DNA of 41,009 nucleotides from Desulfuromonas sp. (GCA_028685815.1 JAQUDG010000009.1:1-41009); one strand, 5' to 3'. Shown: positions 1 through 41,009, counted from the first letter of the stretch. The notes: generated by a model from the letters alone, not told the origin. Made by a program: numbers and translations.

Positions 1-1
1 C

Positions 2-1660
2 ACCATAAACCACCCCTTAGATTTTGAAACTGCTGCCATTTTGGCAGCGGATTTTAACTACGAAGTGGAGAACGTCGCTTTTGATGAGGGAAGTATTCTC
101 TACAACGAGGATGATATCTCCTTAGAGGAAGATTACGTATCGGAGAACGTTACCGCACGCCCACCTGTGGTTACTATAATGGGTCACGTTGACCATGGTA
201 AAACCAGTCTGCTGGACGCAATTCGCAGCGCTAAGATTGCGGATGCCGAGGCGGGTGGTATTACGCAGCATATCGGTGCATATGATGTACAAGTGCATGA
301 TAAGACGGTTTCTTTTCTTGACACCCCTGGTCATGAGGCGTTTACCGCCATGCGTTCGCGTGGTGCCCATGTAACCGACATTGTTATCTTGGTTGTTGCT
401 GCGGATGATGGGGTTATGCTTCAGACTAAAGAAGCTATCAGTCATGCCAAAGCGGCCAAGGTGCCTATTATTGTTGCAATAAATAAAATGGATAAACCTT
501 CCGCCAACCCAGAAAAAGTTAAGCAGGAGTTGACGGAGTTTGGGCTGGTTCCGGAAGATTGGGGCGGAGATACGATCTTTGTAGAGGTGTCAGCCAAACA
601 GCGCACCAACCTCGAAGGACTGCTAGAGATGGTGTTACTCCAGGCTGAAGTGCTTGATCTCAAAGCTGATCCTACCAAACGTTGCCGTGGCACTATTGTA
701 GAAGCACGCCTTGATAAAGGGCGCGGTGCAGTGGCGACAGTTCTGGTGCAGGACGGTACTCTAAGGGTTGGTGATCCTATCGTTGCGGGTCTGCATTACG
801 GACGCGTGCGTACCATGGTCAATGATCGCGGAGAACAGGTGCAGGAAGCTGGCCCCTCAATCCCGGTCGAGGTTACGGGTTTACATGGTGTGCCTGAGGC
901 TGGGGACAACATCAACGCGGTTGAGAGTGAAAAGCTCTCCAAAGATGTAGCACAGCATCGTCAGCACAAGAGTAGAGAAGCTGAACTGGCCAAGCACAGT
1001 CGACTCTCCCTCGATCAACTATATGCCCGTATTCAGGAAGGCAATGTTGAGGAACTCAGAGTTATCATCAAGGCTGATGTACAGGGTTCTCTCGAAGCTC
1101 TGAAGGAAGCGTTAGTGAAGCTCTCCACTGATTCGTGTCGCCTGTTGGTGGTGCATACGGCAGTAGGTGGAATTAAGGAAAGTGATGTTTCCCTCGCGAC
1201 GGCTTCAGATGCTATTATTATCGGTTTCAGTGTCCGTCCCGAACCCAAAGCCTCTGCCATGGCGGAGAAGGAAGGGGTGGATATCCGCCTGTACAGCATT
1301 ATTTACGATGCTGTTGCCGATGTGAAGGGGGCAATGGAGGGCTTACTTGCTCCGACCCTGAAGGAGAAATACTCAGGCCGAATCGAAGTACGCGAAACCT
1401 TCAGCGTGTCTAAAATCGGCACAATTGCTGGTGGCATAGTCCAGGATGGTATCGCGCGACGAAATGCTCTGGCGCGACTGGTGCGTGACGATGTTGTGAT
1501 CTGGGAAGGTAAGCTGAGTTCACTCAAGCGCTTTAAGGATGATGCAAAAGAGGTTAAAGCTGGATACGAGTGTGGTGTCGGGCTTGAGCGCTATAATGAT
1601 ATCAAGGTCGGCGATATTATCGAGACCCATGAAATAATTGAAACAAAAACCGAACTGTAG
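2..1660 (+). CDS. infB: translation initiation factor IF-2 (5'-truncated by window edge)
   Basis: IF-2 is the GTPase that brings fMet-tRNA to the 30S subunit and drives subunit joining. The frame is open from base 2, so the gene starts before the window; about 552 codons are present. The first residues ([11 protein letters not shown]) match the end of the IF2_N region. The GTPase domain shows G1 GHVDHGKT, G3 DTPGHEA, G4 NKMD and a G5-like VSAK. The remaining beta-barrel domains and the C-terminal fMet-tRNA binding barrel ([12 protein letters not shown], then a C-terminal [11 protein letters not shown]) follow. The TTG at base 41 is internal and should not be taken as a start. It heads the rbfA-nrnA-truB-rpsO-pnp run, the usual infB operon. 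Confidence 0.98.
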
Positions 1661-1666
1661 GAGATA

Positions 1667-2035
1667 GTGGTGGGAACTACGCAACGTTCACGCAGGGTGG
1701 GGGAGCAGATTCAAAAAGAAATTTCTGACCTGCTCCTGCGCGGAGTACGAGATCCGCGTGTCGGCTTTGTCACTATAACCTCTGTTGATGTAACTTCTGA
1801 TTTGCAGCATGCATGTATTTACTATACTGCATTTAATCTTGCTGAAATTGACGAAGAGCAGCGCAAAGAGACGCACCGTGGGTTGGTGAGCGCAGGGCCG
1901 TATCTGCGTACTGAGTTGGGTAAGCGCCTCAAGCTGCGCCGAGTACCTGAGTTGACTTTTAAGTACGATGAATCCACCGAATATGGCAACCGTATCGAAA
2001 GCTTGTTGCGGGAGATAAAGACAAATGACGCCTAG
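1667..2035 (+). CDS. rbfA: ribosome-binding factor A
   Basis: RbfA is a small KH-like protein that binds the free 30S subunit and helps mature the 5' end of 16S rRNA. The 122-residue length is normal for the family. The N-terminal [10 protein letters not shown], the [15 protein letters not shown] segment and the C-terminal [13 protein letters not shown] are characteristic. Start is GTG; two consecutive GTG codons (1667 and 1670) are possible, with GGAG at 1660-1663 just upstream overlapping the infB stop region. The 3' end overlaps the start of nrnA by 11 bases, implying translational coupling. Confidence 0.95.
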
Positions 2036-3002
2036 TTTTGACGAAGATGCGGTTTTGTCCAGGATTGCGACGACCATTCGGCAAGGTACCACCTTTTTGG
2101 TGGTAGCACATGAATCCCCTGATGGAGATGCCGTAGCCTCAACCCTGGCAATGAGTAACGCTTTACGTGAGATGGGCAAAGAGGTCTTGGCCTTTAACGC
2201 TGATCTAGTGCCGCAGAAACTCCGTTTTCTCCCTGGGGCCGACACAATGAGCACTCAACTTGATGCTCAGATTCGCTACGACGTTGGGATAGTGCTGGAT
2301 GCAGGTGAGCTACGGCGTACCCAAGTCGATGTGCCGGGTATATGCACACAATCAATCAACATAGACCACCATCCGCATTCTGAAGACTTTGGGGATATCT
2401 ATTATGTTGATACGAGTGCCAGTGCGACTGCAGTTCTTATCTTCCGAATTCTACAACATATGTGCCATCCTGTTTCTTTCGCAGTTGCTGAAAATATATA
2501 TACAGCAATTATTTCAGATACCGGTTCTTTTCGCTACAGTAGCGCCAATTCCGAAGCTTTTTTTGTAGCCGGTGAAATGGTGAAGATTGGAGTAGATCCC
2601 TGGAAAATAGCAGGGGGCTTATATGAGAGCCAAGAAGCGGAACGCCTGCGCTTGCTCGCGAGTGCCCTTGCGACCTTGCAGGTCTCTGCCTGCGGTCGAG
2701 TTGCGGTGATGCATACAACCCAGCAGATGTTCGAAGCTGCTGGAGCTAGCTCGGAGTTGGCCGATAGTTTCGTCAATTATCCCCGTTCAATTCAGGGCGT
2801 CGAGGTGGCAATTTTTTTGCGTGAACTTGCACCTGATGTTTTTAAGCTTGGGATGCGCTCAAAAGGGAAAGTTGACGTAGGACAATTGGCTCGGGATCTG
2901 CACGGTGGTGGGCACCACAACGCTGCTGGTGCTGAAATGCGGGGATCGCTTGAACAGATTGTAGCAGAACTGTTCGATCGCCTCCAACCGCTTCTGCCCT
3001 GA
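2025..3002 (+). CDS. nrnA: DHH-family phosphoesterase, bifunctional oligoribonuclease/pAp phosphatase
   Basis: NrnA-type proteins degrade nano-RNAs to mononucleotides and can dephosphorylate pAp. The DHH domain shows the metal-binding motif HESPDGDA near residues 33-40 and NIDHH near residue 113; the C-terminal DHHA1 domain carries [11 protein letters not shown]. Length 325 residues fits the family. It starts at an ATG inside the rbfA end and is followed 3 bases after its stop by truB, so it belongs to the infB operon, as in Firmicutes and delta-type Proteobacteria. Confidence 0.94.
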
Positions 3003-3005
3003 TTC

Positions 3006-3908
3006 ATGCACGGTTTTTTAGCACTGGATAAGCCCGAGGGGATGAGCTCTCACACCATGGTACAGCAGGTGAGGCGGGCATGTGGCACCCGAAGAGTGGG
3101 CCATGCCGGGACTCTAGATCCCTTGGCGACAGGAGTGCTGTTGGTTGGTGTTGGGCACGCCACCCGCCTGATCGAGTATCTGACTGCACAAGATAAATCC
3201 TATCGTGCCACCATGCGCCTAGGCACCATTACCGACTCACAAGACATTACTGGGACTGTCGTTGAGCGCCGCGAAGTTCCAGCGCTTACATCAGCACAGA
3301 TAGAGAATGCCTGTTGTGCTTTTACCGGCCAGATCGACCAAGTGCCGCCGATGTTTTCGGCCCTTAAACGTGACGGAGTACCTCTGTACCGTTTAGCGCG
3401 CAAAGGCGAAGAGGTGGAGCGCCAGAAACGCACGCTTTTTATCCGCCGCATTGAGTTGATCTCGCATAATGGTGAGGATGCCGTGCTGGATGTTGAGTGT
3501 TCCAAAGGGACCTACATCCGTACGCTGTGTCACGATATTGGGGAAAAACTAGGGTGCGGGGCATGTATGGCTGCATTACGCCGCACAGGTAGTGGTTTTT
3601 TTACCAGCGAGAAGCTTGTTTCCCTCGATGAACTACGCAGCGGTAATTTCCGCCTACTGTCGGTGCTTGAAGGTTTGGCGCATTTGCCACAGTTGGAGTT
3701 GCTAGAGAACGGGCGCGACCGGCTACGTTACGGTATCCCCCCTCTTCTAGAGCACATATGTGATACGGCTGCCACCTATGAAAAGGCAGAACTGGTCTTA
3801 TTGTGCTACGCTGGGACTCTTGTAGCAGTAGCTAGCCCAGACTTGACCCACCAACATGAACAACGTGGTGACTTTAAACTCCACAAGGTGTTTCCAGATG
3901 GGATCTGA
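3006..3908 (+). CDS. truB: tRNA pseudouridine(55) synthase
   Basis: TruB isomerises U55 in the T-loop of tRNAs. The N-terminal GFLALDKPEGMSSH and the catalytic GHAGTLDPLATG with its Asp are present, followed by the family's YRATMRLG and GTYIRTL segments. Length 300 residues is typical. No clear ribosome-binding site precedes the ATG; it lies 3 bases after the nrnA stop, so it is probably translated by coupling. The C-terminal tail (about residue 240 on) is a weakly conserved PUA-like part. Confidence 0.96.
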   Translation: MHGFLALDKPEGMSSHTMVQQVRRACGTRRVGHAGTLDPLATGVLLVGVGHATRLIEYLTAQDKSYRATMRLGTITDSQDITGTVVERREVPALTSAQIENACCAFTGQIDQVPPMFSALKRDGVPLYRLARKGEEVERQKRTLFIRRIELISHNGEDAVLDVECSKGTYIRTLCHDIGEKLGCGACMAALRRTGSGFFTSEKLVSLDELRSGNFRLLSVLEGLAHLPQLELLENGRDRLRYGIPPLLEHICDTAATYEKAELVLLCYAGTLVAVASPDLTHQHEQRGDFKLHKVFPDGI

Positions 3909-3953
3909 CCTGTGCCATTTTGCACCGGATAATTGGTGATAGTACGTCCCGCT

Positions 3954-3982
3954 TTGACGTGCTGTGTCAGCGAGCGTTAAAT
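3954..3982 (+). promoter_or_regulatory. candidate sigma70 promoter for rpsO-pnp
   Basis: TTGACG (3954-3959), 17-base spacer, TTAAAT (3977-3982). It lies in the 269-base truB-rpsO gap, giving a leader of about 190 bases before rpsO. A second weaker candidate is TTGATA (4089-4094), 17 bases, TATTTC. The gap also holds a short hairpin AGCGC-gaat-GCGCT (4062-4075). Read by eye only. Confidence 0.35.
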
Positions 3983-4177
3983 AATGCTACCCAAGCGTCG
4001 GGTGTTTGTTGCCGCAACTGAAAAGCTATGGTATAACCCACAACCCACAGTGCTTAGATATAGCGCGAATGCGCTTTACAGCGTGTGGTTGATATGATAG
4101 AGAACACTTTGTATTTCACTAGGTTAACCCGGTTTGCGGGGATTACCGGATTTTGAAGATTGAAAGGAGATGCCACA

Positions 4178-4444
4178 GTGCTGGCTACAGAAAAAAAACA
4201 GGAAATCATTAAGGAATTTCAGGCCCAGGAGGGCGACACCGGTTCTTCCGAGGTTCAGATTGCATTATTGTCCCGCCGCATTACCGAGCTGACTGAGCAC
4301 TTCAGAACCCATACAAAAGACCATCACTCGCGTCGTGGCCTGCTCAAGATCGTAGGACAACGCCGCCGCCTGCTTGATTATCTCAAGAGAAAAGACGTCG
4401 AGCGCTATCGTGCTATTATCGCGCGTTTGGGTATCAGACGTTAG
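4178..4444 (+). CDS. rpsO: 30S ribosomal protein S15
   Basis: S15 binds the central domain of 16S rRNA and is a primary assembly protein. The start is the GTG at 4178: AAAGGAG (4163-4169) lies 8 bases upstream and the product then has 88 residues, the usual S15 size, starting MLATEKKQ. Conserved segments [23 protein letters not shown] and RLGIRR are visible. An in-frame TTG at 4160 would overlap the ribosome-binding site and is rejected. pnp follows, the classic rpsO-pnp arrangement. Confidence 0.97.
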
Positions 4445-4456
4445 TACCTGATGTTG

Positions 4457-4492
4457 AATGCGGCAGTCTGCTTGATAGCAGGTTGCCGCATT
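4457..4492 (+). terminator. rpsO-pnp intercistronic hairpin
   Basis: Outer arms AATGCGGCA (4457-4465) and TGCCGCATT (4484-4492) are perfectly complementary, with a nested CTGC/GCAG stem inside. The following bases are TTAGAGC, not a U-run. It could be a weak terminator between rpsO and pnp, or an RNase III processing hairpin as known for the E. coli pnp leader. The sequence does not decide between them. Confidence 0.5.
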
Positions 4493-4699
4493 TAGAGCTG
4501 GGGCGGGGGAGGATGTCCGGAGAGGACTTCCGACTAAGGGTGCGCATTGTATATGCCTTTGCATTGCATGTGTTTAGCATTTCACATGCTTTAAATCCTT
4601 TGAGTCGGGAGCTGTCTCAGGTCAACCTCCTGTAGCCCTTTTTTTGTAACATGGCAAGAACACATGCAGGGGCAGTAAAACCTGCGCAGGAGTAAATAT

Positions 4700-6799
4700 A
4701 TGAGTTACCAAAAAGTAGAAATAGAATTCAACGGCCAGCCACTAACCATCGAAACTGGCAAGATGGCGCGCCAGGCTGATGGTGCCACCGTAGTTACCTA
4801 CGGCGAGACAAAAATTCTGTGCACCGCCGTATCGGCAAAAACCATGCGCGCCGGCCAAGATTTTTTCCCCTTAGTGGTCAACTATCAAGAAAAATTTTAC
4901 GCCAGCGGTAAGATCCCCGGATCATTCTTCCGCCGTGAGCGTGGTTCTACTGAGCGCGAAACCCTTATCTGTCGTCTTATTGACCGCCCGATGCGCCCAC
5001 TTTTCCCTAAAGGGTATCTGAACGAGACCCAAATCATGCCCACAGTCATCTCTGCTGACTGTATCAATGATCCGGATACTCTGGCTATTTTGGCTGCATC
5101 GGCCTCGGTTACTGTATCCGACATCCCGTTTGCTGGCCCCATTGCAGCTGTACGCGTCGGCCGGGTAGAGGGCGAGTTTATCGCTAACCCGACTCTGGAG
5201 CAGATAGCGCTTAGTGACATTGAAATCGTGGTCGCCGGTTCGCGTGAGGCGATTATGATGGTAGAGGGCGAAGCTAATCTCGTTAGTGAAGATGAAATGC
5301 TCGAAGCAATCTTCTTTGGGCATAGGTCCATCCAGCCTCTGATCGATATGCAGGAGAAGCTGCAGCAGCTCGTTGGAGTGGCCAAACGTGAATTTGCTCT
5401 GCCGGAAGTAGACGCTGCACTAGAGCAGCGGGTTACCGCCATCTGTGAAGAACAGCTTGTGGCAGCGTTCAAATTGCAGATAAAGCAGGAGCGTTATGCA
5501 GCGCTGAGTGAGAATCGGACCCGGGTACAGGAATTGTTAGCTGCTGAGTTCCCTGAGCGCGCAGATGAAATCAGCGCGATTATTGGCAGCGTGGAAAAAC
5601 GTGTGGTTCGTCAGATGATCCTGCATGATCGGATACGCATCGATGGGCGTGACATGAGCACGATTCGTCCGATTTTTAGTGAAGTTGGAATCCTGCCCCG
5701 CGCCCACGGCAGTGCGTTGTTTACCCGAGGTGAGACCCAGGCTCTTGTAGCAACTACGCTCGGTACTGCTAGTGATGAGCAGCGTATTGACAATATTCAA
5801 GGGATGGATTTTAAAAAATTCATGCTGCACTACAATTTCCCACCATTTTGCGTGGGCGAAACCAGCATGCGTCTGTTCCCTGGACGCCGGGAAATTGGCC
5901 ACGGGATGTTGGCGGAGCGCTCAGTTACTAAAATTCTACCTGAGTTTGACGACTTCCCCTACACCATCCGCATTGTGTCAGACATCCTGGAGTCCAATGG
6001 TTCTTCCTCCATGGCTTCCGTCTGTGGTGCTTCACTTTCTCTTATGGATGCTGGGGTTCCAGTTAAAAAACCGGTCGCTGGTATTGCGATGGGGCTTGTA
6101 AAAGAGGGCGACGCTGTCGCGGTCCTCTCCGATATCCTTGGTGATGAAGACCACTTGGGTGATATGGACTTCAAGGTCACTGGTACCGAAGATGGAATTG
6201 CGGCTCTGCAGATGGATATCAAGATTGACGGCGTAACGCGCGACATCATGTATACTGCTTTGGAGCAAGCGCGCGAGGGACGTCTGCACATTCTGGGCAA
6301 AATGGCGGAAGCGCTGGCAGAGTCACGCTCCGACCTTTCCCCTTACGCTCCACGCATCACCACGGTCTATGTCAAGCCGGAACAGGTCCGAACCGTTATC
6401 GGTGCTGGGGGTAAGACCGTACGTGCAATTATTGAAGCGACCGGATGTGGTATCGACATTGAAGACGATGGACGTATCAACATCTCCTCAGCTGACGGCG
6501 CTGCGGCACAGGAAGCTGCGCTCATGATTAGTGAGCTGACCCAGGAAGCAGAAGTAGGCAAGATCTACAACGGTACCGTGAAGAAAATTATGGATTTCGG
6601 TGCCTTTGTGGAGATCTACTCTGGTACAGACGGCCTGGTTCATATAAGTGAATTGGCTAAAGAGCGCGTTCGCAACGTGACAGATGTTCTAAATGAAGGG
6701 GATTCCGTCCGCGTCAAGTGTATCGGGGTAGACCGTCAGGGCAAGATCAAGCTCTCCCTTAAAGAAGCGCTGGAAGATGATGCAAAACAACAGGACTAA
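4700..6799 (+). CDS. pnp: polyribonucleotide nucleotidyltransferase (PNPase)
   Basis: PNPase is a trimeric phosphorolytic 3'-5' exoribonuclease of the degradosome. Two RNase PH domains are visible (N-terminal with FFRRERG and [10 protein letters not shown] near residues 75-95; second with [12 protein letters not shown] and the catalytic-region [12 protein letters not shown]), then a KH domain with VIGAGGKT near residue 560 and an S1 domain starting [11 protein letters not shown] near 620. Length 699 residues is standard. ATG start has AGGAG (4688-4692) 7 bases upstream. The 255-base leader between rpsO and pnp contains the hairpin at 4457-4492 and may be the site of autoregulation. Confidence 0.98.
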
Positions 6800-6883
6800 T
6801 GATTTGCATTAAGATACTCATAGTATGAATAGGTAGGCTGCAGCAAAGCAACGGTTTTGCTGCATGCCACCTTGGATAAGCAG

Positions 6884-6921
6884 AAGTCCCTGTCATCTCT
6901 ACCCAAGATGCTCAGGGACTT
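6884..6921 (+). terminator. likely pnp terminator hairpin
   Basis: Arms AAGTCCCTG (6884-6892) and CAGGGACTT (6913-6921) with a nested CATCT/AGATG stem (6894-6898, 6906-6910) make a long hairpin. Only TTACTGTT follows, so the U-tract is weak. A smaller hairpin, GCAGCAAA/TTTGCTGC (6840-6863), precedes it. Together they mark the end of the pnp transcript. Confidence 0.55.
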
Positions 6922-6955
6922 TACTGTTCATGCTGTAAAAAGACACATCCGGCTG

Positions 6956-6984
6956 TTGACACCAGCCTGGCTGAGTTGCACAAT
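6956..6984 (+). promoter_or_regulatory. candidate sigma70 promoter for dut
   Basis: TTGACA (6956-6961), 17-base spacer, CACAAT (6979-6984), about 60 bases before the dut start and just after the pnp terminator hairpin. The -35 is perfect and the -10 matches at 4 of 6 bases. Confidence 0.45.
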
Positions 6985-7043
6985 ACGCTTATATTTTCAT
7001 TTAGAGTTCGTAGCGTAACGGGTAGCGCTGAAAGGTGTTTGGT

Positions 7044-7493
7044 ATGAGCAAGGTAATGGTAGAACTTAAGTGCCTCCACCCCGAAGCCGTGGTGCCTGAA
7101 TACAAAACCGAGCAAGCGGCTGGTATGGATCTGTGTGCCTGTTTAGAGCAGACCTTGCATTTAACGCCAGGACAGCGCGCTCTGGTCCATACAGGGATCG
7201 CGCTTGCGTTGCCGAAGGGTTTTGAAGCCCAAATCAGGCCCAGATCTGGACTGGCGTTGAAACACGGAATCACACTGGTTAATAGCCCTGGCACCATTGA
7301 TGCGGACTATCGCGGCGAGATAAAGATAATATTAATAAACCACGGTGATGCCAATGTTGAGATTAAAAGTGGAGACCGGATTGCGCAGATGGTTGTTGCA
7401 CCTGTAACCAAGGTATCTTGGCACCAGGTATCTGAATTGAGTGTGACCGCTCGGAATGAAAATGGATTTGGACATACTGGAGTCTGCGGTTAA
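7044..7493 (+). CDS. dut: deoxyuridine 5'-triphosphate nucleotidohydrolase (dUTPase)
   Basis: Trimeric dUTPase hydrolyses dUTP to dUMP and pyrophosphate, keeping uracil out of DNA and feeding dTMP synthesis. The five family motifs are visible: [22 protein letters not shown] with the catalytic Asp, GDRIAQMV, and a C-terminal NGFGHTG. The last usually reads GGFGSTG; the Ser-to-His change is also usual in relatives I remember from Geobacter. The ATG at 7044 is chosen over an in-frame GTG at 7035, because AAGGTG upstream then has sensible spacing and the product begins MSKVMVEL. 149 residues. Confidence 0.97.
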
Positions 7494-7539
7494 AACGTTT
7501 ACATCAATTGAAATATTTTACCCCTGAATAGGAAGCATG

Positions 7540-7806
7540 ATGGGACAGGACACACTGCATACGTATCCCTGCGAGTACACATTTAAGGTTTTCGGGCTGG
7601 AGACGTTGCGTAAGACCTTGACGCAACAGGTGCACGCCGCAGTGAATCAGGTGGTTACGATAGAGGAAGACATGATTGAGCAGCGTAACAGTAGTGGGGG
7701 TAATTATTTCTGTATTTCAGTAAATGCCATGCTGCATAATGAGGAACAGCGACGTAGGGTTTATACTCTGCTGCAGGAACTGGAGGGGGTTCGGTATATA
7801 TTATGA
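7540..7806 (+). CDS. DUF493 (YbeD-like) family protein
   Basis: A small protein of 88 residues with the N-terminal YPCEYTFKVFG that is typical of the DUF493/YbeD family, a ferredoxin-like ACT-resembling fold whose biochemical role is not established. Two adjacent ATG codons (7537, 7540) exist; GGAAG at 7531-7535 is better spaced for 7540. The stop overlaps the next gene's ATG (ATGA), so it is cotranslated with the Sua5/YciO gene. Confidence 0.85.
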   Translation: MGQDTLHTYPCEYTFKVFGLETLRKTLTQQVHAAVNQVVTIEEDMIEQRNSSGGNYFCISVNAMLHNEEQRRRVYTLLQELEGVRYIL

Positions 7807-8411
7807 TGTTGAGCATTAATCCAGAAAATCCACAACAACGTCTGCTAGATCGAGTGGTTGAGTGTCTACGTCAGGACGGGGTGATTGTGTATCCTACTGA
7901 TACAACCTATGGCATCGGGTGCGACATTTACAATAAAAAGGGGATTGAAAGAATCTACCAGATTAAACAGCGCGATAAGCGCAAACCCTTTTCTTTTATC
8001 TGTCCTGATCTGGCAACTATTACCAATTATGCAAATGTGAGCAATTTTGCCTTCAAGATTATGAAGCGCCATCTTCCCGGACCGTATACCTTTGTCCTTG
8101 AGGCAACGCGCGAAGTACCAGGGTTGCTGGTAACCCGGCAGCGCACGGTTGGAGTCAGAATGCCGGACAACCAAATTGTGCTCGAAATAGTCCGCCAACT
8201 TGAGCATCCATTGGTGACTACAAGTGTGAATATTACCCAACAACAGACCTATGAAGATCCCAGCCTTATCGAGGATGAACTTGGGGGCCAGTTGGATATG
8301 GTGATAGATGGAGGTAAGCTCAGTGGTGATCCCTCTACGGTGATTAGTTTGCTGGATGACAAAATAGAGGTTTTGCGCCAAGGGCGTGGGGATATCTCCT
8401 GGATAAAGTAA
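7803..8411 (+). CDS. Sua5/YciO/YrdC-family protein (YciO-like)
   Basis: The YrdC fold includes TsaC, which makes threonylcarbamoyl-AMP for the t6A modification of tRNA, and the less understood YciO branch. The N-terminal GVIVYPTDTTYGIGCD, the KQRDKRKPFSF segment, and RTVGVRMP then TTSVN are the family's nucleotide and RNA-binding motifs. At 202 residues it has only the YrdC domain. The sequence looks closer to YciO than to TsaC, so threonylcarbamoyl-AMP synthase activity is plausible but not certain. Start overlaps the DUF493 stop by four bases; a terminator follows. Confidence 0.85.
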   Translation: MMLSINPENPQQRLLDRVVECLRQDGVIVYPTDTTYGIGCDIYNKKGIERIYQIKQRDKRKPFSFICPDLATITNYANVSNFAFKIMKRHLPGPYTFVLEATREVPGLLVTRQRTVGVRMPDNQIVLEIVRQLEHPLVTTSVNITQQQTYEDPSLIEDELGGQLDMVIDGGKLSGDPSTVISLLDDKIEVLRQGRGDISWIK

Positions 8412-8476
8412 ATGTTGCTGTGCGTTCAAACGCCGTATGAGAAATATATTCAGGGGTTTTAACTCCTGGAACGTTG

Positions 8477-8514
8477 AGCCCTGTTCCTTCTCTTCTTTGG
8501 AACAGGGCTTTTTT
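8477..8514 (+). terminator. rho-independent terminator after the Sua5/YciO gene
   Basis: Arms AGCCCTGTTCC (8477-8487) and GGAACAGGGCT (8499-8509) form an 11-bp perfect stem, pyrimidine-rich loop, then six T residues (8509-8514). Confidence 0.92.
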
Positions 8515-8563
8515 GTAGACGCAGCACAAGTCGGTATATACAACAGTACACCAATAGACATAC

Positions 8564-8601
8564 AAAAAAGGCAGCCGGTGGGATATCCCGACGGCTGCCT
8601 T
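8564..8601 (-). terminator. rho-independent terminator of fumarase
   Basis: Arms AAGGCAGCCG (8568-8577) and CGGCTGCCTT (8592-8601), with a nested GGGATATCCC palindrome (8580-8589). On the minus strand the stem is followed by a T-run (complement of the A-run at 8564-8569). It ends the fumarase transcript and faces the plus-strand terminator at 8477-8514. Confidence 0.88.
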
Positions 8602-8634
8602 AAGGTCAAACTTGAACGTGCTCAACTTAGGTGA

Positions 8635-10248
8635 TTAAATACCCAGTTCCTTGAAGAAGTCGTTCCCTTTATCGTCAACTAGGATAAAGGCGGGGAAATC
8701 TACAACTTCAATTTTCCATACCGCTTCCATGCCGAGTTCTTCAAAGTCCAAACATTCGACACTCTTGATGTTGTATTCTGCCAGCGCCGCTGCCGGGCCT
8801 CCGATGGAGCCAAGGTAGAAACCACCATATTTCTTGCAGGAATCAGTTACCTGCTGAGAGCGGTTTCCTTTGGCGATCATGATCATGGATGCGCCGCGAG
8901 ACTGAAGCATATCAACATACGGATCCATGCGTGATGCGGTGGTCGGGCCAAAGGAGCCTGAGGGCTTGCCCGCCGGAGTTTTTGCTGGACCGGCATAGTA
9001 AATGGGATAATCCTTCAGGTATTGCGGCAATTCTTCGCCACGCTCGATAATTTCGCGAAAGCGTGCATGGGCGATATCTCGCCCTACGATGATGGTTCCG
9101 TTCAGGGACAGCTGGGTTTTGATGGGGTATTTAGAGAGCTCTGCTCGTACTTGATCCATAGGGCGGTTGAGGTCGATTTTTATCACCTCAGGGCGCTGAC
9201 CACTCCGCTCTTTAGGCATTAGGCGTGCGGGATTGTCGTCCATCTGCTCCAGCCAAATTCCCTCTTTGTTGATTTTAGCTTTGATGTTGCGATCCGCCGA
9301 ACATGAAACCGCAAGGCCGATGGGGCAAGACGCGCCGTGACGACTGCTGCGCACCACCCGGATATCATGGGAAAAGTATTTGCCCCCAAACTGCGCACCA
9401 ATGCCAAGCTCTTCAGCGCGTTTCTGCAGCTCTTTCTCTAATTCCACATCCCGGAAAGACTGTCCGAGCTCATTGCCTTCCGTGGGGAGCTCATCTAGGT
9501 ACCCAGCGGAGGCGAGTTTAGCGGTTTTGAGGCAGGTCTCGGCACTGGTGCCGCCGATGCAGAATGCGATGTGGTACGGCGGGCAGGCCGCGGTGCCCAA
9601 TGATTTCATCTTTTCTACCAACCAATCAACCAAGCTGTTTTTGTTAATGGTGGCTTTGGTTTCTTGGTACAAATAGCTTTTGTTGGCGCTACCGCCACCC
9701 TTTACTACGAACAGGAACTTATATTCATCCCCTTCGGTGGCCATGAGATCGATTTGGGCAGGGAGGTTGCACTTGGTATTTACTTCGTCATACATATTGA
9801 GCGCGGCATTCTGGGAGTAGCGTAGATTCTCTTCGGTGTAGGTTTTGTACACACCAGCTGAGAGTTGCTCCGCATCGTTGCCACCGGTCCAGACGTTTTG
9901 TCCTTTTTTGCCCAGTACCGTCGCGGTACCGGTATCTTGGCAGAATGGCAGCTCGAACTTAGCTGAGACTATGGCATTTTGTAACATCGCCATGGCGACG
10001 CCACGGTCGTTAGCGGATGCTTGCGGATCTTTCAGGATCGCCGCAACTTTGTCATTGTGCGCTGGGCGTAAAAGAAAGTTTACTTCGCGAAAAGCCTGAT
10101 TAGACAGAAACGCCAGCCCTTTTGGATCAATTTTAAGTACTTCTTTGCCCTCGAAATTGGCGGTACTGACATAGTCTTTGGTAAGTAGACGGTATTGAGT
10201 TTTGTCTTGTCCCAGCGGGAATGGATCCTGATACTTAAATTCAGACAT
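8635..10248 (-). CDS. fumA: class I (iron-sulfur) fumarate hydratase
   Basis: Class I fumarase interconverts fumarate and malate with an oxygen-labile [4Fe-4S] cluster, part of the TCA cycle. The product is 537 residues, the usual size, and holds both the alpha-like part ([45 protein letters not shown]) and the beta-like part ([37 protein letters not shown]). The cluster cysteines should be among FCQDTG, ASCPIG and DSCKKYG. ATG at 10248 is preceded on the minus strand by AAAGGAG with 7-base spacing. It is monocistronic with its own promoter and terminator. Confidence 0.96.
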
Positions 10249-10341
10249 TCGTGCTCTCCTTTACATGAAATAAAAATTTCTGCGGTATAGAACAATACTG
10301 GGGGTAGCATTCTCCCCTTCCGACCAAGCTTGACAGTCGGC

Positions 10342-10370
10342 AGTATAAATAAATTGTATACGATTGTCGA
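10342..10370 (-). promoter_or_regulatory. sigma70-type promoter of fumarase
   Basis: On the minus strand: TCGACA (10370-10365), 17-base spacer, TATACT (10347-10342); both hexamers match the consensus at 5 of 6. The leader is about 85 bases. A small inverted repeat CCGAC...GTCGG (10320-10340) lies over the expected start site and could be an operator or leader hairpin. Confidence 0.6.
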
Positions 10371-10537
10371 TAGCTGAACACTGTTATATTCCTGATTATT
10401 AGTGCAGATTTGCTGTGCTTATTGCGCCTTTGATTGATTTTTCCTCGATGCGCGTGATACAAAGTGCGCGGTCAGTGCGGTAGCGCATAGTATATTATAT
10501 GTTTTTATCTCATTTGGTATTGAGAGGAACAGACGAG

Positions 10538-12046
10538 ATGCAGGCAGTCCTGAAGCGTATTTTAACCTCCAGGGTTTATGGAGCAGCAGTGGAAACACCC
10601 TTGGATGAAGCTGTTAAACTCAGCGAGAAGCTGAATAATTTTATTTATTTAAAACGCGAAGACCTCCAGCCTATATTTTCTTTTAAGCTGCGAGGAGCGT
10701 ACAACTGTATAGCTCAATTGAGCGCGGACGAGCAACGCCGGGGCGTTATTGCAGCTTCAGCGGGAAATCATGCTCAAGGAGTGGCGTTTTCAGCACGTCA
10801 ACTTGGAATTAAGGCGGTTATTGTCATGCCTGTCACCACTCCGGCTATCAAGGTGGAGGCGGTACGCAGTCTTGGTGCTGAGGTGATTCTGCATGGTGAT
10901 AATTATTCAGAAGCCGCTGCCCACTGTGCAACCATCCTAGATGAGAGCGGAATGGTGTATATCCACCCTTTCGATGACGACTATGTAATCGCCGGGCAGG
11001 GTACGGTAGCAGATGAAATCCTGCGCCAGAGTGCGGGCAAGTTAGACGTGATATTTGTTCCGGTCGGCGGTGGTGGCCTTATTGCTGGTATTGCGGCGTA
11101 TATGAAGGCCGTCAACCCCAGGGTGAAAATCATCGGTGTAGAGCCGGAGGATAGCTGCGCTATGACCCGCTCCATGGAATTTGGCGCGTCGGTGCATCAA
11201 AAACAGGTCGGAATATTTACCGATGGAGTAGCGGTCAGGGATGTCGGGAATAAGACCTTCAAGCTGTGTCAAAAGTATGTGGATGACATGGTTCTGGTGA
11301 CTACAGATGAAATCTGCAGCTCCATCCGTGCGATATATCAAGAAACCCGTTCCATCGTGGAACCCGCTGGAGCCCTAGCCGTTGCGGGGCTGAAGAAATA
11401 TGTGCAGCAGCATAAGTTGCAGGGACAGTATCTGGTAGCGATAAATTCCGGTGCGAATATGAATTTTGACCGCCTGCGTTATGTGGCGGAGCGCGCCCGC
11501 ATCGGCGAACATGAAGAAGCGCTGTTTGCGGTTAATATTCCAGAGCAGCCAGGCGCGTTACGTAATTTTTGCACTAGCATCGTCGCAGAGCGCAATATAA
11601 CCGAGTTTAACTACCGCCGCTCCGATTCTCACGCGGCGTGCATATTTGTGGGTATATCCACGTTTCATACAGACGAGCGCGAGGAGTTTTGCCAGCAACT
11701 TCTACGGCACAACTATAAAAGTTTGGATATCACGGATAATGAACTGGCCAAAACCCATGTGCGCTACATGGTGGGGGGCCGCTGCCCCCAAATTAAGAAT
11801 GAATTGCTCTACCGCTTCTGGTTCCCCGAACGTCCTGGTGCTCTTAGCCGATTTCTGGCCGCGCTTGGTTCAGCATGGAACATCTCGCTGTTTCACTATC
11901 GTACACAAGGAGGATGTTTCGGTCGTGTCCTCGTAGGGCTGGAGTTGCCCGATGACCAGCGCCACCAGGTTAATGAGGTTTTGGACCACCTTGGTTATGT
12001 GTATATGGACGAGACGGATAATCCTGTTTACCGCCTTTTTTTATAA
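10538..12046 (+). CDS. ilvA: threonine ammonia-lyase (threonine deaminase), biosynthetic
   Basis: This PLP enzyme deaminates threonine to 2-oxobutanoate, the first step to isoleucine. The catalytic lysine lies in SFKLRGAY (about residue 50), the PLP-phosphate loop is PVGGGGLIAG, and SAGNHAQG is also conserved. Two C-terminal ACT-like regulatory modules are recognisable (starting near LFAVNIPEQPGAL and YRFWFPERPGAL), which marks the allosteric, isoleucine-inhibited type rather than catabolic TdcB. The ATG at 10538 is preferred over 10499 because AGAGGAA (10523-10529) sits 8 bases upstream; 502 residues. The 289-base gap to fumarase holds the fumarase promoter; no convincing ilvA promoter was found, though TATATT/TATTAT at 10491-10498 is a possible -10. 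Confidence 0.95.
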   Translation: MQAVLKRILTSRVYGAAVETPLDEAVKLSEKLNNFIYLKREDLQPIFSFKLRGAYNCIAQLSADEQRRGVIAASAGNHAQGVAFSARQLGIKAVIVMPVTTPAIKVEAVRSLGAEVILHGDNYSEAAAHCATILDESGMVYIHPFDDDYVIAGQGTVADEILRQSAGKLDVIFVPVGGGGLIAGIAAYMKAVNPRVKIIGVEPEDSCAMTRSMEFGASVHQKQVGIFTDGVAVRDVGNKTFKLCQKYVDDMVLVTTDEICSSIRAIYQETRSIVEPAGALAVAGLKKYVQQHKLQGQYLVAINSGANMNFDRLRYVAERARIGEHEEALFAVNIPEQPGALRNFCTSIVAERNITEFNYRRSDSHAACIFVGISTFHTDEREEFCQQLLRHNYKSLDITDNELAKTHVRYMVGGRCPQIKNELLYRFWFPERPGALSRFLAALGSAWNISLFHYRTQGGCFGRVLVGLELPDDQRHQVNEVLDHLGYVYMDETDNPVYRLFL

Positions 12047-12068
12047 TCACATATTATGCCCAAGATAA

Positions 12069-12097
12069 TTGATTGAATGAGTATGGAATGATATATG
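12069..12097 (+). promoter_or_regulatory. candidate promoter for cysE
   Basis: TTGATT (12069-12074), 17-base spacer, TATATG (12092-12097), in the 193-base gap between ilvA and cysE. Hexamers match at about 4 of 6 each. Confidence 0.33.
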
Positions 12098-12239
12098 TTC
12101 ATTTCTCACGTTAAATCGAGGATTCATTCAAACGTCAGGTGGCGGCTTGATAGGTTGATGTGTAGAATTGCTCCAACTGGAAAATTACCAGCGCACGAAG
12201 ACGGATTTTCAAGCAACAGGTACATCAGGAGAATATAAT

Positions 12240-12905
12240 ATGTTTTATCGACTTAAAGAGGATATTCAGGTTGTGTTTGACCGGGATCCGGCGGTGCGTT
12301 CTGTACTTGAAGTTCTTATCTGCTACCCCGGATTTCATGCGATGCAGTTCCATCGAGTGTCTCATTGGCTGTGGAAGAAAGAGTTCTTTTTGGTAGCGCG
12401 GATACTTTCTCACTTTACCCGCCTAGTAACAGGGATAGAAATTCATCCAGGGGCTAAGATTGGGCGCGGCTTTTTTATTGATCACGGTATGGGAGTTGTT
12501 ATAGGGGAAACCGCCGAGATTGGAGAGAATTGCACTCTTTACCACGGAGTCACCTTAGGAGGGACCTCTTGGGCTAAGGAGAAGCGCCATCCGACACTGG
12601 GAAACAACGTCGTGGTTGGAGCCGGAGCTAAAATTCTGGGGCCGTTTTTGGTCGCCGATGGGAGTAAGATTGGCTCAAATTCGGTTGTAGTGAAGTCGGT
12701 GCCTGAAAATGCTACGGTGGTGGGAATTCCGGCAAAGGTGGTTGTAAGTGTGGCTAAACACAAAGATGGGAAGCACTCTGAGCGCCTAGATCTTGAGCAT
12801 GGTAAAATTCCAGATGTTCAGGGAAGAAATACGGCTCAGCTCATGACCAAAATGCAGGCTTTGGAACAGCGTCTGCTCGAGTTGGAAAAAGAACTGGGGA
12901 AATAA
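12240..12905 (+). CDS. cysE: serine O-acetyltransferase
   Basis: CysE acetylates serine to O-acetylserine, the carbon acceptor for cysteine synthesis. A left-handed beta-helix of hexapeptide repeats is obvious ([52 protein letters not shown]). The HGMGVVIGE and HGVTLGGT motifs carry the active-site histidines. At 221 residues it is the short form lacking part of the N-terminal helical domain of enteric CysE. ATG at 12240 has AGGAG (12227-12231) 8 bases upstream; upstream in-frame starts lack this. It stands just before iscR and iscS, so cysteine supply and cysteine desulfuration are adjacent. The C-terminal tail (about 190-221) is a predicted coiled coil. Confidence 0.95.
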
Positions 12906-12927
12906 CAGACGGTAAGCAGACAGTGTT

Positions 12928-12957
12928 TTGCTCCAGATGAAAATCAATGCTTATAAT
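12928..12957 (+). promoter_or_regulatory. candidate iscR promoter
   Basis: A perfect TATAAT at 12952-12957 lies 20 bases before the iscR ATG; the -35 is weak (TTGCTC at 12928, 18-base spacer). The leader would be very short. No clear IscR-type palindrome was recognised around it. Confidence 0.5.
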
Positions 12958-12977
12958 ACTTATTTAAGGGGTGTGTT

Positions 12978-13418
12978 ATGCGTTTTTCCAAGCGGTCGTT
13001 GTATGCAGTGCGGGCGTTGGTTCGTTTAGCAACTCAACACGAAGATCGGCCTGTATCTATCCGCGAAATCTCTGAAATTGAAGACATCTCCTTGCCTTAT
13101 TTGGAGCAATTGTTCGCGTGCTTGCGACGCAGTGAGTTGGTGAAAAGTGTTCGCGGTCCCGGTGGCGGATATGTGCTTTCACGCGATGCGGCTGAGATAA
13201 GTCTGGAGCAGATAGTAGAAAGTGTAGATGAAACTATTGCCCCGGCTGAGTGCGTCGATAACGATTCCGTCTGTTTGCGTAAGTCCGAATGTTTTATGCA
13301 CCCAGTCTGGAGCGAGCTAGGAGACAAAATCCGAGATTTTTTGGCGAATATTTCGGTAGAAGACTTGATGGCCAGAGCTAAAAAACATACCGATGCAACT
13401 ACGTCGGATGGCCAATAA
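12978..13418 (+). CDS. iscR: Rrf2-family Fe-S cluster-responsive regulator (IscR-like)
   Basis: A 146-residue winged-helix repressor of the Rrf2 family. The N-terminal helix-turn-helix (RFSKRSLYAVRALVRLA, DISLPYLEQLF) and wing (RGPGGGYVLSR) are clear. Three cysteines C92, C99 and C105 followed by H108 mimic the Cys3-His ligand set of E. coli IscR (C92, C98, C104, H107), with one extra residue between the first two. It probably binds a [2Fe-2S] cluster and controls the downstream iscS-mnmA-mtaB genes. AAGGGG lies 6 bases upstream of the ATG. Confidence 0.9.
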   Translation: MRFSKRSLYAVRALVRLATQHEDRPVSIREISEIEDISLPYLEQLFACLRRSELVKSVRGPGGGYVLSRDAAEISLEQIVESVDETIAPAECVDNDSVCLRKSECFMHPVWSELGDKIRDFLANISVEDLMARAKKHTDATTSDGQ

Positions 13419-13542
13419 AGTATCCGTATTGCTACGTACGCTGCGTATGCTCGGTCCATGCAACCGACAGCTGTATGTCCACCCGAAATTTTACTCGAGT
13501 AATTGAAGCGTAATCCGGCCAAGGGGCCGTGTGGAGGTTGTT

Positions 13543-14757
13543 TTGCGTCAGGTGTATCTGGATAATAATGCCACCACTCCGTTACACCCGGAGGTTGTTG
13601 AAGCTATGCTGCCGTGTTTGCTTACTGAGTTTGGTAATCCGTCTAGTATTCACTGGGCCGGACGCCAAACCAGTACAATGTTGCAACAAGCGCGCGCTCA
13701 GGTTGCAGATCTATTAAATGCTCAACCCCACGAAATTATCTTTACCAGCTGCGGCTCGGAAGGGGATAATTTCGCCCTCTTAGGCAGCGTTGAGGCTTTG
13801 CAGGGTAAGGGCAACCATATTATTACTTCGGCGGTAGAACATTCGGCTATCTTGGATACATGCCGTTACTTTGAGGAACACGGTGGACGCGTGACCTATC
13901 TCCCCGTCGACAGCCATGGTGCCATCGACCCAGCAGCTGTCGAAGCGGCAATCGATTCAGATACGATCCTTATCTCGCTTATGTGGGCCAATAATGAGAC
14001 GGGCACCGTATTCCCGATCGAAAAGATTGCAGCCATAGCCCAACAACATCAGATCCGATTTCATACTGATGCGGTCCAGGCGTTGGGGCGACTGCCCATA
14101 GATGTTAAGCGTTGTCAGATTGATCTGCTGACTGTATCAGCGCATAAGATCGGCGGACCTAAGGGGGTGGGGGCTGTCTATGTGCGTGATGGAGTTGAAA
14201 TTGCCCCTTACATCCATGGAGGGCATCAGGAGCGACGTTTACGTGCCGGTACGCATAACGTTCCCGGTATTGTTGGCTTTGGGCGTGCGTGCGTGTGGGC
14301 ACAGGAGCATCTGGATTCCGAGACAAAGCGTCTCACTGCTCTGCGCGATCGCCTCGAAGAGGGAATTTGTTCGCGCCTTAAGTATGTAAGTCGCAACGGC
14401 GATCGCCATAATTGTCTGCCCAACACGCTGAATCTCACCTTTCCGTACGTAGAGGGAGAGGGGTTGCTACTAGCGTTGGATATGCTCGGCATTGCTGTTT
14501 CTTCTGGTTCTGCCTGCACGTCTGGGGTTGAGGGAGCTTCCCACGTATTGCGCGCTATGCATGCTGATGATATGACCCTTAATTCCAGTGTGCGTTTAAG
14601 TCTGGGCTTTCATAATACCGCAGAAGATGTTGATTACGTAATCCAGCACCTTCCGGCAGCAGTGGAGCGATTACTCGCGATGAGTCCTGCTTTTGATGAC
14701 CTTAATCAGTACGATTGTGAGGTCATCTCATGCGAAATAGATCCACACTCCCATTGA
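13543..14757 (+). CDS. iscS: cysteine desulfurase (IscS/NifS family)
   Basis: A PLP enzyme that takes sulfur from cysteine as a protein persulfide for Fe-S clusters and thiolated tRNA. The N-terminus YLDNNATTPLHP, PLP lysine in SAHKIGGPKG (K202) and the catalytic cysteine loop SSGSACTSG (C325) place it in the group I NifS/IscS class. TTG at 13543 gives a family-like N-terminus (MRQVYLDNN) with GGAGG 5 bases upstream; GTG at 13531 is the alternative, adding four residues. No iscU follows; mnmA starts 12 bases after the stop, so tRNA thiolation is a likely main sulfur sink. Confidence 0.94.
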   Translation: MRQVYLDNNATTPLHPEVVEAMLPCLLTEFGNPSSIHWAGRQTSTMLQQARAQVADLLNAQPHEIIFTSCGSEGDNFALLGSVEALQGKGNHIITSAVEHSAILDTCRYFEEHGGRVTYLPVDSHGAIDPAAVEAAIDSDTILISLMWANNETGTVFPIEKIAAIAQQHQIRFHTDAVQALGRLPIDVKRCQIDLLTVSAHKIGGPKGVGAVYVRDGVEIAPYIHGGHQERRLRAGTHNVPGIVGFGRACVWAQEHLDSETKRLTALRDRLEEGICSRLKYVSRNGDRHNCLPNTLNLTFPYVEGEGLLLALDMLGIAVSSGSACTSGVEGASHVLRAMHADDMTLNSSVRLSLGFHNTAEDVDYVIQHLPAAVERLLAMSPAFDDLNQYDCEVISCEIDPHSH

Positions 14758-14769
14758 TTTTCTGACCAG

Positions 14770-15852
14770 ATGACAGATTTGATACGATATCCCGGCAAGG
14801 TACTTGTCGCCCTGAGTGGAGGGGTAGATTCCACCGTTGCGGCAGGGCTACTTTTGGAGCAGGGCTACTCTGTCGTCGGGGTAACCTTGAGATTTCTACC
14901 GGGCTTACAAGCAGATGCGGTGGAGACGGCCGCGCGCAAGGCTGCAATTGAGCTCGGCATCGAGCTACAGGTAATAGATTGTAGCGCCGCTTTTGAACAG
15001 CGCGTTGTGCAGCCTTTTTGTTGTGCTTATCTGGCGGGAAGTACCCCCAATCCCTGTATAATATGCAACCGCGAATTTAAGTTCGGCTATCTATTAGAGG
15101 TGGCGGATACACTTGGGTATGATTATCTCGCGACTGGTCACTACGCCCGCATTTTGTGTTCTGAAGGGCGACTGTTGCTTGCACGCGGTACAGACCATCA
15201 CAAGGATCAGAGCTACTTTATGTTCTGTGTCGCCGCTACGGACTTAACCCGCCTCATCTTCCCCCTTGGGGATATGAGCAAAAATCAGGTGCGTCAAACT
15301 GCGCAGCGGTTTGGTCTCAGCGCTGAAAGTAATGCTGAAAGTCAGGATATCTGTTTTGTGCCAGACAATGATTACAAGCGTCTGGTCTCTGCACGCGCTG
15401 CTCGCGCGGGGGTGGATCAGGAAGATTGTCTAGGAGAAATTATCCCCGGTGAGATTGTTCATGTAGATGGCGGCGTCCTTGCGCAACATCAGGGAATCTA
15501 TGCTTATACCGTTGGCCAAAGGCGCGGCCTTGGGATCGCTTGGCCAGAGCCATTGTATGTAATCCGGTTAGACGCACAGCTCAATCAGGTGATAGTGGGA
15601 GAAAAAGAACACTTGATGCGCCAGAAGGTTTTAGTGCGAGATGTGGTGTGGGGTGTAGATGTAACCTTCGGAGTTGGTATCAGGGTTCAATGTCAGATTC
15701 GATATCGGCAGCAGGGAGTAGATGCGCTGGTTACGCCGGATACTACGGGCGCTACAATAGAATTCGCTGCACCGCAAGGGGGAATTTCACCTGGGCAAGC
15801 GGCGGTTTTTTACTGCGGTGATACCCTCCTCGGCGGGGGATGGATCTGTTGA
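14770..15852 (+). CDS. mnmA: tRNA-specific 2-thiouridylase MnmA
   Basis: MnmA adenylates and thiolates U34 of tRNAs for Lys, Glu and Gln to 2-thiouridine, using persulfide sulfur from a desulfurase. The PP-loop SGGVDS (residues 16-21), the catalytic cysteine in NPCIICN (C99), the second cysteine in SQDICFV (C195) and the ATGHYAR and GQRRGLGIA motifs are all present. Length 360 residues is normal. No good ribosome-binding site is seen before ATG 14770; coupling to iscS, 12 bases away, is likely. The stop overlaps the start of mtaB (TGATG). Confidence 0.96.
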   Translation: MTDLIRYPGKVLVALSGGVDSTVAAGLLLEQGYSVVGVTLRFLPGLQADAVETAARKAAIELGIELQVIDCSAAFEQRVVQPFCCAYLAGSTPNPCIICNREFKFGYLLEVADTLGYDYLATGHYARILCSEGRLLLARGTDHHKDQSYFMFCVAATDLTRLIFPLGDMSKNQVRQTAQRFGLSAESNAESQDICFVPDNDYKRLVSARAARAGVDQEDCLGEIIPGEIVHVDGGVLAQHQGIYAYTVGQRRGLGIAWPEPLYVIRLDAQLNQVIVGEKEHLMRQKVLVRDVVWGVDVTFGVGIRVQCQIRYRQQGVDALVTPDTTGATIEFAAPQGGISPGQAAVFYCGDTLLGGGWIC

Positions 15853-17156
15853 TGCGCAAGGCAGCTATTCTTACCCTTGGATGCAAGGCGAATCAATTTG
15901 AATCTGCCGCCATGCAGGGTGAGTTGGAGGGTATTGGATTCCAGGTCGGCACCCTTGTGCACGATTGTGAACTGGTTGTTGTCAACACCTGCACCGTGAC
16001 CGGAGCTACAGACACCCAGTCGCGCAAACTGGTGCGCCGTGTACGCCGAGTTTGCCCCAACGCAAGAATATTTGTCACCGGTTGTGCGGCGCAGATTGAC
16101 CCTAGCATGTTTTCTGGCTTGGCAGGGGTTACGCGCGTTTTCGGCAATATGGAAAAACAGGATCTTGAACCGCTGCTTGCTTCCGCTGGACCCCAAATTC
16201 AAGTCAGCGATATTGCGCAAGCAGAGCACTGCCCCACACTTACTATTAGTGGGTTTGCCCACCACAGCCGAGCATTTGTCCAGATACAGACTGGATGTAA
16301 CAATTTCTGCACCTATTGCATTATCCCTTATGCCAGAGGTCGTAGTCGCTCTGTCCTTCCCTCTGATGTTGTGGCACAAGTTCAAACTCTTGTCGCAGTT
16401 GGTTTTGCCGAAATAGTCTTGACCGGGATCCACATCGGTCAATATGGTAAAGATCTGAACGGTCAGCTGGATCTCGCAGGCCTCGTTGCGCTAATTCTGC
16501 AGAGCACCTCCGCTGCGCGAATACGCTTAGGTTCGGTAGAGCCGCAAGAGCTTACCCCGGCACTTATTGATTTAATCTCCACCTCACCACGGGTGTGCCC
16601 GCATCTGCATATCCCCCTTCAATCTGGGTCTAATTCAGTTCTGCAGCGCATGAGACGTACCTATTCGGCTGATTTTTTCAGAGACAAAATCTTTGCAATT
16701 CGCCAGGTACTTCCCAAGGCAGGACTGGGGTTTGATGTGATAACTGGCTTTCCCGGGGAAAGCTGTGCAGAATTTGAACAGACCAAGGCGTTGCTCGTGG
16801 CATTGCCGTTTAGCTATCTGCATGTGTTCCCTTATAGCTCCAGAAGTGGAACAGTAGCGGCCCAGATGTCTGGCCAAGTTCCTGTAGGACTTAGGCGCGC
16901 GCGCGCCGCCGAACTGCGTGAGATAGCGCGAGTAAAAACCGAGGCCTTTGCGCTGGGGTTTGTCGGTAAAGAGGTGGATGTGGTGTTTCATGCGCGCGCA
17001 GCTGCCAATACAGAAACAGCCACACGTTGGCGCGGTGTTAGTGGAGAATATCTGGAAGTTGAATGTGCAGGTGTAGGCAGCTCAAACAGGCAGTTGCATC
17101 GGGTCCAAGTGCAGGGTGCAGTCGCTGGACGAGCTCTGGGTATCGTCGTTGAGTAG
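15852..17156 (+). CDS. mtaB: tRNA (N6-threonylcarbamoyladenosine(37)-C2)-methylthiotransferase MtaB
   Basis: A radical SAM methylthiotransferase that turns t6A37 into ms2t6A. The UPF0004 domain cysteines C11 (TLGCKANQ), C47 (VNTCTVTG) and C78 (VTGCAAQ) would hold one [4Fe-4S] cluster. The radical SAM motif GCNNFCTYC (C149, C153, C156) would hold the second. The TLGCK start and the IHIGQYGKDL segment suit the MtaB/YqeV branch rather than MiaB or RimO. A C-terminal TRAM-like region follows residue 370. The ATG at 15852 overlaps the mnmA stop; an in-frame ATG at 15840 is possible but abuts a G-run and has no spacing for a ribosome site. 434 residues. Confidence 0.92.
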   Translation: MRKAAILTLGCKANQFESAAMQGELEGIGFQVGTLVHDCELVVVNTCTVTGATDTQSRKLVRRVRRVCPNARIFVTGCAAQIDPSMFSGLAGVTRVFGNMEKQDLEPLLASAGPQIQVSDIAQAEHCPTLTISGFAHHSRAFVQIQTGCNNFCTYCIIPYARGRSRSVLPSDVVAQVQTLVAVGFAEIVLTGIHIGQYGKDLNGQLDLAGLVALILQSTSAARIRLGSVEPQELTPALIDLISTSPRVCPHLHIPLQSGSNSVLQRMRRTYSADFFRDKIFAIRQVLPKAGLGFDVITGFPGESCAEFEQTKALLVALPFSYLHVFPYSSRSGTVAAQMSGQVPVGLRRARAAELREIARVKTEAFALGFVGKEVDVVFHARAAANTETATRWRGVSGEYLEVECAGVGSSNRQLHRVQVQGAVAGRALGIVVE

Positions 17157-17192
17157 CTTTGTTACTTGTTTTGTGGTCACTTCACGTGCGAC

Positions 17193-17269
17193 AAAAAAAT
17201 GCCCCGGGCTAAGGAGGAGGAAAGCGCCGGGGCTTAATGGGACAGATGGTGTACTTTCGTCCGTCATGG
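17193..17269 (-). ncRNA. candidate small RNA ending in a UCCUCC-loop terminator
   Basis: Read on the minus strand, the hairpin with arms GCCCCGG (17233-17227) and CCGGGGC (17207-17201) is followed by ATTTTTTT (17200-17193), a proper rho-independent terminator. Its loop is rich in CCUCC, complementary to ribosome-binding sites. No minus-strand protein gene lies upstream, so the terminator must end something non-coding. A sigma54-like element at 17295-17281 would start transcription near 17269, giving about 77 bases. The 5' end is inferred only. Alternatively the hairpin simply ends mtaB on the plus strand, where its loop reads AAGGAGGAGG but no U-run follows. Confidence 0.4.
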
Positions 17270-17280
17270 CGTTCGATAAA

Positions 17281-17295
17281 GCACTTAGTGTACCA
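17281..17295 (-). promoter_or_regulatory. sigma54-like -24/-12 element
   Basis: Minus strand reads TGGTAC (17295-17290), 5 bases, GTGCTT. GG and GC are separated by 10 bases, as in the TGGCAC-N5-TTGC consensus; two positions differ. It points at the candidate small RNA. No adjacent enhancer site was identified. Confidence 0.3.
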
Positions 17296-17544
17296 TGTTT
17301 TCTGCATCACCTTTTTAGCTATATAAAGCTTCGCAAACCCGGCCTCAACAGATACATGTTGGAAAATGTAGAAAAATTCCAGCAATTAATACGTTTTAAG
17401 TGTACTCGTTTATGTCCGTGCTACGCCATAGCACCACTTAAGTCACTTGTTTTGGGTTGTTTGACGTAATAGCAACAGCAAAATTCCTCGTATCCAATTA
17501 GTTCAAAAAATGTTTTAAACCTGCATGTTTCTCATATCCCCTTT

Positions 17545-17618
17545 GTTTCACTTGAAACTTTCGAAACTGATATAGAATAAATCGCACATTGACATGTAAT
17601 ATAAGTGGGTGGTAGAAC
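17545..17618 (+). promoter_or_regulatory. promoter and tandem operator-like palindromes for the XRE-cupin genes
   Basis: TTGACA (17589-17594), 18-base spacer, TAGAAC (17613-17618) precede the first XRE-cupin start. Directly upstream lie an inverted repeat GTTTCA-ct-TGAAAC (17545-17558) and an adjoining palindrome TTTCGAAA (17559-17566), which also form a direct repeat GAAACT-ttc-GAAACT. This is a plausible binding site for the helix-turn-helix proteins encoded next. Confidence 0.45.
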
Positions 17619-17651
17619 AACATTCTATTGTCATTCTGTGGGAGAGAAATC

Positions 17652-18221
17652 ATGGTTAAAACACTAATCGGCAAGAAACTCAAAAATGTACGTCTTAAAC
17701 ATGAGATGACCATTGAGGCGTTGGCGCAGAAATCTATGGTGTCATCCAACATGATTTCGCGCATAGAGCGCGGGCTCACTACCCCTTCTGTTGAGATCTT
17801 GATGAAGTTGGCCGAAGTGTTCGGCATGAGCATTAGCTATTTTGTTGAAGAAGCTGAAAAGGGATCTACCGTTGTTTATACCCGAGCGGGAGAGGGTGAG
17901 CCAATATTCTTTTTTCAGGACAAGCACTATATTGTTAGTCTGACTCAGGGTCTGCGCGACCCCGGCTTTAAGGTCTTTTATGACACCGTCCAAGCAGGAT
18001 GTAGCAGCGGAGAGGTCGACATGGTGCATAAAGGAGAGGAATTCGCTCTGGTGGTTGAAGGCTGCATGCTGTTTGTTATCCAAGGGGAAACATACAAGCT
18101 AAACAAGGGGGATTCAATATGTTTCAAAGCGAATTTGCCCCATCGTTGGGAAAACCCCGAGCGTGCTGAAGCTACGATATTGTGGGTAGTTTCTCCAGCT
18201 CCAGTGATTGCCCAAGCGTAA
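17652..18221 (+). CDS. XRE-family transcriptional regulator with C-terminal cupin domain (copy 1)
   Basis: 189 residues. The N-terminal helix-turn-helix (about 5-62; KLKNVRLKHEMTIEALAQ, SNMISRIERG, PSVEILMKLA) binds DNA. The C-terminal double-stranded beta-helix (about 110-182; VHKGEEFALVVEG, GDSICF, LPHRWENP) is a small-molecule sensing cupin, as in PuuR-like regulators of amino-acid or polyamine metabolism. The ligand cannot be told. GGGAG (17640-17644) lies 7 bases before the ATG. A closely similar paralogue starts 23 bases after the stop, so the pair is cotranscribed. Confidence 0.9.
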   Translation: MVKTLIGKKLKNVRLKHEMTIEALAQKSMVSSNMISRIERGLTTPSVEILMKLAEVFGMSISYFVEEAEKGSTVVYTRAGEGEPIFFFQDKHYIVSLTQGLRDPGFKVFYDTVQAGCSSGEVDMVHKGEEFALVVEGCMLFVIQGETYKLNKGDSICFKANLPHRWENPERAEATILWVVSPAPVIAQA

Positions 18222-18244
18222 GTGTGGATCTGAGGAGATAATAA

Positions 18245-18811
18245 ATGAAGCTGCGAAAGATAATCGGAAAAAAACTTAAAGCTATTCGTTTGTCAAACAA
18301 CCTAACCATTCAGGATTTAGCGTGTGATTCTGAGGTTTCATCCAATATGATCTCTCGAATAGAACGGGGTTTAACTACCCCCTCAGTTGAAATTTTGATG
18401 AAGCTAGCCGCTGTTTTCCAAAAGAGTATTGACTACTTTGTTGAAGAAATTAAAACTACAAACGAAGTGGTGTTTACTTCAAAAGGGCATCGTAAGACCA
18501 CGATTTATGAAAATAATGCCAATATGCTTACAGAATCTTTTACCGGGGGGTTGCGCGATCCGCAGTTCACTTCGTTTTTATGCACAATTCCTCCGGGAGG
18601 GAAAAGTGGCGTCGAAAGTATGTATCATCCGGGAGATGAGTTAATCTATCTCCTTGCTGGAAGCCTGCAGGTGGAGATTGGAACCAATATCTACACTCTT
18701 AGTAGTGGTGACAGTATTTCATTCAAATCACATTTACCGCATAAGTGGGTGAATCCTGGCGACGGGGAAACAAAAGTGATCTGGACGCTCTCTCCTTTCA
18801 CTGTTATATAA
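18245..18811 (+). CDS. XRE-family transcriptional regulator with C-terminal cupin domain (copy 2)
   Basis: 188 residues, a tandem paralogue of the preceding gene. The second half of the DNA-binding domain (around SSNMISRIERGLTTP) is identical in the two proteins over at least 24 positions, while the cupin domains have diverged strongly. The cupin shows YHPGDELIYLLAG, GDSISF and LPHKWVNP. GAGGAG (18232-18236) is 8 bases before the ATG. The pattern suggests that both bind the same operators but answer different effectors, perhaps as a heteromer; that is inference. Confidence 0.9.
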   Translation: MKLRKIIGKKLKAIRLSNNLTIQDLACDSEVSSNMISRIERGLTTPSVEILMKLAAVFQKSIDYFVEEIKTTNEVVFTSKGHRKTTIYENNANMLTESFTGGLRDPQFTSFLCTIPPGGKSGVESMYHPGDELIYLLAGSLQVEIGTNIYTLSSGDSISFKSHLPHKWVNPGDGETKVIWTLSPFTVI

Positions 18812-18858
18812 AGATAGATAGGCGGATGTTGTGTTGGGGCCAATTCGTTCGCATGCTG

Positions 18859-18886
18859 TTGACACCGAGTTGTGATACTGTATCTT
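18859..18886 (+). promoter_or_regulatory. candidate promoter for ihfB
   Basis: TTGACA (18859-18864), 16-base spacer, TATCTT (18881-18886), about 85 bases before the ihfB start. Confidence 0.45.
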
Positions 18887-18970
18887 GAGAGGTTGTAGGC
18901 GCATGAGCATGTTTAATAGCTTACTTGCTGCTGTGTGTGAACATAGGATGGTGTAGGGCAGGAGGGGAAG

Positions 18971-19246
18971 ATGAATAAATCGGAACTTATTGAAGCCTTG
19001 TCTCTGGAAAAAGATCTGACACATAAACGAGCAGAGCACATAGTTAATCTTATTTTCAATTCCATGACAGAGGAGTTGAGTAATGATGGTAGAATAGAAA
19101 TCCGCGGTTTTGGCAGTTTTGTGGTAAAGGAATATAAGGCCTATACTGGACGGAATCCAAAGACAGGTGAAACAATTCAGGTGAAAAACAAGAAGCTGCC
19201 TTTTTTCAAAGTGGGTAAAGAACTGCGCGAAAGAGTGGATAGCTGA
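18971..19246 (+). CDS. ihfB: integration host factor beta-like DNA-binding protein
   Basis: A 91-residue HU/IHF-family protein that bends DNA. NKSELIEAL at the start, RIEIRGFGSF and TGRNPKTGE in the DNA-embracing arm, and the C-terminal PFFKVGKELRERV match IHF-beta more closely than HU (E. coli IhfB has SELIE, RIEIRGFGSF and HFKPGKELRDR). A candidate alpha partner is encoded at 38735. AGGAGG is 5 bases upstream of the ATG. It stands alone, between the cupin regulators and the chemosensory cluster, with its own promoter and terminator. HU cannot be fully excluded. Confidence 0.82.
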   Translation: MNKSELIEALSLEKDLTHKRAEHIVNLIFNSMTEELSNDGRIEIRGFGSFVVKEYKAYTGRNPKTGETIQVKNKKLPFFKVGKELRERVDS

Positions 19247-19282
19247 GTAACAACATATATTTAGAGTTTTGGATGCAAAAAC

Positions 19283-19317
19283 AAAAAAGGCCGTGTTTTT
19301 ATAACACGGCCTTTTTT
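19283..19317 (+). terminator. rho-independent terminator after ihfB (bidirectional)
   Basis: A-run plus GGCCGTGTT (19283-19297) pairs with AACACGGCC plus T-run (19303-19317), loop of five bases. The A-run and T-run make it functional in both directions. Confidence 0.93.
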
Positions 19318-19563
19318 ATATACATTTATGTAAAATATAGTGGTTTTATAATGTCGGCTTAACTAGTATGTTGTTTGGTGTTTAAGGAAATGATTAACCT
19401 CTTGTCTAAGAGTGTAAATGTAATAGCGCTTAAACATGTGAGCGAAGTCGAGTAGATGTGTCAGTAAAAACGCGGGCAGGACTGTGTATAGGTTTCCTGG
19501 ATTGAAATTTGTATTTGGCTATCGTGTCCAGGCTTTTTGATTTGTATGACGGGAGTTATTTGT

Positions 19564-19932
19564 ATGGCAAAAATATTAGTGGCAGATGACAGTAAAACAG
19601 AACTGGCCTTTTTGCTAGAAATCCTGAAAAACACAGGTCATACGGTGGTGGCAGTTGTCGATGGGCTACAGGCAGAAGAAAAGGCCAGATCAGAGCCATT
19701 CGACCTAATTATCCTTGACGTTATTATGCCAAATAAAAACGGGTTTCAGGTTTGTCGTTCATTAAAGCGCGATCCTGAACTCAAAAATATCCCTATTGTG
19801 CTGACTACCTCGAAATCAGGCGAAAGTGATAAGTTTTGGGGTAAAAAGCAGGGAGCCGATGAATACATTGTTAAACCGTATGAGCCGGTAGATATTCTGT
19901 TGGCGGTTAAAAAATATGTTGGAGGCGCGTAG
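19564..19932 (+). CDS. PilH-like single-domain response regulator
   Basis: A 122-residue stand-alone receiver domain. The acidic pocket D8/D9, the phospho-acceptor D52 (ILDVIMP) and the lysine in IVKPYEP are present. The segment DKFWGKKQGADEYIVKP closely resembles PilH of the Pseudomonas Pil-Chp system (DKVWGKRQGARDYLTKP as I remember it). It probably accepts phosphate from the CheA encoded downstream and acts on type IV pilus motors or as a phosphate sink. GGGAG is 8 bases before the ATG. Its stop overlaps the next start (TAGTG). The 246-base gap upstream holds a possible TATAAT (19347-19352) and a weak CCTGGA/TCCAGG hairpin (19496-19532) followed by five T, but no convincing promoter. Confidence 0.9.
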   Translation: MAKILVADDSKTELAFLLEILKNTGHTVVAVVDGLQAEEKARSEPFDLIILDVIMPNKNGFQVCRSLKRDPELKNIPIVLTTSKSGESDKFWGKKQGADEYIVKPYEPVDILLAVKKYVGGA

Positions 19933-20477
19933 TGGACCTTGCGACAGCGTTTCAGAAATATGCACAGAACGAAAACGGCCAGCTTGTTCTGCAATTTTCT
20001 GGAACAGAGCACCTGTGCAAGATAAGCATTGAAGATGGTGAAGCGGTAGACATCAGGCTTGGTCGTTTCGACGTTGATGAGACCATAGAGTTCGTCTCCT
20101 CCCATGAAATAATTGAAGTAAGTTTTATTAAGGGCTTTGTTCCGAAGAAAAAACTGCCTGTCCCCATAACAGACCGACTGTTAGGCGAGGGTGCTTATAA
20201 GTCTCCCGAAAAAAAACCAAGTGTAGCTAAGTCGGATATAGCTAAGCCATCATCCGGCGGTGAACAAGTGGCTGCAGCAAAGATAAATAAAGTTATCAGC
20301 GGGTATGTGGACATCGTCGGTCCGCTAGGGGTTGTCATGCTAGAGAACTTACTTAAGAAAATCGATTACACCCGAAATTCACCCATGCCTGCTGATGATT
20401 ACACCTTCATGGTAGAGAAGTTAGCAGCGGATGTGCCCGAAAACATGCGCGTAGAATTTATGCAAACGATTAAATGA
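19932..20477 (+). CDS. uncharacterised protein of the chemosensory cluster, DUF4388-like N-terminus
   Basis: Not recognised with confidence. 181 residues, soluble, no signal peptide. Residues 1-85 (FSGTEHLCKISIEDGEAVDIRLG...) have the look of a half PATAN/DUF4388 module (ligand or protein binding beta-rich segment). A charged, low-complexity linker spans about 90-110. The C-terminal 70 residues (VDIVGPLGVVMLENLL ... ADDYTFMVEKLAADVP) form a separate helical domain of a type I recall at the C-terminus of some signalling proteins. The GTG start overlaps the stop of the PilH-like gene, so the two are translationally coupled and probably act together. Function unknown. Confidence 0.75.
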   Translation: MDLATAFQKYAQNENGQLVLQFSGTEHLCKISIEDGEAVDIRLGRFDVDETIEFVSSHEIIEVSFIKGFVPKKKLPVPITDRLLGEGAYKSPEKKPSVAKSDIAKPSSGGEQVAAAKINKVISGYVDIVGPLGVVMLENLLKKIDYTRNSPMPADDYTFMVEKLAADVPENMRVEFMQTIK

Positions 20478-20525
20478 CTAGTCGTTTTGCTAATGTGATG
20501 TAATTTGTTGTTGAGGAGTTACTAA

Positions 20526-21407
20526 ATGTTAAAAAAACTATCGATCAGAAAACGAATAGTTGTTGTGCTGGCGGTTATCTATGTTGCTTCAATAGCTGTT
20601 GCAGTTGCAGGCGGTGGCTATGTCTTGCTCAAAGATATGGAAAGGGAGGCGCAGGAGAAAACGGATCTATTTGCCGCCGTCATGTCCAGTTCTGCCAAAT
20701 ATTTGCATAACGTCATTCGCCCCAAGGCTGAAAAGCTGGTGCCAGCAGATGCTTATTTTCCGGAAAGTGGCGTAGGTGTTCTGATGCTGACAGAAACAGC
20801 TCGCTATGTTCAGGAGATATACCCTGAGTATATTTTCCGCTACGCGTCACCTAACCCTCTGAACCAAGAAAGCCTGTCAAATCAGTTCGAAGATGGGATC
20901 ATTGACCAAATGGAAGCGGGTGAGGTTGGCGAATGGAAGGGATTCACTGAGCGTGACGGTAAGAGCTATTACGCAGTGGCCAAACCATTGGTAGCTGGGT
21001 CTGACTGCATAAGCTGCCACGATGTCCCAGAGGTCGCGCATCCAGAACAAGTGGAACAGTATGGCACCAGATCAGGGTACGGTTATATGGAAGGTGACGT
21101 GGTGGGAGCACGCTTTATTTACGTGCCGATTGAGATGGTCAAGATTCAAGCGTACCAGCGCATTTTATACTTTTCCATAGGGTTCAGTATTTTCTTTCTG
21201 CTTGTGCTGTTTGCAGTGGACAGATTTATCGTTACCAGTATCGTCAGGCCAATTGAACACATTGTCTCCGTAGCAGAAAAAATAAGCCGAGGCAATCTTG
21301 ACGCCGAGTTTGATATAAAATCCCGAGACGAAATCCGCTCTTTAGCGGATGCATTTGAACGTATGAAGGTATCAATGGCAAAAGCAATGGATATATTGCG
21401 TCAATAA
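20526..21407 (+). CDS. membrane haem-c sensor: Tll0287-like (DUF3365) periplasmic domain plus HAMP, no output domain
   Basis: 293 residues. Transmembrane helix 1 is about residues 10-35 and helix 2 about 211-236. The periplasmic part carries a haem-c attachment motif CISCH at 161-165, with the DUF3365/Tll0287 hallmarks (LTETARYVQ near 88, FRYASPNPLNQ near 104, KPLV preceding the haem motif). A HAMP domain (about 236-289) is the whole cytoplasmic part; no kinase, cyclase or methyl-accepting domain follows. Haem redox state or a bound gas probably alters the HAMP, but a partner must carry the signal; the receptor or CheA encoded just downstream are candidates. Exact haem ligands cannot be read from the sequence. 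Confidence 0.9.
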   Translation: MLKKLSIRKRIVVVLAVIYVASIAVAVAGGGYVLLKDMEREAQEKTDLFAAVMSSSAKYLHNVIRPKAEKLVPADAYFPESGVGVLMLTETARYVQEIYPEYIFRYASPNPLNQESLSNQFEDGIIDQMEAGEVGEWKGFTERDGKSYYAVAKPLVAGSDCISCHDVPEVAHPEQVEQYGTRSGYGYMEGDVVGARFIYVPIEMVKIQAYQRILYFSIGFSIFFLLVLFAVDRFIVTSIVRPIEHIVSVAEKISRGNLDAEFDIKSRDEIRSLADAFERMKVSMAKAMDILRQ

Positions 21408-21442
21408 ATTTGTTGTTCAATAGCTTTAATGGAGTCGACGAT

Positions 21443-22768
21443 ATGGTTGGAGGTAAAAATACAGTCCTTATAGTTGATGATTCGCCTACGGTAAGACGTC
21501 TGGTCGAATTGGTCTTAAGCCAAAATGGCTTTGACGTTATATCAGCCGAGGACGGTGAATCTGGGCTCGAAATGGCCCGACAGCACCACCCGAGGATAAT
21601 CTTGGTTGATTTCGTCATGCCGCGCATGAACGGACATATGTTCTGCAAGGAATTGCGTGAAGATGAGCACCTGCGTGATGTACCAGTTATCTTGGTTTCG
21701 TCAAAAAGTGATGTTGTCGGACAGGCTTTTGAAGAGAGTTTCGGTATTGTGCATTACTTTACCAAACCATTCGAACCTGATGTTCTTGTTGCAAAAATTA
21801 ACGAGGTACTGCAAAAGGTCGACGAGACTGAGCGCGAAACAGGAGCGTTAGCCTCGAAAGCGGACGGCAATTTTTCTGTCAGCGAAACGACTGCAACCGG
21901 CGACACCCAGTCGGAAAAAGTGAATAGTGGGATCTCTATCGATTTAATTAACGATAAAATCGATAAAGTTGTGCGCGCCTACTTTCAGAAAGATTTTCCG
22001 GTTCTTATGAAGAACGTGTTGGCTGACACGCTTAAAGAAGCAGGCCTAGTCAAACATCAGACGCTTGTATTGTCTGGAGATTTAAGTGAGATGTCGCTGG
22101 CCGAAATACTTAATTTTTGTGCTAACACTCTGCAAAATGGGCGTTTGACTGTTTTTTCTGATGATACCTTTGCAGAGATTTTCCTAGATTGTGGGTGCTT
22201 AGTTTTTGCGACTGCAAGCCAGAAGGGAACACACACCTTTCTGATTGATATGATGCGTGATGATAATCGGTTCACCTGCGACAATAAAGTGCTGCAGGAG
22301 GTGATTCTTGAATCAAGGGTAAGCGGCGTGCCCATAGGACGTGCCTTGGTCGCGCGAAATATCATCAGCGAAGAAGATTTGATGTACTATTTGCGCCAAC
22401 ATGCCCAGGACGCGGTGACCAAGGCAATGGTAGTAGGAAAAGGCAGTTTCTTCCTAGAAAAAGATGAAATCCCCCATAACCTAACCGATATTTCATTCAG
22501 GATGCCCATGCCCGAGGTATTGCTTGTCGGGGCGCGACCCCTTCCTCCCGCACCTATGTTCTTCGAAGAAGGCTTGCGGGTGCAGCGTCTCCCGGCATGC
22601 GCTGACCTTATGCAGCGCGAATTATTAACATATGATGAAGCCGACTTGGTTGCCAAAATGGATGGCAGGACCATGGCCGAATTGCTTGCGGTAAGCGAAT
22701 TTAGTGCGGATGTGGTAAGAGGTATTGCTTCCACGCTATACATGGCTGGAGCTGTGGCGATCAGTTAG
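21443..22768 (+). CDS. response regulator with PATAN (DUF4388) output domain
   Basis: 441 residues. The N-terminal receiver (about 6-125) has DD at 12-13, phospho-acceptor D56 (ILVDFVMP) and YFTKPFEP. A linker of about 80 residues follows, then a PATAN/DUF4388 domain (from about 208, LSGDLSEMSLAEILNFC, RLTVFSD) and a C-terminal region resembling the second half of the same family. Cyanobacterial PatA/PixG proteins, which work in pilus phototaxis pathways, join the same two modules in the opposite order. The ATG at 21443 has GGAG 8 bases upstream; an upstream TTG at 21410 lacks one. It likely relays the CheA signal to a pilus or cyclic-dinucleotide target. Confidence 0.88.
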   Translation: MVGGKNTVLIVDDSPTVRRLVELVLSQNGFDVISAEDGESGLEMARQHHPRIILVDFVMPRMNGHMFCKELREDEHLRDVPVILVSSKSDVVGQAFEESFGIVHYFTKPFEPDVLVAKINEVLQKVDETERETGALASKADGNFSVSETTATGDTQSEKVNSGISIDLINDKIDKVVRAYFQKDFPVLMKNVLADTLKEAGLVKHQTLVLSGDLSEMSLAEILNFCANTLQNGRLTVFSDDTFAEIFLDCGCLVFATASQKGTHTFLIDMMRDDNRFTCDNKVLQEVILESRVSGVPIGRALVARNIISEEDLMYYLRQHAQDAVTKAMVVGKGSFFLEKDEIPHNLTDISFRMPMPEVLLVGARPLPPAPMFFEEGLRVQRLPACADLMQRELLTYDEADLVAKMDGRTMAELLAVSEFSADVVRGIASTLYMAGAVAIS

Positions 22769-22810
22769 GTTTTACTCGGATATGTACGGTGAACACGTAT
22801 AGATGCCCTA

Positions 22811-22853
22811 CGCGGTCGGGTGGGAGTAGCTTTGAGCTAACTAGCCGACCGCG
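22811..22853 (+). other. intercistronic hairpin inside the chemosensory cluster
   Basis: Arms CGCGGTCGG (22811-22819) and CCGACCGCG (22845-22853) with a nested TAGCT/AGCTA stem (22827-22839). No U-run follows, so it is more likely an RNA processing or stabilising element than a terminator. A TATAAT at 22870-22875 lies between it and the next gene, with no good -35. Confidence 0.5.
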
Positions 22854-22894
22854 AGTAAGACTAGCCCAATATAATCGAATTTAAAGGGATCGGT

Positions 22895-23707
22895 ATGAGC
22901 GATATTCAGAAAACATTGCTCCCTGTTTTTATTGAAGAGACAGAATTGGCCCTGGAGCAAATTGCGACCTTTATTCAGACATATCGCGATGGAACCGAGA
23001 CGGATGAAATAGTTGAGCTTGCACGCCGAGCGGCGCATACCGTAAAGGGAACAGCAGCGCTTGTAAAACGTTTTCAGACCAGCAACTTAGCGCACTTGCT
23101 TGAGCAGCATTTGGATGAGGGACAGGAGTCCGGTGACGCAGATATTGAGAAAATATCTGCTTGGTACACAGAGCTGTGTAGTTATCTGGCGTTGGCCAAA
23201 GACGGCGCAGAGGAAGATACTTTTGAAGCCGCCGCCGATTCTGCCTCTGACCTTAACTCACTCCTTAACGAAGCTGATCTGGACATCATTAATGACTTTG
23301 CCCTTCCTTTTATGCTCAAGCTACATCAGGCAGAGGAAGAGCAACACGAGGTGCTGCGTCCATTATGTTGCCGGTTTTTTGTTGGGGGCAGGCAGTATTT
23401 TATAAGTATTAAGGACGTGCTAGAGATATATCAATACGAATCCGTCACTTATTTGCCGTTCGCGCCTACGTTTGTCGTCGGATTGCTCAATATTCGCGGG
23501 GTTGTGGTGCCAGTAGTTAATTTAGCGGTGGTTGACAGCGGCAGCAGCAGCTCTACAGACTTGAGTGCTTCATATGCGGTTGTGGCAACAAGCGTTAACG
23601 GGGACGTGGCTTTTATATCCGATACGATACCGCAGTTGAGTATGAAAACTGCCGGCCATCATATTGAAGTCGCGTCATTTATTCAGGATAACAAGGTGCA
23701 GGCATAA
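22895..23707 (+). CDS. HPt-CheW fusion protein
   Basis: 270 residues. The N-terminal part is a histidine phosphotransfer domain: the helix ARRAAHTVKGTAALV has the phospho-histidine H48 in the HxxKG context. An acidic linker (about 100-145) follows, then a CheW domain (about 150-265; CCRFFVGGRQYFISIKDV, YLPFAPTFVVGLLNIRG, VVPVVNL). CheW joins receptors to CheA; an HPt on the same protein would let the coupling protein itself take part in phosphotransfer. The CheA encoded next starts 2 bases after this stop. AAAGGGA is about 5 bases before the ATG. Confidence 0.9.
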   Translation: MSDIQKTLLPVFIEETELALEQIATFIQTYRDGTETDEIVELARRAAHTVKGTAALVKRFQTSNLAHLLEQHLDEGQESGDADIEKISAWYTELCSYLALAKDGAEEDTFEAAADSASDLNSLLNEADLDIINDFALPFMLKLHQAEEEQHEVLRPLCCRFFVGGRQYFISIKDVLEIYQYESVTYLPFAPTFVVGLLNIRGVVVPVVNLAVVDSGSSSSTDLSASYAVVATSVNGDVAFISDTIPQLSMKTAGHHIEVASFIQDNKVQA

Positions 23708-23708
23708 C

Positions 23709-25994
23709 ATGGATCATCTTGGTTCAGCGAAAGAATTCTTTTTTGATGAAGCTACAGAGCATCTTGCCTATTTAGAATCCGGTTTACTTCAGATAGAAAC
23801 TCAGATTCTAATTGATGAAAATGCGCGCCCTGGAGCTGAGCTCATAGATAGCCTTTTTCGTTCCGCGCATACACTCAAAGGTGCGTCTGCGCTGCTCAAG
23901 TTTAAAGAAATTAGTGATATTGCGCATGAGTTTGAGGAATTGCTCGAACAGATCAAGCTTGGCTCCAAAACTATAAGCACAAATACTATTGATGCCATGC
24001 TTGTTGGTATTGATGCCATGCGCGCGCTATTGCATGCAGTTGAAAAACCTGAATATAAGCAGATAGCTAGTGAAGTGGTACAAAATTTCAACAGTATTTT
24101 TACTCAAGCTCTAGACAGCACTAAAATATCGCGTGCGGAGACAACGCAACCCGAGGTCGGGATCACCAATTTTGAAACCGTCAGTTTCGATAGCAGTAAT
24201 ACCGTAAAGGTTGATATCGCCCAGATTGACAAAATGATGAACCTTCTAGGCGAGTTGACCGTCAATAAGAGCCATATCCTCGATCAGGTTAGTCATGCCG
24301 AAGGGATGAAGGAAGAGATAGATTTCGCGCGTGAACGTCTCCTGCGTGAGATACGCGTGTTTTCGGAACGCCATGAATATTCAATTGCATCCGATAGTAG
24401 TGCCGAAGAATCGAAGCGAAGTGAGCTGACGGTTGCAGATTTTGATGAACTAGAATTTGATCGCTACGACGAGCTTAACCTTTTCTCGCGTAAGTTGCAG
24501 GAGATCAGCAACGACATCAATGAGGGGTTGTCCGAAATACACACCTTCCTCAATAGTTTGAGTCTAGATGTTGATGAGATGGATCGTATGACTGCAGAGA
24601 TGAAAGAGAAGATCTCGGCTATCCGGACACTTCCTGTCGAACATCTATACCGTAGATTCAAACGCACCTTCCGCAATCTGTTTCGGGCGCAGGACAATAT
24701 ATCTGCGCAACTAGAACTTAAGGGAGGAGAAACGCTCATTGGCCGTACGGTCATTGAGGGGCTATTCGATCCAATGGTTCACTTGCTACGCAACGCCCTT
24801 GCTCACGGGATTGAATCCAAAAACGAACGACTCGCAGCAGGAAAACCTTCAGAAGGCACGGTAACAATTACAGCTGTCAGGCGAGGGAATTCCGCGGTTA
24901 TAACCGTGTCCGATGATGGGCGTGGCATCTCGCTTGAAAAAGTACGCGACAAAGCAGTGTCCTTGGGATGGCTTGAGCCAGATTTTGATATTGAGCAGCG
25001 AGCACTGATAGATATGATCTTCAGGCCAGGGTTTAGTACTCAGGTGGATGCCGATGAACTCTCCGGCCGCGGGGTGGGGATGGATGTCGTCCTTGACAGA
25101 ATTTCTGCTCTAAATGGCACTATAGACGTAGTGACCGAGGAGGGGAAGGGAACAAGTTTTATACTCCAAATTCCCCTGTCGCTTATTATCATAAACGTGG
25201 TCCAATTTCGCGTCGGACATCACTTGTATGTAATTCCCACAACACTGGTTGAAGAGATTCAAGGGATGCGTGACCTTGACGTAGTTGGTGAACATGTGGT
25301 TAGACAAGGAGAGCGCTACCGCATTTTAAATCTAAATACATGTTTTTCCATTCCAGAGGCTGATGCTACACGCAGGTGTGTTCTATTCGTTAAAACAATG
25401 GGGGCTAGGATTGGTCTCTCCGTTGAAGAAGTCCTGACACAGGAAGACACGGTTATTCGTGCGTTTGGGTCCTTACTTGACTCCATGCGGTGCTTTTCAG
25501 GAACTAGCGTGTCAGGTGGCGGTGATATACGCTTAGTTATCAATCCTGCGCGCTTGGTAGATGTTGTTGGTGACGCCCTCCATCAGAATTTGCATGCCCC
25601 AGCAGCCCCAATTGCCGACACAAAACGAAGTTTAAGGGTTCTTATCGTTGACGACTCACTTAGTGTACGCAAGTACGCAAGCCTTATTCTCGAAGGGAAC
25701 GGAATTGAGGTTCTCACTGCAGTCAATGGACAGGAAGCACTAAATCTGCTTGAAACAGAGAAAGTGGACTTTGTTTTTACTGACCTGGAAATGCCAGTGA
25801 TGCACGGGTATGAACTGCTGGCTGAGTTGAAGCGACGTGAATCACTCGCTGCTGTTCCGGTAGTGGTAATTACATCTAGAGCAGGTTCGCAGCACAAAGA
25901 AAAAGCTTTAAATATGGGGGCTTGCGGCTATTTGGTCAAACCATTTGATGAAGATTCGCTTCTCGGGAAATTGCGCGAGCTTACTTTGTACTAA
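23709..25994 (+). CDS. hybrid chemotaxis histidine kinase CheA with C-terminal receiver
   Basis: 761 residues. Domains in order: HPt with H54 (FRSAHTLKGASALL), linker, dimerisation helices (about 170-330, VDIAQIDKMMNLLGEL), HATPase with N-box HLLRNALAHGIE, G1 VSDDGRGI and G2 GRGVGMDVV, a CheW-like coupling domain, and a receiver (about 640-760; VLIVDDSLSVRK, FTDLEMPVMHG, YLVKPFD). No P2 docking domain like that of enteric CheA is apparent. ATG 23709 directly follows the HPt-CheW stop and gives the expected N-terminus; an upstream in-frame start at 23664 lies inside that gene and is rejected. Such CheA-REC hybrids are typical of Pil-Chp, Frz and Pix pathways. Confidence 0.94.
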   Translation: MDHLGSAKEFFFDEATEHLAYLESGLLQIETQILIDENARPGAELIDSLFRSAHTLKGASALLKFKEISDIAHEFEELLEQIKLGSKTISTNTIDAMLVGIDAMRALLHAVEKPEYKQIASEVVQNFNSIFTQALDSTKISRAETTQPEVGITNFETVSFDSSNTVKVDIAQIDKMMNLLGELTVNKSHILDQVSHAEGMKEEIDFARERLLREIRVFSERHEYSIASDSSAEESKRSELTVADFDELEFDRYDELNLFSRKLQEISNDINEGLSEIHTFLNSLSLDVDEMDRMTAEMKEKISAIRTLPVEHLYRRFKRTFRNLFRAQDNISAQLELKGGETLIGRTVIEGLFDPMVHLLRNALAHGIESKNERLAAGKPSEGTVTITAVRRGNSAVITVSDDGRGISLEKVRDKAVSLGWLEPDFDIEQRALIDMIFRPGFSTQVDADELSGRGVGMDVVLDRISALNGTIDVVTEEGKGTSFILQIPLSLIIINVVQFRVGHHLYVIPTTLVEEIQGMRDLDVVGEHVVRQGERYRILNLNTCFSIPEADATRRCVLFVKTMGARIGLSVEEVLTQEDTVIRAFGSLLDSMRCFSGTSVSGGGDIRLVINPARLVDVVGDALHQNLHAPAAPIADTKRSLRVLIVDDSLSVRKYASLILEGNGIEVLTAVNGQEALNLLETEKVDFVFTDLEMPVMHGYELLAELKRRESLAAVPVVVITSRAGSQHKEKALNMGACGYLVKPFDEDSLLGKLRELTLY

Positions 25995-26106
25995 TATTTA
26001 AAATTAGTCTGTATTGATAGTATTGAGGTTGCCAAAAAATTCTGTTGGTAGAGGTCCTACTGGACAACAGCCTGCTGGGGAAAGTTTTAAGGGAGAAAGT
26101 TCAATT

Positions 26107-27999
26107 ATGTCTGATCATGCGCGTAAAATATCCAGTGTCAAAATGATAACGACACGCAACTTGCTCTCGATGGGGGCGTTGATTGTGCTGCTTCTTTTTC
26201 TCAATTTTGCCACCTATCACATGCTCTCTGACTCTGGGCATCAGAAGGCTGTTTCGGCAATGGAGCGGATGCAGGTTCTGGATGGCCTGTTAATTACTAT
26301 GTCAGATCTGCAAGTTTTAGAAGGGGAGTTGGTTTCTGCTGCTCAGCAAAAGAGTATTAATGAAGCTGAAAAGAAAGCAAGCCAAATCAAGGAAGTGTTG
26401 CTACAGGTGAATTCAGAACTTAACCAACTGCGCAGATTAGTTGCGATCGACAGCGGTGAAGTTGGCACCACTTGGGTTAATAGTGTTTTGCGCTATCTCA
26501 AGATTCAGGTCCCAGATTTCACCCGCTATCAATCGTTGAAAACCCTCGATATCCTGGACGATGTTTACACTAGTCTTGAAAAACGCCTGACTTTGGTCGT
26601 GGGTGATTTGGCGTTAAAGAAAAGTTTTGCCGCTACATCCATGCAGTATGCCGAATATAAGCAGGATGTGCGCGAGTTTAACCAGAATATCAACACCCTT
26701 CGCGGAAATTTTAAAAAAGAGGTCAGCCTGCAGCATTCTGCTTCAAGTCAGGATGTTGTTTTCCATACGGTGTTAGGCGTTATAATACTTCTATTTATCT
26801 TGGTTGTAGGATTAATCTCCTTGAGAAATAGGCGCCTGATTGGTTCGGTACAGTTGTTGCGTCAGACCGCTAATCGCATTTACGAAGGTGATTTCAGTGA
26901 AATTACCGCAATTCCCCGCGATGAGATTGGTGCGGCAACATTGCTGATCAGTGAGGCTGTTGGGCAATACAAAGAAGCGATTCTGGCGGATGCGGACCGT
27001 GAAACTACCCAGGAGAACTTGATTGGGTTCTTAGACGTGGTTAGTGAAGCTGCTGAAGGTGACCTTACCCTTAAGGCACCGGTTACTGCTGACGCTTTCG
27101 GCTCAGTTGCCGATGCGTATAACCTAATGGTTGAGAGTCTGGCGGATCTGCTCAAAGAAACAAAGCGAAGCGCTGATGACGTTGGTATCCAGTCAAAATA
27201 CCTCATGCAGATATTCCAGGATCTTGAAGCTGGGGCGCTGGCTCAGAGTACTCAGATTGAAAAGGTAACCAAGGCGGTGGAAAAATCTGAGGTTGCTGCT
27301 CAGGAAATTACTGAAAAGGCCGCATTGGCACAGGAAGTGTCAATGCAAGTAGACTTGGTTACCGCAAAAGGGCAAGATTTGGTCAACGACAACATCGACG
27401 GCATGCAGTTAATCCGCATTACGGTGCAAGTTATCAACAAAAAGATGAAAAACTTATCAGAGCGTATCCTCGAAATCGGCACAATATCGAAGTTGATCTC
27501 AGATATTGCCACGCGGACTACGATACTGGCGATGAATGCTTCAATCGAGGCCTCGCGTGCAGGAGAGCAAGGACGTGGGTTTCTGGTCATATCGGATGAA
27601 ATCAAACGCTTGGCGGACAAGTCAGCTGAAGCGACAAAGCAGATAAATGGAGTTATAAAGTCTATTCAGACAGATGCAGGCGAAGTTACCGCATCCCTTG
27701 AAGAAGAGACCAAGACTGTTGAGAGCCAGACACGATTGGCTCAGGATACCGGAGATGCGTTTAATTCTATTAAAGATGCAATTGAGAAGTCGAAAAGTGT
27801 GGTCACCGAAATTTCGGAACTTTCTAAAGCGCAGTTGGAAATAACTAAAAATGTCGATGAGGCTATGCTGCGAGTGGTTGAGATTTCACAAATTGCTCAA
27901 AGACACGTTGAAGATTCTTCCAAAATAACCACCGGTCTCAATAAGCAGTCTTCAGAACTGCTCTTATCCGTAGATACATTTCGTTTGCCCGAGGATTAG
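26107..27999 (+). CDS. methyl-accepting chemotaxis protein, PilJ-like
   Basis: 630 residues. Transmembrane helix 1 about 18-40 and helix 2 about 219-239 enclose an all-helical periplasmic domain of some 180 residues. A HAMP domain (about 240-290) and a second HAMP-like segment follow. The cytoplasmic signalling hairpin has the tip TTILAMNASIEASRAG and GRGFLVISDEIKRLAD, which resembles PilJ. No C-terminal CheR-docking pentapeptide is present. ATG 26107 follows GGGAG (26091-26095); an upstream TTG at 26014 would add an unlikely 31-residue leader. The last 60 bases of this gene recur, decayed, at 28758-28817. Confidence 0.92.
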   Translation: MSDHARKISSVKMITTRNLLSMGALIVLLLFLNFATYHMLSDSGHQKAVSAMERMQVLDGLLITMSDLQVLEGELVSAAQQKSINEAEKKASQIKEVLLQVNSELNQLRRLVAIDSGEVGTTWVNSVLRYLKIQVPDFTRYQSLKTLDILDDVYTSLEKRLTLVVGDLALKKSFAATSMQYAEYKQDVREFNQNINTLRGNFKKEVSLQHSASSQDVVFHTVLGVIILLFILVVGLISLRNRRLIGSVQLLRQTANRIYEGDFSEITAIPRDEIGAATLLISEAVGQYKEAILADADRETTQENLIGFLDVVSEAAEGDLTLKAPVTADAFGSVADAYNLMVESLADLLKETKRSADDVGIQSKYLMQIFQDLEAGALAQSTQIEKVTKAVEKSEVAAQEITEKAALAQEVSMQVDLVTAKGQDLVNDNIDGMQLIRITVQVINKKMKNLSERILEIGTISKLISDIATRTTILAMNASIEASRAGEQGRGFLVISDEIKRLADKSAEATKQINGVIKSIQTDAGEVTASLEEETKTVESQTRLAQDTGDAFNSIKDAIEKSKSVVTEISELSKAQLEITKNVDEAMLRVVEISQIAQRHVEDSSKITTGLNKQSSELLLSVDTFRLPED

Positions 28000-28358
28000 T
28001 AATTCTTATTCGCCTTGTAAGAGGGAGTGTGAATGTGCAAAAAGTGTGCGTAAGTTTAATGGGTCTGATCTTGTTGAGCTTTTTAAGTTCTGGTCCGTGT
28101 GCAGCTGCTGCCGATTGGCGCGAAGGTAAGGATTCCTTTCGTTCCGTGTGCTCTAGCTGTCATAAGACACGTGGCGAAGCTGGACGTATTTCCCTTAACA
28201 GTAAAACTCGTGCAGAGTGGTCTGCTTTTTTCTCTCAGTCCCCCGCTCCAGTGCACCAGCAGGCGTGGGGTAAGTTGGATAAAGATGGCATTAGCAGTTT
28301 GGAACTGTATTTTAGAAAACATGCTAAAGATGTAAAAGAATTACTGGGGTGTGGGTAG
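27940..28358 (+). repeat. tandem duplication, copy 1 (receptor 3' end plus cytochrome gene)
   Basis: Matches 28758-29167 without gaps through the receptor end, the 35-base spacer and the cytochrome gene start. Unit offset is 818 bases. In the spacer 27 of 35 bases agree, by hand count. Confidence 0.85.
28035..28358 (+). CDS. small periplasmic monohaem c-type cytochrome-like protein (copy 1)
   Basis: 107 residues with an N-terminal Sec signal peptide (hydrophobic 4-20, likely cleaved in the AAAA-D region) and one haem-c motif CSSCH at residues 39-43. The mature protein of about 80 residues contains no methionine, so a Met distal ligand as in classical cytochrome c is impossible; His in PAPVHQ is conserved in the paralogue and could serve. 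GTG 28035 is chosen because GAGGGAG (28021-28027) is 7 bases upstream and it aligns exactly with the ATG of copy 2; GTG 28029 is too close. Compared with copy 2 the stop TGA has become TGT, extending the protein by two residues. It follows the receptor gene by 35 bases. Confidence 0.87.
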   Translation: MQKVCVSLMGLILLSFLSSGPCAAAADWREGKDSFRSVCSSCHKTRGEAGRISLNSKTRAEWSAFFSQSPAPVHQQAWGKLDKDGISSLELYFRKHAKDVKELLGCG

Positions 28359-28852
28359 GCATCTTCTTGGGTCTTAAGGTCGGGGCGCAGATTCAGCCCG
28401 CCCCGACGAGCATTGGGGTGATACGCTCTATATAGCTTTGCACACCCAAGAATGTGGGTACTCTTATACTTGCGCCAAAAAGAATGGAATGACTGTTCAA
28501 TATATGAGCTAGGCAAGGATGGAACAGTAACTCAATTTTAGACTTGCCTCTGCGCCTCATCCTTAACGAGATGCGATAAAGCCCTTGCTGGGGAAAGTAT
28601 CTTAAGCAACGGGCAGCGCCCCATAGCTCTTGCTAGAATTCGCGCCTGTTTAATAGCTGCTACCTAGTGCTGGAAGCTCTTTTTAAACTGCCTACTTTCA
28701 GATTTATGAAGGTATCTGCTACCACCTTGGAGCTTTTTAGCAATAATCTATAACCCCAATAGACAGCTTTCTTAGCTGTTTTTTCTTAGAAATACACTGA
28801 GTTTGTTCGAAGATGAGTAATTATTGTTTGCTTTGCGACAGGGAGTTTGAAT
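28359..28852. other. 494-base intergenic region between the duplicated cytochrome genes
   Basis: Begins with a strong GC hairpin, GTCGGGGCG (28379-28387) and CGCCCCGAC (28399-28407), without U-run, probably ending the cluster transcript. No intact gene is found. The last 95 bases are homologous to the 3' end of the receptor gene and the spacer before copy 1. The middle part (about 28420-28750) shows no similarity I could establish and may be decayed receptor sequence. Confidence 0.7.
28758..28817 (+). pseudogene. remnant of the 3' end of a chemoreceptor gene
   Basis: Sixty bases align without gaps to the last 60 bases of the receptor gene (27940-27999), about 37 identical by hand count. In the receptor frame it reads NRQLS, a stop, then LFFLRNTLSLFEDE, against NKQSSELLLSVDTFRLPED in the intact gene. 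The distance from this remnant to the cytochrome start (35 bases) equals that in the intact copy. Confidence 0.75.
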
Positions 28853-29167
28853 ATGAAAAAATTGTTTTCAAGTTTAATATGCCTGATTTTATTGAGTGTT
28901 TTCAGTTCAGATCTGTGTTTAGCGGCTGATTGGCGCGCTGGGAAAGAAACCTACCGCACCGTATGCTCAAACTGTCATAAGACACGTGGTGAAGCCGAGC
29001 GGCTTTCCCTTAACAGCAGAACTCGGGACGAGTGGTCTGCTTTTTTTGCCCAGGCTCCTGTCCCTGTACATCAAAAGGTGTGGGATAAGTTGAATAAAGA
29101 AGATGTTGGTAGCTTGGAACAATATTTTAGAAAATATGCCAAAGATACAAAAGAATTGTTAGGGTGA
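28853..29167 (+). CDS. small periplasmic monohaem c-type cytochrome-like protein (copy 2)
   Basis: 104 residues, signal peptide (hydrophobic 4-19, cleavage after about residue 25 near LAA) and one haem-c motif CSNCH at 38-42. About 56 of 80 mature residues are identical to copy 1. Again there is no methionine in the mature part, and the His in PVPVHQ is kept. ATG 28853 has GGGAG (28841-28845) 7 bases upstream; an in-frame TTG at 28847 is too close. Substitutions are mostly conservative, so the copy appears to be under selection although the receptor sequence before it has decayed. Confidence 0.87.
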   Translation: MKKLFSSLICLILLSVFSSDLCLAADWRAGKETYRTVCSNCHKTRGEAERLSLNSRTRDEWSAFFAQAPVPVHQKVWDKLNKEDVGSLEQYFRKYAKDTKELLG

Positions 29168-29176
29168 GGCTAGAGC

Positions 29177-29197
29177 TATCTCATAGTTTATGAGATA
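29177..29197 (+). other. perfect 9-bp hairpin downstream of cytochrome copy 2
   Basis: TATCTCATA-gtt-TATGAGATA, nine base pairs with a three-base loop, ten bases after the stop. No U-run follows; it may protect the mRNA 3' end or be a protein-binding palindrome. A true terminator lies 30 bases further on. Confidence 0.55.
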
Positions 29198-29226
29198 AGG
29201 GTAAAGGAAATAGATGGACTCTGTGG

Positions 29227-29278
29227 TTGGGCCGAAGAAAAGCTTCGCATATGAAGCACATCTTCGGCCCAAACTTTT
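29227..29278 (+). terminator. convergent terminator between cytochrome copy 2 and the acyl-CoA synthetase
   Basis: Arms TTGGGCCGAAGA (29227-29238) and TCTTCGGCCCAA (29261-29272) with a nested GCTTC/GAAGC stem; T-run at 29274-29278 on the plus strand. The same hairpin lies 5 bases beyond the minus-strand synthetase stop and probably serves both. Confidence 0.85.
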
Positions 29279-31161
29279 TATTCGGTTGCGCTGACGTCAG
29301 CTTCAACGGCGAAGCGCTTTATTTTTCGCGTAGTCGTCTTGGGAAATTCGTCTTCACGCACGGTGAATTTCTTGACCTTTTTATAGTCCGCCAATGCTTT
29401 GCCGATTTTAAGAACTTCCTGACGCAACAGGGCCTCTATTTGTGCTTGGGTCATCGGATAGGTGTTTGTTTCCTGTGCGTAGTTGTCAATGGCTTCCTGG
29501 TCGGGATAAATCTGTGCATGTACTTCTTCCATCGCGAGGCCAACTTTGTGGCCATAGACCATCACTTCGCTTATGAACGGACTGCCAAGAAGCTCATTCT
29601 CTACCTCTTCAGGATAAACATTTTTCCCGTTAGGGGTTACGATCAAGTTCTTTACCCTGCCGCAGATGGTGACAAATCCAGCCGAATCTATCTTTCCCAT
29701 ATCTCCAGTATGGTACCAGCCGTCAATAAGGACGTTATGGGTCGCCTCTTCGTTGTTGAGATAACCCTGCATAACGTTGGGCCCTTTGCAGATTATTTCG
29801 CCCACTCCTTCCTCATTTGGGTCTTTTATGCGAACTTCAACAGAGGGTAACGGGTGTCCAACGCTGCCGACTTGGGTACAGCCTGGTTGCTCAGCGGTGA
29901 TTACTGGGGCAGTTTCTGTTATGCCGTAGCCTTGATATATCTGAATCCCAAACTGCTTAAATTCTCTCACCAGATGGGGATCTAGTGCCGCGCCGCCACT
30001 GACAAAGATCGTCCCACCTCCTAGGCTATCCCGTATTTTTTTGCGTACTAAAGAACGAGTCAAGGGCAGGGTGTAGAGTGTTTTGTTCATCTTGCTAGTG
30101 TTGATGCCTTTATTTATCCGTTCAAGGAAAATTCTGTACACGGCCGGAACCCCCAACAGAAATGTCGGTTGCACCTCGGTGAGGTTTTCTCCTAGCTTTT
30201 TAAGGGATTGGGCGAATGATACAGTTCCGCCGAGCGTAAGCGGAAGAAGAACACCGCACACCTGCTCAAATACATGGTTAATGGGTAGAAAGGAGAGGGT
30301 ATGAATGTTGGGGCCAAGCTGAAAATGGGGAATGAGGTCCTTGATATTGGCGGTGATATTGCCATGACTGAGAATAGCACCCTTCGAGCGTCCGGTAGTT
30401 CCTGAAGTGTATAATATGATAGCGGTATCGCTACTCATTAACTGTACCGGGGCCCCACTCTCTTTACCGACAAACTGGCTAAAATTAAGCAGCACACCTT
30501 TCTTTAAAGCGTCTTCGCGCAATTTAGCATGGGGAGTAAATAGATCGTTTTTGTCATCCTCTGGGGACGTTTTCGTTCTCACGGAGGAGGTTAATAATTT
30601 GTGGGCCTTGCTCGCTACTCTTTCAAGCCTTTCGGCTTTTTCGCGTGGGATATTCAGCTCATTTATGAGCATGTGCCACTCGCTTACTAGGTCGCCTATA
30701 AGGTTGAATGCCTCAATGTGTGCGCTATATTCCTTGGCGGAAGAATTCATTACTATTATATGCTTTAGATCCGGTAGTTTTGTTTTCAACTCAAGGAGCA
30801 ACTCCACGTAATCAGTGGTGGTAAAAATTGCACTGACTGAAGCGTCGCTGAGAATGTGGCGTACCTCGTTGAGTTTTAGATCCTTATCTACTGGAATAGC
30901 TATGCACCTGCTCTTCATTATTCCTAGGTAGCTTGCGACCCAACGCACAGACGAAGGGCCCAGAAGGGCGACGCGCGCTTGTTCTTCAATATTGAGGCGT
31001 TGCAACCCTGCGGCTATAAGGTCGGATTCGCGCCACAAGTCTGCATAGCTGGTGCATGTCCAAGCGTTGCCTACTTTCTCGCGTAGTGCGGTCTTATCAG
31101 GATGCTTCATGCAACTGCTGTGTAGCAGATCTATTATGGTGCTCATATTAGTAGTGCCCAC
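29278..31161 (-). CDS. AMP-forming long-chain acyl-CoA synthetase
   Basis: An ANL-superfamily enzyme that activates fatty acids (or another carboxylate) to the CoA thioester through an acyl-AMP. The P-loop-like ILYTSGTTGRSKGA, QGYGITETAPVI, GWYHTGDMG and hinge GRVKNLIV are present, with the C-terminal lysine region TTRKIKRF. Length is about 627 residues. Roughly 80 residues rich in charged positions (about 160-240) precede the P-loop, which is longer than in FadD. The start is uncertain: GTG 31161 has GGAG 6 bases upstream on the minus strand; ATG 31146 and TTG 31173 are alternatives. Substrate range cannot be read from the sequence. Confidence 0.9.
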   Translation of the reverse strand: MGTTNMSTIIDLLHSSCMKHPDKTALREKVGNAWTCTSYADLWRESDLIAAGLQRLNIEEQARVALLGPSSVRWVASYLGIMKSRCIAIPVDKDLKLNEVRHILSDASVSAIFTTTDYVELLLELKTKLPDLKHIIVMNSSAKEYSAHIEAFNLIGDLVSEWHMLINELNIPREKAERLERVASKAHKLLTSSVRTKTSPEDDKNDLFTPHAKLREDALKKGVLLNFSQFVGKESGAPVQLMSSDTAIILYTSGTTGRSKGAILSHGNITANIKDLIPHFQLGPNIHTLSFLPINHVFEQVCGVLLPLTLGGTVSFAQSLKKLGENLTEVQPTFLLGVPAVYRIFLERINKGINTSKMNKTLYTLPLTRSLVRKKIRDSLGGGTIFVSGGAALDPHLVREFKQFGIQIYQGYGITETAPVITAEQPGCTQVGSVGHPLPSVEVRIKDPNEEGVGEIICKGPNVMQGYLNNEEATHNVLIDGWYHTGDMGKIDSAGFVTICGRVKNLIVTPNGKNVYPEEVENELLGSPFISEVMVYGHKVGLAMEEVHAQIYPDQEAIDNYAQETNTYPMTQAQIEALLRQEVLKIGKALADYKKVKKFTVREDEFPKTTTRKIKRFAVEADVSATE

Positions 31162-31259
31162 GCCATGCTCCAAAAATTTGTTGCGGTCCGAATTTGAATG
31201 ATGTTTGCTAGTGCTTTGGTTCAGTATCCGAGTTCCGGCTGGTTTTTTACATAGTGCTA

Positions 31260-31300
31260 TTGATATATTAAAGTAGCGTGCGGGTAAAGTTTTTTTACCC
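31260..31300 (-). promoter_or_regulatory. candidate acyl-CoA synthetase promoter with overlapping inverted repeat
   Basis: Minus strand: TTTACC (31288-31283), 17-base spacer, TATCAA (31265-31260). A perfect inverted repeat GGGTAAA-N5-TTTACCC (31282-31300) covers the -35, a suitable place for a repressor operator. The regulator is not identified. Confidence 0.35.
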
Positions 31301-31330
31301 CTACAGCCCTGTTTCTACTCAATTAGACGC

Positions 31331-31359
31331 TTGACAGGGCAATTTGAAACGCGTATAAG
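31331..31359 (+). promoter_or_regulatory. promoter of tRNA-Val
   Basis: Perfect TTGACA (31331-31336), 17-base spacer, TATAAG (31354-31359). Transcription would begin near 31366, about 34 bases before the tRNA, and may read on into thrS. Confidence 0.75.
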
Positions 31360-31399
31360 TCCACGATGTTACAAAAGGTTGTACTGATTAACTGATTGC

Positions 31400-31474
<75 letters not shown>

Positions 31475-31596
31475 GATTTTATGCAATTAGTTGATATTTG
31501 TTAGTGCCGCTGGATTCAGCCCAAGATATGAAAACGGTTTATTTTAAACTGGTATATCTGGTTGCTGACTTATCCGGCGTAGCATCTAAGGCAGAT

Positions 31597-31623
31597 AAAA
31601 GGCATCCGTAGAGGTGCCTTTTT
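31597..31623 (+). terminator. rho-independent terminator between tRNA-Val and thrS
   Basis: AAAAGGCA (31597-31604) pairs with TGCCTTTT (31615-31622), five T residues at the end. It could end the tRNA transcript or act as an attenuator in the thrS leader, since the thrS ribosome site is only 42 bases further. Confidence 0.75.
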
Positions 31624-31675
31624 GCGTATAGGATCACTTGCCTGCCTGAGGCAGATCCGAGTCCGGAGGGAAAGC

Positions 31676-33592
31676 ATGGCACAGATAAACATTCAACTGC
31701 CCGATGGTTCATCCAAAGCTTACGACGTAGGGGCTACCCCATACGATGTCGCTCGTTCCATAAGCGAAGGCTTAGCGCGTCAGGCGGTGGCAGCAAAGGT
31801 AGATGGCTCGCTTGTCGACTTGAGTCGAGCGCTTGAGCATGATGCTAGTGTGGAAATCATAACCCTCGATAGTCCCGCAGGGCTCGATGTTTACCGCCAT
31901 ACCACCGCTCACTTAATGGCGCATGCTGTTAAAGATATTTACAAAGACAAGGTTCAGGTCACGATTGGTCCGTCCATTCAAAATGGCTTTTACTACGATT
32001 TCTATTCTCCAGAACATACCTTTGTTCCTGAGGATTTTATCGCTATTGAGGCGCGGATGCAGGAACTGGCAAAGCAGGATTTGTCGGTGCAACGCAGTGA
32101 AGTTTCACGTCAGGAAGCGATAGAGTTGTTTGAATCGATGGGAGAGAGTTTCAAGGTCGAGCTTATTGAAGACTTGGAGCATGAAACCGTTTCGTTATAT
32201 CAACAGGGCGACTTTGTTGACTTGTGCCGCGGTCCTCACCTGCCTTCAACTGCAAAAATAAAAGCATTCAAGCTTACAAGTTTAGCTGGAGCTTATTGGC
32301 GCGGGGATGAAAAACGTCCCATGTTGCAACGTATTTATGCCACCGCGTTTCCGGATAATAAACAGCTGAAAAAGTATCTTCTACATTTGGAAGAAGCACG
32401 CAAGCGCGACCATAGAAAGTTAGGCAAAGAACTAGACCTGTTTTCCTTCAGCGAGGAAGCTGGGGCTGGGCTGGTTATCTGGCATCCCCGTGGTGCTATG
32501 CTACGTACGGTTATTGAGGATTTTGAGCGTAAGGAGCATATTCGACGGGACTACGACCTTGTACAGGGTCCGCAAATATTGCGTACTGATCTATGGAAAA
32601 CATCTGGGCACTTCGATAATTACAGCGAAAACATGTATTTTACCGATGTTGAGGGGCAGGGGTTTGGTATTAAGCCGATGAACTGTCTAGCCCATATGCT
32701 GATCTACAAAAGCAAGATGCGCTCGTACCGCGATTTGCCTCTGCGTTACTTCGAACTTGGAACGGTCCACCGGCACGAAAAGTCAGGCGTGTTGCATGGC
32801 CTGACTAGGGTGCGCGGTTTTACCCAAGACGATGCGCACATCCTGTGTACTCCTGAACAACTTGACAGCGAAATAAAAGCGGTTCTACAGTTCGTTCAAG
32901 ATGTGATGGGGATTTTTGGCTTTGAGTATGAGTTGGAAATCTCTACCAGGCCTGAGAAATCTATTGGCACCGATGCTGACTGGGAGCGCGCTACCAAGGC
33001 GCTAATGACCGCATTGGAAGACACTGGTCGCACCTTTGAAATCAACGAAGGGGATGGCGCTTTCTACGGCCCTAAGATCGATGTGAAACTCAAGGACGCG
33101 CTTGACAGACATTGGCAGTGTGCTACTATCCAGTGCGATTTTACCCTGCCAGAGCGTTTCGACCTGCACTATGTGGGTGCCGATGGAGAGAAACACCGTC
33201 CCGTAATGATCCACCGAGTAATTCTTGGTTCGGTGGAGCGATTTATTGGGATTCTGATCGAGCACTTTGCCGGCAATTTCCCGTTGTGGATTGCACCTGT
33301 CCAGGCCATAGTAATTAATGTTACGGACAATCAGCATGATTATGCGCTTGATGTGGCTCGGCGCCTGCGGGATGCAGGGGTGCGTGTAGAAAAAGATGTG
33401 CGTAACGAGAAGTTGGGTTTTAAAATCCGTGAAGCACAACTGCAGAAAATACCGTATATGCTTGTTATCGGCGACAAGGAGATGGAAAGTGAAACGGTTA
33501 CGCCAAGATTCAGAAATGGTGATAACCTCGACCCCATGTCCGTTGAAGATTTCAGCGCCTATGAAATGCAGGAATGTCATAAATATCATTAG
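31676..33592 (+). CDS. thrS: threonyl-tRNA synthetase
   Basis: Class II synthetase charging tRNA-Thr. TGS domain at the N-terminus (about 1-62), editing domain with HTTAHLMAH (about 73-81), catalytic core with [11 protein letters not shown] carrying a zinc cysteine and [13 protein letters not shown] motif 3, and a C-terminal anticodon-binding domain. 638 residues, normal length. ATG 31676 has GGAGGG (31665-31670) 5 bases upstream; upstream in-frame starts overlap the terminator. Its stop overlaps the infC ribosome-binding site. Confidence 0.98.
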
Positions 33593-33603
33593 GAGGTGTC
33601 ACC

Positions 33604-34116
33604 ATAGCTAAGCAAGAGACAAACATCAATCGTGAGATCCGGGCAAGTGAGGTGCGAGTGGTTGACCCTGAAGGGGAACAACTCGGGGTTATGCCTTTGG
33701 CTCAAGCACTGGAAGCAGCAGCTGAGAGTGGCCTTGATCTGGTTGAGGTATCGCCGCAGGCCAGCCCCCCAGTGTGCCGTATCATGGATTACGGTAAATT
33801 TAGATATCAACAGCAGAAACGCTCAGCTGAAGCCAAGAAAAAGACTGCCAGGGTAGAGCTTAAGGAAGTTAAGCTTCGCCCAAAGACCGAGACTCACGAT
33901 TTTGAAGTTAAAGTCAGAAATGCGCGGCGTTTTCTTGAAGCTGGCAACAAGGTTAAGGTTACCATTATGTTTCGGGGTCGCGAAGTTACCCATCCGCAGT
34001 TTGGACGGGATTTGTTGCAACGAGTTGCTGAGGCGTCAAGTGATGTTGGGGTAGTTGAGTCGTTCCCCAGCATGCGCGGACGTTTTATGCATATGGTTAT
34101 GGCGCCAAAGAAGTAA
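33604..34116 (+). CDS. infC: translation initiation factor IF-3, AUA start codon
   Basis: IF-3 binds 30S, keeps subunits apart and rejects non-standard start codons. The reading frame before GTG 33652 contains the conserved N-terminus NREIRASEVRVVD, so the gene must start further upstream. No ATG, GTG or TTG fits; the ATA at 33604 lies 5 bases after a near-perfect AGGAGGTG (33591-33598), giving (M)AKQETNINREIR and 170 residues. E. coli infC uses AUU for autoregulation by IF-3 itself, so AUA here fits the same logic. C-terminal domain includes KVTIMFRGRE and MRGRFMHMVMAPKK. Confidence 0.95.
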   Translation: MAKQETNINREIRASEVRVVDPEGEQLGVMPLAQALEAAAESGLDLVEVSPQASPPVCRIMDYGKFRYQQQKRSAEAKKKTARVELKEVKLRPKTETHDFEVKVRNARRFLEAGNKVKVTIMFRGREVTHPQFGRDLLQRVAEASSDVGVVESFPSMRGRFMHMVMAPKK

Positions 34117-34243
34117 ATGAATAACTGACTCTGCTTGATTTAAGAACTGCCAAAGGTGGCTCGTCATCAAGTTAATGCCACATGGCGTATGTGTAAACGA
34201 CAGGCTTGTTAAGGCCTCTATTTATATTTATCAGGAGATTCCA

Positions 34244-34441
34244 ATGCCTAAGATTAAAACAAACCGTGGTGCTGCCAAGCGTTTCAAGAGAACCGGCACA
34301 GGCAAAATTGCCCGCAGCAAAGCATTTACTAGTCACATTCTGACCAAGAAAACCACCAAGCGCAAACGTGACCTGCGTCAAGGAACCTTGGTTCATGCCG
34401 CTGATCACAAAAACATCAGTAGTTTGATTCCGTATTTGTAA
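34244..34441 (+). CDS. rpmI: 50S ribosomal protein L35
   Basis: 65 residues, very basic, starting [21 protein letters not shown], the L35 signature. AGGAG (34233-34237) is 6 bases before ATG 34244; upstream in-frame starts have no support. Lies between infC and rplT as in most bacteria, in the operon that L20 controls in E. coli. Confidence 0.97.
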
Positions 34442-34595
34442 CAAGTAATACCGAAATTTGTTGTGCCTGAACATCGGTTGATGTTCACATGTTCGGCTTT
34501 AAGACCGAGAACTGCGGGGATTTGTCTCCCCCTTCAGATCCGGCTGCGATCGAAAGTCGCATTTTTTCATTCATTAGAATATCAGGAGTAGCGAA
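34442..34595 (+). promoter_or_regulatory. structured rpmI-rplT leader with alternative hairpins and terminator-like end
   Basis: TGAACAT (34468-34474) can pair with ATGTTCA (34481-34487), or instead GCCTGAACAT can pair with the following ATGTTCGGC (to about 34497). Next come GGGGA/TCCCC (34516-34531) and TGCGA/TCGCA (34545-34561) followed by six T (34562-34567). This layout suits attenuation of rplT, possibly by L20, but no L20 site was proven. Confidence 0.5.
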
Positions 34596-34952
34596 ATGCC
34601 GAGAGTAAAAAGAGGATTCAAAGCGAGACGTCGTCGTAATAAAGTTCTTACGTTAGCTAAAGGTTACCGTGGCGCACGTGGCAAATTATTTCGTAGTGCA
34701 GCGGAGGCTGTAGACCGGGCTCTGAACTATGCTTATCGCGACCGTAGAACCAAAAAGAGAGATTTTCGTGCTTTGTGGATTGCGCGCATCAATGCAGCAG
34801 CACGCATCGATGGTTTGAGTTATAGCAAACTTGTGCATGGCCTTAAACTGGCTGGCATTGCCCTGGACCGTAAGGTCCTTGCGGAGATTGCCGTCACTGA
34901 CGCAGCAGGTTTCAGCCAAGTTGTTGGCAAGGCCAAAGCGCAGCTTCAGTAA
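34596..34952 (+). CDS. rplT: 50S ribosomal protein L20
   Basis: 118 residues. [18 protein letters not shown] and [21 protein letters not shown] are diagnostic for L20, which is needed early in 50S assembly and represses its own operon in E. coli. AGGAG is 7 bases before the ATG. Preceded by a structured leader at 34442-34595. Confidence 0.98.
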
Positions 34953-34977
34953 ACCAAGACATTGATTTTGCTTACAA

Positions 34978-35013
34978 GAAATGGGGTGGGGTGAGTGTGC
35001 CTCACCTCATTTC
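34978..35013 (+). terminator. rplT-pheS intercistronic hairpin
   Basis: GAAATG (34978-34983) pairs with CATTTC (35008-35013) and GGTGAG (34990-34995) with CTCACC (35001-35006). The following bases are TCGTTTC, so the U-tract is poor. It may be a partial terminator or a processing site before pheS. No phenylalanine-rich leader peptide was seen. Confidence 0.5.
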
Positions 35014-35104
35014 TCGTTTCAGCGCTGGTGACTTAACCCTAGCTGTCCGTGTTTATTGTGCTGACCATCCCGATTTAATAGTTATTTATTCAAGGTAAAT
35101 GCTT

Positions 35105-36127
35105 ATGGAACAACAACTTAAGGCAATGCTAATCGAAGCCCGCAAGGCTTTGCTTGAGGCTGGCAATGAAGTTGATCTGCACAGCATCCGTGTTCAGTAT
35201 CTGGGGAAAAAAGGGCGACTAACCGCTATTATGAAAGATATGGGCAAGCTCACAGCCGAGGAGCGTCCCATAATAGGTGCTGTCGCCAACAAAGTTAAAG
35301 ATGAACTGGCTAGCGTTTTTGAGCAGCAACTGCAGACGTTGAAGCATCAGCATTTGGCTGAACGGATGGAGCAGGAACGCATTGACGTCACCTTGCCTGG
35401 TCGCCATCAGAGGATCGGAACGAAGCACCCGATTACGCTGATTACAGAAGAGTTGGTTGAGATTTTTTCCTATTTGGGCTTTTCCGTCGCCCAGGGTCCA
35501 GAGGTTGAAGAAGATTTCTACAATTTCGAGGCGCTTAATCTCCCCAAGGATCATCCTGCCCGTGATATGCAGGACACCTTTTATATTACGGATAATGAGG
35601 TTCTGCGTACCCACACATCGCCGGTACAGATTCGCAGTATGCTCCAGCATCAGCCCCCGCTCCGTATCATTGCTCCAGGTACGGTGTACAGAAGAGATTC
35701 TGATATTACCCACAGTCCGATGTTCCACCAGATTGAGGGTTTTATGGTGGATGAGCATATTACCTTTGGCGATCTCAAAGGGGTCCTGACGGCATTTATA
35801 ACCGAGTGTTTCGGTAAGAATGTTGGAGTGCGTTTCCGGCCCTCCTTTTTCCCCTTTACTGAGCCCAGCGCTGAAGTCGATATCCAATGTGTTATCTGTG
35901 GTGGCAATGGATGTCGAGTGTGCCAGAACTCAGGTTGGCTCGAAATTCTGGGTAGTGGCATGATCGATCCCGAAGTGTTTGCCTCGGTCAACTATTCCAG
36001 CGAAAAATACAGCGGGTTTGCCTTTGGTATGGGGTTGGAGCGTATCGCCATGCTTAAATATGGCGTCAATGATTTGCGTCTGTTTTTTGAAAACGACGTT
36101 CGCTTTTTACGCCAGTTTTGTGCCTAA
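35105..36127 (+). CDS. pheS: phenylalanyl-tRNA synthetase alpha subunit
   Basis: Catalytic subunit of the (alpha-beta)2 enzyme. N-terminal coiled coil, VQYLGKKGRLTAIMK, then the class II core with HPARDMQDTFYI, RTHTSPVQIR (motif 2 region) and the motif 3 GMGLERIAMLKYGVND. ATG 35105 is preferred because AAGG (35092-35095) is 9 bases upstream; ATG 35099 would leave only 3. 340 residues. Pairs with pheT 83 bases downstream. Confidence 0.96.
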   Translation: MEQQLKAMLIEARKALLEAGNEVDLHSIRVQYLGKKGRLTAIMKDMGKLTAEERPIIGAVANKVKDELASVFEQQLQTLKHQHLAERMEQERIDVTLPGRHQRIGTKHPITLITEELVEIFSYLGFSVAQGPEVEEDFYNFEALNLPKDHPARDMQDTFYITDNEVLRTHTSPVQIRSMLQHQPPLRIIAPGTVYRRDSDITHSPMFHQIEGFMVDEHITFGDLKGVLTAFITECFGKNVGVRFRPSFFPFTEPSAEVDIQCVICGGNGCRVCQNSGWLEILGSGMIDPEVFASVNYSSEKYSGFAFGMGLERIAMLKYGVNDLRLFFENDVRFLRQFCA

Positions 36128-36210
36128 TAACTTTTTAAACTGCTAAGTTAATTCGCAAAACCGCGCAGTCTTTTCCTCGATACTCAGAGAAGCACTAGAA
36201 GGAAGTCAGC

Positions 36211-38625
36211 ATGATTGTTACCCATAAGTGGCTTAAGGAATTTGTCGATTTCGACCTTTCGGCACAGCAATTATCACATCAGCTCACTATGGCAGGGCTG
36301 GAAGTGGAATATATGCAGGAGATTGGCGCCGGGCTCGATTCGGTAGTGGTTGCCCGTCTTGACAGTGTAGAACCACACCCGCAGGCCGATAGACTTACCA
36401 AGTGTCAGGTGTTTAATGGCGCGGAAGTGATTCCTGTGGTCTGCGGCGCGACTAACCACAAAGCTGGTGATCTGGTAGCCCTTGCCCAGGTAGGTACAGT
36501 CTTACCGGATGGATTGAAAATTAAAAAATCCAAAATTAGAGGAGAAGAGTCGCGGGGGATGCTCTGTTCAGTTACTGAGCTAGGGCTAGGAAAAGAATCT
36601 GAAGGGATTTTGATTTTACCCTCAGGCCTTGAACTAGGTACCCCTGTTTTTGAAGCCCTCGGTTTAAAAGATGTGCGCTACGAAATTGGCTTAACTCCAA
36701 ATCGTGCGGATTGTCTAAGTGTCTTAGGGATAGCACGTGAGGTCGCCGCATTTACGCATAAGCCTTTACACTTGCCAGCACGTGCGACATTTGCACCCAT
36801 CGATACAGAGATCAATGCGCTGACTTCGGTTAGCATCGAGACCCCAGAGGGCTGCCCGCGCTATATGGCTCGCCTTGTTCGGGGGGTAAGGGTTGGCCCC
36901 TCACCTCAATGGCTTATACAACGTCTTGAGGCGGTGGGGATGCGTTCTATAAATAACATAGTAGATGTTACCAACTATGTTCTTATGGAATTAGGCCATC
37001 CGCTCCACGCCTTTGATTTTAATCGTCTTGCGGGTAAAAGGATAGTTGTGCGCCAGGCTGCTGAAGCAAGCAGTTTTACCACCCTAGATGGTCAGTTACA
37101 TGAACTGTGTAGTGAAGATGTGGTGGTGTGCGACGCAGAGAAGCCTATAGCTTTAGCTGGGGTGATGGGCGGTGAAAATTCTGAAGTTACGCATGATACC
37201 GTCGACATTCTGCTGGAAAGTGCATACTTCGACCCCCGTTCTATCCGCCGCACCAGCAAAAAGACCGGAATTCATTCTGAAGCATCACATCGCTTCGAGC
37301 GTGGTGCAGATATAGATATGGTGCCATTGGCGCTTGACCGTGCAGCTGATCTGATACAACAAATATGCGGGGCAACCGTTTTGGAGAATGCTATTGATGC
37401 CTATCCTTGCCCAATCCAAAAGCGAATAATTGTAATCAATCGCAAGCGAACCAATGCTCTGCTCGGGCTTGAGTTAGGTTTGGAGCAAATAGAGCAACTA
37501 TTAGCCTCTATCGGTCTTTGTCCACAGCGCTTGGACATGGATACGACCGAAGTGACTGTCCCTACAGCTCGTCATGACCTCGAACGTGAAGTGGATTTGA
37601 TTGAAGAAGTTGCACGCTTGAATGGATACGATAATATACCTATAACCATGCCGGTCAGCCAGGTGGTGCCACCAATCGATACGCACCAGATTGATTTCGT
37701 GCGTGAATTGCGAAATGTCGTAGTAGCACAGGGGATGCGCGAGATAATTAATTATTCATTTGAGTCTACGCTAGTTTACGAGCGCCTGTGCTTGAATGCG
37801 GATGATTATCGCCGTCGGCATGTAGCGGTGCTTAATCCGCTGACTGAAGAGCAGTCGGTAATGCGCACATCCCTGGTTCCTGCGATGCTTGATACACTTG
37901 GACGCAACCTTGCACACAAGAGTTCTGATTTAAGTTTATTTGAGCTACGCCCTGTTTTTATCCCTGGCGAATCTGCGCAACCAGATGAACGGATGAACTT
38001 GTGTTTCGCATTATCAGGGCAGCGTGAACGCCAGGGTTGGGCTCACACTAATGTCGAGGTTGATTTCTATGATCTCAAAGGGATTGCTGAGGTCGTATTT
38101 GAGCGTTTTGGGCTAGAGTCCCCGGTGTTTATCCCTGATAGCCCAGAACCATACCTACATCCGGGCAAATCCTGCTCTGTTTACTGTGGTGGGCGAAATG
38201 CGATAAAAGTTGGTGTATTGGGAGAACTGCACCCCCAGGTGCAGGAACATTATTCTATTGAGCAGCCTGTATATATAGCAGAGTTAGATGTTGAAAAACT
38301 GTTTGCCCGTAGCGGACAGACGCAAACATTCAAACCTATTTCTAAATTTCCTGATTCATATCGGGATAGCGCGTTTCTCGTTAAAGAAGAGATTACCGCT
38401 CAACAGATGCTTGAAGTTATAAATAACATTAAGGTAAAGTATCTGGAAGATGTGGTTTTGTTTGACATATACGCTGGCAAGGGGATCTCGGAAGGGATGA
38501 AAAGTTTGGCGTTGCGTATGCGTTATCGTTCTGCAGAGAAAACCCTCGCAGAAGAAGAGATTAGTGCCATGCATGCTAAAATCGTTAAAGCACTACACCA
38601 AAACCTAGGAGCCGAAATCAGATAG
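36211..38625 (+). CDS. pheT: phenylalanyl-tRNA synthetase beta subunit
   Basis: 804 residues, the usual length. EMAP/tRNA-binding domain (about 40-150, VEPHPQADRLTKCQV), B3/B4 editing domain (about 210-380), B5 (LGLELGLEQIEQLLASIGL), the catalytic-like domain, and the C-terminal FDX-ACB domain (from about PISKFPDSYRDSAF). AAGGAAG (36199-36205) is 5 bases before the ATG. Follows pheS in the same operon and precedes ihfA, the same order as in E. coli. Confidence 0.98.
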   Translation: MIVTHKWLKEFVDFDLSAQQLSHQLTMAGLEVEYMQEIGAGLDSVVVARLDSVEPHPQADRLTKCQVFNGAEVIPVVCGATNHKAGDLVALAQVGTVLPDGLKIKKSKIRGEESRGMLCSVTELGLGKESEGILILPSGLELGTPVFEALGLKDVRYEIGLTPNRADCLSVLGIAREVAAFTHKPLHLPARATFAPIDTEINALTSVSIETPEGCPRYMARLVRGVRVGPSPQWLIQRLEAVGMRSINNIVDVTNYVLMELGHPLHAFDFNRLAGKRIVVRQAAEASSFTTLDGQLHELCSEDVVVCDAEKPIALAGVMGGENSEVTHDTVDILLESAYFDPRSIRRTSKKTGIHSEASHRFERGADIDMVPLALDRAADLIQQICGATVLENAIDAYPCPIQKRIIVINRKRTNALLGLELGLEQIEQLLASIGLCPQRLDMDTTEVTVPTARHDLEREVDLIEEVARLNGYDNIPITMPVSQVVPPIDTHQIDFVRELRNVVVAQGMREIINYSFESTLVYERLCLNADDYRRRHVAVLNPLTEEQSVMRTSLVPAMLDTLGRNLAHKSSDLSLFELRPVFIPGESAQPDERMNLCFALSGQRERQGWAHTNVEVDFYDLKGIAEVVFERFGLESPVFIPDSPEPYLHPGKSCSVYCGGRNAIKVGVLGELHPQVQEHYSIEQPVYIAELDVEKLFARSGQTQTFKPISKFPDSYRDSAFLVKEEITAQQMLEVINNIKVKYLEDVVLFDIYAGKGISEGMKSLALRMRYRSAEKTLAEEEISAMHAKIVKALHQNLGAEIR

Positions 38626-38628
38626 CAG

Positions 38629-38658
38629 TTGATAGCTGCTCGCTTAGCGTGGTATAAA
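38629..38658 (+). promoter_or_regulatory. candidate promoter for ihfA-merR
   Basis: TTGATA (38629-38634), 18-base spacer, TATAAA (38653-38658), each 5 of 6 to consensus, directly after the pheT stop. AGCTGCT (38634-38640) and AGCAGCT (38681-38687) form an inverted repeat around the start region. Confidence 0.5.
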
Positions 38659-38734
38659 GTCCAATAAGTTTAATATATATAGCAGCTTAGGCGATGGTTA
38701 TGCGTATGCTTGTGTCCACTGTTACGGAGGTAGT

Positions 38735-39019
38735 ATGACGAAGGCGGATCTTATAGAAAATGTTTACTATAAAACTGGGTTTTCGAAGAAGGAATCCGCT
38801 GAGATAGTTGAGGCTGTCTTTGAGTTGATGAAGCAGACGCTTGAACGCGGAGATAAAATTAAGATAGCGGGTTTTGGAAACTTTGAGGTTAAGCAAAAGG
38901 CTACCAGAAGAGGGCGCAACCCCCAGACTGGCGAAGAGATCGAGATCTCAGCACGAAAAATACTCACCTTCAAACCCAGTCAGGTACTTAAAAATACCAT
39001 CAATGGCGATAATAACTAA
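38735..39019 (+). CDS. ihfA: integration host factor alpha-like DNA-binding protein
   Basis: 94 residues of the HU/IHF family. TKADLIENVYYKTGFSKKES, KIAGFGNFEV and RRGRNPQTGEEI, with the location directly after pheT, match IhfA. It would heterodimerise with the IhfB-like protein encoded at 18971, serving sigma54 promoters and recombination. CGGAGG (38725-38730) is 4 bases before the ATG. Confidence 0.93.
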   Translation: MTKADLIENVYYKTGFSKKESAEIVEAVFELMKQTLERGDKIKIAGFGNFEVKQKATRRGRNPQTGEEIEISARKILTFKPSQVLKNTINGDNN

Positions 39020-39044
39020 AATCTGCATACTTCAGTAGGGCGCA

Positions 39045-39386
39045 ATGGCTGTTGATATTCCGGATAAATTCTACTTTAAAATTGGCGAAGTAGCGTCCTT
39101 AACCGGGGTTAAACCGCATGTGTTGCGCTACTGGGAGTCAGAGTTCCGCATGTTCTCCCCGGCTAAAAGTCGAGGTAAACAGCGTCAATACGAGCGTCGC
39201 GATATTGAGTTAGCCCTTGAGATTAAAGAGCTTTTGTACGAACAGGGATTTACCATCGCTGGAGCACGAAAGCACCTCAAAGCCAGAAAAAAAAATATAG
39301 ATTCTGTTCCCGTTACCCTCACAGATCGCGAGTACCTTTGCGAAATTCGCAAAGAATTACAGAAACTACGCGCACGTTTACCATAA
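39045..39386 (+). CDS. MerR-family transcriptional regulator
   Basis: 113 residues: a winged helix-turn-helix (FKIGEVASLTGVKPHVLRYWESEF, then QRQYERRDIELAL) plus a short charged, coiled-coil tail with no effector domain. This compact form after ihfA is usual in the Geobacter relatives and other delta-type groups, but its targets are unknown. It lies 25 bases after ihfA, so cotranscription is likely. No metal-binding cysteine pattern of the MerR/CueR type is present. Confidence 0.88.
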   Translation: MAVDIPDKFYFKIGEVASLTGVKPHVLRYWESEFRMFSPAKSRGKQRQYERRDIELALEIKELLYEQGFTIAGARKHLKARKKNIDSVPVTLTDREYLCEIRKELQKLRARLP

Positions 39387-39440
39387 CGTGAGCACGCGAT
39401 GCCAGCCATTCAACATTTATTTTGCAGGTGATTGTTTCTG

Positions 39441-40088
39441 ATGGATTATGCTGTAGCCCGACGTCGCATGGTGGAAAAACACCTTGTTCAGCGCGGCATA
39501 AAAGATCCACGCGTCTTAGAAGTAATGGGAAATATTCCACGCCATAAATTTGTGGAAGACGCTCTCCAAAGCCAGGCTTACACGGATTACGCCCTTCCTA
39601 TAGGGGAAAAGCAGACCATCTCGCAGCCCTATATGGTTGCAGTGATGACTGAGGCCGCGCAGTTGATTGGGGATGAGAAGGTGCTGGAGATAGGCACTGG
39701 TTCTGGTTATCAGGCTGCTGTTTTATCGCGCATGGCCGCGCAAGTTTACAGTGTTGAGCGCATCGTTGTGCTTGCGCGTCGCGCACGCCGTATCCTCGAT
39801 ACCCTTCAGTATAACAATGTCCACATAAAGGTCAGTGACGGCACCCTTGGGTGGACAGAGCATCAGCCCTATGAGGTAATTCTTGTCACTGCCGGAGCGC
39901 CTGATGTCCCACAAGAATATTTGAGTCAGCTTGCACCATTGGGGCGCTTGGTTATCCCCGTGGGAGGAGAAGACACCCAAACTCTACGCCGGATTACCCG
40001 CATGGCGGACAATACCTATCGTGAAGAAGATCTCCTTTTATGTCGCTTTGTTCCGCTTATCGGCCAAAGTGGGTGGCCCAATGAGTAG
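39441..40088 (+). CDS. pcm: protein-L-isoaspartate O-methyltransferase
   Basis: Repairs isoaspartyl residues in aged proteins using SAM. VLEVMGNIPRHKFV, ALPIGEKQTISQPYMVA and the SAM-binding VLEIGTGSGYQAAVL, VYSVERI are diagnostic; the C-terminal GRLVIPVG follows. 215 residues from ATG 39441; the in-frame TTG at 39432 is less likely. surE, which often precedes pcm, is not here; a LysM lipoprotein gene follows two genes later, the pcm-nlpD neighbourhood. Confidence 0.95.
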   Translation: MDYAVARRRMVEKHLVQRGIKDPRVLEVMGNIPRHKFVEDALQSQAYTDYALPIGEKQTISQPYMVAVMTEAAQLIGDEKVLEIGTGSGYQAAVLSRMAAQVYSVERIVVLARRARRILDTLQYNNVHIKVSDGTLGWTEHQPYEVILVTAGAPDVPQEYLSQLAPLGRLVIPVGGEDTQTLRRITRMADNTYREEDLLLCRFVPLIGQSGWPNE

Positions 40089-40105
40089 CTCGATGGTTAC
40101 GCTCA

Positions 40106-40726
40106 GTGACTAAATCCGTTCACTCCTCAATACGTTCTCCGATCCGTTCTCTCTACAACTGGGTGTTGCACTGGGCCGATTCTTCGGTAGGGGCATTAGC
40201 CCTCTTCGTGCTAGCTCTTGCCGAGGCTTCTTTTTTTCCCATTCCACCCGATATCCTCCTTTTAGCTCTAGGCTACACCACTCCTACGAGAAGTTTCCAT
40301 TTTGCCACCTTGGCCACCGTAGGTTCAGTAATTGGTGCTGTGGCGGGCTACGCCATAGGGTTTTGGTTCTGGGATATGGCTTCTCCCTGGTTTTTTGCCT
40401 GGATCCCAGGGTTTACTCCGCACCTATTTCAACAAATGCAGGAATATTTTATCCAATACGGATTCTGGATAGTATTTACTGCAGGATTTACCCCCATCCC
40501 ATTTAAAATTATTACCATCGGAGCTGGGGTTTTTGTCCTAAATCTGCCGATTTTCGTCCTCGCCGCGATTGTTAGTCGAGGGATGCGCTTTTTTATGATA
40601 GCAGTGCTTATCTACTTTTATGGTGAACAGACGCGCAAGTTTACTGAGCGGCATTTTAATAAATTATCTATAGTGTTTTGCATATTGCTTGTTGGAGGTT
40701 TTGTCCTTATCCGCTATATTTTCTGA
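40106..40726 (+). CDS. YqaA-like VTT/DedA-family inner-membrane protein
   Basis: 206 residues with about four to five hydrophobic helices. EASFFPIPPDILLLALG and the re-entrant-type GFTPIPFKIITIGAGVF match the YqaA branch of the SNARE-associated/VTT (DedA) proteins. Some VTT proteins move lipids across the membrane; the role of YqaA is unknown. GTG 40106 is the likely start, 17 bases after the pcm stop; no strong ribosome site is visible. Its stop is 2 bases from the next gene's ATG. Confidence 0.88.
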   Translation: MTKSVHSSIRSPIRSLYNWVLHWADSSVGALALFVLALAEASFFPIPPDILLLALGYTTPTRSFHFATLATVGSVIGAVAGYAIGFWFWDMASPWFFAWIPGFTPHLFQQMQEYFIQYGFWIVFTAGFTPIPFKIITIGAGVFVLNLPIFVLAAIVSRGMRFFMIAVLIYFYGEQTRKFTERHFNKLSIVFCILLVGGFVLIRYIF

Positions 40727-40728
40727 CC

Positions 40729-41009
40729 ATGGGGATACAAAACTCAAATAACTATCTTAGGTTGAATTCCTGGCGGAAACTGATGCTCGTGTTTCTGCTA
40801 CTAGGTGTGTGCGGTTGCAGCACCAAAGGCGTACAACACGTGGTATTGCCGGGACAGACAATGTACCGCATAAGCAAAACCTATGGTGTCCCCGTCGAGG
40901 ATATTGCGCGGCGCAATAGCATTAGAAATATATCTCAGATAAAAGCAGGTGACACCCTATGGATACCGGGAGTTGAGCATAAAAAAACAGTCTCTATAAC
41001 GCCTCTTCC
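40729..41009 (+). CDS. LysM-domain lipoprotein, NlpD-like (3'-truncated by window edge)
   Basis: 94 codons are present and the frame is open to the window end. A lipoprotein signal peptide (RKLMLVFLLLGVCGC, with the lipid-bearing Cys probably residue 30 in VCGC) is followed by a LysM peptidoglycan-binding domain (about 37-82; VVLPGQTMYRISKTYGVPVEDIARRN and IKAGDTLWIPG). Gene order after pcm suggests NlpD, a murein hydrolase activator with a C-terminal M23 domain, but that domain lies outside the window. ATG 40729 follows the previous stop by 2 bases. Confidence 0.85.
   Translation, partial: MGIQNSNNYLRLNSWRKLMLVFLLLGVCGCSTKGVQHVVLPGQTMYRISKTYGVPVEDIARRNSIRNISQIKAGDTLWIPGVEHKKTVSITPL

Follow-up and report, generated by a model that had tools for sequence, protein, structure and literature searches.

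The window, a stretch of 41,009 nucleotides from Desulfuromonas sp. (GCA_028685815.1 JAQUDG010000009.1:1-41009; genome G000), carries a chemosensory operon in the order CheY-like regulator, 181-aa protein, sCache-haem/HAMP protein, DUF4388 regulator, Hpt-CheW, hybrid CheA, MCP, and cytochrome. MCP, CheW, and CheA occur in one operon, as in Che-like systems, and the MCP-type receptor is the seventh gene. The features considered here are as follows:

19537-20477, plus strand: CheY-like regulator (19537-19932) and 181-aa protein (19932-20477), start of the operon
20526-21407, plus strand: membrane protein with sCache-haem (Tll0287-like, CxxCH) and HAMP domains (PF11845 1.1e-25, HAMP 2.2e-13)
21410-25994, plus strand: response regulator with DUF4388, Hpt-CheW protein, and hybrid CheA
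26107-27999, plus strand: receptor with HAMP and MCP signalling domain, from which the duplicated tail derives (Pfam MCPsignal 3.6e-33; syntenic in ten family genomes)
27934-28034, plus strand: source copy, comprising the receptor 3' end (last ~65 nt) and a 35-nt spacer with ribosome-binding site
28035-28358, plus strand: cytochrome copy 1, Cys form, ending LLG-Cys-Gly-TAG (CxxCH and Cytochrome_CBB3 match)
28359-28751, no strand: genome-unique spacer in which no receptor homology was detected
28752-28817, plus strand: decayed receptor-tail remnant (37/60 identical)
28818-28852, plus strand: duplicate of the 35-nt spacer, including its ribosome-binding site (27/35 identical)
28853-29173, plus strand: cytochrome copy 2, proposed selenoprotein, ending LLG-Sec-Gly-TAG (family profile through the TGA; paralogy with copy 1)
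29165-29167, plus strand: TGA in place of the conserved codon for the C-terminal Cys, proposed to encode selenocysteine
29177-29197, plus strand: proposed bacterial SECIS with 9-bp stem and GUU loop, 18 nt after the TGA
29225-29274, no strand: GC-rich inverted repeat between convergent genes, a probable two-way terminator judged from sequence, separate from the SECIS hairpin

The operon and its cytochrome family

The same gene order occurred in all ten genomes of the bacterial family that were read. In families f12, f16, and f18 of the order the cytochrome is a divergent neighbour of the MCP; in genomes of family f8 it directly follows the sCache-haem protein, without CheA. The duplication described below had been taken in the first-pass annotation as support for a functional link between receptor and cytochrome. 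Judging from the gene arrangements, conserved synteny is better evidence for such a link than the duplication. The sCache-haem HAMP protein (20526-21407) has no output domain of its own and holds a conserved position near the beginning of the chemosensory operon. The 181-aa protein (19932-20477) has no Pfam match; across the family as well as in f8 it is conserved, with the CheY-like regulator on one side and the haem sensor on the other.

The cytochromes are c-type, with CxxCH in an exported protein whose signal peptide was judged from sequence. The start of copy 1 was set at the GTG at 28035 from the spacing to the ribosome-binding site and the alignment with copy 2. Both window copies scored 24-25 bits, just below the Pfam cut-off of 27 bits. 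They share CxxCH, a signal peptide, and a mature protein of ~80 residues with small single-haem c-type cytochromes (Pfam Cytochrome_CBB3 / Cytochrom_C), but differ from these by a conserved C-terminal Cys-Gly and by the lack of a conserved distal Met. No Met after the haem motif was conserved in the family alignments, and the cytochrome was not filed as class I. An AlphaFold model built from two sequences reached a mean pLDDT of 58, too poor for a structure search.

Matches to the cytochrome family were confined to this order in a class-wide search, and no NCBIfam 20.0 model matched it above cut-off. Most members end in Cys-Gly, and both residues are invariant in an alignment of 24 sequences, which were chosen among members with that end. 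A few end otherwise, for example with CWDPK or CY; the members from family f16 (L120, L121, L123) end in ...CWDPK instead of ...CG. The C-terminal Cys-Gly is a conserved, unexplained feature of the cytochrome family across one bacterial order.

Tandem cytochrome pairs of the same family, ~90-100 bp apart, were also found in other families of the order (L066 7773-8474, L069 7226-7954, L070 7128-7855, and L072 6583-7303), and one member of the L066 pair is without the C-terminal Cys. In genomes G010 and G001 a decaying, divergent cytochrome-like gene, which has kept CxxCH and whose frames are broken, follows the intact cytochrome, past its terminator:

L022 13683-14534 and L024 (reverse complement) 13250-13769: decaying cytochrome-like gene (G010, G001)

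Tandem duplication of the receptor tail and cytochrome

The receptor 3' end (27940-27999) aligned without gaps to 28758-28817 with 37/60 identical positions, and the spacer 28000-28034 to 28818-28852, also ungapped, with 27/35, so that the approximate identities given earlier were exact to the base. The offset between the duplicate blocks is constant at 818 and runs on into the cytochrome paralogy. When the receptor 60-mer was slid over every window position, the mean was 15.1 identities (sd 3.4) and the best other position reached 32, which places the receptor-tail remnant at a z of about 6.5. Over the whole 95 nt, 61 positions were identical, against a mean of 24.0, a sd of 4.2, and a best other score of 42 across all window positions. 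The alignment of the receptor end with the region upstream of copy 2 is thus significant, and it reaches receptor coding sequence beyond the ribosome-binding region.

The remnant carries the in-frame stop that had been claimed for it, a TAG at 28773-28775. The receptor stop codon corresponds to GAG in the remnant and the codon after it to TAA. Identity was kept at 77% in the spacer and 62% in the receptor tail, and the 38% of remnant sites that differ would be as expected from free decay since the duplication. Within the span 28359-28852, which had been proposed for alignment as a whole, similarity was recovered from about 28752 on but not for 28359-28751, leaving only ~65 bp of receptor tail recognisable. 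Pieces of these 393 bp aligned locally to the receptor of G000 or of G013 no better than shuffles did, and an upstream extension of the remnant by profile search and local alignment against shuffles gave nothing beyond about 28752. The gap 28359-28751 is unique in the genome, and a mobile-element or repeat origin was thereby ruled out. A search of the region against Rfam returned chance matches only, and a promoter/terminator scan was near chance.

In a tree of 13 cytochromes the window copies are sisters with a support of 98/96 and stand next to the single copy of G013. They are 71% identical in DNA, in line with the roughly 70 percent first estimated, and 63% identical in protein. With a dN of about 0.15-0.25, a dS of about 0.9-1.2, and a third-position difference of 41-44%, both copies are under purifying selection. 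A comparable arrangement was found in G009, from another genus:

L026 12977-13779: tandem cytochrome duplication with decayed receptor tail (G009)

This genome also has two cytochromes, separated by a 0.8-kb gap at whose end lie a decayed receptor tail of ~175 bp and the spacer (profile E 7e-19). Because the alignment is significant, the cytochromes are sisters, and G009 offers a parallel case, a tandem duplication of a segment that begins within the last codons of the receptor and takes in the cytochrome is established, much as the first-pass annotation had described it. Colinear similarity, a disabling change, and sister copies in the tree were all found, as for a duplication with a pseudogene remnant.

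G009 was placed with G010 and G001 in a tree of four operon proteins, and its cytochrome copies lie within their own clade, apart from the window copies; the two duplications therefore look independent. It is very unlikely that one ancient duplication common to both lineages was followed by homogenisation of the copies through gene conversion. Such a history would account for two cytochromes with receptor remnants between them in both genera, but the tree groups the copies by lineage, relatives placed between G000 and G009 have single copies, and the remnants differ in extent. The least probable explanation, with hardly any chance of being right, is that the upstream similarity reflects a shared regulatory element maintained by selection, or arose by chance, instead of being a duplication relic. 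The better preservation of the spacer compared to the tail is what a ribosome-binding region would lead one to expect, but the ungapped similarity at constant offset runs into paralogous, sister genes and covers receptor coding sequence that now contains a stop.

How much of the receptor was copied is a separate matter. According to the first-pass annotation, the cytochromes were retained after a second receptor had been lost, that is, a complete second receptor-cytochrome unit was once present and its receptor disappeared by decay and deletion. Retention agrees with the dN/dS of the copies, while the loss of a whole receptor is rather doubtful. The presence of a receptor-tail remnant speaks for it, as do the ~175 bp of decayed receptor that G009 keeps before its own second cytochrome. 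Against it, the other 393 bp of the gap are without receptor homology, and none of the 34 genomes of the order that have this type of receptor carries more than one, nor was an intact second receptor-cytochrome pair found among them. A breakpoint within the last codons of the receptor would leave just such a remnant of ~65 bp, and no complete second receptor need have been lost to account for it.

The TGA of copy 2 and its downstream hairpin

The first-pass annotation ended copy 2 at 29167. This position is the end of a TGA, and the frame continues with GGC-TAG to 29173. Copy 1 ends LLG-TGT-GGG-TAG and copy 2 LLG-TGA-GGC-TAG, so that the in-frame UGA falls on a residue that is Cys in 61 homologues, and profile searches passed through the end of copy 2 and reported one TGA. 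The TGA, previously taken as an ordinary stop, is most likely read as selenocysteine, which would make copy 2 a selenoprotein. Only one residue (Gly) follows before the stop, which leaves little sequence in which conservation past the codon could show. No closer relative with copy 2 was found; a scan of genome contigs gave one remote match only, and the assembly of the congener G011 is without the locus.

Selenocysteine machinery is encoded in G000, with SelB at 352 bits (cut-off 242), SelA at 600 bits in a gene adjoining that of SelB, and a tRNA-Sec with anticodon UCA at 69 bits. SelA was found in 14/14 family genomes. SelD with an in-frame TGA occurred in ten family genomes, in six more genomes from the order, and in the congener G011, where the gene is split over contig ends. 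No selD was found above cut-off in the G000 assembly, where contig C25 breaks off next to selB; relatives carry selD at a distance of about 3 kb from selA.

The published bacterial SECIS model has a loop of 3-9 nt, a stem of 4-16, a G as one of the loop's first two nucleotides, a spacing of 16-37, and an MFE <= -7.5 (PMC13188914 Fig. 2). The hairpin of copy 2 fits this model with a stem of 9, a GUU loop, a spacing of 18, and -8.4 to -8.6 kcal/mol for the folded segment, the bare hairpin being just above the cut at -7.4. In most of the family's SelD genes, a hairpin lies 33 nt past the TGA and combines a stem of 8-9 bp with a loop of GUU, GUG, or GUA. A score based on energy only is unspecific, as it was passed by 2.6% of window TGAs and by 9-10% of gene ends in these loci, mostly terminators; loop and stem type were therefore tested instead. 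A correctly spaced GU triloop on a stem of at least 7 followed 0.26% of 19,687 TGAs, 3 of 665 gene ends (copy 2 included), and none of the 61 Cys homologues. The best of these homologues is copy 1, with six pairs (three G-U) around a GUC loop at a spacing of 18, a weak pairing that is no more than a hint of a possible SECIS in the ancestor. As a prediction, a fossil SECIS downstream of copy 1 was rejected, the segment folding into a different structure at -3.2 kcal/mol.

A second UGA form was found in G074, from another family of the order:

L124, contig C17, about 174555-174863, minus strand: UGA-form cytochrome (G074)

This cytochrome ends ...AADTDHPQT-TGA-D-P-E-P-TAA, with the TGA at the C-terminal Cys codon and a hairpin GTGCCAA-GTT-TTGGTAC 22 nt after it, and the SelD of G074 is itself a TGA-containing gene. 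In G075 (L136), of the same genus, the end reads ...AADTDQPQS-TGC-D-P-G-P-TAA, and there is no such hairpin. Past the codon the two are identical at 13/15 nt to the TAA and at 13/45 beyond, with DPxP-stop conserved. A recent nonsense change could also leave this pattern, but it would not explain the hairpin.

A rival reading, quite unlikely, takes the TGA as an ordinary stop: a nonsense mutation would have cost copy 2 its last two residues (Cys-Gly), and the hairpin would be either a weak terminator or unrelated. A change from TGT to TGA is a single one that costs two residues only, a plain nonsense loss of these residues looks alike at the codon, and hairpins are common near gene ends, at the frequency given above for energy. 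On the other hand, the genome decodes selenocysteine, the hairpin is rich in AU, lacks a U-tract, and stands apart from the terminator-like repeat at 29225-29274, and the same residue turned UGA in a second lineage. Triloop hairpins of this type follow both UGA forms, yet none of the Cys homologues.

Proposed history, role, and comparison with known selenoproteins

The account preferred here, which we consider very likely as a whole, consists of an operon with one cytochrome, a tandem duplication, decay of the receptor tail, retention of both copies, and a UGA in copy 2 that stands for selenocysteine. The ancestral chemosensory operon would have ended in one small periplasmic c-type cytochrome with C-terminal Cys-Gly. 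The receptor tail and the cytochrome were then copied in tandem, after which the useless receptor tail decayed and both cytochromes were kept under purifying selection. In copy 2 the UGA is most probably decoded by SelB and tRNA-Sec via the hairpin just downstream to give ...LLG-Sec-Gly; copy 1 keeps Cys.

In its most likely role, the cytochrome would serve the haem sensor and the receptor as a periplasmic electron or ligand partner, and the C-terminal thiol or selenol would act beside the haem as a second redox group. The array would thereby have Cys and Sec versions with different redox reactivity. A 2026 preprint attributes nitric oxide sensor behaviour to those sCache-haem domains that are fused to signalling modules, and it reports that about half of the sCache-haem family is stand-alone or associated with cytochrome c-like proteins (PMC12889525). 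Given this report, the array may read NO or redox state. Like the sCache-haem (Tll0287-like) NO/redox sensors, the operon has its own copy of the domain fused to HAMP, but here the domain has as its neighbours CheA, an MCP, and a small cytochrome that is a protein of its own (compare PMC12889525).

A wider proposal can be put forward only tentatively, and the odds lean against it: that small c-type cytochromes form a new selenoprotein family in which the C-terminal Cys changed to Sec at least twice independently, here with Cys and Sec paralogues in one haem-based array, selenium tuning periplasmic redox or nitric-oxide sensing. If copy 2 is indeed a selenoprotein, its misread gene end would be corrected, and two paralogues in one operon, differing at one redox-capable residue (Cys or Sec) beside a haem sensor and a chemoreceptor, would offer a natural test.

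The 2026 inventory comprises 119 prokaryotic selenoprotein families/subfamilies (PMC13188914). Its c-type cytochromes are ExtKL (multihaem) and the octahaem tetrathionate-reductase family, to which a CxxCH-containing beta-barrel family is added, and no small single-haem cytochrome appears in this inventory (PMC13188914); the comparison covered open-access literature. The window cytochrome resembles inventory families with Cys homologues in having a UGA on a conserved Cys, a SECIS-like hairpin downstream, and Sec machinery in the genome (PMC13188914). With the C-terminal Sec proteins KCU-star/DUF466 and SaoC (Cys-Cys-COOH) it would share a Sec at the extreme C-terminus. Thioredoxin reductase is likewise a C-terminal Sec protein, with Gly-Cys-Sec-Gly. 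In contrast to these proteins, the Cys or Sec here is a lone one in a c-type cytochrome, with no neighbouring Cys for a vicinal pair. Should copy 2 prove to contain selenocysteine, a small c-type cytochrome would join the known selenoproteins, whose c-type cytochromes have so far been only multihaem.
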